This document shows positions 1-64,000 of a stretch of DNA of 64,000 bases, in pieces. Every line of letters begins with the position of its first letter. The first letter of the stretch is position 1. The DNA comes from Arabidopsis thaliana. Lineage: Eukaryota; Streptophyta; Magnoliopsida; Brassicales; Brassicaceae. The stretch spans positions 372,101 through 436,100 of the forward strand of contig NC_003074.8 in the NCBI RefSeq assembly GCF_000001735.4. The letters run 5' to 3'. A program made the translations under genes and the position numbers. The notes under the pieces are model-generated. The model was not told where the DNA came from. It did no database searches and saw only the letters and a program-made list of their open reading frames with translations.

Positions 1-1597
<1,597 letters not shown>

Positions 1598-1627
1598 CTA
1601 CAGTTCTACCTTTAGCTTGTCTTAAAT

Positions 1628-1654
<27 letters not shown>
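1628..1654. repeat. (GA)n microsatellite
   Basis: A pure GA/CT dinucleotide run of about 27 bp lies roughly 90-115 bp upstream of the SCPL25 start codon. On the gene strand it reads CT-rich and sits just beside a CTATTTAAG TATA-like motif (about 1622-1630). CT-rich tracts near plant start sites are common core-promoter or 5'UTR features. Confidence 0.8.
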
Positions 1655-1658
<4 letters not shown>

Positions 1659-4600
1659 CGAAATCAGGATAATATTTAAATGACATTGAAATATTTTATG
1701 ATATAAATTCAAAAAAAAAAACAAATTATGATAAACAAACTGAAACTATGTATAATAAGTTATTCAGTATCATATTTACTCGAAAATAATGGAAAGGTAA
1801 CAAAAAAAATTAGAGCTGGGGAACTAATTGTTTTGGCAGTTTGATTAGTACAATTGACTAAAAAACTTGTATCCTAACTCAAACTCATGTAATACCAATT
1901 TGCATAGCTTGTACTTCGCAGCAATATGTTATTACACAGCATAAAAACATGAAATGGACACGCGGTTTTGTTTTTAAATGCTAATGCTAATTATTAGGTT
2001 GGAGACTTGGAGTTCTCTTTTCTTGGCGTAGGTTTGCGTCTATCTTTCCAAATATGTTTTTTTATGCTGAAAACATTTTTGAAGAAAAGATAAATAGTAG
2101 TGAAAAATGGGTGATGGTAAAAAATGGCCCACCAATAGTATCAGTGACAGTAACTTTATGAATTTGGAAGAAGATACAATGATGACTTCAATGACACCAC
2201 CAGCTTGTAATAGTAAATACGTTATTTGATATGACAGAGCATTAAATCAATCGTGAGTGTCCATATATACATACACCACATGCATGTACACACACATATT
2301 ACAAATACTCCAAGAAATGTGTGGTTACAGTGTCTTAAAACGATATGATCGAAAATGCTAGTAAACTGATAATTTCCAAAATATAAACAAGAAATAACTT
2401 AAAAGTAGGTAAAGCATAGGTGCTACATTAGGTCATAACATTTTGCAATAAACATTTCTCTTGTGATATGAATTAGATGTCTTCGCCTTGGATTATGGGG
2501 TTCTATAGTCATTGTGAAACTCTTAATCCTCTAAATAACCATATTTGTAAAGTGCGTGTATTTCTCCTTAGGCATGCCAATTGGTCTCTGAACAAGCCTT
2601 TGTGCATTGTATGCTGCAACACAAAAGCAAGGTTTTCAATTGAACCTACAGAAGGAATTAAACTATCCAATGTTCTTGACATCACTTGAATTCTGAAAGA
2701 CTACATTGATGGCCTTAGAAATAGGCTTGAGAGATAGCTATTTTTAAAACCGAGTTGAAGGAAAAGAGACAAAACTTTACTTTATTTAACACTTCGATGC
2801 TTATCCAATGCGAAATTGATTGAAGAAACCAAATTAATTTTATTAAATACATAAGACATAGGAACGAAAACAAAAACAAAATCTGAGCTAAAACTACTAA
2901 AGATATTTGTGCAATCAGCTGTATCAAAAGAGTCATTTTGCACTATATATTAAATAAATTCCGGCCAGGGGATTATATTGAATTAAATATCACGACTCCA
3001 AACATCCAAGTTAAATATGACTTTTTACAATCTTTTAGTGAATAAAAATTACATAAACATATAAATGTATAAAACTGGTCTTTTACAAAGATAGTTGGAA
3101 TTGGACCCATGCAAGAAATTGATGTCTCGATGTTATAGGGGAAACTAAAAAGTATTGTCTCTTTCTACTGATAAAATACCTACAACTTTGACCATCTTTT
3201 CATAGGCCATTACAATAAATTCCTCCATTTGTATTATAAGTTGTAATAGATTTCTTTTCCAAGTTTATGATACTCAATTTCTATCATATCTTGTGAAGAA
3301 ATAATCAGATCTTGAATTATTTCACATTACGGTGCTTTTTGACTTGACAAGTATGATTTATTGTATATAGTTGACCAGATCTAATTATATATGTAAAAAA
3401 ATGTATATATAAAATTCATAATTCTTTTTTATATATATTATTTTTCTTTTTAGTTAGTCGTTTTATAATATTTACAATATGAATTAATAGGTTTATTTGA
3501 AAACACTGAAGAAAAATGACAAAACAAAACGTGCCGAAAGTTCTTTTTTTCTTTTTTGTTTATACAGTTCTCTGGGTATTTAAGTTTTTTAATAAAGGGT
3601 TTGCAATTATGTGTATTCAAGTTTTCTTGTGGGATCGATATGAAAGTTTTGACCTAACTTCTCGTATAAATTAAACAAGCGCATTTAAGTATGCACCTTT
3701 ATTGACGACTACATAACCCATTAATGTAATTTATGAATGCTATAGATAGATGTAAATATCGATTTTTACGTACACGCGAAGTTACTGGAAAAGAAGCCAT
3801 TAATGCGTCACCATGTACACTGCTTCGCCACGAATCAATGATATGCTCTTTTGGATTTATACAGTTTTCTGAATGAAATATATCTAGTCATTTTAAGTTA
3901 CATGATACAAATATTCAATAAAAGCTATATCAATATCAGTACAACAACTTAGAGCATCATGTCTTATTATTTTGTATTCATTTATACAAAAATCGTAATT
4001 TAGTAAAGTAAATGAGTATATCGTATAGTTTGTTTTTGCTTATTTCGCGTTAAGTAAAGCCTCTTTTTGGGAAAATCTGACAACTGCTTTAGAAGATTCT
4101 ATTTCCGTGCTTAGCAATTTTTTACTTCAGATTCGCTTAAAGAATCTCCAAACGTTGTAAAAAAAAAAATGATTAAAGTAAATTATGGTATTAAAAGAAG
4201 CACAGGAGTAGTAGTTGGCAAATGAGATAGATATTAAAGTTACATAATAATGACTCTTTTCGTATCTTTTATTGAAATACAGATCATTGTTTTTAATAAA
4301 AAAAAGATGAAACGATAAAAACAGAGGTAAGGAGTGAGGTCGAATAGTGTTAAGGTCATATCAAGAAACTTTGCTTAGGCATATTTTTGTCCAACAGATT
4401 CATCAGACTTTGTGTGTCAGTCTTCTCTTCCTTGTTCCATTTCTCTTTCTGTGACGTTTTTAAGGACACGAAGCGGTGAATCTCTGCTTCCCTCACGTGC
4501 CGTTTACAGTCGCTTATGTCACCGTCCAATCATACGTCGCTTTTCCTTCCATGCACCCACTCTCTCTCTGTCATCTTCTCTCAGCCGCAATACTTGATCG

Positions 4601-4800
4601 ACACCTCTATTGGGCCGGGCCCAATTTAAACCATCTATTGGACTTCTAAACAGAGCTTCTTCTCTTTTTGTCATTCTAAACAGAGTTTACTAGTACTAAA
4701 TTATAGGAAGAAAAAAAGAAGAGAAAACAGTGTCATTTTCTTTATCATGTTCCATGTACAGTGTTTGTTTTACTTATTTGGGAAAAAATCTTATAAAAAT
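1655..4800. other. intergenic spacer
   Basis: AT-rich spacer between two divergently transcribed genes. I see no convincing gene. Open frames at 2477-2689 and 2715-2936 have no recognisable domain. A less AT-rich CT-rich patch at about 4380-4680 carries the inverted pair TTGGGCC/GGCCCAA at 4610-4624 and looks like promoter or leader DNA rather than coding sequence. Confidence 0.5.
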
Positions 4801-4851
4801 CAATCCTATTTTTACTAAAAAGACATCAAAACATTTTCTTTTTAAAATCCA

Positions 4852-4942
4852 AACGGTCACTAATCTCACTAAGAAACAACTGTACACAGACTTAAGATAA
4901 TGTAAAAAATCCGACCGTTGTGACCCCAATTTCCACTAACGG
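4852..4942 (+). promoter_or_regulatory. cluster of three MSA-like (AACGG) mitotic elements
   Basis: Three AACGG cores lie within 170 bp of the downstream ATG: 4852-4856 (+, context CCAAACGGTCA, 10 of 11 positions matching the MSA consensus YCYAACGGYYA), 4915-4919 (- strand, CACAACGGTCG) and 4938-4942 (+, ACTAACGGTAA). MSA elements bind three-repeat MYB proteins and confer G2/M expression in plants. Clustering directly upstream of the 5022 gene suggests mitotic expression. Confidence 0.6.
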
Positions 4943-5021
4943 TAATGTTCTTAGCCAATCACATACATATAAATCAAACTTACACCCAAATCCGTCACAC
5001 TCAATTTCATCTCTTTCTCTA

Positions 5022-5477
5022 ATGGAGTTGCAACAATCAAATCTCGAAACACCTCTCAAAACCCAACACGACCACCGAAAAATCACCACTTCAAACCCTG
5101 AATCATCTCCGCCTCGACCTTTCCCGGAATCCAGCCGGAAACATGATTCTCCTCCTCCCCGAGCCTCCACCAACGAGCCAATGAAGAAAATCGGAACTCC
5201 GGAGCGTTTAAGAGTCCCAATAGCTTTCAAGTACCCAGAGAGGTACAGGAGCCCAACTGATGCAATGATGTCTCCAGTTACTAAAGGTCTTCTCGCAAGG
5301 ACCAGAAAGTCTTCCGGTTCTCTTATTCCACCCAGCTTTAACCAAACCAAGGTCAATTTCATTTATATACCAAAATCAAACCCGGTTTTATATACATTTT
5401 ACTAACATTTTAACAACTTTTTTCAGATTCAAGAACTACGCAAACCGGAATCGGGTTTATCATCTGTCAGTTGCTGA
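5022..5477 (+). CDS. small Pro/Ser-rich protein (126 aa), function unknown
   Basis: Two exons, 5022-5351 and 5427-5477, give 126 aa. I chose MELQQSNLE at 5022 rather than the upstream in-frame ATG at 4920, because the upstream part lies inside the promoter motifs and has low-complexity content. The protein is basic and rich in Pro, Ser and Arg, with no signal peptide, no transmembrane segment and no recognised domain. The middle (about residues 70-105) is the most structured-looking part: APERLRVP-like and YPERYRSPTDAMMSP segments followed by a basic GLLARTRKS stretch. SP and TP dipeptides are frequent, as in CDK-type phosphosites. Databases call it a hydroxyproline-rich glycoprotein family member (AT3G02120, from memory), but the missing signal peptide argues against a wall glycoprotein. 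The MSA-like promoter suggests a cell-cycle role. A polyadenylation-like AATAAA lies near 5531. Confidence 0.75.
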
Positions 5478-6104
5478 AAAGTGAAGACATTATGAATTTG
5501 TTGCATGTATCTAATGTATTTCTCGGCTATAATAAAAGAAATTGATTTACTCTTGTCTTGTTTTGCTGTTTTGTTAAGATTAAACCGTCAAATAAAAAAA
5601 ATAGTTAATTGTGATTTACTTTCCAACTTACAAATTATTTGACAACTGTAGTTAGCTGAAATTGTTGATTTATTTGCTGAATTATCAGGCTAAAAATAGA
5701 GGGAAGCTAGTATTAACTGAATAAACTCTGGTTAGTCATCTACTTATCTTCAACAACACATTTCATTACAATTGAATTAAGTTCTTGTCTTAATCTCGTT
5801 ACTAACTTTATTCAATTGCAACTAATCCCTTAGTTTAGTTCATAAATCGTTCCCGCTTAGATAACTAGCAATCTTAGCTTAGCTAGCTAACAACGAACAA
5901 ACAAACAAACAAAAAACTTCATTCAGACTTATTGTTATTCTTGTTTATTTTTTATTACATCATATAAATAAACAAACCCTCATAAGTTTCTGTTTAAATC
6001 TTCTTCACAATCTCAGGTGTGATTCATCTCTTCAAATTTTCGATCATTTCTACAATCAGACCAAAACAGAGCGCTCTGTTTTTTTTGTTCTTCTTAATCA
6101 CACA
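5478..6104. other. intergenic / 5' leader
   Basis: Spacer between two genes on the same strand. The last ~200 bp (from about 5900) are CT-rich leader-like sequence for the 6105 gene, with a TATA-like CATATAAATA at about 5959-5968. Nothing else recognised. Confidence 0.5.
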
Positions 6105-7282
6105 ATGGAAACAAAAACTGAAAACAAAGAACATCAATGGAAGGATTCAGTTTCTTCAAGGTCATCTTCACGATCGTCATCGATAACATCTGCTTCTTCG
6201 GATGGACACTTTGATATCCGACACTTTCCTCTTCCCAAGCCATCATTGTCTGCTTCTGAGGCACAGAAACTGAGAGAGTCACATCAGGCTTATAATTCAT
6301 CTGTTAGCTCATATACCAGTTCCTCTTGGTCCTCAAATCACCAGAACCATCTTATTGATTTACCCGGTTACGATCCAACCAGAATTCCATCCTCAGTTTT
6401 CTCTAGTAAACCGGGTAATTCGACGGAATGGAGTCTAGCTTCTAATGAATCTTTGTTTAGCATCCACGATGGGAATTTTAGCATTTCAACAGCGTTGAGA
6501 TTGGCTGAGATACCGAGATTTGAAGAAACGGTTCACGTGATAACCGAAATCAACTCGGTTCCTCTTCCACCTCCGGTTAAGAAACCAAATGAATATGAGA
6601 AAGAGACGATTGCAGAGAAGGAACCATACCAGGTGGAGAACTCAAACTCAGATATTGAGGATAATGAAGAAGAAGAGAAGATGAGTGAAGTCGAGAGCGA
6701 CGACGAACATGAAGAAGAACAAACAGATATGATCGAAGCGGAGGCTTTAGTAGAGAAAGAAGTAATAGAAACTGTGAAGGAGAATAAACCTGAAGACTCG
6801 AACAGTATAGTTTCACATTCTCCGAGCATTTCTTGTCGTTCGGACACTAGCAATAACAGCATTGGTTCTTTCGCATTCCCACTGTAAGTCGTTCTCTTCA
6901 AAATCTCAATTTATCGATCCATTTTTGATGATTTCTTGAGCAAGAAGAAACTTTAAAACCCTAATTTTACTTTCTTTGGAATTTATGTAACAGATTGCAA
7001 AAAGAAGATGCAGTTACCAAAACGCCGTCTATGCAAATCAAAGGAAACGTTTCCCACAAGCGAAGACCCGAGTATCAGCTGCCTCAATCGCGAATGCTAC
7101 AGCCACAACAACAACTACAACCTTATTCAGAATCTAATATGCTAACTGAGTCTCAGCCGGAACCACAACCACAAAGGAAGGCATCAAAAAAATTCGAGTC
7201 TCGAACGCAATCGCTAAAAGCTTCAAGAACCTGCTGGTTCTCTTGCTTCCATTGTCCTTCAAAATGCGGTTCATTCAAGTAG
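6105..7282 (+). CDS. acidic Ser-rich protein with FxFP motif and Cys-rich C-terminus (355 aa)
   Basis: Two exons, 6105-6883 (donor GTAAGT) and 6994-7282, give 355 aa. The N-terminus is Ser/Arg-rich and the middle (about residues 175-220) is a long Glu/Asp-rich, coil-prone stretch. Next comes a conserved-looking block, SCRSDTSNNSIGSFAFPLLQ, spanning the splice junction. The last residues form a Cys/aromatic tail, CWFSCFHCPSKCGSFK. The S-F-A-F-P segment fits the FxFP (DEF) docking motif for MAP kinases. The block plus Cys tail resembles a plant family that I associate with gar2-like/BASL-like polarity proteins; that assignment is inference. Public annotation of this locus (AT3G02125, from memory) is only 'pinin-like', which the acidic low-complexity region alone would produce. 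No signal peptide or transmembrane segment is seen. The Cys tail could be a lipid-modified membrane anchor. Confidence 0.75.
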
Positions 7283-8625
7283 AGGAGACTTTTAGCGTTT
7301 GCGTTTGAAGCGATTCCTCTTCTTATGTGTAAATTGTACGGATGAAAATAGTTGTAAACCAAGAGTGATGATCCAAACCGAGTTCTGGTTTTCAGGATTA
7401 ACACCATATTTTGGTTCGATTAATTTCGGTTACCGGATGTTGTAAACCGGTTGATGGATGATATAACTCTTATGTCATGGTGATGCATACATACAAGGAC
7501 CACATTTCATTATTACTTTATTTCAATACGTATCATTATTATAAGTAGTAGCTAAAAGACAGATATATTTCACTAAAAGAAAAACAAACCTTTTTTTCTT
7601 CTAATTGAAAAGGTTATAAACTCAGTCTTTTTATCCCCATAAATGTGGCTAATGTGTTGTGTACATGACAAAATTATAAATTTATATTTAAGAAAAAACA
7701 TTTTAATTTGCTTTATCTTGAAGCTTCCTTTAGTTATATCCTTGAAAAGAGGCGATTCTGTCCCTTTTTCACTTTACAATTTCTCAATATTTTTGTTATA
7801 AAGAAACACATCTTTGTCACATGCATTTATGTATAGTGGCAGGCGATTTTTCTTTTAGCGTGAGATTATGAAATTTTCCTAATATAATGCATGTCCATAT
7901 ACATATATCTATCTGTAATAAATGTTAGCTTCAAGATCTTAGCATAACATTGGTCGATGAGAGATTGATACGTCTAGGAGAGTTGAAATATTGTTACATT
8001 TATTGTGACTCAACATATTTTATTTCATCACTTCGAATAAACAAAAAATTTAAAATAATCTGTCCTCAAATTTAGTGATAAGATAATCTTGCATCTACCT
8101 ACTGTTATCAATCATGTACCTATTGCGATTTGATGTGGTGAGACTACAATGATCGATGTTAAAAACTTTTAATGTTAACTTCACTACATGATCGATAAAT
8201 AATCAAAAATTGCTTCTTCCAAGTTAAAATTACACTAAAGAGTTTGTTAGCCAATAGGAAATAAGGAAAGTGGACCCACTCTCTCATTCACAGAACGATT
8301 TTTTATTTTTTTCTGCATAAATTAAATTAAAAACATTTTTAAGATCTTTTATCAAAAAAAAAAAAAAAGAGAGAGAGAAGAAAAAAACGCGTCTTCCTCA
8401 GTGACAGTGTTGAATTCTCTCATCTCTTTCTCTCTCTGCTTCATCAGTTTCTCTCACTACAAAGCTTCTCATCATCTCCCTAAATTAGGGTTAAAGGGTC
8501 GAGCTTGGGATTGTTTCGCACGGTAAAAGGAAGGATCTTTTGCTCGTCAATTGCTATATTAGCAGACCTTGCGAGGTGGGTTTAGGGTTTTGTTGTAAAA
8601 ACATTTTTGGGGATAAGTTACGAAG
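7283..8625. other. intergenic: 3'UTR, RPK2 promoter and leader
   Basis: No gene seen. The 3' flank of the 355-aa gene occupies the first ~200 bp. From about 8370 the sequence becomes CT-rich (TTCTCTCATCTCTTTCTCTC), typical of an Arabidopsis 5'UTR, and this runs into the RPK2 ATG. An (A)16 followed by (GA)n lies at about 8355-8380. Confidence 0.5.
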
Positions 8626-11600
8626 ATGACTTCTTTGCCTTCTTCAGTGATCAAATGGCGTTTTTTCCGCAGACAGATGCCTTCAGACGTTGTCTTCTCG
8701 CTCTGCTTACTCTGTTTCGCCTCCTGTCTCGCCGGAAAAATCACTGTTTTAGCTGATTCGGACAAATCCGTGTTGCTTCGGTTTAAGAAAACGGTATCGG
8801 ACCCTGGTTCGATTCTAGCTAGCTGGGTCGAAGAGAGTGAAGATTACTGCTCCTGGTTTGGTGTATCTTGCGATTCGAGCTCTCGAGTCATGGCTCTTAA
8901 CATTAGTGGCTCTGGAAGTTCTGAAATTAGTCGAAATCGTTTCACTTGTGGTGATATTGGTAAGTTTCCGTTGTATGGGTTTGGTGTTCGGAGGGATTGT
9001 ACCGGAAATCATGGAGCTTTGGCGGGGAATTTGCCTTCTGTAATCATGAGTCTCACAGGACTTAGGGTTTTGTCTCTGCCTTTTAATTCGTTTAGTGGAG
9101 AGATTCCTGTAGGAATCTGGGGAATGGAGAAGCTTGAAGTTCTTGATCTGGAAGGGAATTTGATGACGGGGTCATTGCCGGATCAGTTTACTGGGTTACG
9201 GAATTTGCGGGTTATGAATTTGGGGTTTAACAGAGTTTCAGGTGAAATCCCTAATTCGCTGCAGAATCTGACAAAGTTGGAGATTTTGAATTTGGGTGGT
9301 AATAAGTTGAATGGAACTGTTCCTGGTTTTGTTGGGAGATTCAGAGTGTTGCATTTGCCGTTAAACTGGCTTCAAGGCTCTTTGCCTAAAGATATTGGGG
9401 ATAGCTGTGGAAAGCTTGAGCATTTAGATTTGTCTGGTAATTTCTTGACTGGGAGGATTCCAGAGAGTTTGGGGAAATGTGCTGGTTTAAGGTCGTTGTT
9501 GTTGTATATGAATACGTTGGAGGAGACTATCCCTTTAGAATTTGGGAGTCTTCAGAAGCTTGAGGTTTTGGATGTTTCTAGGAACACTCTTAGTGGTCCA
9601 TTACCTGTTGAACTTGGAAATTGCTCTTCGTTGTCTGTTCTCGTTCTATCAAATCTGTACAATGTGTATGAAGACATTAATAGTGTAAGAGGGGAAGCTG
9701 ATCTTCCTCCAGGCGCTGATTTAACCTCGATGACCGAGGATTTCAATTTCTATCAAGGAGGAATCCCGGAGGAAATCACTAGGCTTCCGAAACTAAAGAT
9801 ACTTTGGGTGCCCAGAGCTACGTTAGAAGGTAGATTTCCAGGAGATTGGGGTTCATGTCAAAACTTGGAGATGGTTAATTTGGGTCAGAACTTCTTTAAA
9901 GGCGAAATTCCTGTCGGTCTTAGTAAATGCAAGAACCTTCGTCTTCTTGATTTGAGCTCGAATAGGCTTACTGGGGAGCTTCTCAAAGAGATTTCGGTCC
10001 CATGCATGAGTGTTTTTGATGTTGGTGGAAACAGCTTATCGGGTGTAATCCCTGATTTTCTCAACAATACCACAAGCCATTGTCCTCCTGTTGTTTACTT
10101 TGACAGGTTTTCTATTGAATCTTACAGCGACCCGTCGTCTGTTTATCTCTCCTTCTTTACCGAGAAGGCTCAAGTTGGAACTTCCCTGATAGATCTTGGA
10201 AGTGATGGAGGTCCGGCCGTGTTTCATAATTTTGCAGACAACAACTTCACTGGTACTCTCAAGTCTATACCACTTGCACAGGAGCGGTTGGGAAAGCGAG
10301 TCTCTTACATATTTTCTGCTGGAGGGAATCGGTTGTACGGGCAATTTCCGGGAAATCTGTTTGATAACTGCGACGAACTCAAAGCTGTTTATGTCAATGT
10401 AAGCTTCAACAAGCTCTCAGGTCGGATTCCTCAGGGACTAAACAACATGTGCACTTCTCTTAAGATTCTTGATGCCTCGGTGAATCAGATCTTCGGGCCA
10501 ATCCCAACAAGTCTCGGGGATCTAGCTTCACTTGTTGCTCTTAATCTGAGCTGGAATCAGTTGCAAGGTCAGATACCGGGTAGCCTCGGGAAGAAGATGG
10601 CAGCTTTGACATATCTTTCGATTGCGAATAACAACCTCACGGGGCAAATTCCTCAGAGCTTTGGTCAGTTACATTCCTTGGATGTTCTTGATCTCTCTTC
10701 AAATCATCTATCTGGCGGTATTCCTCATGATTTCGTAAACTTGAAGAATCTCACTGTCCTGCTTCTCAACAATAACAACCTCTCTGGCCCAATCCCGTCG
10801 GGTTTTGCGACATTTGCTGTTTTCAATGTTTCCTCCAACAATCTGTCTGGTCCAGTTCCTTCAACCAATGGACTGACGAAATGCAGCACTGTTAGTGGAA
10901 ACCCCTATCTTCGACCTTGCCATGTGTTTTCTCTGACAACACCGTCTTCGGATTCCCGAGACTCCACGGGTGATTCTATCACGCAGGATTACGCATCTTC
11001 GCCTGTTGAAAACGCTCCATCTCAGTCGCCAGGAAAGGGTGGATTCAACTCGCTAGAGATCGCCTCAATCGCATCAGCTTCAGCGATTGTCTCGGTACTA
11101 ATTGCTCTTGTAATTCTCTTCTTCTACACAAGGAAATGGCATCCGAAATCGAAGATCATGGCCACTACAAAACGAGAAGTCACTATGTTCATGGATATCG
11201 GAGTTCCAATAACCTTTGACAACGTGGTTAGAGCCACAGGAAACTTCAACGCAAGCAATCTGATTGGAAATGGTGGATTTGGAGCGACCTACAAAGCAGA
11301 AATCTCTCAAGATGTGGTTGTCGCAATCAAACGCCTCTCGATCGGACGGTTTCAGGGAGTCCAACAGTTCCACGCAGAAATCAAAACTCTTGGTAGACTT
11401 CGACACCCGAACCTCGTGACTCTCATCGGTTACCACGCTAGCGAAACTGAGATGTTCTTGGTGTACAACTATCTCCCAGGAGGCAACCTCGAGAAATTCA
11501 TCCAAGAAAGATCCACAAGAGATTGGAGAGTTCTTCATAAGATCGCTCTGGACATAGCTCGAGCACTCGCTTACCTCCACGACCAATGCGTCCCACGGGT

Positions 11601-12081
11601 GCTTCACCGAGATGTTAAACCGAGTAACATCCTCCTAGATGATGACTGCAATGCGTATTTATCAGATTTCGGGTTAGCGAGATTGCTTGGGACATCGGAA
11701 ACGCACGCAACAACTGGTGTGGCGGGTACGTTTGGGTATGTAGCTCCCGAGTACGCAATGACATGCAGGGTATCAGACAAAGCAGATGTATACAGCTACG
11801 GAGTGGTGCTTCTAGAGCTGCTTTCGGACAAGAAAGCACTTGATCCGTCATTTGTGTCGTATGGTAATGGTTTCAACATAGTGCAATGGGCTTGTATGTT
11901 GTTGAGACAAGGAAGGGCAAAGGAGTTTTTCACAGCGGGATTGTGGGACGCAGGTCCGCATGATGATCTAGTAGAGGTTCTGCATTTAGCGGTTGTTTGT
12001 ACGGTGGATTCTCTGTCGACGAGGCCGACGATGAAGCAAGTTGTAAGACGGTTGAAGCAGCTACAACCTCCGTCGTGTTAG
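8626..12081 (+). CDS. RPK2: LRR receptor-like kinase RPK2/TOAD2 (1151 aa)
   Basis: Plasma-membrane receptor kinase acting in anther development, embryo patterning and CLV3/CLE-related meristem signalling (established for Arabidopsis RPK2/TOAD2). The gene is a single intronless frame of 1151 codons, the known full length. Order: signal peptide (about 20-43), LRR N-terminal cap with [16 protein letters not shown], about 20 leucine-rich repeats interrupted by a non-LRR insertion (about 350-385), a Ser/Pro-rich juxtamembrane stretch, a transmembrane helix at about 812-832, then the kinase domain from about 866. Kinase motifs are all present: Gly loop IGNGGFG 880-886, catalytic Lys902 in VAIK, HRD with Asp996, DFG at 1014-1016 and APE ending at Glu1042. 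It is therefore an RD kinase predicted to be active. Met11 to Arg15 includes a basic WRFFRRQM stretch before the signal peptide core, so a start at the second Met (residue 18) is also possible. Confidence 0.96.
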
Positions 12082-12585
12082 CACCTCCCTCCGCAGGATT
12101 TGATTATTATTCTTTCTTTAAAAAAAGTTCTCTCAGTTGTAAACTTGTATGTGTACGTAGTAGTTGTTAGAAGAAGAAAGAGAGGTTGAATTTCCTATGG
12201 GTTCTCTCGAGGGTAAAAAGGACATTTGAAAGGGGAAGCCATAGGAAGGTTGATCTCTCTCAGTAAGCAGAAAACCATAAAATGAGAAAGAATTGTTTGT
12301 AGCTAATTTGTTTCTCCCACTTGTAAATTGTTTTATACTAAAGTTTTGTGGGAGTTTTTCTTTCTTTTTCGATTTTTAGTATGTTTAAACTGCCGATCCT
12401 TTTTGTTTGATTGACATTTCCATTTTGAGAAACTTGGGCTATGGGCCCAATAATATATGCGAATAAAAAAACTCGGGCTATGAGCCCAATATTAACTTAG
12501 AAGACCGACAATGCTATCAGTATAATCCCCATAAGAAAGCAATTCCACCCATTTGGGTTTGAATGGTACATCATTGGGTCTTGAT
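12082..12585. other. 3' flank of RPK2 with paired GGGC repeats
   Basis: The RPK2 3'UTR probably runs to about 12360. It contains two imperfect 24-bp copies of AACTYGGGCTATGRGCCCAA at 12431-12454 and 12470-12493. Each copy is itself a near-palindrome (TTGGGC..GCCCAA in the first). No gene recognised. Confidence 0.55.
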
Positions 12586-13276
12586 TCATGATTGTCGATC
12601 TTCTTCGGTAGTGGTCTGGCTTGCTTTGGTTGAGTTGGCATCTTCATCCTTCTTGAAAGACAGCGATGTGAAAGGTTCTTCTATGTATCTAGTATCAAAT
12701 AGAGCGACTCTCGCTACTACATGCTACTTCCATGAATAGTTAACGCCAAGCGTATTGCTCGATAATAAAGACGAGTATATCCATCCATTGGCTCAACATT
12801 TGTGAAACATCCGTTCGTTGAGGCTAACGGTTTCATTTGAAGAATGGAAATTAGAGCTTATAGCCATTAGTGTGTTACGAAAGATCACCGTTATCAATCA
12901 TATATAGCCCCCTTCTTGGCTCACTTATCGCATTAGTTACAAAGCAGTCCTGACGATCCACAATTAGACTTAGAGAGAAAACTTAGTTCTCTTACCATGG
13001 TTTTGCTCCCTGCTTCCTTTGCAAAGGTTGTCTTTTCTCATTATCTTCTGAGCTCACTCGTAGTGATATATCTGTTGCCTGTTGGTAGTCTTGGCTTTGC
13101 ATTTGTCTCTCTTCAGTTTTGAACTCTGTTTCCTCTCCCTTCGATATCAATGAATCTTTAATTTCTAACGTTAAAAAATAAAACATCCGTTTAGCTAAGA
13201 TTGATTCAACATTCTTAACCAAAATCAAATCAAGTGGATCTGTAATAACTTTGGATATAAAATGTACATGCTTCAG
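12586..13276 (-). pseudogene. degraded coding-like relic with cystatin-like segment
   Basis: Two minus-strand stretches look like exon remnants. The first is open from 13276 to 12996 and ends at a good donor (CCATG|GTAAGAG). Its segment at 13234-13154 contains MFYFLTLEIKD and aligns without gaps over 27 residues to the cystatin core, where the usual form is LYYLTLEAKD. The QVVAG loop position reads ILAKR, so the inhibitory loop is lost. The N-terminal LARFA-type helix is not found upstream. The second stretch begins after an acceptor-like TAG at 12691-12689 and stays open to a TGA at 12588-12586 (IEEPFTSLSFKKDEDA..., no family recognised). Joining the two directly creates a stop codon, so the locus is either a pseudogene or has an exon I did not find. 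A functional gene is unlikely. Similarity was judged by eye only. Confidence 0.35.
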
Positions 13277-13377
13277 CTAGTTTAGTCGGTCAAATTAGTT
13301 TGACATCGTTACATTTTGAAAGTTAGGGAAAACAAAAAATGAGAGCTCTAATAATAGTTGGGGATAAATAATAATCC

Positions 13378-14343
13378 CTAGATAGAAGAAGAAGGAAGTT
13401 TAACAACAATATGTCTAAGAGGGTTAATCATAACATCACCACCATCATCATCGCTGACGGTACCTCCGCCGTGCCTAACAAATTCCGCCGGAGAAAGAAA
13501 ACTGCCGTGGCAAACACAAACTATCTTGACCTCCTCCTTGTTCCCTCCGTACCAGTAAAGAAACCCTTCCACTCGTTTCCCGTCGGCTCCGACATCTCTC
13601 GTCGACACACAAGGCATGTCTTCAAGAATGTTCCTCGCCTTCTCCATTCCTGAATTTTCCACATTATTCTTCTGCTTCTTCGCCGTATTTCCATTTTTAC
13701 CCTTCCCGTTGACCGGACCAGTGACAACCAACCGATCTTTTTCTTTCTTTCCCTCCTTGGTCGGAGGAATCTTAAATTCCAGAAATGCCCTCGGCTTCTC
13801 TGTTTCGACGGCTTGGCCTCTGTTTTTATCTTTTGTTAGATATGCTCCTCTGTTTGTAACCGGAGATTCCATAAATGCCCTCGTCTTCTCTGACACCTTC
13901 CGCTCTTTCTCTATATCCATCTCCGTTACGACCGGCAGAGAACGCGTCCGATCCAGCTGAAACATGTCTGAGCCTCCACGGCCCACAATACGACGCATAT
14001 CTCCGCCGTTACCGCCGCCGGATCTTTGTTCATCGAAGACGAAACCTTCCGGTATCGAAGAAGATCGACCCAGTTCAAAGTGCCTCCTTTTTCTCGATCT
14101 CGGATCCGTACCAAACTGTCCATTAAGCGAAAGACCTAACGTTAGCTCCACGTCTTTCTCATCCTCTTCTGCTTCATCTTCTCTCTTCTTCGCTTCTTGT
14201 TGATTCTCACCATGCTCAGAGTCTCGCTGACAAAAATGGTTGCTTGCGATGAAAAACTTCTGCAAGAGATTATTAGCAGAAAGATTGGGTACTTGAACGA
14301 CGCCGTTTGGGATTCCCCTGCCTCTTATCATCTCCATAACCAA
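13378..14343 (-). CDS. TMAC2: NINJA-family ABA/JA co-repressor adaptor TMAC2 (AFP4)
   Basis: Nuclear adaptor of the NINJA/ABI-five-binding protein family. It links bZIP factors such as ABI5 to TOPLESS co-repressors and damps ABA responses. Single exon, 321 aa from MVMEMIRG; MEMIRG two codons later is an equally plausible start. The EAR repression motif [11 protein letters not shown] at about residues 65-75 recruits TPL. A basic stretch RSRKRRHF follows at about 82-90 (NLS-like). The conserved C-terminal domain, with FLYWY...[25 protein letters not shown], fills the last ~65 residues and is the part that contacts bZIP partners in the family. The name means two-or-more-ABREs-containing gene 2, and three CACGTG ABRE/G-box cores lie 450-565 bp upstream at 14792-14908, matching the known ABA/NaCl induction. 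Confidence 0.93.
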
Positions 14344-14791
14344 ATATCAAAGTCAGAGAAATTCGAAAGAGAAGGGAGAAACGTTTTTGGCTTAACTTTC
14401 TATTTTCAATCTTGAGAGAGACGAAACAATTTTGTCTTAAAACAAGCACCAAATGCTTACTATTATAAACTATAGTACTTCAATTTGCATATTTTATATT
14501 TTTCAGGGAAAAAAAAAGAAAATCATGTTTTTGAATTATATTACAAGCATAGTTGACGATGTAGTACGGATTTTAAAACTTTACTTTAGTATATTTTCAC
14601 ACAAGTTGGCTTAAAATAGACATAATTTCCAGTTAATATACCAATTTGCATTAGTATAATCAATGAAAATAGATAGTGATTTCTCGTTGACAGACACAAA
14701 ATATAGGGAATTATTCGGATTATCTTCTTGAAAACATTTTAATATTGATTTATGATTTTTTATAGGAAAAGATAGACGACCACCCACCACG

Positions 14792-14908
14792 CCACGTGGA
14801 AAAGGGCATCAAGTGGCGTAGACGTAGGCTACTTTGTTCATATACAACTCGACACGTGTCTAATAATCAACGTGCTCAACTACGACAGTCCCTTTATTGC
14901 CACGTGTA
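14792..14908 (-). promoter_or_regulatory. ABRE/G-box cluster upstream of TMAC2
   Basis: Three CACGTG-containing sites lie within 117 bp: CCACGTGG at 14792-14799, the palindrome GACACGTGTC at 14851-14860, and GCCACGTGTA at 14899-14908. An additional CAACGTGC lies between the last two. They are upstream of the minus-strand TMAC2 gene. bZIP factors of the ABF/AREB class bind such sites. Confidence 0.8.
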
Positions 14909-17900
14909 TCCAGCCTGACTGGGCCCCCGACACGGCAAACCAAAGAAATACGTTAGACATTTTTTTTATCTAAACATTTCTACGCGCCTTTTCTTGTGGC
15001 CTAATTAACTTCAAGTTCTAACAACAATACTAATAAGAGTTCAATATTGGTTATTAAGAATGTGCTAGTTTCTAATCCTTTGTGGTAATTTCATTTCGGT
15101 AAATTGTTGTTACATAATTTTTTGAAATTCATGCAGCAGAATAATAGTAATAATAAGGTGGAGAGGAAAGAATGAATGAATGGGAGGATCTCCTAAAGAG
15201 ACGCAAACAATCAAAGAGGAGATCGAGAAGTGGGACACGCATAGTGGCCAACTTGTACTATTTCTTTCTTTTTTTGTATGTTTGAAGAAATGTTTTGTTT
15301 CAAATCTATTTTACCCTAAAAAGGTGATAAGATTAGTGACACGTTTCGCTTCTAGAATACACCACGTACCACTTTATTCATTGCTTCACGACAACATGTA
15401 GCCAAGTTGCTGTGTGACATGATCACATTTAAGGATTTAGTCAACCGGGCTTCAGTTTTGTGGTTTACCTATTTTTGCTTCTATAACTAAACTTACAAAA
15501 ACTTCTCTACAAAAGAGCTACAGAAAGCATCTGAACTTTGATCCATTGGGCTTTTCTTTCATCACAGTTGGCCCATACACATTTCTTTTGTTGGCCCAAG
15601 ATTGTGATCCAGGATAGTAATACTAAATTAAATTCACATAGCTTTTAAAATTTATAAACAAAGATATGGTTGTAAAAAGTAATGTTTTGCTTACTGCCTA
15701 TGGGGCCATCTAACACATATGTGTTGGGTTACCATCTCTAGTAGTATCTACCATATGGACTGAGCATAGGGATTGGTGTTTGGGATAGGAACAGTGCATA
15801 ATAAAGGTGTAGTGTATAAGACAACAGATAGACTGATAGAGTAGTAAATTTTGTATCTCTGATTTTTCTAGTTATTGTAAGTCTTGTTCAAATTTTTACA
15901 TTTTTCATATTTTAACGTGTCACTTTCCCCAAAGAAAGAAATACCAACAATTGCACTAAACTCCAATTCTATAGATATCGTACGCATGCATTTGCTGCCC
16001 AACAGTTTTTATATAGAAATCTTAATAAATTTATTTATGATTCATATTGCAGTTAATTAGTGTTGTGTATTCAACCATGTTATAATTTCTGGAAGTGAAA
16101 ATTTTGCTGGGCTGTTTCTGCTTTGTTGGGTATTGAAATGATAAGAGTAATTAAAAATGTAACTATTGGGGATAATACAAGAGACGGTTAAATTGAGAGA
16201 GAAAAAGTGATAGGAAAATTAGGGGGACCATCGAGTGAATAACTCTCTTTCTCTTCTGTTTTCTTCAGTTTCTCTCTCGAGATGCCCAACCTCTTCACTC
16301 TTCATCTAGTACTCTTTAGCGAGTATATATAACAATCACATAATAAATACTTACTCTAAGTCTTAAATTTTATATATAGTTACTTTGTTTACATATAACG
16401 GACGTTCCTAGCTGTATAATTCACAATTAATAACTTACACACTAAAAAGTTGAACCTACGAAATTTTCTTAACGTAAATTTTAAAATCATTTGGCTAATT
16501 AACTAGTATATCAGATAAACTTACACATTTTCTAATGGAAATTAAATATTCTTAGTAACGCATAGTCATACTTGCGCGTTCTTCTTAATTAGTCTTTCAG
16601 AAAAAGTGTCAATATATCTTCTGGAATATTTAATATATAGTCGTATATATGACTATCGAATCTCAGAAATGTGGCTATCAATCTATCTATATGTGTATAT
16701 ATATATAAACGTGTTTGTAATTTTGATAAAGATCTGAAACTCAAGTGGAAGAAACTGAATTGTATACGTCTCGAAATGGCATGCGTACCCACGGTACTGT
16801 ATATGTGTAGATCATTATTTGAATATCCACGTCAACCGAAATTAATGATTTGGTGTTCTATTTGCAATATTCACGTAAGCTCACGTAATTCATACGTTTT
16901 TGTTTGTCTTGCTAACTTTAGCTTCATCTCATTTATATACGCTGATATTGATTGCTATTTATCAAATATGGAGAAATGTGTTTAACTTTTAACATGATTT
17001 TTAGGATATTATTGTCGTTGATATATATATCCTTCACATCATTAATTATTATTATGGATGTGAAAATACTATAGAAAAGCTATTAAAACCCCAATCTTTG
17101 TTCATGAGACAACAAAATTCTGGAGTCGGTGAAGTAGACATGACTTAATGGATTCTAAGTTTGTCCGATTTCTCCTTTGTTCCCATGTGATGTCTTAAGA
17201 TAAAATGATCATCATCACACTTTCTTTTTCTCTTACTCCTTTGTTTCGATTCATAAGGATATATTGCTTTCGTCCACTTCTAATATTCTTATATCACTTT
17301 ATTTAAAAGACAATGTACAATTTAATAAAATTAATAATTTGATGAATGTTATTGATTCATATAGATATTTAAAATGTATTTGAAAAAGGGGTACAAATCT
17401 TATTGTGAATGGATAATTAATTAAGTTGCATACTTCAAAAGACAATCATGTGGATACTTTTTTATTATTAGTTTTATGGATTTGAAATTCTGAAAAATAC
17501 TCGTCTCAATTATTCTTAGAACATTAAGTTTGACCTAAAAGAATGGTTTGACTAGTAATATGGGAATTATATAGGTGCCCCTTTTCACAGATGATGCATC
17601 CGAATAACAAAATCATATTACTTCTTATATCCTACCGTCCATATTAATTATATTAGATTACACATTTAAATATAATATATACATCATTAGATCTAATATA
17701 GAAAATCTTATTAAAAAAAAATCCTTATATAAAGAAAAATCACAAGGTTAACACAACCTTATCGATAAATAAAGATGTTAAAACTGATTTTTATATATGA
17801 AGCAAAAGTAAATTAGGGCTTAGTGATGTCTAGTTAAAGTACTTGTGTTTTGAAAAGGTAATGAGTCATGACTCAACAAGGTACACAAGGCGTGCATCGG

Positions 17901-19143
17901 GTAAACCACAACCTTTTGTAATTGTCGATATAACAGCATGCCAATATTCACATGGACCATATACTGTGTGTATATTATATATTACCATATATGTGAGTTA
18001 CATTTCATATTGTAGAACCAAGGACTAAATTTAAACATAATGTACCATATTCTTTTAATTAGATTATTCATAAGATATCCAATTTAAAAGATGAGTTAAA
18101 ATGATCAAGAAAACGCTACGCTGAACTCTAAAGTCTAATCTTTATCATTTATAGAAGTGTTATGAAACAAATCAATACCTGGTTAATAATTGATGTAGTT
18201 TCATTTTTTTTTTTAAGAAAAGAAAGTGATGAAGTGTTTAACTAGTCATAATATTATAGATCCAACTTCATTTCAATATATCACGAGTGCATTGGCGGCT
18301 GCAAAACATATTTTTGAAAAGAGCAAAAAAAAAAATCAAGGATCATAAATAATATAGGTCTTGGCTTTTTAATTCTACCAATAGATTTACAGTGGACAAT
18401 TAAAGAAAAAAAATCACGAAATTATCATGGTTTGGCTAATTGAGATAAAATTCATACGTTTTCCATCAATAATCGTACATCATCCATTTCACAACAATAA
18501 TTATTCCTAAAATGTCGTTATTTTCATAACATTGGTTAGATGTTCTAATAAGCTACTATTATATATAACTTCACGTCAATGTATGTTTGATTTTGGCATC
18601 TAAAATTTCTGTAAAATTTAGATATTCGCGTATACTTTTTTTGGGATTTTCTTCTTAGCCGTATTATAACTGCAACTCATATCACATACGTGGATGATAA
18701 AATATTCGAGTTTAATATCTCCTCCGTATGTAGATTTGATATGATCCATAATATTAAAGATGAAAATGAACTTGACTGATTATTCAGCGCATTCATTTTA
18801 TTTTCCCTTCGAGGATAGCGAAATCCGCCACGTGGCATTACTACATCCATTGCTTTTTTTAACATAAATACTTAAGTCGCAATTCTTCTAAATTTTGGAG
18901 GCTTATGATATTGGTAGGGTTCTCATATTCACTTCCAAAAGCATCTTCTTCTTTCTAATTTTCTTTTTCTTTTTATCTTATTTTCATTTTATTCATATAC
19001 TTTTTGAAAAGAAAAGTCGAATCACATACTTTCTTCTCTCTATTTCTCATTCTCTCTTCTTCATCATATTACTCATTTTATAGAACAGCAAAACCCTAGA
19101 TTTCCTGTTCAAGCTCAAGACCGTACAAAACTTTGGAACTCAT
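14909..19143. other. large AT-rich intergenic region
   Basis: About 4.2 kb between the divergent genes TMAC2 and TCP13. I found no supported gene. Frames at 15180-15401, 16671-16985 and 17843-18028 are short, AT-rich and without domains. A CT-rich stretch at 16240-16320 followed by GCGAGTATATATAAC resembles isolated promoter-like DNA with no frame behind it. The distal part probably contains the TCP13 promoter. Confidence 0.45.
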
Positions 19144-19421
19144 GTAAGAAACAGTACACGTTTTTTTTTTTGTTTCTTCTTCAGTCCGGATTATAAGAAT
19201 TTTGTCGATTGAAGAAAACAGGCTAAATTAAACCCTAATTTTCTCTCTTAGACAATTCCTACTTTCTCTCCATTTTTCTGGATTCGCTCTCGTTTTAAAA
19301 GGATTCAGAAATTAACTATATTATTTGAATTCTTTTGCCATAATTCCCTTATGTTTTCTGCTAATGGATATACATTTGGTCTTCTTTCTGTATTAGATAT
19401 AAAGATCTCGAGAATAGCATT

Positions 19422-20489
19422 ATGAATATCGTCTCTTGGAAAGATGCAAACGACGAAGTTGCAGGCGGCGCTACGACAAGACGTGAAAGAGAAGTAAAAG
19501 AGGATCAAGAAGAAACCGAAGTCAGAGCCACCAGTGGCAAAACCGTAATTAAAAAGCAGCCTACATCGATCTCTTCTTCTTCTTCTTCGTGGATGAAATC
19601 CAAGGATCCGAGGATTGTTAGGGTTTCACGCGCCTTTGGAGGCAAAGACCGTCACAGCAAAGTGTGTACGTTACGTGGACTACGTGACAGACGCGTGAGA
19701 TTATCAGTCCCAACGGCTATTCAGCTCTACGATCTTCAAGAACGGCTCGGTGTTGACCAGCCTAGCAAAGCCGTTGACTGGTTGCTTGATGCAGCTAAAG
19801 AGGAGATCGACGAGCTACCTCCGTTACCTATCTCGCCGGAAAATTTCAGCATCTTCAACCATCATCAGTCCTTCTTGAATCTTGGTCAACGGCCCGGTCA
19901 AGATCCGACCCAACTCGGGTTTAAAATCAATGGATGTGTACAAAAGTCTACTACTACTAGCCGCGAAGAAAACGATAGAGAGAAAGGAGAAAACGATGTC
20001 GTTTACACAAACAATCATCATGTTGGGTCTTATGGAACTTATCACAACCTGGAACATCATCATCATCATCACCAACATTTGAGTTTACAGGCAGATTATC
20101 ATAGTCATCAACTACATAGTCTTGTCCCATTTCCATCACAAATTTTGGTATGTCCAATGACGACATCACCAACAACTACAACTATACAATCTTTGTTTCC
20201 ATCATCATCGTCAGCTGGTTCAGGGACTATGGAGACATTAGATCCGAGGCAAATGGTAAGCCATTTTCAAATGCCATTAATGGGTAATTCTTCATCTTCG
20301 TCTTCCCAAAACATTTCGACATTATATTCGTTGTTACATGGTAGTAGTAGCAACAATGGTGGTAGAGACATTGATAATCGGATGTCGTCGGTCCAATTCA
20401 ACCGAACTAATAGCACTACAACGGCTAACATGTCGAGGCATCTAGGCTCGGAGCGTTGTACAAGTAGAGGAAGTGATCACCATATGTGA
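19422..20489 (+). CDS. TCP13: CIN-class TCP transcription factor TCP13
   Basis: Class II (CIN-type) TCP factor controlling leaf cell differentiation and shape, acting in the nucleus and also reported as PTF1 in plastids. Single coding exon, 355 aa, the known length. The TCP basic helix-loop-helix domain spans about residues 73-132: basic part [20 protein letters not shown], then helix I, a loop, and helix II with [16 protein letters not shown]. The C-terminal half is disordered, with a His-rich run (EHHHHHHQH), Ser/Thr repeats and no R domain. No miR319 target-like stretch is seen in the coding exon. This fits TCP13 belonging, with TCP5 and TCP17, to the miR319-independent subgroup. A 5'UTR intron is likely from 19144 (GTAAGA) to 19396 (TTAG), placing the leader exon before 19144. 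Confidence 0.95.
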
Positions 20490-22514
20490 AGTTAGATTAT
20501 TGAAACGATATAATTGTTGTTTGATGTGTTCAGAAATAAGGGGACACAAAACAAAATATAAGGTAATTACTATTGTACTATGTTTTGCTGATATATTTTT
20601 TAATAGACAAATTAATGTTATAAATTGATTTATTAATTTACTATTAGCATGTGTTTTGAAACTTTCTCATGTATATATATATATATAGCTTCCTCATAGG
20701 ATCTGAATACACACAAACATACATGAAATGTATTATAAGTATCTGATAGTAATGTATGCACTTTGAGATGAGAAGCTAAATTACATTCAGATTCATCAAA
20801 TATTTAGCAAAAAAAAAAATCAGATTCATCAATAGGTAACGTAATAATATGAAATTGAATCTAATAATTTATACTGATCTGTTATCGAGGTATTATGTTT
20901 CTATTGGATGCACGGTACAATGCAACTATAGAACTCAATGTGACCGTAGCTAGATAGATTATTAGATGATGATATAAGTGGAGATTCCACAAAACCCAAA
21001 CAAACCTAACATTACTATGTCATGTGAAGCAGATATATATTGAACCCATTATCAAATAGAAATTCATCATGAATGGTTATTATACATACAAGTGCCCATT
21101 TTAAAATCTTATTAGCATAGTAAGTAAACTATCAAGATGCAAAGAAGCCATTCCCATATAAAAATTAAGATGTGTAGCTAGGCTAAATGGTCTCGATAAT
21201 AATGTGTAGTAGTGAATAGTGATCACATGCATGTTCACCAATGAAAGAGTTAGGCTAAAATGCAAATTACATATGTACATGCTATGTTAATATTTATAGT
21301 AGGAGGTAAAAAAGGAAGAATTAATAAATGAAGAAAGAAGAAAAATTAGTTAAATTATTATAGGGGTGATAGAGACAAAAGCTTCTAAATAATGTTGTGT
21401 GTACGATCTTTGATTGATTTGAGTAAAAGGCTACCGATCCAATGCTCTGTGACTCTGTCGTATATCATCATACTTTCTGCAAAAAGCTTCCATGTCGATC
21501 TCTAGCTATCATACTACATGCATATATATATATATTAATTCGAATTATCTGGTTTTACGTTCCAACCTCACAAAAATTGATAGCAAACTAAACTACGGAG
21601 GACAATAAATGACGAAATTTGAATTTATTAAGTCGCACTAAAAATTAAAAACATACTGTATCAAACAAGATTTGGTTTTGAACTTTTGATATGTTTTGTA
21701 ACGTCTTTTTATTGTTGGGCCAACCACTAAGACCCATTAGTTTGAAATTCTGTTTGATAACCTGAAAGCCCATCAACGCAAATAATTGTATCCTTTCTAA
21801 TTATTACATCATCGCTGTAATAATCTTAATCTTACTATATATGAAAATAAATAATTCTTTTTATAATAAAGATTAATTTAATTTCCTTAAAAATGAAAAA
21901 AATAGTAATTGCCTTTAATTTTCTTTAAAAAAACTCAGTAGTTCCTCTCTATAAAGTTAACGAAAATCTCAAACTTGGAAAATCTCCCACCCTTCTTTTT
22001 CTTCGCCTTCTCAAATTGGATCGAAAGTTTTAAACTTGGAGCTGGGTTTTTGATTCGCATGCGAAATTTCCTCAATTTCGTTTGTTGGTGCTTTCAATTT
22101 CACTTCTTCGCTAGCATTTTCTCTCACTGTGTTCGCCGCCGATAGCTGCCCAAGTTGTGTCTGTTCTTCTTCCCCGGTGAATTTTCAGTGGATAAAGCTT
22201 TTTCTCCGGTAAAGCATTTTACTTCTCTTAATTGGATTCGTTAACTCTCGCTCTCGAGTTTGCTTTGTTGCTTTCTACTGCTTTAAATTGAACCCGAAAC
22301 GTCTATTCTTAGTGACCGGAACAAAATTGATCTTTCATTAAGTTCAATTCTTCGTTTTTTAGTCACTTTTGGGTTTAGTATAAAATTGATTCTGATGTTT
22401 TATTCTCTCTTATTTGTTCTTAGGTGCCTAAGAGAAGACTTTCGAGGGAAAGATATTGGCTTTTGTTTTGTGTTCTGAGAGGGATACGTGTTGTGTTGGT
22501 TTTTCACTCAAGAG
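20490..22514. other. intergenic, with leader of the TAF8-like gene
   Basis: About 2 kb without a recognisable gene, containing short AT microsatellites at about 20670-20690 and 21520-21535. From about 21960 the sequence turns into a CT-rich leader. A 5'UTR intron probably spans 22209 (GTAAAG) to 22423 (TTAG), just upstream of the 22515 start. Confidence 0.45.
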
Positions 22515-23708
22515 ATGGTTCTACATGTTATGTTGGGTGAAGTTGTAACAAAGTTTTTGAATATGAACAATGGAGTTGGGGAAGGTGGAAGTCAGCAAAG
22601 AGAATTACATGGTAAGAGAAAGCTTTTCCGAGGCAATGATTTCGCTTTTTCCATAGCGAGAATGGCAGTGGCTCAGATATGCGAGAGTGTTGAGGTTAAC
22701 CCGTATCAGGAATCACAGACACGTGAGGGTGTGAGGTTTAGTTCTTTTCAAGAATCTGCTCTTGATACACTAACTGATGTTGCGGTTCAGTATATTCAGA
22801 GCATTGGGAAGACTGCTCATTTGTATGCTAACTTAGCCGGTAGAGTAGATGGTAATTCTCTGGACATTCTTCAAGCATTAGAGGATTTGGGATCTGGTTT
22901 GGGTTTTGCTGGTGTTTCTGATACTGACCATTGTCTTGCTGATTCCGGTGTAGTCAAGGATATCATTCGTTATACTGGAGAAGCAGAGGAGATACCGTTT
23001 GTTTACTCTCTTCCTCGTTTCCCATTTAGTAAAGAGAAAAAACCTGCTCCTAGTTTCTCTGAGGTTGGAGCAGAACCTCCAGATGAACACATTCCTGTTT
23101 GGCTTCCTGCATTTCCCGAAACCGAATTGTGTGATCGATCAGAGGAAACTAATGCAGCCACAATCGAAGGAGAAATTCCTAGTAAAGAAAATGGTTCATC
23201 TTTACCGAGTATGCAACTTTCTTTCGATGGTGGTGGTAGGTTAGAAATACATAAATCTTCAAAGGATGTTGGAGAATCAACAGAAGCAGTAGTCGAAGGT
23301 AACCTGTTTCTAACTGCGCCTCTTCGATTTGTGGAGAAAAATGTGTCACCTGTGGTCCGCCCTTTGGAGCTTTCAAATGAAGTTGTTAGGACCAACCACG
23401 TTCCTGATAAGCATGTGAGGAACAACCATCACATCCCAATTCTTGAGGCATCTGCTCCATCGGATAAAATCAACAACAAGAACTGGTTAGCTATATCAAA
23501 GGATGTAGAGAAGGTAGATGTTGCAAGAAAAGAACTAACTTTGGTACGTTTCAAGATAGGGACTACAAAAAGATCTATGTGTTTGGCAAAAAATCGGAGC
23601 TTCCAGGAAGAGGGTTGGTTTCAAGAAGGTGAAGACAAGAGGGAGAAGACGTCAGAAATCAAAGAAAAGCGTGAAAGAATTGACTCGCAATTGTCAACTC
23701 AGATGTAA
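22515..23708 (+). CDS. TAF8-like protein with bromodomain-associated histone fold (397 aa)
   Basis: Predicted TFIID-type subunit or relative. From MVLHVMLGEV at 22515 it is one exon of 397 aa. An in-frame ATG at 22488 would add 9 residues but is less likely, and MNNG 16 codons on is a later alternative. A histone fold of the Bromo_TP class covers about residues 42-127: DFAFSIARMAVAQICESVE, then FQESALDTLTDVAVQYIQSIGKTA and NSLDILQALEDLG. The segment HIPVWLPAFPET about 80 residues further is the proline-rich motif that follows the histone fold in TAF8 proteins. Near the C-terminus LVRFKIG is a short TAF8-like block, followed by a highly charged Lys/Glu tail. In TFIID, TAF8 pairs with TAF10 by histone-fold contact. 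Annotated as a bromodomain transcription factor (AT3G02160, from memory), but there is no bromodomain itself. Confidence 0.85.
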   Translation: MVLHVMLGEVVTKFLNMNNGVGEGGSQQRELHGKRKLFRGNDFAFSIARMAVAQICESVEVNPYQESQTREGVRFSSFQESALDTLTDVAVQYIQSIGKTAHLYANLAGRVDGNSLDILQALEDLGSGLGFAGVSDTDHCLADSGVVKDIIRYTGEAEEIPFVYSLPRFPFSKEKKPAPSFSEVGAEPPDEHIPVWLPAFPETELCDRSEETNAATIEGEIPSKENGSSLPSMQLSFDGGGRLEIHKSSKDVGESTEAVVEGNLFLTAPLRFVEKNVSPVVRPLELSNEVVRTNHVPDKHVRNNHHIPILEASAPSDKINNKNWLAISKDVEKVDVARKELTLVRFKIGTTKRSMCLAKNRSFQEEGWFQEGEDKREKTSEIKEKRERIDSQLSTQM

Positions 23709-24107
23709 AATAGGTATTATGTCATTTTAGAATTTGCAGACAAAATAGCTTTGCATCCTGAGTTTAGTGATCGTTTGCAACTGGAATACGTTACTTTTTA
23801 GGGTAAGAAATGTTTACTAATTCAAAACGATGGAGAAATAGATGGTTGTTTGGCATTTAACTTGATTTGCAGTGAAATATTAGTTTGACAGACCAATAAA
23901 TATGCTCTTTGCACTTTTTGGTATTATCTATGAACTTAAATACTGTTATTTATTAATTAGACCTGTATATATATGCTGGTTACAACAAACAAGTGGGAAG
24001 AGAACAGAACAGGCAAGAGGGCTGAAAACCCAGAGACTAAAGGTTCTCTTCCTCTCTAAGATAACTTCATTTACAAATCTAAGTGATAACTGATAACCTT
24101 AAAAAAA
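23709..24107. other. convergent 3' flanks
   Basis: Short spacer where the TAF8-like gene (+) and LNG2 (-) converge. It is only AT-rich 3'UTR-type sequence with AATAAA-like signals. No gene. Confidence 0.6.
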
Positions 24108-27100
24108 TTAGCAGAAGCAAACTTCATTAACCAAGTCTCTGAAAATCATTCTCTCAATATCTAACACAATTCCTGGAGTCTCTCCTTCAAACTCCTTCAA
24201 GTTCATGCTTTGACTTTGCAGGTCCTCCCATATGATGTCTTCCTCGTCGTCCTCCAAGATACAGTTTGAGTTGTTTTGTTGTAACCTATCAATCTCTGAA
24301 CACAGAGTCTGCAGAAGTTGCTCCTCTTTTGATATTTTCTCCAATTTTTTAAGTGGATTTGCGATTAAACGTGGTTTGATGCAGCCTTCTGCAGTGAACT
24401 TCCGAGCTAAAATCTCGTTAACGGTGTCGAAGACGAGTTTTCTCCTGATTGTCTCTGTTGGGTTTGTCTGCTGTTGTCTGAATCCTCTACCTCTGTGTTT
24501 GTTGTCCGGTAGAGTCACATTACTGGCCTTGTTCTGTTCCAGGATAAAGAACAGTCCAGGGTTGATCGGGAGGCGCGTTTGGTGCAGCTGAAAGCTTATC
24601 ATGCTGTATTCAAGATCTCTTAGAATCCCTGAGGCCAACAATATCTCTAAGATGTACTTGTGGTTGCCGCTTTTGAAGTCTGCACCTTCTTCAGGTGAGC
24701 ATTCAAAATGATCAGAACTTGGCTTCATTGGTCCCCGGTTACTCTGAGGAAATGGTACGGATCTGCAGAAGCTGGTAGGCTTGTTTATCCACTCAGATTC
24801 TTCAGAACGTAAGGCATCCTCCTCTGTGGCAAGAGAACAAAAACACGGTGAGAACTTTATACTAACCAAAACCTTGTGAATACATGTAGTTAATAAGCAT
24901 CGTGAACACGTAATTGTTAGTATATATGAATGAGTCACTAATCAGTCTGAATGTTCTTTTCTAAGTGCCTCACCTTTAAAACTAAGGGATATCTTCCTCA
25001 CAGGGGACGGTGAATCCTCTTCGTCGAAGACTGCATCAAGAACTGAAACAGGGCTCGGTTGTTCAACGGTAACTTTCAGAGGTTTTAGGGACGGTCTGTC
25101 TTGTTTGATTCCAAAGTCTGGACTCTACATTGGTAGACAGAAGAGATTCAGTTTATTGAGTACTAATGAATTAACTTGAGAAGTGAAGATACGTGAGATA
25201 GAGATCTATTTAGTACCCTTTGTTTGGGGGTGTGCTGCTCTGGGAAGTCACAGTTCCTCTCCAGCCTATGTCTGCTTGTAACCTCGATGTCAACATTCGA
25301 TCCCAAGCTTATGTTGCTGTCAGACCTTAGACTCCTCAAGTCGCTCCTTGCATCGCTTAATCGGTCATCAGGTTGCTGAAGAGTACTGTGAGGTTTTATC
25401 ATCTGTTTTCTTCTCGGAGAGGCTACCTCTGTTTGCTGCCTTCCGAGTTGCCTTTTGCCTGGCTCTGATTTTGGAGTTGTGGGTCGAGTCTGTTTCTCGA
25501 ACCCGAGCTTTTTTGGCTGTGTTCTTGGGCTGACACTGTGCTGTTGGCTCCTACCTGACTTGGTCATGGAACCAGCATCTGCAGCCAAAGCTTGCCTCGA
25601 CCGTACTGTTTTTGGGCTATTGCTCTTCGTGGAATCGAGTTGGCCCTTGTAAAGGCCTGGCCTTGGGGTTAAATCCATTGCGTTCTGCTTCCCTGAGGTG
25701 ACTTTCCGGGTTTGTCTAGAGTTTCCAACCTTGACATTTGGTAGGGTGACATTCTGTGGCAGCGGAGAGGTGGAAACTGGAGCTGCAGATTTCATAACAA
25801 CGATCGATGAAGATTTGAAGTTCCTGGCTGGACTTGTTGCAGCTGAAACTGGCTTGTGAGTTCTCTGCATAAGAGTGGTTGTACTCAGAGTACCGTCGTC
25901 CCTGCTTTCATCTATCAGCTGCTGCGTTTTCTCCATAGCCTCAAGTATTTGCTTAAGAGCTCTGAGATCTTTTCCCGACTTTTTGAACTCCAACTGCGTA
26001 AGCCGCTTCTGAATTTCACCATATACCGTCAGTGCAGAGTCTCCTGCTTTCATTTGCTTCCATGGAGCTGGTTCCATTGGAAACTTAGAAGCAGCTGAAG
26101 CAGGTATCCTCTTGATCGAATCTACGCTTCTAGATCTCTGTAGAGCTGTTGGTTCCACTCGGGACATTGGCCTTGGAGAGTCACAAAACCGGTTCTCTCT
26201 TCTCTGTTCAGTATCAGAATTGTCTGCAATGACTTCAAGACCCATCAATTTGGCAACAACACTAGAACTCGATCTCCTGTGAGTCATTGTTGCGGGTTCC
26301 TCTGGACAACTCGATCTCGCAGCATCTGCTCTCGGACTCCTAAAGGAATTGGATCTACTATCCAACGACAACCTCGGTGTCTCTTTCAACTTTGAACCCA
26401 CCCTGAATCCGTTGTTTCTCATCTCCCTCTCATCATAAGAAAGCCGGTGACTTTCCTTAAACTTCATAGCCGCTCCTCTTCCTTCATTCCACTCATTAGA
26501 ACTCCGACATGGTGAACGCAATGATGATTCTTTGAGAAGCAACATGCTACTTCGAGCTGAAATGGGCTGCTGCTGCTGAGTGAAGGATGCTTCTTCACCT
26601 CTAGTTCTAATTTCTCTATTAATAGAGCCTTTGACAAGCTCCTTTAGATCATACGGCATCATCAAGCCACCATTGGGCTGTTCTCTGATCAGATTCTCAC
26701 CAGGCTGGTCAAATTGAGAAGCTGTGGTACTGACTTCTGCAGACGAGAAGCTAGAGGAGCGTGGAGAAGACGAAAATGAAGGTCTTGAAGATGATTCAAA
26801 AGAGACTCTATGCTTCTCTTTTGCTGCAGACTTCTTCTTTTTGGTACTACTCCTCTCCTGCAATCCCATAAAAGTCTCTGTTTCTTTCAGTTTGTGTTTC
26901 CTGAATTCTCATTCTTTAGAGACGAGTAAATAAACTGAGTTCAGATTCTTACCGTTTCTTTATCACTTTCCATGTTGGTTTCACCGACGCTACCTCTTCT
27001 TTCCCCTGCAAAAGTTAACCCCTTGTTCTTAGCTATAAGCCTATAACCATATTTTTGGTTCTAGTGAAACTACTCTGTTTCTTTGTGGTCCTAAACACTC

Positions 27101-27293
27101 AACTGAGATTTAGAAGAGAGAGAGAGTTTAAGTTACCTGGAGGCAAAGACTTCTCTGCGCCGCCGGAGACGGTGACTGGTGTCGCGGGACAATGTTGCCG
27201 GTAAAACACTTGAAAGATCCCATTCATGCATCCAAACTGTTTATTCAGATTTGGATTCTCATCTGACAAGTTATATAGAAGTTTTGCAGACAT
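24108..27293 (-). CDS. LNG2: LONGIFOLIA2 / TRM-family microtubule organiser (905 aa)
   Basis: Promotes polar cell elongation, giving longer leaves and siliques. It belongs to the TON1-recruiting-motif (TRM) family bound to cortical microtubules. Five coding exons on the minus strand: 27293-27137, 27005-26953, 26857-25217, 25124-24974 and 24823-24108. The joined frame is 2718 nt, giving 905 aa, the known LNG2 size. The conserved N-terminal motif is KLLYNLSDENPNLNKQ..CMNGIFQVFYRQH in exon 1. The TRM motif SVVAKLMGLEV lies at about residues 269-279. The central part is Ser/Arg/Lys-rich and disordered with many SPR-type sites. The conserved C-terminal region runs from HKYILEILLASGILRD to the final TON1-binding M2-type motif GETPGIVLDIERMIFRDLV. 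The internal ATG at 26869 belongs to intron 2 sequence just before exon 3, so it is not the start. Confidence 0.95.
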
Positions 27294-30200
27294 ATCTTCT
27301 TCCTCTACTTAACTCTTATCTCAAAAACAAGATAACTAAAAAAACTTTCACAAACTCAAGTTTCTCTTCATATATATACTCTGTTTTTTGGAGTTACCAG
27401 TTTCTTCGTCTTTTTACTCTGCTCAGGGGTTAAAGATGTTTTTCTTGTGTTTCAGAGGAAGAAGAAAAGAAGAAATGGACAAGAAGAAGCCAACATTAAC
27501 GACAAATTATAGCTTCTTGTGAAGTTACGAGCAGACAACAGATTAGGTTCCTCCGTGTTTGGCTTGGAGGCTACCTTGAAGAAGAAAGAAGAGAAGGGGG
27601 AAAAAAAAAAAGTTTTTTTTTTGTTTTTGGTCTTTGAGAGAGAGAGGTTTCTATCTTTAAAGGCAAAGATACAACTGTCAAAGGAGGCTTTGAAGTTTGA
27701 AGCATATATAATGTAATGCATGTACATGTGTTAACATATAAAGTTTATACATGTATGAGATTTTATGTATTTTAGTATTATATACACTAGTAATCTTATA
27801 TATTCTTTAATTATGTCAGAGCTCTGAAAAATTCTGCTCGCCAAATAATGAGGAATCTGTTTCATCTCCTAAGATGATAGTTACGCACATGACAGCACAA
27901 GGCAACTTATTTAGAGAAAACAAAATTAAATGCTTTTTGAAATTCGGAAAAAATTGGTTATATTTTGGATCTATTATAAGAAATGTTAGGCATGTTTATC
28001 TATTCATTGATTTATCTCAAATTGTCAATGAATGAGAAATTGATACATTTTATAATACATATTTTTTTTCTCTCCAAATATGACTCTCTCTTTTTTTCTC
28101 TTAGAAGTTTTATCTATTTTAGCAAAAAAAAAAATATTTATCTATGAGTTTTGATAATTAGCTAAGTTAGCCTTACACATCCATGTGAACAAAATAATGT
28201 TGGTGGGTCTTTATAAGTCTTGGTGCCTCTTTTACATGTGCATGTGGAGTTTGTCAGGAACACACAGCATTTGATAATACATATATTTATCTTAAAGGAT
28301 AATAAGAGATAATAAATAAAATTTGTATTCTAATGGCAACATAAAATCAAAATAAATTATTAGGGGGGAAAGTGGATTGGTGAACTGGAAGAAAGCTTGC
28401 ATGGTCTGAGATTGGTGGGTCTTTCAAACTAGGATATTATTATTTTAAATTTGTCAATATTATTTAGTTATTGAAAATAATTAATTTTGGGTACTTTGAT
28501 TCATAGACTTCAATAGTTTAGCGAGAGACTGATGCATAATAATGCATGCATATGCAAATGCAAGTTAAACAGTTAAAGCAAAATATGGATTCAAGTTTCT
28601 GCATATACGAAGGACCACATTTTTGTGAATATCCACAAACACTAAATATGGTTTGTCATAAATTATAGTTTATTAAAGAGTGGCTATTAAAAAACCACAT
28701 TCAAAGTTTTGGATAATGTGTCGTGTATTAATGTGTGTTTGTAACTATGTCCACTAGGTGAAGATGAATTATAGGTTATTCAACATTATATTAAGTAAGA
28801 ATCGATTCTAGATGTCGACACAGCTTATATAGACTACATCTTCTACTTTATATATACATACATGAATTTGGTATTGGAAACTGTATCCGATCTCATATTA
28901 AAAAATAAGCCAACTTCATTTGTTTGATTCTTTCGATTAAACACCAATAAATATCATGAAAGGAACCTATTTCTATAATTAGATGGCTACTAAGACATTA
29001 TTGTGCAAGGTTCTTTTTACTCATACATCTCTTTCCTGTTGTTAAGAGTATGCGTCAAATCAATATAACAATAATGAATTTATAGCCAGGCATGCATAAT
29101 TACTTTAACCAGTTAAAGATTGTGATATTTCAGCGCTCTTAGATCCCTAATCGAATAGTAGAGTGATTTATTTAGTGGATGATGTTTTAAGTGTTGTGGA
29201 CAAAACCACAAGTTGGTTATCAAACTGAAGAAACGATTAGATCAAAAAGTTCATTACTTTCTGATTATTAAAAACAATTAGTCGGTTGCTTAATGTATTA
29301 AATAAAGTGCTTAAGATGATGTAATAACTTTTTGCATGTGAATCATTCAACATTAAGGAATCTGGCATATAAAATGAGGAAGAAAATTATTATATATATG
29401 GAATAAAGTCGTCGTCGTCTTTTAGTATTTTGTCTTGGTTGATTTGAGGGTTTATGTCCTTAGATGTACTAATCACAAAAAGCTTGTGGGCATATCACGT
29501 GCTTTGTTCCACAATGTGCTGTGAACCAGGTGGGGTTTGTGACTTCTTATCTATTTATTTTTTCATAACAAGTATATTGTTTGCTATTCATATAAAAAAA
29601 CAAAATTAATTGATTTGACCTTGGAAGTACCGAGGAATATACTATTACACATGGGTATTAGGTTTTGCTTTCAAATATTGTACCATAATCAATTTCAAGC
29701 GCGTTACCTTTATGTATGATTTGATGGTTTGAATTCTTGGGTCGTTTTTCAATTTTATGCACTAATAACAATTTGTGAGTAACAACAGATTATAGCTAGC
29801 ATAACCTTATTTAAGCTTACTGCAAATGTATTATGTAAACTTCATGCAATCTCTTGGTTGCTTGTGTTTAAACAATTTTGTTATCATTACCAAAGATTAA
29901 CTAATCACTGTTTTAGAAACGAGAGTATGTGTGGGTACATAGTTAGAGATGAGCCACCATTTTTGGGGAAAAACTTTTGAGTGTCAAGTTGATAAACACA
30001 TATATGATTATTACTAATTGACACTCATTTCTGCGAATAAATCTTATAACGATTCTTGGATGATATTGTGTATATAGATGGTTTCATGATTGCATCAAAG
30101 TAATAAACAGCGTGGTTAAAATGTTAAACTGTGAAATGAATGATAGATTAAAGAGATATACACTTCGAAAGACTATAAATAGCATGTAACCTTCAGAATA

Positions 30201-30876
30201 AACTGGTTGACCAGTTATATGACCTTTTTTCTTAGATAAAGATATGTGTAGATGAAATGCACCAAACATACTTCACCCGTTAAGATGAGATTAATCTATA
30301 ATCTCGTAATCAAAGAAAAATAAAGGACAAAATTAAGAGGAAAAATGGGAAAAGAATAGACTAGTGAAAAAGAAAAGACAAAGGGAACAAAAACAAAGAT
30401 AGAAAAGGGAACCAAATCACATGAAGCAATTGGGTATGTGACTTGAGTGTTAGGGTTGATAGGGAACCAACTAAGCAAAATGCATTTTAAATGCTAATGA
30501 GAATTTACTAAAATCAATCAAAAGTTAAGTGTGTATACTTTTACGTTAAGTTTCAAAGTTCAAGTTATCTAGTTCAATTATTGGCACATGATCCCACTTA
30601 TCACCCACCCATCCAACATTTGTTTAATTTCACCATTAATTTCTGTGGGGCTTCTCTTCTTTGATTTTGACTGCCAGCATTACATACACATCTTTGCAAT
30701 TTTGCATAATTATGCTTTTACATACACATATCATTGTATAAAAATTTATAATAGTTTTAATAACAAACATTTGATAGATATAAGAGCATTCAAGTCATAC
30801 ATAATTTGTTCGTTAGATCTAATGATCTTTCTTTTCAGGGGAGTAATTTTATATAGTTCTTCTATTAATGCCTAAG

Positions 30877-30907
<31 letters not shown>

Positions 30908-32728
30908 CTTATAAGAAAAATAACGTATCACAAATCATTAGTACGATTTCTCTGGCTTTGTTTATGCCCACATATTTGTCTAAATTTGTATTCACTGACT
31001 TGTATAGACATCAATTATACTCTATACTATTTACTTAAATGTGCTTTTAGAAAACTAAAAGTAACAAACTACAAGCTGAAAATGATTCATCTTTCGTCCT
31101 AAAAACAATGAAGTTTATTATTAAATCTATACATCACTAAAGATTTAGATAGTTAAATGAGGAGCTTAGTCAAGATTCCTTTCTTCATCATGATTACGTT
31201 AGTTATAACTATTAAAATTTATGTCACATGCGACGGATCTAATATTAGGGAAGACCCAAAATAAAAAGAAAAAGTTCCAATAACAGTCCCTATTGTAATG
31301 TCATCGCTCATCGGTCTTTAATTGACGTTGGTCTTAGTTAACACCAAAACGTAAATGTTAAGGTTTATGATTTCGAGCTCAAGAATATTTGGTAACAAAG
31401 AGACTGACTCATATTTTATATATATTATTTGGTTCCAATATACGTACTAATACTATTCTCCTATATATTTCGTTAGGTTCCAATATACCAGAAGAAAAAT
31501 CTTATTGAGTTGCGTCAATCAGATGGGCCTTAACTCTCTAAACCCATAAGGTCTCTCAAGTTCATGTACCTTGGAGTTTGTTAAAATCTCATTTTCTCGA
31601 AATTTCCTTAAAATAATACTTTTGTTCAACACATGGGAAAAAGAATGTAACCATAATATGAAAAGAATAAAATGCACAATTACACAGCAAAATGTGGGGT
31701 ACTGCAATTACAAAAGATGAAGTATGGAAACCATGTAAGAGTATCATATACTTTCTCTGCCGATAACAAGTGCTAGAACTTTTTTTTTTCTTTTTTTCTT
31801 ATCTTCTTATTATCCTTGCCAATAAAATTGATAATCAATGTCATGTAATGAAAGAAACAGAAGATTTTTCTTTTGACTTTTTAACATTTTAAATATTGAA
31901 TGTTCTTCCCTAGCCCACACTACACATTGAACATGCTTTGAAAAAAAAAAAACTATGACTAAAGATCACAAACTTATTAGTAACAGATTGTTTTTTTTTT
32001 TCGTTGGCAAGCAACTATTCTGCCTTAAAAGCGTTTTTGTAAACTAAACTTTCATTCCTAATTGATGATGATATTCACATTCACGTATATATAAAATATG
32101 TAAACGATATAGGAATCACACTTTAACAAAAAAAATTGTACTAATTAAAAATAGAAGAAGAACTGGCGCAAAATGTAAAAGCAAAAGAGAGATTCAAAGG
32201 GAGATTTGAGACTTCAGTTTCATGTGTCGTCATTGCCATCTTTCAACATCACCTAAAATCTTCAGAGAAGTCAACGAGGAAATCTCGTCCGTAGGATGAT
32301 GAAATCGTACAAACTCTGATGATGCATGATCCTCAAAGTCATGGGTTCACACAATGTGGTTAAGTTTCTTCTTTCGTGTCAGAAATTATCAAATGAAAAT
32401 GCGTCTCATTATTCTCGCCTACTTTTGCTTCTTCTTAGAAATTGCCTCCTCCATGCATGTTATTTCAAAAAAGTTCTTCGTCATGCATGTCTATAGAATT
32501 ACATAAGCCCAAAATTATTCCTACAACCTATGAAACTTTGTTCTATGTCTATGGAATTACCAAAAGCCCAAATCAAAGCCCGTATAAGCCCATTCGAGAT
32601 ACTTTTTGTGTTCCTCATTTTCCTCTCGGTGCATATCCATATTCCATCTGTTTCTCTTCCTTGATTATCGGCCAATCATAGAACAAGAAGTAGAGAAAGC
32701 AGAAGATACACTACAGAGACAGAGAGAG
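27294..32728. other. large AT-rich intergenic region
   Basis: About 5.4 kb between divergent LNG2 and SP1L3. The first ~450 bp are CT/GA-rich LNG2 leader and promoter. The rest is very AT-rich with no frame that I can support; the ORFs at 30084-30478, 30588-30875 and 31519-31707 are low-complexity. A run of 27 A lies at 30881-30907. Promoter and leader of SP1L3 begin at about 32500. Confidence 0.5.
30881..30907 (+). repeat. poly(A) tract, 27 nt
   Basis: An uninterrupted run of 27 adenines, the longest homopolymer noticed here. It could be a simple slippage tract or the tail of an old retroposed sequence. I could not find flanking target-site duplications by eye. Confidence 0.8.
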
Positions 32729-32820
32729 GTAAATAAAAATCAATCCTTTAGATCTCTCTTATTACGTGTCTTTAATGATTCAATGATAATCTTTTTTGGG
32801 ATCTTCTTGCTCACATTTAA

Positions 32821-32840
32821 CTGATCTGATCTGATCTGAT
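32821..32840 (+). repeat. (CTGAT)4 in the SP1L3 5'UTR intron
   Basis: Four perfect tandem copies of CTGAT lie inside the probable 5'UTR intron of SP1L3 (32729 GTAAAT to 32877 TTCAG). It is a short tandem repeat likely to vary in copy number. Confidence 0.75.
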
Positions 32841-32888
32841 AAATAAACAAACTTAATAAAACATTTTCAAAATTCAGATCTTGACAAG

Positions 32889-33357
32889 ATGGGTAAAGCA
32901 AGAGGAGTGAACAATGGCGTGAATGAAAGTTCTCTCGGTTATCTTTTTGGTTCCGGCCAGCCTTCTTCCGCTGCTGCTGCCACAATGGGGACTACTACTA
33001 CTACAACCACCACAACTACCACCGATGGGACCGGAGGCAGACCGATAACCACCACGACGACCACAGTCACTGATAACAAGAAGACATCTGCAGGTGTTAG
33101 AGGAAGTCCTAATAATTACTTCAGATCAGAAGGCCAAAACTGTGGAAACTTTCTCACGGTAACAGGAGATCTTTAGTCTTTACAAAGTTTTGAGATCAAA
33201 GAATTGACTTTTGATTTGGAAACTGATAAAAACCAAAAATGTTTGTTGATGAGAACAGGACAGGCCATCTACTAAGGTTCATGCAGCTCCTGGTGGAGGA
33301 TCTTCTCTTGATTATCTGTTTGGAGGACCAAGTCCTGCTGGATCTGGAAACAAATGA
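32889..33357 (+). CDS. SP1L3: SPIRAL1-LIKE3 microtubule-associated protein (122 aa)
   Basis: Small plant-specific protein on cortical microtubules that keeps cell expansion anisotropic; the family acts redundantly with SPIRAL1. Two coding exons, 32889-33158 and 33259-33357, give 122 aa. The two family repeats are at the ends: N-terminal GVNESSLGYLFGSG (about 9-22) and C-terminal PGGGSSLDYLFGG (about 101-113). They flank a low-complexity linker with a run of 11 Thr and a second Thr run. The central motif NNYFRSEGQNCGNFLTDRPSTKVHAAPGG is the conserved region bridging the intron. A probable 5'UTR intron (32729-32877) ends 11 bp before the ATG, the usual SP1L arrangement. Confidence 0.94.
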
Positions 33358-33904
33358 AGTTACTTGTAGTTTTTTTCCCACTATTCAGATTCGTGTAAAT
33401 CATCAAAAGTGTTGGCTTTTATCCCTTAGTGAACCCTGTGTGATTCAATTGTGATGTTTGCCTTTTGTTCTCTTCTTTGTCTTGTTAAAAGGAATTTTCA
33501 GACAATGTTCTCTTTAAGAGTTCCAAGAAAATAAACTAAGTACTGATCAACCAAGAGATCTATATCAAATGAAACAAACAATGCCCACAAGATCTTGCGT
33601 TGAATCAGCCATGTTCAAAGCTCTGATCAATCGTAGGAGAAATGATTCGAATTCAGCCATATACTTACGTTTTATCATAGAGTAGAAAGAAACAGAGTCA
33701 AATCAACGACCAATTGTAGGAGAAAGGATTCAACTATTATAATTCATAATCATGCACTCTTCTTCAAGTTCTAAGATTTAAACATAGCTATAAGCCACAA
33801 AATCCTTAACAAAAAACTAAAACTTTTAGGGGTCAAAGACCACAATTCCGATACAAGAAAGCAATTAAGAAACTCGGACGAATCTGAGTCACGGTGAGAG
33901 TGCT
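33358..33904. other. convergent 3' flanks
   Basis: Spacer between converging SP1L3 (+) and RPL39 (-). No gene recognised. The stretch GATCAATCGTAGGAGAAATGATTCGAATTCA and a similar one (ACGACCAATTGTAGGAGAAAGGATTC) near 33622 and 33703 hint at a short diverged duplication. Confidence 0.45.
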
Positions 33905-34242
<338 letters not shown>

Positions 34243-34591
34243 CTTGACTTCAACGGTGGCGATCCGGCGGAACACGGCAGCGTTTAAACCCTAATCTTCT
34301 CAAATGTTAACTGAGGAAGAAATCGATTTTTATAAGGGTTGTGGACTAGAGCTCAATCCTGACCGTTGGAGTTTTCTCATAATTTATTAGCCGTCAGATA
34401 GGTAAACCGTTAATTTAGGAATCGTATTCGGTTCCGGTTACCTTTAACCGGAAAAGAAAAAAATATAGAGATTTAGGGTTTCATTTTCTTCTCTCTCTCT
34501 TGTCTCTGCTGGTCGGCTGCTGAAACAAGTTGTAATTGTGGTGCATTTGTTCTTCAGCGCAGCCGAGAAGATTCGAAACCGGAGCTAAGCT
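34243..34591. promoter_or_regulatory. bidirectional promoter with telo-boxes (RPL39 / eIF3m)
   Basis: A 349-bp shared intergenic region between two translation-machinery genes. The telo-box AAACCCTAA occurs at 34286-34294 and in opposite orientation (TTAGGGTTT) at 34473-34481, one near each gene. CT-rich initiator-like sequence lies at about 34486-34506. Telo-boxes are established enhancers of translation-related genes in Arabidopsis. Confidence 0.7.
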
Positions 34592-36819
34592 ATGACGACG
34601 ATTGTTCCCACCTCCGAAGAAAATCCCTTTCTCGCTGTTGTCCGATTCACTTCCCAGCTCGCCTGGGCCGATGCTGGTCCCGAGGTAACCTCCACACCTT
34701 GGTTGTGAATTTATAGTGGGAATTTAAGAATGTCTATCTTAAGTGAGATGGGAAATTTGATCTGGTATATGTTGTTTCGTTCGAAGAATCTGATTGGTTA
34801 TGGAAGGGTTTGTTGATAGTTTCTGGACTAGAATAGTTTGTAATCTTTGAGGATTCTGATGCATCCGATTAGTTCAACCATCTAAGATTAGTTTCATTAA
34901 GCGACTTCTTAAGTTTTCAAGGCTTGCCTGTACTTAACTAGTTATCGTTTCAAATTTTAGGCAGCAGAGCCAGAAATTACCAGGCTCTGTAGGGAGGCTG
35001 AGGAGTCAATGGTAGCAGAGAAGTGGCTTGAATTGTCTTCGTTAATGGTCACTTCAGCTGAATTGGTATCTTCTAAGATATCTGAGAAAGGTTTGTGTTC
35101 CTATTCTTACTTATACCTGTTTATTTTGTATGTCTTTCGAGTATTCAATTCTCAGTGATTTGCATCTTTTTTTAATTCAGATCTTGAGTGTACCTACACC
35201 ATCATTTGCAGCATTGTCAAGAATGCGAAAAGCCCTGAGCAAGTCCTTGAAATGGTGAAAGCTATAGCTTCCAAGGTTGCTCAACAACCCAGTGACAAAG
35301 CTTCACTTCGTTTGAAGATGTATGAATCGTTTCTGCTTATTTCTGAATGCTTTGCTCATTTATCACACTTCTCATTTTTTTTTTGTCTTAATCTTTGTGT
35401 AGCCTCTTCAATCTCTATAACCTGGTTGACCACCCGTATGCTCGATTTCAAGTATACATGAAAGCTCTTACACTAGCTGTTGATGGGAAGGTTACTGAGT
35501 ACATAGTTTCTTCTTTTAAGAAGATCGATAACTTTCTGAAAGAGTGGAATATTGACATTAAAGATCAGAGGGAACTCTTTCTTGCCATTGCTAATGTGCT
35601 GAAAGAAAACAAAAGGTATTGAAACATAATTTATACTTTATAACTATGCTCATCAGTCATTCTCTGTCTCTTTCTTTTTTTGTTTCCGTTTGGGTATAAC
35701 AATAGCCTCATGGTTTTTTCTATTAATACTCCAGCTTGGTGAATGAATCCCTTAAGTTCTTGACGAAGTACCTAGCAACTTTCTCCAATGAGGATGCTCA
35801 GGTCCTGGATGAAGCCAAGGAGGAGGCTGTGCGTGCAGTTATCGAATTTGTCAAAGCTTCCAGTATTTTCCAGGTATCATAATGTGAATTGGATTTGTCT
35901 TTCTTGTCCTGACACTGCTCTTTTATATTTGATTGGAATTTCAACGATGGCAATCTTAAATCTTGCAGTGTGATTTATTGGACTTGCCAGCCGTAGCACA
36001 ATTGGAAAAGGATGCTAAATATGCACCTGTTTACCAACTTCTGAAGATTTTTCTTACTCAGAGGTTAAATGCCTACACGGAATTCCAAAATGCAAATTCG
36101 GGATTTCTGCAAAGCTATGGTACTACATTGTTAACTCACTAACTGTTTTTGCTGAAATATGATCTCCTGATGAATCCTGTGGTGTTTCTAGGACTTTCCA
36201 ATGAAGATTGTGTTACGAAGATGAGGTTGTTGTCACTAGTGGATTTGGCCTCAGATGAATCTGGCAAAATACCTTACACCTCGATTAAAGACACTCTTCA
36301 GGTAAAAACTCTCCTCTGCTTGCACTTAACATGAAATATTGAGACCCTTTTAGTTTCTCATTTTTCTTTTCGTTTTCAGGTAAATGAACAGGATGTCGAG
36401 TTATGGATCGTGAAGGCAATAACTGCAAAACTGATTGAGTGTAAGATGGATCAGATGAACCAAGTTTTAATTGTCAGGCAAGTCACACATCTATTGAAAC
36501 TCTGCACTTATCTAAACGCAACATTCATTATTTGATGGTTTGATTCATATCTTACAGCCGCTCTTCCGAACGTGAATTTGGGACAAAGCAATGGCAATCT
36601 CTCCGAACAAAGCTTGCGACTTGGAAGGTAACTACAAAAGCTTTCACTTATTACAGAATTTTATTACAAAACATCTCCTGAATCTGATTCTTATGTGTGG
36701 TTGTGTAGGACAACATTTCAAGTATCATAACTACCATCGAATCGAATAAGGTAACGGAGGAAGGTTCTCAGGCATCATCATCATCTGCTGCAGCTATTCA
36801 AGGCTTGAGTGTTCGTTGA
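34592..36819 (+). CDS. TIF3M1: translation initiation factor eIF3 subunit m (PCI domain, 417 aa)
   Basis: Subunit m of eIF3, which organises 43S preinitiation complexes in the cytosol. Ten exons: 34592-34684, 34961-35090, 35181-35319, 35403-35615, 35735-35873, 35969-36119, 36192-36301, 36380-36477, 36558-36627 and 36709-36819. The frame is maintained throughout and gives 417 aa. The N-terminal two-thirds are helical. The PCI winged-helix module occupies about residues 230-380, with DLASDESGKIPYTSIKDTLQVNEQDVELWIVKAITAKLIECKMDQMNQVLIVSRSSEREF, a very characteristic PCI signature. The C-terminal tail is Ser/Ala-rich. Intron 8 uses a GC donor (AG|GCAAGT at 36476-36481) with a normal CAG acceptor. 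Annotated as a proteasome component (PCI) domain protein (AT3G02200, from memory). The sibling AT5G15610 is on chromosome 5. A lid or COP9 subunit is excluded by the overall eIF3m-like length and ending. Confidence 0.92.
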
Positions 36820-37251
36820 AAAAGCTATCAAGAAAAACCGTTTCATCCCCAGAGAAGCTCAATTCTATAACGAATCTTTTGTCTTCCTTAAAGCTTTTTC
36901 TCTGTGTATTTGGCTGCAGGGTTTTTTTGATCTTTGAATCTTTTTTTTGTCCCTGAAACATATGCGGAGACTTTTCCTATACATTATTTTTTGCTAGTAA
37001 TGTTTCTTAACTTGATGCTACACACTATTTCAAAAGTTTATACTGAATATCTTTTACTTCCCAACATGGAGATAGAGAACAAAGAAGTGGTAGCCATTTT
37101 CAAGGGGATCTAGTTAACCATCTAATATTAAAGCGTTGTACAGGAAGAGGACAGACAAGAGAGAACACAAAAAACTAAGCTACCAACTCTCTCTTGATGG
37201 GTTATATCAGTTCGAAAAACTGCAGCAGAAGAATTCTACACTTGATGATTC
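36820..37251. other. convergent 3' flanks
   Basis: Spacer between converging eIF3m (+) and COBL1 (-). Only 3'UTR-type sequence is seen. No gene. Confidence 0.6.
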
Positions 37252-39378
37252 TTACAAGTTTCCATGTAGGAACACAATCAGTAACAAGGCCATTGCTGCA
37301 AACAGGGAACCGACTGATTTGTGCGAGCCGGTATTGGGCAGCCAAGGGTAAGAATCAGGAGGAGGCATCACACAGTTATCTCCATTGAAATAGATTCTTC
37401 TTGGAAACGCCCAACCTTTCTCAAATGTGAAAGCTGATGCTTCTTTCTGGAAAAGTAGCTCAGATTGTACATTACCAAATGGCCCAGCTTGCATCAACAG
37501 ATCATTGTAGAACTTTATTCCCCAGAGAATCCCAGTATCATCTATATCAAATCAAAAACAAAAAAAACACATCAAGATTTGTTCCTTTCTATAGAAACAA
37601 GGGACTGATAGATGATGGTGTACTTACTTATGGAAGCATAAGGAGTCAGAGGTTTATAGTTGAAGCTAAAAGTCTGAGTTAGATTGTCGAAATTCGGATG
37701 CTGCACGACGAGATTCCACTGTGAATAGTTCATGTTGTAGTTGAAATTTGTGATGGTGACTTTAACTCTCCAGTACTGTTTGTAGTTGACTTTCACATGC
37801 CAGTGGATTCTAACTGGACACATATGCTTTGTACATTGGACCAGAGGCGGTATATATGCGTTCTTCCCCGGATTTGGAATGACTGATGCTATCCGTGGAC
37901 CTTTTGGGCTGTGTGGACAGACAAGACACCAAAATTAACCAAACAAGTTAACATATTTTCAGGTAATGAAAGTTATGAGAAGAACTTACTCTACACAATT
38001 CCCTGGCTGAGAAGTGTTTCTGCATCCACAAGAGCATGTTGGACAAGAAACTATTGTCTTGTTATAAAACGATGAAAGAGATACACAGCAAGTTGGTGTT
38101 TTCTGAGCTAAGAACTGCGAGTATGTGCAAGTTACATTCCAAGTCACTGTCACAGCAGAAAAAGAAAAGCCAAAACTCAGTTTTCATTTCACTCAAAAGT
38201 CAAATTTGTTTTGGTAGAGTTCAAGAACTGAGTAACTTACTTAATGCTTGAGTAACTCTTCGTTTATCAGTACCGATGAATCTAGTCGGTTTTACAATCT
38301 TCGCGGGGCTACAAGTATATCCCGGTCCAGGAGCTTTGAGAGTGAAATTCTTAGGTACCCTAACTGTCTTATTTGTGGTTCCAGCTTGTCCAACAGTAAG
38401 CTGGAAAGCGGAAACAGCAGTTGCGGGATCTTGAGCCCACGAGTTAAGCACACCCCCTCTGCAACAATTAGCAATCTGCTGATTGTAAGGAGATCCAGGT
38501 AAGAGATCAACAACAGAAGGTGTCTTTTTACAGCAATGAGGAATGGTTCCTTTGAATTTAGAACAATCTCCTTGTTCTGTGGTTTGTCCTCCATTCATTC
38601 CCCATATAACCTCTCTCTTTGCCCATGACCATCCAAGAGTCCAACCTGGAGCTTGAATGTGTCGATATTGCTGAAAATTATATACCGTTACAGTCGCCTG
38701 CACCGCGAGAAGATTCAAGATTTTAAAAATCACTATCAAGATTCAAGAAATTCCCAAATTTGAAGCTAATGTAAATAGATACCACATAGCCATCTCCAGT
38801 CCAGGTTATGATATCCCATTTGACAGTAATGTTCCCACTCGGGTCCAAAGGATCATAAGCTTCTGAAACAATCCCAAAAGCAACACCATGAGCACACAAA
38901 ATACTGAAGCTTTTTTTTGTTTTCTTATCTCATAGATTCTCTCTTTCTATAATAACAGAGCATTGAAGATGAAAATGTCAAAAAGATCTTCTCTTTTGAG
39001 GATAAGAAGCTCCTTCAAAACAATTATACGGCTTAACATACAAAATAACTTTCTTCTCTCTTTCCCTATGTACCCAAAAGCTCAAGCAATTGCAAGATCC
39101 AAACTTAAAGAACTCAATAAACACAAGCTCCTAGCAAATAATTTTAAAATATGCACATAACTAAAACATGGGGAACAAAGAAGGAAAGTTGCACTCAGAA
39201 TCATTGACGAAATAAAACCCTAGCAAGTAAAATACGGTAATGAACAGAGAAAAGCTTGAATAAAGATAGAATCTTTCGGCTTACCTGAAGGAGTTAAACC
39301 AGAGAAAGAAACTAGAAAGATTATAGAGATTCCGAACTTGAAGAAGATTGAAGAAGAGGAACACAAGAAAAACCCCAT
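37252..39378 (-). CDS. COBL1: COBRA-like GPI-anchored protein COBL1 (452 aa)
   Basis: Apoplastic GPI-anchored protein of the COBRA family, which binds or organises cellulose during oriented expansion. Six exons on the minus strand: 39378-39285, 38862-38783, 38697-38241, 38146-37990, 37908-37628 and 37541-37252. They give 452 aa. Order: hydrophobic signal peptide (about 10-30), an N-terminal CBM-like region (AYDPLDPSGNITVKWDIITWTGDGYVATVTV, W/Y-rich), a Cys-rich central region with the family motif CCVS at 230-233, then an Ig-like conserved stretch with HWHVKVNYKQYWRVKVTITNFNYNMNYS. At the end a hydrophobic tail (SLFAAMALLLIVFL) follows a small-residue site NTGSHKS, which is the GPI-attachment signal. 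Several N-x-S/T glycosylation sites are visible. The gene converges on eIF3m. The chromosome 5 duplicate is COBL4/IRX6. Confidence 0.95.
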
Positions 39379-40109
39379 TTTTTCTGAAGCAAAAAAAGAG
39401 AGAGAAACGCCTCTTCTTCTTTAATCTTCTGTCTCTGACAAGTGACAAGACAAGGATGAAGACTGAAGAAGCTCGACGTAATATACAGAAACTTAAGCCA
39501 AAGTGATTAATAACAATGAAAAGATTATAGTAACAAGAAATGACGAATTAGCTTCGAAATCTTTGTGATTAATCTTCAAAGTATAATGAGTTTTTAAAAA
39601 AAGAACTCATAATTGTTCATTGAAAATGGAGACATCCAGCTTTTTGGGTTTTTGTGTGCAGAGAGATTAATGAAAGCCAAAAGAAGGCTGCTTTAGTGGG
39701 GGATGAGATGGGTTTTTTCGTGCCAAGTGTTATAATTTGACTTAATGCACAAGCATTAATGCACTTAGCTAGCAATTCTTTTTTTCAATTTCAAACATTC
39801 TTATTCACATTTATAGTTTACTTATATTCGCATTTACTATTTAGTAATCCAAAGACTTTTTGAAAGTCTCTAGAGAATACTACTACTAGACTAGACAATT
39901 AGGTGTTGTTAAAGTGGGCCGATAAAGAACGACTGTTAGGCCCGTTTAAGCCCGTCCCATACAAGAAAACAGAACAAAATTTATAGTATTCTTTGCTAGT
40001 CTTGCATTGCAGGTGACCAAGTAAAAGTTTTATCAAAACAACAGGAATAAACAGTCTTGCAAAATCTCACAATCCTACCAAATTGACAGTAGTACAACCA
40101 AACATGAGT
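39379..40109. other. COBL1 promoter / 3' flank of the DUF2039 gene
   Basis: Spacer in a head-to-tail pair on the minus strand. A GCCCA-rich patch at about 39915-39960 (GTGGGCC, GGCCCG, GCCCG) is promoter-like. A CT/GA-rich leader precedes the COBL1 ATG. No gene. Confidence 0.5.
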
Positions 40110-41436
40110 TTATTTCTGCAGTTGAGATTGCTCATTTTCATCACTGTCTTCGCGCAAATCATGCTCATCATCACCAACATTGTCATCCTCATCTGATTCA
40201 GGTCCACTAGCATCATCATGGGCATGATCAGGCACACTACCATGACCAATAATCCCGCTAACTCTTCCGGACTTGTTTGCATATTCTTCAAGGGAAGTTG
40301 AGGGAAACACATCACCAACCTTGCTGCTATCACTCCTTGACGCTTCTTCATCTGATTTATTTGGTTTGTTATCTTTGTTCATCTATGTCAAGCAAATACG
40401 CAACTTCAGGACCAAATCACACAAACATACACATTTACAAATCTCAAAAACTCTTCAAAGTAACTAGAGAAGCTTACAGCACGTAATAGGGTCCTTCGAT
40501 CTCTTTCCCTAGCATTCTTGATAGTCTGCATCACATCAATAAGAAATCAGCAACAACCTCCCAAAAACAAGCATGAAATTGAACATTAGAAGCCAAAAGC
40601 GGAATAATTAAAAGACAAACCTCATCAAGCAGCTTCTGTTCAGCCTCTACTTCGTAAATATCTCTGCGAGAAACGAATAATTACCTCAAGATTAGTTTAA
40701 TATCTTGTCTACTAAACCCACTCTTAAGGAAACCAGCATCTAGCATAAGTAGAAGAAAGACTGTCTTCAAGGTACAAGTACCTTCCAAGGATTTGATCAA
40801 CACTTTGACAACACTTTGCACACACCTTTTGCTCCTTGGCACAACCTGTTATCAGTTTCATACCCATTTCAATACCATAACACATCAACTTATAAAACAA
40901 GATACTGATCTATACACTCTAATTAGCCAAGAAAGTACGAGAACAAAAGCAAAGAAAGAAAACACTAACCAGGGCATAACTTATGGTATGCTTGACGAAC
41001 ATTTCGCTTTGTACACTTCTGACTGCACCCACAAACAAAAAGGTTGCTCTTTTAAGAAAAAAAAACCCACACAACAAAACAAATCAATTTCAAAATCCAA
41101 CAGAGAATGACAAAGAAGACTCTAAATTCAAATCAAACGATACCATTTGGTGGCTTCAGTTAGGGTTTTGTATTTGCCGTATTTGCGTTTCCAGGCGATC
41201 TGCTCTCGACATCGGTAGCAAACTCCGGTAATCTCGGATAATGGTCTAAATCTCCCGCCGACTTCCTAACAATTCATAAATTTCCGAAAAAATCAAGGGT
41301 CTAGCTACAGTACTCACTCAATTTCGTTAATCTCATAGCCGAGCAAATAGCTTACCGTTTCGTTGATCTTGACGCCGGCTTTGGGAACCCAGGCGAATTT
41401 GTTCTGATGCTTCGGTGGTCCTTGCCGTGAGCCCAT
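40110..41436 (-). CDS. DUF2039 (C9orf85-like) zinc-binding protein (227 aa)
   Basis: Conserved eukaryotic protein of unknown function. Seven exons on the minus strand: 41436-41356, 41265-41144, 41022-40970, 40845-40782, 40663-40621, 40525-40478 and 40382-40110. They give 227 aa. The start MGSRQGPPKHQNKFAW is the family's signature N-terminus. The DUF2039 part (about 10-110) carries paired cysteines suited to zinc: CYRC, CQKC, CPGC, and CAKCC. The C-terminal 90 residues are very acidic (DDASGPESDEDDNVGDDEHD) and disordered. The family (human C9orf85) has been linked to nuclear/nucleolar RNA work but has no settled biochemical role, so I assign none. Every intron is short and the first and second carry normal GT-AG ends. 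The locus is AT3G02220 from memory. Confidence 0.9.
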
Positions 41437-43362
41437 TTTCGATGAGCTGTGAATTTAGATCGGAAAAAAACAGAGGAAGCGATTTTATCTGGAAGTCGAA
41501 GAAGAGGACATGTACAAGCGAGCGGCGCGAAAAGAAGTCGGAGCACCCAATTAGGTTATGTTATGGAATATGTGTTCATGACGGCCCAATCCATAAACTT
41601 TAAAAGCCCATCTATTTCAGCTACATTTGTGATACTTGTTGCCTTGTTGGGTTTATCCTTTCCAAATTTTGGGAGGTGTAAATTGTTATAAGTAGAAAAT
41701 AATAATTTAACGTCAATGTTCCATATTGTTTAATACTGTAAATAAAGTGTGAGATCTACCTATCATATTTTATAGGTTCACGTTCCATTTGTAATGTTTT
41801 AAAGGTTTCTTTTTTTAAAAGACGATGTTTAGTGGAATTTTCACGATGCATGCAATGATCAAACGCAACGTGCTTCGACGACCTTCCCACGACGTATAAA
41901 ATCAAAGTCCAATGATTTTTATTGTTATTAGATAAACAAAATGAATTTGTTCATAATAATTGTTTTTTAGTGAAATTTCGTGAAATGCATAATCATTTTC
42001 ATCATATAATAAAATAATTATTAATAGTTATCATCCGTGGTTTCTTTTATCATCAATGTACTAATCCGTATATTGATGATAAAAAAAAAATCGTATAGTA
42101 TATTCATAAGTGTAAGGAATGTCAAAACTTAAAATAAGTTTTGAGATTCAGCTTCCCACAATGCCACATGCGAATGTTCCTTCCATACATAGTAAAGTAG
42201 ATCGAGGACAGTTTTTAATTTATTATTCCCGTTAGTAAAAAGCCTAATTACATTCTCTAATTAACACCTTTATTGATGTTACACTCCGGTCAAAAAGTAT
42301 TCAATTATTGTTCGGTTTTTGTATCCCCCCATCTTTTAATTCTCACGAACGACTTTTTTTGTTTGTTAAAAACGCTCACACACGAATTGAGGTACATTGA
42401 TGGTAATGTAACTAATTTAAGTAAGAAACAATGGTAAGCAGAAATGAATTAAATTGCTAGCTGAAAGATCTATCCTTCGCAAGGTTATGTAGACCGGCCA
42501 AAAAAAAAGAGGTTAGCTAGACCTACTATTCTAAACTGTTCAATTTCCTCTAAGTCTAAAACTGATTATAAGTATAACAAAAAAAAAAAAACCTAAACGA
42601 ACAAGAAACAAAACTTTTTAACTTATTAAAAAGCCTTAAATCAAAACAAAATTCACAATTATATAATTAATAATAAATGATCAAAACTGAGGTTTTGTGA
42701 TTTTTGTTGGTCAGAAATTTAATATTGACCACTAAAATTTGAGAAACAAATTTATTTTGAATCTTTTGACCTTTTAATTAACCAAAATAAGTTAGTTTCT
42801 AAAATTCAAATGTCTTGACAACAATTTTATTTTTCTGTTGACAACAAGTTATAAAACCAAAAGTGTAACTGAAATATATAAATCCATATTAGTTCGTAGG
42901 TATATCTGATAATTTAATTTAATAACTAAACAAGAATATCAAAAAGTATGGATATTCTTCAAAAGTATCTGTTTAAAAAGATTGACAATTATTTTATTTT
43001 ATTTGTGGTGATAAATATCTAAAATATAATCTCTAGACAATATTATAAGCTTCTATTTTTATGGGAAATTAATTAACAAATGTTTTCTAAACCAATAAGA
43101 CAAATTATTAATAGCCTAGAAAACGGACAATTAAGAGACAAAATAGTAAAGTCTTCACTTCCTCACCATAACAAGGTTAAAAATTCTTTTGACCTGGTGA
43201 ACGACTTATAATCCACCACGTGTCAAAACTCACACAAAGCCCTCTCACGTGCCAACTAATATAAAAGCCAAAGCGACGGTCTTCAGAGTCTCCCATCACC
43301 TCCGATCTCAAATCTCACAATCTTTTCTCTCCAAATTCTCTTCTCTCTGAATCAATCCAATC
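41437..43362. other. divergent intergenic region with RGP1 promoter
   Basis: About 1.9 kb between the divergent DUF2039 and RGP1 genes. The middle (41800-43100) is AT-rich with no frame I can support. The RGP1-proximal end holds two G-boxes and a TATA box, described separately. Confidence 0.5.
43217..43266 (+). promoter_or_regulatory. RGP1 core promoter: two G-boxes and TATA
   Basis: CACGTG cores occur at 43217-43222 (CCACGTGTC) and 43246-43251 (CTCACGTGCC). A TATA-like AATATAAAAG follows at about 43257-43266. The RGP1 ATG is ~97 bp further, giving a short CT-rich leader. G-boxes bind bZIP and bHLH factors. Confidence 0.7.
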
Positions 43363-45204
43363 ATGGTTGAGCCGGCGAACACCGTTGGAATTCCGGTGAA
43401 CCACATCCCATTGTTGAAGGATGAGCTCGATATCGTGATCCCCACGATCCGTAACCTCGATTTCCTGGAGATGTGGAGGCCTTTTCTTCAGCCTTACCAT
43501 CTGATTATCGTCCAAGATGGAGATCCATCGAAGACCATTGCTGTCCCTGAAGGGTTCGATTACGAACTCTACAACAGGAACGACATCAACCGTATCCTTG
43601 GTCCTAAAGCTTCCTGCATTTCCTTCAAGGACTCTGCTTGTCGTTGCTTCGGCTACATGGTCTCCAAGAAGAAGTACATCTTCACTATTGATGACGATTG
43701 CTTCGTAAGTTTCCACAATTCTGTTTATAGATCTGTTCTTTTTTTCCTTCTTCATAGGTTCAGTTTGAGATCTAGTGATAAAGTCTGTAGATTTGACTGA
43801 TCTTTGAATTGAAAATTGAAAATACGATCACAATTCTCTAGGTCAACTTTAAGAAACACACTGTTTTGACTTAGATCTATATATTCATCTGCTTGATGGG
43901 TTTCGATCTGTTTTCAGAATTGAAATTGTGTTAGTCTTATGTTTGTCGGCATTGCCATGATCTCTCTTATGTTTAGGTAATGTCATTGTTGTTGGACCAA
44001 CCTTTCTATGTTATGTCTTAACAGTTAACTTCACAAGATTCTTGCATGTCATTGTCCTGCACATTTATGTTGTGGTCATAAGGCTTAAGGCAAAGAAAAG
44101 TCCAAACTTTATTTGTGGGGCTTTCTTTTTAGAATTGAGTTTTCAGTTACGCCATGATTGTAGCATTGATGTTGCTTTCATATTGTGTTGGTTTAGTCAT
44201 GTGTAACGTATTGTCTCTTTTTCTTATTTTTGTTGGCTTTAGATGCATTTGAATATTCTTTGCTTATAATTTAAATATTATTGTTGTTGTCATGTGTTAT
44301 AGGTTGCTAAGGATCCATCTGGAAAAGCTGTGAACGCTCTTGAGCAACACATCAAGAACCTTCTCTGCCCATCAACTCCATTTTTCTTCAACACCTTGTA
44401 CGACCCATACCGTGAAGGTGCTGACTTCGTCCGTGGATACCCTTTCAGTCTCCGTGAGGGTGTTTCCACCGCTGTTTCCCACGGTCTGTGGCTCAACATC
44501 CCTGATTACGATGCCCCTACCCAACTTGTGAAGCCTAAGGAAAGGAACACAAGGTAGTGTTTTATTTAACATCTTCTGTCTACATTTTTTTTTTCCGGTT
44601 TTTATAAGCTACCAATGCTTAACTGGCATCACTATTAGGTATGTGGATGCTGTCATGACCATCCCAAAGGGAACTCTTTTCCCTATGTGTGGTATGAACT
44701 TGGCCTTTGACCGTGAGCTCATTGGTCCGGCTATGTACTTTGGTCTCATGGGTGATGGTCAGCCTATTGGTCGCTACGACGATATGTGGGCTGGATGGTG
44801 TATCAAGGTACTTACTTTCCCCATTCCACTCGTTGCTTCAAAATGAATTTAAATGTTAATTTGTTTACTGATCTCCCTCTTATGTTCTTCAGGTGATCTG
44901 TGACCATTTGGGATTGGGAGTGAAGACAGGTTTGCCCTACATTTACCACAGCAAAGCCAGCAACCCGTTTGTGAACTTGAAGAAGGAGTACAAGGGAATC
45001 TTCTGGCAGGAGGATATCATTCCTTTCTTCCAGAGCGCAAAGCTCACGAAAGAAGCTGTGACAGTTCAACAATGCTACATGGAGCTGTCCAAGTTGGTGA
45101 AGGAGAAGCTAAGCCCCATTGATCCTTACTTTGACAAGCTTGCAGATGCTATGGTCACTTGGATTGAAGCTTGGGATGAGCTTAACCCACCCACTAAAGC
45201 TTGA
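43363..45204 (+). CDS. RGP1: reversibly glycosylated polypeptide 1 / UDP-arabinopyranose mutase (357 aa)
   Basis: Interconverts UDP-arabinopyranose and UDP-arabinofuranose on the cytosolic face of the Golgi, supplying arabinofuranose for wall polysaccharides and glycoproteins. Works in complexes with RGP2. Four exons, 43363-43704, 44303-44553, 44639-44807 and 44893-45204, give 357 aa, the known RGP1 length. Motifs: [15 protein letters not shown] near the N-terminus (nucleotide-sugar binding fold), the metal-binding DDD at about residues 110-112 (TIDDDCF, exactly at the first exon end), and Arg158 in [12 protein letters not shown]. Arg158 is the residue that is reversibly glycosylated in plant RGPs. 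No signal peptide or membrane segment is seen, consistent with a peripheral Golgi protein. Intron 1 is long (598 bp) and could hold enhancing sequence. It is the chromosome 3 counterpart of RGP2 on chromosome 5. Confidence 0.97.
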
Positions 45205-46441
45205 GCAGCAAAAAAACCACCACCGCAGTTTTGGTTATTAGCTCAACATATCATCTATCTTCTCCGTTTTGTTTTTGTTTTGTCTTTTCTCAAATTTTCC
45301 GGCGATTCTTCAGTTCGTTTTTAAGTTGCCGGAGTTTATTTAAATAGTGAATGGTGTAGTTCTATTTATGACCGAGACAATCTCTCTTTTGAGGTTTTTC
45401 GTTTTTGTTTCAATAATAAAAAATCATATCCCTTAGTCGTTGGTGTCTTTGCTTGCTGGTTTGTTGACTGTTATTTTGGATCAAATTAGTTGAAAGACAG
45501 GAACAGATTCCAATCAAATCAAGCCTTAAACATATTTGATTTAGTAGAACCCAGTTGGTGTTTTTGGCTGTATCCGACATGTTATGTAAAAATGGCCAAG
45601 AGACTCCAACATCATTATTAAAAGGATTTTGGAAAAGAGATGATGAAAACAACATCTTTATGTATCAGCAAATGCTTTTAGACTTAAATCATTAAGCCGG
45701 ACTGCGGGAATACGCTGGTCTGTATTGATAAGCTCTTGAACAAACTCTAAAAAACCTTAACCCTTTTTTTATGATCACCCAAAGAAGGAGACCAATTAGG
45801 CTTTTATCCATCTAAGGATTAAAGTCAAACACGTATTTTCCCTGGGGACGACTTTTAACAGAATCGGACTTGTACTCTTTTAACTTTTTATACTTAAAAA
45901 ATTGGCAAGTAGCTCTGATAATTTGGTGCTAATCAGCTTCAAATGGACAGAACGATGCAGCTCATGAAAAATAATAATTGCTTTTGACTTTGTTTTCTTG
46001 TTTTCTAATTACTACTAGATGTACAAGGGGGTTTCATTGTAGCATCTAACTAGTTTTAGATTGAAAAGTGGCATCGGTACGTAGTAGCTCTATACATTCA
46101 GTTTGTGATAATTACTTAATTAGTGATAACATATGGTATTTGGTAATAAAAATTATTAATTCACATAATGATGAGAAATGAGCCGAAATCAAATACTGTA
46201 ATCCAGAACAATTTATTTTCCCTCACGTATATTTATCGAATTTTGTTACATATATGAAAGGACGTTAATTAAGAACTTTATAAACTCAACCATTTTAGAT
46301 TTTGACTTTGGTTTTCTATATATATAAATAAATACATATATCATCCACAAAAACATATGACATTCACTCACATCAGAATTTCAAAACCGTAAAGAAATAC
46401 CTTCCTTTTGAAGTCTTTATTCTCTCCACGATTGACGATTA
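45205..46441. other. RGP1 3' flank and RGF7 promoter
   Basis: RGP1 3'UTR runs to about 45430 (AATAATAAA at 45412-45420). The segments at 45905-46070 and about 46300-46420 are the promoter of the first peptide gene. Both are recognisably repeated upstream of the second copy (47663-47780 and 47865-47990). Confidence 0.6.
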
Positions 46442-46978
46442 ATGGAGATGAAGAAGTGGAGTTATGCGAATTTAATAACCTTAGCTTTGTTGTTTCTCTT
46501 CTTTATTATTCTTCTTTTGGCATTTCAAGGTTCGGCTTCGATCCTCTTGTTATTTTTTCTTCCATATCTATAATCATTTACTTGATAGTGATGGATCCAT
46601 ATGATCTATATATGCATTTAGGTGGATCAAGAGACGACGATCATCAGCATGTTCATGTGGCCATCAGAACTAAGGATATCTCCATGGGACGAAAGGTATA
46701 TACAACTCATACAAATAATGGCTAAACCGAATTAAGACACACCAACCGCATATTTTGTTCTTAATAATGATGTGTATACATACATACAAGTAATTTCATG
46801 GAAAGTGATATCGTGATATCTTCACTTTCAGTTAAAAAGTTTGAAACCGATCAATCCAACAAAGAAAAACGGGTTTGAGTATCCGGATCAAGGATCTCAT
46901 GATGTACAAGAAAGAGAAGTATATGTTGAGCTAAGGGACTACGGGCAACGAAAGTACAAACCCCCCGTCCATAATTAA
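46442..46978 (+). CDS. RGF7: GOLVEN/root meristem growth factor precursor RGF7 (GLV4, 102 aa)
   Basis: Precursor of a secreted tyrosine-sulfated peptide perceived by RGI/RGFR receptor kinases; the family controls root meristem size and gravitropism. Three exons, 46442-46529, 46622-46695 and 46832-46978, give 102 aa. Exon 1 encodes an N-terminal signal peptide of about 30 residues ([11 protein letters not shown] then a Leu/Phe-rich core). Exon 2 and most of exon 3 are a variable charged propeptide. The last 13 residues are the mature-peptide motif: DYGQRKYKPPVHN. Asp-Tyr is the TPST sulfation site, the PP pair is a hydroxylation-type site and HN is the canonical C-terminus. The start at 46442 is chosen because MEM precedes the signal core; MKKW two codons later is equally possible and is the only start in the neighbouring copy. 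Confidence 0.92.
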
Positions 46979-48007
46979 CGGTTGCGCGTAGTACGTAGTC
47001 ATTGATACCGGGCAAATTATGGTTAATTTACTGTTTAACTTTGTAAAATAAACAAATGAATAAGTCATGTTATGATGTTTTTATTTTGTATAAGGTAAAT
47101 CTCCTCAGTATGTGCTGGTTTTATTTCATATCTTTTACGATTATTTTTCTATTAGAAATGTAAAAGAAAAAAAAAACAAATTGTTCAAAGCTGATTATTC
47201 AATATAAATCGTTATCAACTCTACGTATACAAACCAAATTTGAAATACCATTCTATATAGACATATATTACGTATGAAACTTTTTCTTGCCTCTCAGATT
47301 AAAAGATGGACTAAAAATGTTGCCATAACTCGGATTAAAAGATGGACTAACAATCCACTTGTATGTTCACCTGTCCAGTACTAAAAATGATCCCATAACC
47401 CGGATTAACAGATGGACTATATTATAACAATGAAGAGAAGTGTAGTGTTCATTTTCTTATATTCAGCTCAGAGACGTCTTTGACCAACGATTCCTTGACG
47501 GATATGGGGTTGGCGCCATCCATGGAGCTGGCTGGTTGTTGGAGTTGCAATTATCAAGCATTGACTACTCTTTGTTTTTTAGCGGACACTTGTTTTTATT
47601 TCTATAGTTCCGGTTAATTGATGGAATTTTTAACAGTAATGAGTACTGTTTATAATGATCATTGGCAAGTAGTTGATAATTTGGTGCTATCATCTAAAAA
47701 TAGACAGATAGATGGAAAATAACAATTGCTTTTTGACTTTCTGTTTTTCACCGTAGCATTTAACTAATTTTGGAGAGAATATTTCATCAGTGAAAAAATT
47801 AGCACTGGTCATTGGACATCCGGTGATTAAATATAATATCTTTTTCTTCAACCAAATTTATAGCTTTTGACTTTAATTTTCTATTTCTATATATACACAC
47901 ACATACTAACATCCACCAAAACAGATGATATTCACTCACATAGAAATTTCATAACCGTAAAGAAATATATATCTTCCTTTTGGGATCTTCCGGAAGATTA
48001 ATTAGAG
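46979..48007. other. intergenic with duplicated promoter of the second GLV copy
   Basis: Holds the 3' flank of RGF7, a small degenerate repeat array at 47297-47420 and a diverged copy (47663-47990) of the RGF7 upstream region. Shared landmarks include GATAATTTGGTGCTA and TTCACTCACAT..AATTTC..AACCGTAAAGAAATA. No additional gene. Confidence 0.6.
47297..47420 (+). repeat. degenerate local repeats GGATTAAMAGATGGACTA
   Basis: Three near-copies of (C)GGATTAAAAGATGGACTAA occur at about 47297-47313, 47331-47350 and 47401-47419. They are linked by related CTAAAAATG..CCATAAC segments. The period is uneven (about 35 and 70 bp), suggesting a decayed tandem array. It lies between the first and second GLV copies. 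Confidence 0.65.
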
Positions 48008-48580
48008 ATGAAGAAGTGGAGTTATGCGAAGTTAATGACCTCAGCTTTATTGCTTGTCTTCTTAAGTATTATTCTTTTGGCCTTTCATGGTTCGACCTCT
48101 TGTTATCTTTTTTTTTTAAAACATTATTATTATTATAACGTTTTATGTGATAGTGATGGATGCATATGATATGATCTATATATGCATTTAGGTGGATCAA
48201 GAGGTGACAATCATCTATATGATCATGTGGCCATCGGAACTAAGGATATCTTGATGGGACGAAAGGTATATACAATTTACACAAATAACAGCTACGAGTA
48301 CTTTATGATTACTTCAGTAATTACATATTTTGTTCTTAATGCAGTGCATCCATATATACAAGTGTTATCCTGTGATGTCATGATTTATTTTCACTTGCAG
48401 TTAAAAGATTTGAAACCAAAAACTGAATCGTTGAAAATGATCAATCCCAAAAAGAAGAACGGGTTTGAGTATTCAGATCAAGTATCTAGTGATTTATCTA
48501 GACAAGAAGTATTTGTCGATATGATGGCTAGGGACTACCAAGGCCCAAAACCCAGAAGCAAGCCCCTCAAAAACAACTGA
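48008..48580 (+). CDS. second GLV/RGF-type peptide precursor (111 aa), diverged C-terminus
   Basis: Tandem duplicate of RGF7. Exons 48008-48089, 48192-48265 and 48401-48580 give 111 aa with the same intron phases as RGF7. The signal peptide starts MKKWSYAKL and is nearly identical to RGF7. The RGF7 first ATG is here TTA (ATTAGAGATG versus AATGGAGATG), so translation must begin at the second Met. Exon 2 ([20 protein letters not shown], ending MGRK) is very similar to RGF7. The C-terminus reads [16 protein letters not shown]: the Asp-Tyr sulfation site remains, but the PPxHN ending has become PLKNN and the DY-to-end length is 15 rather than 13. It may encode a neofunctionalised or failing peptide. 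It may be the locus called GLV8 (AT3G02242), but I cannot tell whether that name belongs here or to the 49769 gene. Confidence 0.8.
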
Positions 48581-49768
48581 CGGCTGCGTGGCTGTCATTG
48601 TCATTGATAAGTAAGTGTAAATTAACTTTGTAAAACATATATAAAACGTTCGAAAAGTTCTATTATGATGTTTTTATACTGTATCCAATGACTGATCGTA
48701 TCATATAAGTACTTTGAATGTTTCTAAGGTTTGATTGTACATGTATACAACTATCCACATCGGAAAGATTACATATGAAATGATGCAACGAATGTGAACA
48801 ACATATATTTTGTAATTCTAAAGTGGCATGCATTCACACCAACAAGGCCACAAGGATTGAATCGGAGGACCCGCCCTCGTGTCTCTAAAAGAATATAGAA
48901 CCAGACTGTTTCGTACAAATCTAATTTAAATATTGTACAAACTAGGCATTTTTAGCAAATCTATGCTTTAAAAGATGTTTGGAACTACAAAAGTAGAGAC
49001 TTTGTTTAGAAACCCTAAGCAGTAAACAAAGATTTAATATAACTGAAACTCCAATGTTACTTTAGGGCACTTAAACTCATGAAAACTTCCCCATGCCTCC
49101 TTGAGTTCTTCAAGAATAATCTTTGTCTTTTTAATTTATACTCTTTGTCGGTACCAACTACCGACTTTCTGGATTTACTATTTTAGGTTCTTTATTTTTC
49201 GACTTTCCCATCTAATTGAATATATGATATTCTTTAAATAATTTTACATACTTCATTCTTATAAAAACTGTTTGTTTGATATACCATTTGAATTTTGTTT
49301 TTTATAGTGTAATTTAATTCGTATTATATTTCTAAATCTCTGCAATGAAAGATAACAACATCTATATTATGATTGAGATAGAGCTGCGACACACACAACC
49401 GTAAGAGTAAGACTAGGGAATTGTTTTAATAAATAAAATATTGAAACTTACTTGATAGAACTTGGGGAATTATTTGTAAATGATAGCAGAAAATTGGAGT
49501 ATTAATTGGTTATAAAATTTTATACTAATTTGTTTGACCAATCTTCCAAATGTTATTGCCGGAAAGATTTTATTTTTATTTTATGCTAGCGTTTACAATT
49601 ACCGATGAGAAGTGCCTTTTTGTCTTGCCTATGGAGCTGTCGGAAAACCCTAGCTTTCACTTTCCGGATTTCAAAAAATCTTCTACTGTATAACCCTTAT
49701 ATATAATAGCTTCACTCACATCAATTAAAATCCTAATCACTTCCTTAATATTGAAAAAGACAAAAGAG
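48581..49768. other. intergenic between second and third GLV genes
   Basis: AT-rich spacer. No promoter similarity to the first two copies was noticed. A small GC-rich patch AATCGGAGGACCCGCCCTCG at 48859-48878 has no gene context. No gene recognised. Confidence 0.5.
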
Positions 49769-50397
49769 ATGAAGAACACAAAAGCGAAGTTAATCACACT
49801 CGTTCTAGGGTTTCTCTTCCTCATGATGATGATGACCATGAACTTTCCTCATGTGCTTCAAGGTTCGTATATTGACAAAACACAAAACTCTTAGTTTTCT
49901 TTTCATTTTTTTCTTAGTGATATTATGAGTTAAATGATATAGATGTCGTAGTTATGTGTGTGTATCTTGTGGATATACTTAGACGTATGACGGTGTAAAA
50001 CATGTGAAGCTGATGTTGTACTCGAAAACTTATAAGTGGAAATATAGATGTAGGTGGATCCAAATATGGAGATTCTGGTCTTATAGCGAGCGGAAGCGAA
50101 CATCCCTTGATGGGACGAAAGGTACACAAAACTTTTTCTTTTAATCAAACTTTCGTTTAGCGTTAAAAACTTTCACTAGCATACACTTTTTCTTGTCAAA
50201 CACATACATCATACTTTTCTTATTTTTAATATGTTTTATCGCAGATAAAAAGTATAAAACCAATCGGTTCGGAAATAAAGAAAAGATCAAGAAAAGGCCT
50301 AGTCTCCACAGATTCAGCAAAGAAAATCGATCATCTAATGAGGAGTGACTATCCTTCACGTATGAAAGGGAGGAAAAGGACTCCAATTCATAATTGA
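49769..50397 (+). CDS. third GLV/RGF-type peptide precursor (104 aa)
   Basis: Third tandem member, more diverged. Exons 49769-49862, 50054-50121 and 50245-50397 give 104 aa, with introns at the same positions and phases as in RGF7. The signal peptide is MKNTKAKLITLVLGFLFLMM with a Met-rich core. Exon 2 begins GGSKYGDSG and ends PLMGRK, the boundary motif shared by all three genes. The propeptide is very basic. The C-terminus reads RSDYPSRMKGRKRTPIHN: Asp-Tyr plus a canonical P-x-HN end, but with 16 residues from D to N instead of 13. The internal KGRKR run could be a processing site. The intact HN end makes it a good candidate for a functional peptide. The open frame alone is broken up by introns, so it is easily missed. 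It may be GLV8 (AT3G02242), name uncertain. Confidence 0.78.
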
Positions 50398-50565
50398 TGG
50401 CAAATTAAGTAGTTTAAGAAACTTTTTGTTTTGGATAACAGTTTAATATTTGTGAGAAAAAAGATCCTATAGGTCTATACATAAATGTATGTGTACAAAA
50501 ATAAGATTCTGCTACTTGGTTTTTGGTTTGCTTCAATCAATGTATTCTACTTAGGCTTATATATA

Positions 50566-51100
50566 CATACTAGATTTTAACCGCGGAGACAATTTATTTT
50601 TTAAAGTTACTATATATAAAAATTTGCAAATTATATTTATCTATAAATATTTTTATTTTATAGTTTACGATTGTTATTAAGTAACGTCCTGTCAAACCCG
50701 TCCCGCCAATCCGTTCCGTAAAAAAACTCACTGATCTTATTTATGATATGTTTATGAATCATTGTCTAATATTTTTTAATTTTGTAGTAATTAAATACTA
50801 TCAAATATCTCTGCGGTTTGATGATTATAATCGAATTATTATAGTCATGTAGAAAAACAATATCAAAAATGATAATTTGTAATAATTAAATGATATTAAA
50901 TATTTTGGAAGTTTTATTTTAGTAACTAATCGTGTAGTTAATGTGGAGAGATTTTGGGAAGATTGTCAAATATTAAATTCAAAGATTTTCTTTCTAATTA
51001 TCAAAAACAATTATTAAATGTCAGTGACAACCACTGTAAATAAATCTCAACTCCAGGATTTATTTCACAAAGTGGCTGCAAAAATGTATATGTAGATTAG
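50566..51100 (+). mobile_element. possible degraded Helitron-like relic
   Basis: The segment starting TATACATACTAGATTTTAACC at about 50561-50581 followed by CGCGGAGAC resembles the TATACTAGATTTTAACCCGCGC-type 5' ends of non-autonomous Arabidopsis Helitrons. About 500 bp of very AT-rich, internally repetitive sequence follows (repeated TAATTAAAT.. and ATATTAAA.. blocks, and AACCCGTCCCGCC at 50696-50708). I could not place a CTRR 3' end with a hairpin, so the boundary is a guess. Confidence 0.3.
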
Positions 51101-52084
51101 AAATTGTAACATTCGTTTATGCTTATTGCTTAATGACTGCATTAACATGTAGGTTCATCTATATGTTTTGCCAAGACTTCACTATCTAATAATAATTAAT
51201 ACCATTATACTTTTCTTACAGTTTACAAAATCATTTTTTGTTTTTATCAAAAAAAGTTTACAAAAACACAATAATATTAATCTTTTCAAAATTACGAACG
51301 CAAACAAATTCCATTATTGTTTGAGATGTGTGTTCGTATTTATTATTTTGTACCGTGAAGACTACCTCTCAATATCATTAGCTTCCAACGGCTATATTGA
51401 TTTCTGAGGAGATAGCGATGGTTGAGACTGGATTCACGACAAAAGCCTCGGGACCAACGGACAAAGAATTCGATATAAGGACCTTTGTTGCAATAACATG
51501 AAATAAACTTCTTTATTATTATTTATGGCAATCTAATTTTATGAAATACAGCCGAATTAAATTTATTCAAAGATTGCAAGGAAATCGATAAAAAGGTAAA
51601 AACGTACAGTAATTTTTGTTTTTCTTACACAATAGTAATGTGACTCAAATTTTTTGTTATGAGTTATAAATAAATTTCTATTTAAGGTTATATATTTTTT
51701 GACAATCTAAATTTTATTTATTCAATGATTCCAAGAGACTTAAAATAGAATAATTATTTATTTTGTAAAATAATAATAATGATAATCATATGTGTGATAT
51801 AATTTTACACTGCATTTTACTTTTTAGCTACCAAAACTGCAAGGCCATGGATGATGATGACTGAGGTGGCATAGGACAAATTTGCAAACATGACCCTGAA
51901 AGCTTCAACCTTTCTTCTGCATCAACTGAAGCTCTTCAGATATCTCTGTACACCAAAGAACCCTAAATAACTTCTCATCTCTTTAAGAAACCTAATCTTC
52001 CAGATGGATATATCATTCCCATTAGATAACTCCATCCATGTCCTGCATCACCCCCACGAAAGACAACATTGGAGGATCTGTTCA
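51101..52084. other. intergenic and 3' flank of the GT106 gene
   Basis: AT-rich. The last ~250 bp (51830-52084) are less AT-rich and are probably the 3'UTR of the minus-strand GT106 gene. A short frame starting ATGGTTGAGACTGG at 51418 ends after about 27 codons and is not supported. Confidence 0.45.
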
Positions 52085-54276
52085 TTAGGTTTCTTCTAGT
52101 GAATTGCCATTATTCTCATGTAATAGCTGAAGACATTCATATGGATTAGCATAGAAGTAGTCTTCTTCTTTCGGTTTATTTGGAATCACTAGCCGTCTCT
52201 TTGGCCCTCCCATTCGTGTAGCGTGAAAGGCCTTAACCGTGGTTGAAAACACTTCCCAGCTCAACAATCCTTCATAATATTCATCTATCAGCTTAACCAA
52301 CAACTTCCGGTTTAGCTCAATTGTCTTCTTGAACCCCAAGAACCTATATGTGATTTAAATGCCATTAGCTTTGATGAAATAAACAATTAGATTAGAAAAG
52401 TTAGAATGAATGATTCACCTGCGATGACCTTCCACGACTTTCGCCATGTTTCCGTAATAAGTAGGAACGAATATATCACTTTCGAGAGAGATAAGGTAAT
52501 CAAGAGCAGCCATTTGAGAAGAATGGTTTTTACAAAAACTCAAATCAGAAGAATCGAGTAGAGTTTCTTTCCTCACCTGGTTTGATCAAAATAAAATATT
52601 ATTGGTCACTGACTTTTGAGTGAAATATTAAGGAATAATTTTAGACACCAAGTACTAACCACATTTGGAAAAACATCTGTTAAAGCCTTTAACCGCCTTT
52701 TACCACCGTATATTTCTCCTGCAGCTATGTAAATCTGAACATTTCGGTCAATACCCAATGCAGATAGCGTAAGAGCTGTTTCTTCAGGAGTCAATGGGCA
52801 AAGACCTTCTTTCCTCTTCAACTCGGAGTCTATTACTTTCTCTTTCCACCACGGATAAGCATATCTAAGCAATGAAACAAAATGATAACATCAATATCAC
52901 GAAACAAAAGTCGGAACTTTTTATATAATTAAGAAGAGATAGTTGTATTAACCTCATTCTTGTTAGTTCTTCCTCTTCGTAGCGGTTGCAACCATGTGAG
53001 CAACCAGAAAATGCCAACATATCCATTTCGTATCTGAGATGCAGAACTAGAAAGGGACCTTTCTCCCTGAGAATCTTGACTACTCTTCTACCCAATTCCT
53101 CAATCTTTGGAGTAAACCTAAGCCCATTGAAATTTGCTCGGCATCGCAGCTTCTGAATCTCAACAGGTAGTTCGTTATTAGCAAGTCGAGTATCGGTCTT
53201 GTTCAGATGTACCACCTTATACTTCTTCACCAGCGGAAGAATCTGTTTCCAAGTATTAAGTACAAAGAAGCTGTGAGAAACCAATAAAGTAAATTGAAGA
53301 CTCATCTCATAAAAGACTAATGCTGAATTCTTCTTGGTGTAACCGAGAAAGTAACCTGGTCTTGGTAGTAGGACATGTTGGACCAGCTAATAGGAGGCAT
53401 GGTGTGGTACAGCCCGAGCCTAACCCTTCTCTTAAGCCTTGGAGGAAGCTCTTTTAGTATACGAACCTCGTCCCTTAAAGAACTTATGAAATGGTCCACG
53501 TCGAATATGTCTTTGAACTCACTGCCCATATGAAAATGCAATCAAGAGAGGTTATCAACTAAGTAAAGGAAGTATTCAGTAATAAACTCCGAGTAAGAAG
53601 ATGGATGGCATAAAACCTTGGATCATTCCAAAACGAGGTCTTGTCAAGCTCTGGGACAATAAGTGTGACATTCATGTATCTTGCAATAGTGACCATATCA
53701 CATATCTGAAGAAAGAAAACAGAGTCCAAAAGTCACATGAATAGAAACACACAGCTTTCAGAAATAAAAAGAGATTTCTTTAAGAAAGCAAGAGGATTAG
53801 TTCTGAACTTACCGCTGCTCGCATTTGGTTGAGTCCTCCATTGCAAGAAACCATAAGATAGCCATTGTTCTGATATATCCCTGAGATGAACAAAAAGCAT
53901 CAAAATTTCCGCTACTTTTAAACTGAAAACAAGTTTGTTGCAGCTAAGCTACATAATCGGAAAGACACTTACTTTTAGGTGGGAGGGCGATTTTCATGGG
54001 AAGAGAAGTCATTTCTGCAGCAATGGGGAAGTCATGGTGATTGAAACAAGAAGGCCAGCCTTTCAACAATCTAGGTCCCCACATCTCTCCCACAGCAACC
54101 AAATGAACAAAGCAACTCCATAGCAACAATATAGTCATAGCACGAATCATCCATAAGCTCATACGAGACCTCAAAACCAAGGAGTTCTTAAGCTTGTCAA
54201 TCTTACTATCTCCTAGAAACTTAACCTTCATCTCCCAGAGTTTCCTGTGATAAAGAAACTTCTCCGCTTTACACAT
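52085..54276 (-). CDS. RRT2: GT106 O-fucosyltransferase-family protein, RG-I rhamnosyltransferase type (512 aa)
   Basis: Golgi type II glycosyltransferase of the plant O-fucosyltransferase-like GT106 family. Its chromosome 5 relative RRT1 transfers rhamnose onto the rhamnogalacturonan-I backbone. Eight exons on the minus strand: 54276-53973, 53880-53813, 53705-53617, 53521-53356, 53242-52953, 52864-52660, 52576-52419 and 52343-52085. They give 512 aa. A single membrane anchor lies near the N-terminus (about residues 40-62, [20 protein letters not shown]). Family motifs: [27 protein letters not shown] (donor-binding region), [36 protein letters not shown] (the HxRxE-type catalytic segment), and [16 protein letters not shown] with PLTPEETAL. 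The C-terminal Arg/His block is [14 protein letters not shown]. The RRT2 symbol and the donor/acceptor are from family knowledge, not visible in the sequence. Confidence 0.9.
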
Positions 54277-57200
54277 TTTCTAAAATCCTAAAACTCTCCA
54301 CAGGGGAATTTCATCAAACAGATTCCTGACTCACAAAGACGAATCAAATCCACAGAGAGTCTTCCTCAGATTTACACACTCTCTCTCTATCTGCTGCACT
54401 AATGATTCTAAATTTATTAACACTCAGAAAAATGAAAACTTGACGCAAAAACAGGGAATTCTCAGGAACATTAAATACTCCTCGAAAGAATCCAGATTCT
54501 CGCTCAAGTCAACCTCAAATTCTGCCGCTTAATATATAAAACAAATCAAAGATAAGAAGAACCTTCCATATCCGACAACTCTAAACCCATCAAAAATCTC
54601 ACACATGAGAACCACCCAGAAAAATCAGATAGATCTTAATTCGATGAAGACAGACTTTGTAGCTAAACTCTCCAAATTACAATGCAATGACGATCGTTGA
54701 AGAAAAAGGAGGAAGCTTTGGAGAATGCTTGTTGAGTTTGTTAACGAGATTCTTCGTCCAGATCCGGTCGGTGATCACCAAAGATTCCGGAAGCTCGAAG
54801 AGAGAAACTGGGAAGAAAGAAGAAGAAGATCAGGACAAGAATGTGCAAAAGATAATCGAAAGATCAATATAACAAAAAAATGAACTGTCTTTTTTTTTGT
54901 CGGTAGTCTTTTTTTTTCTGACCGTTTTTGTTAACCTTTTCTGTGTAAAGACAGTTGGAAATTGGAACCCATTGTTATATTTGCTTCATCTTTTTATATA
55001 TACTGATCAAAATAAAATATCTCTTAAGGGAACAATATCTTTAAAATATAACACGGATTCGTTTTTGCCAATTACATTGATTTGATTCATCAAAATTCAA
55101 AAACAAATACTACACCGATTTGAACTAAGTCTTAAAGATTAATGATGAGGAGTATAATCAAAATACTTAAATTCATCACAAATATTATTTTAAAAGATGT
55201 TTTTTTATATACGTATAGTAACTTTATCTTAATCAAATACCAAACTCTTATGTTTTTCTTCACAAAGTTACATAGGATTGAAAAGAGTCAACCTTTGAAG
55301 TTTGTTTGACCACATCGTTTATTAATTATATTCTAATTACCAAATCCAATTTTTGTATTTTAGTATTTTATAAGAAGTTAAGTATCATAGTATATAATTT
55401 CCGTTATAGCTAAACCACATCGATATATAGGTCCTTTTCTCAAACAATTTTTGTCACTAAATTGAACCGATGAAGTAACTCAATGCCAAACTTAAATTAA
55501 ACGCATAAACAGAAGAAAAAAATAAAAATTACTGATTTAAATATTCTTAGGTATATCATTTTTTATATTGATCAGTGATTATGGAATTAGTAAACATACT
55601 TCATACATTTGTTTGTTAGTTGAAATATATACTACTGTGATATTTTGTTGTTCGTATTATATATAAGGAACGAATATGCTGAACCCACTAATTTAGCAAT
55701 AAACATACATAAAACGAATACAAAGAGGCATTTTCTAGTTTTATGGATCTCTCTTGTTGATACCCATGGACATATAGATTTTTCAACAAATTACAAAATA
55801 GGTAGGTCCATGGTATCTAACTATGTATTGTTTTCTTACTATATTCTAAAATATAATAATTGTAAGTAATAATATGAAAAAAATGAAAGCAAAGGAAAAT
55901 ATGAAAGTAATAATATGTTTTCTATGAGTAGAAGAACAAAGATAATTAAATAGAATTCGGTACCTTAGTTTCGTTTGAAGCATCGTATAAATGTCAACAA
56001 TAAACTAAATTAGAATTCATTTTAGCATATCAGAGTATACATTTGTAGCATATCAGTTTCATTTTTAGTTTTTAAAACTTAGATTTATTTATGAGGAAGA
56101 CAAATAAATATACAACTTATTACCTGGATGGCCAAATCCTTTCATTCATATATATATATATATGGATAAGAATCCATCAAATCCAAAGATTTTTATACCT
56201 AAATAGTTTTCCTTCACGTGAACTATACGTTATACTATATGCTTTACCAATAGCAGATTTTGTGGACAAAAAACACAGAAACAGAAGTTACATAGTTAAT
56301 ATGAGAATTGAGAAAATTCACCAAAAGAGGATAAAAAGACAAAGGCCCGTGACCTGGCGAGTTGCTTGGTTTGTTTGTATTTTACTATCTTCTCAAGTTA
56401 CAATTTTGAGAAATGTCACATGTGTGTGCATATAAGTATATAGACACATACTGACATACATATGTAGATTGCTAATGTATAATCATCATGTACAAAGTTA
56501 GGAAATTATTTTAGAAATCAAAAGAAAATACAACCAGAAACACACATTAATTTCTAAAAACCATAAGTACAAATTGAATTAAAAGTTTATGTTGTCGACT
56601 GAAAACGATTCTTTATTTGTTTTGTTTCGTGAGTGATAACGTATTTATGATTGATTAGTTTGTGGTTATAGGTCTAGAAAAGGGCTCTTAATATGCAAGG
56701 CCCTCGACAGCGAAATTAATGTTTTTAAGTCTCATCATATACAGAATTGTAATGTATGAAATGATTTTTATTTGAAAACTATATATTTTGAAAAAGGGTC
56801 TTTCTTTTTTTTGGGACAAATTTAAAGAGGGTCTATAATAGTAATATACGATTTCGACATTTTCTAGTCCACGACATCAAAATTCTATTTAAAAAATCAA
56901 AAACACAAAGAAAATTAATTCAAACGCGACGAGTTTAACCATTGAAAAAGTTTCTATTTGTTTGTTTGTTTTTAACTCCCCATTGTTTTAAGTGTGATCA
57001 TTTAGGTCTCAGTACGTAGATTGATAGTAAATAAATAGTGGGTTTGTGTGAACGTAAATGTGTTGGGACTGAGGTGGGCGTAACGCGAGAGGGGATCCAA
57101 TTAAATGTACCACCCAACTTGGATTGCAAATCAAGATTTAGTTCAATGATAGTTCGTTTCAGAAGACACGTATCCACTAAGAATTAACAATGGCACGTAA

Positions 57201-59051
57201 ATGTAACAAAATTAATTACTCCACACTTTAGTTAGAAGTTTTTTAAAAAAAATCAAAATGCAAAATCTTCACATTTTACCAAAAAAAATAAAAAAAATCA
57301 AAATGCATTTAAGTGGTGATTTTAAGAATTATGATTACCGTACCAAAAAATTAAGAAAGTCAATAAAAATATGCCGGTTTATTTATATTGAGTTTGACCA
57401 TAAAATAATAAACAGTGTAAAAAGTCCAATAAATTTTCTTGTTCGGGATGATAAACCTATTTAAATGAAGAACAAGTGAACAAAAAAAAACAAGTGAAAT
57501 TAATATTGGTAGAAAAAGGACATTTAACAATTAAGATCTCCACGAGCATAAAGAAAGTTGTGTCGGTGGCTCAATGCATTCAGCATGACGTGCCATTCTC
57601 AAGTTTATTGCTTATCTGCATAGAAGAAAGAAAATAAATATAACAGCCCATAGGCCATAGTCACCCTAGTTTGATGGGCCTTCAAATTCAGCCCATCACC
57701 AAGTTTAACGCATTAGGATTTTTTGTTCTCTTCTCTTCTCTTATATTCGCTTTGGTTGCAGAGAAGCTCAAAATCCGGAGAAAGATTCCGTCCAATGCTG
57801 CAAACGTGGCTCGGGTCTGAATGTCTAATTAAGCTCAATGGTTCACTGATCCAAAAACATAATAACATAAGAGAGAGCTAGCAACATGTATACTATTTCA
57901 TTTTTTTTAGAGTTTTTCAGCCAATGAGAGAGCTCTATTTCAGATCCACTCGCACAAAGTGCGCGTTGAGCGAGTGAGAGCGATTCTGTGGGTGTACCCC
58001 TTTCCAAATCATGCCTTTTTCAATCGACGCATTCCTCTCCGAAATACACATCGCGTGACTTTTGTTTTTTTGCTTTCTTCTCTAAACCAATGTAAACCGA
58101 ACCAATATCGATTTTAATTCCAAAACCACATAATTTTACATTTTCTCCTCTTTTCGGATGTGATAAATTTTTTTCTTTTTTCCAGATTCGGTTCATTAAA
58201 ATGAAATATTAATTGTATGATTCCTTTTTTTTTTTCTTCTTCATACCTTTTCTTCTTGCTTTTTAGTTCTGTTTCTTTGCATGTATTGAATTGACAAAAC
58301 AAGATTTTGAAATTACTTTTTGGTATTTGATGTGGAGTTATTTTCATTAATGTATTGTTTATAAATAAGGAAACAAATTTTAAGAGTATTTTTTTTTTTT
58401 GGAATAATCCAATATGATTTATATGAATATCTATCACAGTAATTATAGATTTAATGTATCTTGAAAAATTAATCATATATTAAAGTACTTGGAAATTATA
58501 ACATGTTATATTTTAGACACATATGATTCTCCTTTCAAATTTTAAATATAATCTTGTTATAGCTTTTAAGTATCACTAATTAATTAGGAGAGATTAGAGT
58601 GTTTCCATAAACTCATAAAAGTAGATAGAGTTTCTATTTAGAAGTTAATTAATAATAATAAAGATATTGCTAAGTTGTACTTATTTTTCAGTTAACTTCA
58701 ATTTAGAAACATCGGTGGCTCAATAAACCAAACTTATATTTTTGATGATTAAAATTCGAACCTGTACACTAATCCAATCCGAATCTACACATTTGCATAA
58801 AATGTTATACCATGATACCAAAACCAAATGTGGAAATTTTCAAACCGAAGACTCGATCGTGCGAGTTGTTGTGCTGCGAGGTTAAACAAAGAGCAATATG
58901 TGTGTGCTTTTGCATTAATAACACAACAAAACAGAGTGTCTCAATGTTTACAACAACGACAATTTTCTAAATTACAATCAATCACAAATATTAATAACAA
59001 GAGACACATTGCCAAAAATAAAACACATAAAGCTCTTCCTTGTTCCCGAAA
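54277..59051. other. GT106 leader and large AT-rich intergenic region
   Basis: From 54277 to about 54890 is the CT-rich 5'UTR and promoter of the GT106 gene (read on the minus strand). From 55000 to 59051 I find no supported gene. The frames at 55645-55869, 56091-56435 and 57258-57464 are AT-rich without domains. GCCCA-rich promoter-like DNA occurs at 57640-57700. The region adjoining 59051 is the BIG 3' flank. Confidence 0.5.
58708..58765 (+). mobile_element. possible tRNA-derived SINE head fragment
   Basis: TCGGTGGCTCAATAAACC (from 58712) resembles a pol III A box (TGGCTCAATAA) and ATTCGAACC at about 58755-58763 resembles a B box, one mismatch from GWTCRANNC. The spacing of about 35 bp is right for a tRNA-derived SINE. 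The phrase TCGGTGGCTCAAT recurs at about 57563-57575. No poly(A) tail or target-site duplication was found. Confidence 0.25.
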
Positions 59052-62000
59052 TCAATCTTTATCGATCGCCGATCTCACAAACTGATCACACTGTGTAACT
59101 CCTTCAGACAAAACATCAGCCAAAACGCCGACAATATCAAATGCTTCTTGTAGATCAGTTGCAGAGTTGATTTCGTCGAGCCACGAGATCAATTCCTTGG
59201 AGAAACCAATCATTTCTTTCACATTCAGCAGCTTCTCTTTCATTACAATCTCCCATGGCTCAAGCTCTACTCCACTTGATGTACCTTCTTTCTTGATTGG
59301 TTCGATGTGGACCGGTTTCTTGGGTTTGAACAACTGTTGAAGCTGTTCGATCATACCGGTGTAGACCAGCATTGGTTTGACGATAGAGAGAAGTTCATCG
59401 CCGGTTAAGGTTTCTGCGTCTTGGGTTTTGCCTCCTGAACTGGTTGGTTCTGCAGCGCGAGAAGCTACCCGACCGTGAGCGTGTTGCATGAAAGTATGGT
59501 AAATCCCCCGCTGGAGAAAGACCCTACGGTGTTGGAGCCATGATTCATATGATTCTGATAGAAGCGAGTTTACCATCATGAACTGAACCGTTTCCTCTGT
59601 TCCAGTTGATGATAGCTGGGATCCAGGAGTTAAAGGTCGCGAGTCCGAGGATGGCGCTGTTGCTGTAGATGTCGATGATGATGAAATGTACGATGAAACA
59701 GATCTAGCCATGTTTGTGCGTTGCACGGGGCCTCCTTGGTCGAGAAGATGACGGGCCATTTGGAACATGAAAGGCAAGAAACGGGAATTGCTATCTCTTC
59801 CTCCACCTCGGCAATCCGCGCTAAAAGAAGCTCCTGTTGCAAACCGAGCCAGCATCTACAGATGAAACAAAAGTTGTCAGTGAATCACTTGGTAAATCCG
59901 AAACGAAATCAACAGAGCCACTTGATTAGCTGTTTGGAATCAAGTCCCGATCAAGTTTAAAACCAAACCGAATTGACACTTTTTAACCAACTGCCAATTG
60001 AACCGAAGGCCAACACCTAGTAAGTTTCAGAACCAATTTTTAACTTACCAGGACAATGTCGTACGTCAATAGACGGAGTCTGCTTCCGTCGGCTCGACCA
60101 AGAGCATTGAGATTATCCCAGTACTGGTCAACGTAACGAAGATACTGTGCTAAGGGAACTGAGGGACCCTTGACAGGGAAGAGAGAGTTGCAAAGAGATT
60201 CATTGTTACGCAACATAGCTCCTTCCCATTCTTTCTTCGGATTTTTAAGAGCAGCGTCGGCTCTTTTTGCCTCTTGATGACATTGAAAATGAATTATGTT
60301 GAAGTAGCTCACTGTAGTGTAAACGCATTCACCACGTGCGCTTCCAGAATTGCCAACACCGAGATTCACCCGTTTGCTGTAAGAGTAGACTCCTAATAAA
60401 TCAGAAGGTCTGAGCTTGTAGCCTTCTCTACACACCATGCAAGCCAATCCATCTTCTTCTTCCTCTACATCCTCAAAACCTTCAAGAATTGGTTGAGAAA
60501 CCACAATCCTTTCACCACCATCAGAAGATAGCTCTTGACGCATTCCAAGTCCCTGTTTCAAAAGAGAAACTTGGTAAATATTGTCACAAGACCAAATTAC
60601 ACATTTAGTTTCCTTGAGAGAGAATCATTATTATATTTACCTGCAGGAGCTCCTCTCTCTTTCTTAATGCACGGCGTCTCATTTCATCTTTGGTGGCATC
60701 TCGTAATGCACGGACTTTCTCTCCAAGAAATCCATCTCCTTTTCCTTCTTTATCGGCAAGTGTATCTAGCAAATTTTCAGCCCTTGCACCGATGTCGTTT
60801 TCTCCAGAGACTCCTTCTAAGGCATGAAGTAGGGTTAAAATTCCTCCCTCGTCTATGCATGTTTGGGTAGGCAAATGACCCATCGACAATCCTCTTAGCA
60901 TTGACAAAATAAGAGGCACTGACGGAAGTTTAAGAGCCAAAAGCCATTCCTTGCTAGATTTGAACCCAGTCTGTCCCGTGATTGCAAAAATTTCCTTTAT
61001 GTGTTTGACAGCAACAGCTATGATACCATTCTCCAAAACTATGTCTTTTAACCTCTCTCCACATGAACTTGTCTTGAGAGATTCTGACACTCTTACAAAA
61101 TTCTCCACAGTAAACCTCTGCTTCGCCGCTTGCTGAGCAATGCTGTCATCCTTGGGGTCCTCCTCATGACGTTGCTGAAGCTGATCAAATTCAGACCAGT
61201 TTTGCAGGTAAGGGCTAAAATGCTCTATGAGTGCTTCCATCGCTGCAGGCTCACCGTATGTTAAGTAAGGTAAGATTCTAGCAACCATCTCCGTGTTCCT
61301 TTGCTGTTTGTTTGACTTTTTAAGCCCTGAAGGATGGCTTAGCCTTTCTAAGAACATAAGCACTATTTTTTTGGCCTGTTCCCAAGTTCCAGTTTCCTCG
61401 TTACTGACAGTCAAAGCACTTTGTGCGGCACTGATGCTGTCACTTTCATTTGCTTCAAGCGTCAAACTCTCGACAATTAAGAGTATGCCTTCAGCTGGCT
61501 CCATAGCATCCACAGAAAATGCCCTCCTAGCTGTTTCAAGAAGTAAGCTTAAAGCCCCTAGCCTGAGTAGAGCTCGCCTGTTCTCTCTAATCTTGCAGCA
61601 ATGGTTTAGGAGATCAAGAACTGCAACCATCTCTTCTTGGTTGGATTTGAAGTCATCTTGTAAACTCTGCATAGGAATACATTACATGTTAATAAGCTAC
61701 TTTGGTATTATAATTATTCTTCTTTTACGCTCCTTCAATGTGTATCGAAAAGTGCCTAAGAGCCTAGGAGAGAATCTCAGTTTCCCATTGATAGTTTAAG
61801 ATCCTTACCTTGATCATATCAAGTAAAATTTCCAGACCACCATATTCTCGAACTGCACCTGCTATTGCAAACTCAATCTCTGGATCTTGTGATTCTTCTC
61901 TATCTTCTTCCAATTCCTTGATCATAGGCTCAGTAGCTTCACCATCTAACCCCTGCCAATATTTTAACCACACAATATTGTATGAATTTGCCGCTTTTAT

Positions 62001-64000
62001 CAAAAACAATAAGTAAAGGCGAGCAAAACCCATCTTTGGCCTAGTACTTCACTAGAAAAGCGTCACAAACCTGAAGTCTGTATGTCACCGTCATGGGAGG
62101 GCAATCCCTGCTGGGAGCTGCATTTGAAGCTAACAGTGCGGAGTTGGTCAGTGAAGTAGAAGACTGATTTGATTTCTTCCAAACTAGCTCATAAACTTGA
62201 GCTATGCTCAGGTCTAGTGAAATGATGTTTCCTGCTACAAGCAACTCCATGCCATAGTCATCTTCCAGTAGACCTAGCAGGTCCAACTGCTGACAAATCT
62301 TGTTTTTCACATCCCGCATCAGTGGGCCAATCTCAGCACTCGAATATGGATTTTTTGTCATTGATCCCCGGATAAACTCCTCTTGCGTGTGTGATTTGTT
62401 CAAGATCAGCATATACACAGCCTCAGGTTTTGACGGGCAGATCAGATTACAAAGTTGCTCAAGAATAAACTGCATATGCAATTGAAATGATCAAAACACA
62501 AGTCAAGGATATATGTCAACTGGAATCTAGGATATAAAGTTAGGAAGGATATCAGCTATATATAGACTGTTCAAAATACTCCTAATACTCAAACTAAGTG
62601 TATATAATATTTTCATCCAGAAGTCTAAAAAGAAGAATAGAAGATCCCCAGAGACTGTAAAGTAATAAAGAATCATATATTTTGAAGATGATACAGTGGT
62701 CAGTATGATAATTCTTCTTACCAAACAGGTACGTCCTTTGTTCTCCTCTGCATGGGTTTGCAGTCCAGAAACACAGGCACGGATAAATTGACGTTTATTT
62801 TCACTGCTTTCAAGCAGAAGTCCGTCAAGAAGATCTTTTAGGCGTCTGTTGCAATCATTTATAAGCTTTGTCTTTTGCACTATCAAGCCACGAATTACAA
62901 TGAGGGCCTCCAGAACATGAGACAGTAAATTGTCTCTCATGAATCTGCCACACTCAAAACATTAGACAGGTATGAAGAAGTCAATGGCAGATCAATAGAT
63001 TTAATGATGAGAAAATTACCTGGAACGAATATTTGGAACCTCTAAGAACTTTCCAAGGAGTTCTAAGAGCTTGTGGAGGGTAAATCCCTGTGAAATGTCA
63101 ATCTGAAGACTCCTTTCTAGAGATTCAATGTTTCCCACCTCTTGGGAGATCAATTTACAGATTGTTGTCAGACAACCCCGGACAGTTAAGAAAAGAAGTG
63201 CATCTTGTGTCTCAATCATTTTGAAGAGTAGCTCAAAGTATTCTGCGCTACTTTCACCCGCTGCAAGCGTAGCGGGAAGCAAGCCTATCAGCAAATTAAT
63301 CAGCCTGTAGCGCCTAGGTGAGCTTTGGGCAGCGAGTAAACTAATCAATGTGCACATCTCCGACCTGATAGATTGAGAACATGCACTAAGAATAAGCTCT
63401 GTGACCCACGACCCGAGCTCAAATGCCTGTAAACCACCTTTAGATGTCCTGCTAGACCGTCGCTTCCACCTAAGTGTATATTTAAGTGCCAAGAAATCTG
63501 ATCTGTGGGTTCTAGACTTTTGGCTCGCACCTCTAATTGACTGAGAGGCTTTGTATTGCCTCCTCACAAAGTCGAGATATGATGCCCCTTTCTCCCATTC
63601 CAAATAACTCACAAGCTGAATATCTCGCGTCTTCTGAGATACATTCAGGTTATTTTCTTCGCTTTCTGATGAATACTTTATGACGCCAGCAGCATTCTCA
63701 TCCTTTTCTTGCACTGCAGGAGCAGATTTTCCCATCGTTTGCTCTTTCTCTGCCGTATCTGGTTTTGGAGGTGTACATGCCACAGAAATAATCTTAAGGC
63801 AAGGAAGAATTATGTGCTCTGATATAGCAGGATGTTTAGCACCCAATTTAATGGATGAAAATAGTAGCTGAAAAACAAGGCGCAGTCTTGACTCCCAGAA
63901 TTCATCAGTGAGAGAGCAAACTTCTGAAAGCAACAACATTTCCTCACGAGTGGCGAGCGCAATATCCATGGAACGATGGTGTTCAAGGCAGTACATTATT
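59052..64000 (-). CDS. BIG: BIG (calossin/UBR4-like giant protein), C-terminal ~1360 residues (partial)
   Basis: C-terminal end of the roughly 5100-residue UBR4 homologue BIG (TIR3/DOC1/UMB1), needed for polar auxin transport, light and stress responses and N-degron turnover. Exons in the window on the minus strand: 64000-63020 (continues past the edge), 62944-62722, 62469-62071, 61952-61809, 61666-60641, 60552-60049 and 59855-59052. All junctions keep frame, ending SAIDKD then TGA at 59054-59052. The terminal part is the UBR4-type E3 module. The hemi-RING zinc finger lies in the 60552-60049 exon, with CMVC followed ~60 residues on by HFQCH. It is flanked by the all-helical support region (LRKREELLQGLGMRQEL) upstream and a conserved FLPFMFQMARHLLDQGG segment downstream. 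The very C-terminus (PWEIVMKEKLLNVKEMIGFSKELISWLDEI) is also UBR4-conserved. No break or stop occurs within these exons. Confidence 0.96.

Follow-up and report, generated by a model that had tools for sequence, protein, structure and literature searches.

A tandem cluster of three RGF/GLV/CLEL-type peptide genes in Arabidopsis thaliana that probably joins an old partner of GLV9 to the younger RGF7/GLV8 pair

Root meristems, lateral roots and immunity in leaves are under the control of RGF/GLV peptides, whose mutants are difficult to interpret because of redundancy; perception of RGF7 by RGI4/RGI5 has been published. Published counts for the family run from 11 members (PMC5021288; PMC11371470) to 13 (PMC11534595). 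Precursor processing has been worked out for CLEL6/GLV1 and CLEL9/GLV2, the CLEL6 precursor having the sites RRLR and RRAL (PMC7162652). One study (PMC3756979) describes RGF7/GLV8 as a recently duplicated pair whose expression has diverged, and takes AT3G02242 for the parent and AT3G02240 for the new copy. Exogenous RGF7 peptide was reported not to elicit immunity, and a leaf glv mutant was described that hits GLV1, 2, 6, 7, 8, 10 and CLE18 (both PMC9066070).

The window analyzed here, the whole stretch of 64,000 nt from A. thaliana (NC_003074.8, 372,101 to 436,100, forward strand), carries three RGF/GLV/CLEL-type genes in a row (Table 1). Gene and exon coordinates are positions in this window, C5 denotes chromosome 5, and the plant sequence searches covered the Arabidopsis thaliana genome. 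We consider it likely that the three genes are of two ages, gene 3 being an old partner of GLV9 and genes 1 and 2 a younger tandem pair (RGF7/GLV8), and that the precursors follow the processing route proposed below. The three-exon tandem structure at these positions, which an earlier note had claimed, was recovered: all six introns are GT...AG, with phases 1 and 0 in every gene, and the exons are 68-180 nt long, as had been proposed. The same holds for the GGS...MGRK module in exon 2 and the Asp-Tyr peptide at the C terminus, which are seen in all three genes. The signal peptides claimed for them are matched by hydrophobic N-terminal segments, with best 15-residue Kyte-Doolittle means, a measure of hydropathy only, of 3.36, 2.91 and 2.65 for genes 1, 2 and 3, respectively. 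From the predicted splicing, precursors of 102, 111 and 104 aa were obtained, the last with the C-terminal end DYPSRMKGRKRTPIHN. Pairwise blastp, run against a one-sequence database and without composition correction, gave E values of 4e-40 (genes 1 and 2), 2e-9 (genes 1 and 3) and 2e-8 (genes 2 and 3). When the secreted parts were shuffled, 0 of 2000 shuffles reached the real alignment score in each of the six pairs tested. No extra cluster copy was found in the window by tblastn with four proteins (genes 1-3 and GLV9) at E 0.05, a search that also missed the link of gene 3 to genes 1 and 2, so that an equally divergent copy could escape it. Rfam gave no matches in the window at gathering thresholds.

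Table 1. Positions of the cluster genes, their parts and flanks in the window, and of GLV9 on chromosome 5 (C5)
Feature	Position	Strand	Details
Left flanking anchor	43359..45252	+	duplicate at C5:5092199-5094155
Gene 1 upstream region	45901..46441	+	parts common to gene 2 upstream
Gene 1, AT3G02240 (RGF7/GLV4/CLEL4)	46442..46978	+	CDS 46442-46529, 46622-46695, 46832-46978
Gene 1 exon 2, GGS...MGRK module	46622..46695	+	R-K-L-K across exon 2/3 junction, putative SBT6.1 site
Gene 1 mature peptide	46937-46975	+	DYGQRKYKPPVHN
Gene 2 upstream region in tandem duplicate	47661..48007	+	
Gene 2, AT3G02242 (GLV8/CLEL5)	48008..48580	+	CDS 48008-48089, 48192-48265, 48401-48580
Gene 2 exon 2, GGS...MGRK module	48192..48265	+	R-K-L-K
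Gene 2 peptide	48533-48577	+	15 residues
39-bp conserved non-coding segment upstream of gene 3	48859..48897	.	90% identity to C5:5126841-5126879 upstream of GLV9
Gene 3, RGF/GLV-type	49769..50397	+	CDS 49769-49862, 50054-50121, 50245-50397
Gene 3 exon 2, GGS...MGRK module	50054..50121	+	R-K-I-K
Gene 3 putative peptide	50347-50394	+	DYPSRMKGRKRTPIHN, directly before stop codon
Right flanking anchor	52116..54279	- (inferred from open frames)	duplicate at C5:5134807-5136959
GLV9 (AT5G15725)	C5:5127485-5128221		peptide EYPSPVKPRKRTPVHN

Genes 1 and 2 are not new, since their peptides and precursor lengths match the published table. Gene 1 is identical in peptide and length (102 aa) to the entry for RGF7/GLV4/CLEL4, and gene 2 (111 aa) to that for GLV8/CLEL5 (PMC11534595), the comparison being by peptide and precursor length only. 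By this measure they are the already known RGF7/GLV4 and GLV8/CLEL5, and the RGF7/GLV4 and RGF/GLV/CLEL identity given in the earlier note was right; that note was silent on gene 2 being a known gene. The Ks of the pair is 0.29 and its Ka/Ks 0.84 (0.48-1.62), and judged by this divergence RGF7 and GLV8 are a younger, nearly unconstrained pair. We treat it as one that looks to be without a clear parent, because gene 1, ending in PPVHN, looks more canonical than gene 2, ending in PLKNN. Parts of the upstream regions are shared as well, 45901-45996 with 47661-47747, and 46286 onward with 47848 onward. Cores of the W-box, TTGAC[C/T], lie inside these shared parts at -458 and -140 of gene 1 and at -275 and -141 of gene 2. 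Counted per 1 kb upstream, genes 1 and 2 have four cores each, gene 3 has one and GLV9 two, and shuffled sequence gave about 1 on average and 4 at the 99th percentile; the enrichment upstream of genes 1 and 2 is weak.

Gene 3 appears to be a member of the RGF/GLV/CLEL family that has been overlooked, with GLV9 as its nearest relative. Its product is a short precursor (104 aa) with a putative secretory signal (hydropathy mean of 2.65 at residue 8, and at most 0.08 for 15-residue windows starting after residue 30). It ends in a motif of the 13-16 residue type, with an Asp-Tyr start, a Pro near the end and (H/N)N as the last residues. Homology with GLV9 is seen in blastp (E 3e-24), in a collinear block and in equal intron phases, the splice sites of the two genes falling at the same codons. 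The Pfam model PF21529 (GLV1-2) gave gene 3 an E of 0.38 and 12.2 bits, the cut-off being 28.1; this model is narrower than the family, because the accepted members gene 1, gene 2 and GLV9 did not match it at E 1 either. In the genome, PF21529 had four matches at three loci, none of them in the cluster. One locus bears DYRTFRRRRPVHN, the RGF8/GLV6 peptide, and the other two we take, from their positions, to be GLV2 and GLV1. Gene 3 is absent among the 12 rows of the family table in the accessible portion of PMC11534595, and a literature search by peptide fragment or locus code found no published account of it.

The GLV9 model is 95 aa long, which agrees with the published length (PMC11534595). 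Gene 3 and GLV9 have in common three exons with phases 1 and 0, a GGS...RK module, the peptide pattern YPS..K.RKRTP.HN, conserved upstream segments, and a flanking gene pair in a duplicated chromosome 5 block. They differ in that gene 3 has Asp-Tyr where GLV9 has Glu-Tyr, and GRK where GLV9 has ARK; GLV9 also carries a 6-residue C-terminal extension, whereas gene 3 stops directly after HN. Alignment of the secreted parts gave a z of 16.0 for gene 3 with GLV9, and of 6.7 and 7.6 for gene 3 with genes 1 and 2, and the aligned codons are identical in 52% versus 38 and 39% of cases. Identity between gene 3 and GLV9 is 11/16 in the mature peptide and 20/47 in the pro-region, a difference that is not significant (Fisher p 0.088). 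Distances alone, however, give no clean pairing of the two, because genes 1 and 2 also resemble GLV9 (identical in 45 and 48% of aligned codons, Ks 1.19 and 0.85) more than they do gene 3. The Ks of gene 3 is 1.00 (0.58-1.80) against GLV9, with a Ka/Ks of 0.35 (0.19-0.61), and 1.14 and 1.24 against genes 1 and 2, with overlapping bootstrap intervals.

The flanks add to this comparison. The left anchor, presumably an RGP1-like gene, and the right one, which we take to be an O-fucosyltransferase-like gene, are collinear with their duplicates, and six approximate pieces of the two flanking pairs have Ks values of 0.42-0.87, beside the 1.00 of gene 3 and GLV9. Farther out, 32-41 kb of the window is collinear with C5:5077261-5086465, and 56.5-64 kb had no match in the chromosome 5 block, in a match list dominated by a repeat. 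A genome search with 48780-49010 returned the self match only, and missed the chromosome 5 copy of the 39-bp segment too. We regard it as very probable that an old duplication, either segmental or of the whole genome, produced gene 3 and GLV9 as partners; the cluster is an old gene with a chromosome 5 partner plus a younger tandem pair. Local birth, to which the clustering had been ascribed in the earlier note, fits genes 1 and 2 (Ks 0.29) but does not fit gene 3, whose Ks to genes 1 and 2 is no smaller than that to GLV9, with overlapping intervals, and which shares a collinear block with GLV9. We hypothesize, tentatively and at somewhat less than an even chance, that gene 3 encodes an undescribed functional Asp-Tyr RGF/GLV hormone kept since the old duplication, and that GLV9 has lost the Asp for sulfation and release; expression of gene 3 and its use of a receptor are predictions from the sequence.

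Gene 3 and the ancestor of RGF7/GLV8 could instead stem from a local tandem duplication that followed the large-scale one, with fast divergence thereafter. The genes adjoin in the same orientation, with common exon phases and the GGS/MGRK module, where GLV9 has ARK, the Ks of gene 3 to genes 1 and 2 overlaps that to GLV9, and the Ks between gene 2 and GLV9 is lower. Also in keeping with it, tblastn at E 0.05 in C5:5091001-5145000 found only GLV9 and no relic of a second gene, although its sensitivity is limited: GLV9 was recovered by the gene 3 and GLV9 queries and not by genes 1 and 2, and an old relic could escape. We nevertheless regard this origin as unlikely, since gene 3 is nearer in identity and E value to GLV9 than to either gene of the pair, has upstream segments in common with GLV9, and gave no DNA match to genes 1 and 2 at E 1e-3 in a self-comparison. 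That gene 3 is a decaying pseudogene, its frame surviving by chance, would fit its absence from the 12 family rows and from the literature searched, and a recent silencing may have occurred. However, gene 3 retains an open frame with its ATG, all four splice dinucleotides, the Asp-Tyr pair and the HN at its C terminus. Among 4000 simulated neutral copies, the frame, ATG and four splice dinucleotides were kept in 2.75, 0.57, 0.05 and 0.03% at 0.2, 0.3, 0.4 and 0.5 substitutions per site, respectively. The open frame alone survived in 4.9% of copies at 0.5 substitutions per site, and by itself is moderate evidence. The Ka/Ks of 0.35 also speaks against decay, as a pairwise value that mixes both branches and to which constraint on GLV9 alone could contribute. 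A pseudogene is in our judgement improbable; by their divergence, gene 3 and GLV9 are an old constrained pair.

For the younger pair, it could be argued that positive selection acts on the mature peptides of both RGF7 and GLV8, and that these change faster than the remainder of their precursors. Mature-peptide DNA, including the stop codon, differs at 11/39 sites, versus 35/259 elsewhere in the CDS (Fisher p 0.030), and the overall Ka/Ks is high. But the amino-acid test was not significant (6/13 mature versus 41/60 pro-region, p 0.20), the region is short with uncertain gap placement, divergence is 0.25 in intron 2 and in the 60 nt past the stop as well, and relaxed constraint fits equally well. 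Selection of this kind therefore seems to us rather doubtful.

The cluster places gene 3, which forms an old and constrained pair with GLV9, next to RGF7/GLV8, a pair that is young and nearly free of constraint. If an intact family member has gone unlisted next to RGF7 and GLV8, some redundancy has yet to be accounted for, and one deletion could remove all three genes. If gene 3 is a functional hormone, the ancestral role of the gene 3/GLV9 pair would lie mainly with gene 3, and the existing multi-gene glv mutants would miss one family member.

We propose that genes 1 and 2 were copied together with their proximal promoter, and that each of the three precursors would enter the secretory pathway. 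There, the conserved R-K-[L/I]-x of the MGRK module would be cut by SBT6.1 in the early Golgi, TPST would sulfate the tyrosine after Asp, and SBT3.8-like subtilases would trim at Asp; RGI/RGFR receptor kinases would then be the targets of the C-terminal peptide of 13-16 residues. R-K-[L/I]-x is present in 4/4 precursors (genes 1-3 and GLV9), and the MGRK module probably signals a site of pre-processing by SBT6.1, because sites of this type are known in CLEL6 (PMC7162652). Processing of the three precursors at the named sites is predicted by this analogy. The cluster precursors are like CLEL6/GLV1 and CLEL9/GLV2 in their putative signal peptide and in the Asp-Tyr that would open the mature peptide, and, like CLEL6, they have a basic site of the SBT6.1 type within the variable region; in CLEL6 the sites are RRLR and RRAL (PMC7162652), whereas in the cluster the predicted cleavage would fall at R-K-[L/I]-x at the exon junction.

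The cluster quite probably combines a young pair, RGF7 and GLV8, with an old third gene whose duplication partner is GLV9 on chromosome 5. All six introns of the rebuilt models are GT-AG, and the earlier note was right in describing three-exon genes with identical intron phases (1 and 0 in each gene) and coding exons of 68-180 nt; the shortest exon lies in gene 3 and the longest in gene 2.

Features of the cluster and its surroundings (window positions; C3 and C5, chromosomes 3 and 5; gene models rebuilt from raw sequence)
Feature	Position	Strand	Coding exons (nt)	Residues	Counterpart or remark
Gene 1 (AT3G02240)	46442-46978	+	88/74/147	102	
Gene 2 (AT3G02242)	48008-48580	+	82/74/180	111	
Gene 3	49769-50397	+	94/68/153	104	
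Left flank gene	43359-45252	+			C5:5092199-5094155, 81-86%
Right flank gene	52116-54279	-			C5:5134807-5136959, 76%
Upstream match, gene 1 vs gene 2	45901-45996				47661-47747
Second match, gene 1 vs gene 2	46286-46964				47848-48553
Direct repeat between genes 1 and 2, 40 bp	47310-47349 and 47380-47419				copies 90% identical
Conserved non-coding segment, 39 bp	48859-48897				upstream of gene 3; 90% identical to segment upstream of GLV9
Short conserved segments	51817-51853 and 51885-51974				C5:5134590-5134721; beside the presumed O-fucosyltransferase-like gene on both chromosomes
Inverted match	37334-38865				C5:5084973-5086465; also C3:11728550-11730082 and C5:24511545-24512810; a small gene family, locally inverted
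Repeat, ~275 bp	57852-58128				at least 25 long (78-88% identity) and at least 13 shorter matches, chromosomes 2, 3, 4 and 5; Rfam search, no match; probably a mobile-element relic

Genes 1 and 2 are identical in both peptide and precursor length to the table entries of PMC11534595 for AT3G02240 (RGF7/GLV4/CLEL4, 102 aa, peptide DYGQRKYKPPVHN) and AT3G02242 (GLV8/CLEL5, 111 aa, a 15-residue peptide), which places RGF7/GLV4 in the cluster, as previously claimed; by sequence, both are established family members and not new. Their recent duplication is already in print: PMC3756979 gives it as A. thaliana lineage-specific, with a Ka of 0.2633 and seedling-specific versus non-specific expression of the duplicates. 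Here, over 100 codons, we obtained 0.24 for Ka, 0.29 (0.16-0.46) for Ks and 0.84 (0.48-1.62) for their ratio. This Ks is well over the mean of 0.086 for the duplicate set of PMC3756979, and divergence is 0.12-0.26 in the introns and the 5′ stretch; the pair may therefore predate most duplicates in that list. Judging from the stretches matched in a self-comparison, the proximal promoter was copied along; TTGAC[C/T] cores lie inside them at -458 and -140 (gene 1) and at -275 and -141 (gene 2). Comparison of the mature peptide with the remainder is only suggestive of faster change in the peptide between RGF7 and GLV8 (Fisher p 0.030 for nucleotides, 0.20 for amino acids).

The cluster lies between what we take to be an RGP-like gene and, presumably, an O-fucosyltransferase-like gene. 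In searches of the window's own genome (119.66 Mb, 7 contigs; the window is C3:372101-436100), the best matches of both lay on chromosome 5, ahead of more distant paralogues for the left gene and of the other matches for the right one. Window 32-41 kb matched C5:5077261-5086465 in seven pieces, two of which (one stretch) were inverted. The closest relative of gene 3 outside the cluster was at C5:5128051-5128200 (E 4e-7); its three-exon model has the same form, 95 aa and an end of EYPSPVKPRKRTPVHN plus six residues, and in peptide and length it is GLV9, AT5G15725, of the PMC11534595 table. By these matches, gene 3 and GLV9 occupy one duplicated block. RGP2 and GLV9 are 33 kb apart on chromosome 5, and the RGP-like gene and gene 3 ∼4.5 kb apart on chromosome 3. 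No match to the chromosome-5 block was among the 41 listed for window 56.5-64 kb (40 of 44 candidates scored; 38 of the 41 one repeat), and the block is therefore demonstrated up to the right-hand anchor only.

The 39-bp segment upstream of gene 3 may be a regulatory element of some age. A 231-bp query around it, run against the genome, returned itself alone; this search missed the known chromosome-5 copy too, and therefore does not demonstrate that the segment is unique. The 200-bp proximal promoters of gene 3 and GLV9 have a 33-bp stretch in common (score 41; top of 500 two-base-block shuffles, 35; top of 310 window 200-mers, some of them drawn from sequence upstream of gene 3 itself, 36).

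Between gene 3 and GLV9, Ks was 1.00 (0.58-1.80) and Ka/Ks 0.35 (0.19-0.61) over 86 codons; flanking gene pairs gave Ks of 0.42-0.87 in six roughly cut pieces, each measured on its longest open stretch (two pieces share 51 bases). Both fit one old duplication, presumably the Brassicaceae alpha event. With wide intervals, Ks to genes 1 and 2 was 1.14 and 1.24 from gene 3, and 1.19 and 0.85 from GLV9; amino-acid identity was 52% for gene 3 with GLV9, 38-39% for gene 3 with genes 1 and 2, and 45-48% for GLV9 with them. On these figures, the split between gene 3 and genes 1/2 may precede or follow the large-scale duplication. A later, local duplication giving rise to gene 3 and the ancestor of genes 1/2 would accord with the distances of the pair to GLV9, and seems to us rather improbable. 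We lean towards the older split, with loss of the chromosome-5 copy of the genes 1/2 ancestor, because gene 3 and GLV9 align strongly (z 16.0; gene 3 with genes 1 and 2, 6.7 and 7.6) and have upstream segments in common. An insensitive search of 54 kb of chromosome 5 found no relic of that copy.

It is unlikely that gene 3 is a long-dead pseudogene, since few neutral simulations (4000 runs) kept frame, ATG and splice dinucleotides: 2.75% with 0.2 substitutions per site, falling to 0.03% with 0.5. The gene may have been silenced recently, or may be a working hormone gene. Its peptide, DYPSRMKGRKRTPIHN, is absent among the 12 family rows compared from the table of PMC11534595, the row preceding RGF2 excepted (the text of that paper counts 13 precursors), and neither peptide nor precursor fragments were found in the main texts of open papers. 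There, all 11 At3g0224- locus codes, spread over six papers, were AT3G02240 (6) or AT3G02242 (5), none standing for gene 3. The accessible text of PMC8329595, PMC4526923, PMC5021288 and PMC4498041 mentions no third gene at this locus; RGF7 appears in a PMC4498041 table of downy-mildew-responsive genes. Tandem RGF genes are absent in three Brassica species according to PMC11939866, which says little on gene 3 because its candidates were validated with Pfam PF21529, which misses every member of the cluster here and is uninformative for the branch of genes 1-3 and GLV9. Gene 3, with its partner on chromosome 5, can credibly be regarded as a family member that has been overlooked.

RGI4 and RGI5 perceive RGF7 in immunity (PMC9066070, PMC11371470), although exogenous RGF7/GLV4 peptide is reported not to elicit the immune response (PMC9066070); the gene 3 peptide might use an RGI-type receptor. 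In CLEL6 and CLEL9, the variable region is cut by SBT6.1 in the early Golgi, tyrosine sulfation by TPST needs an Asp just before, and subtilases including SBT3.8 release the peptide post-Golgi in an Asp-dependent manner (PMC7162652). From signal segment to mature peptide, genes 1-3 and GLV9 have in common, as their invariant residues, GGS, R-K and one position each of P, I, S and D. The exon-2 GGS...MGRK module ascribed to the three genes corresponds to the invariant GGS and R-K; GLV9 has ARK in place of MGRK. In all four precursors R-K spans the exon 2/3 junction, and the next residue is L or I; the analogy to the RRLR site of CLEL6 makes R-K-[L/I] a putative SBT6.1 site. GLV9 has Glu in the Asp position, the family's sole exception and a change termed functionally conserved (PMC4016512), whereas gene 3 has the standard Asp. 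Judged by sequence, gene 3 therefore seems no less suited than GLV9 to sulfation and release.
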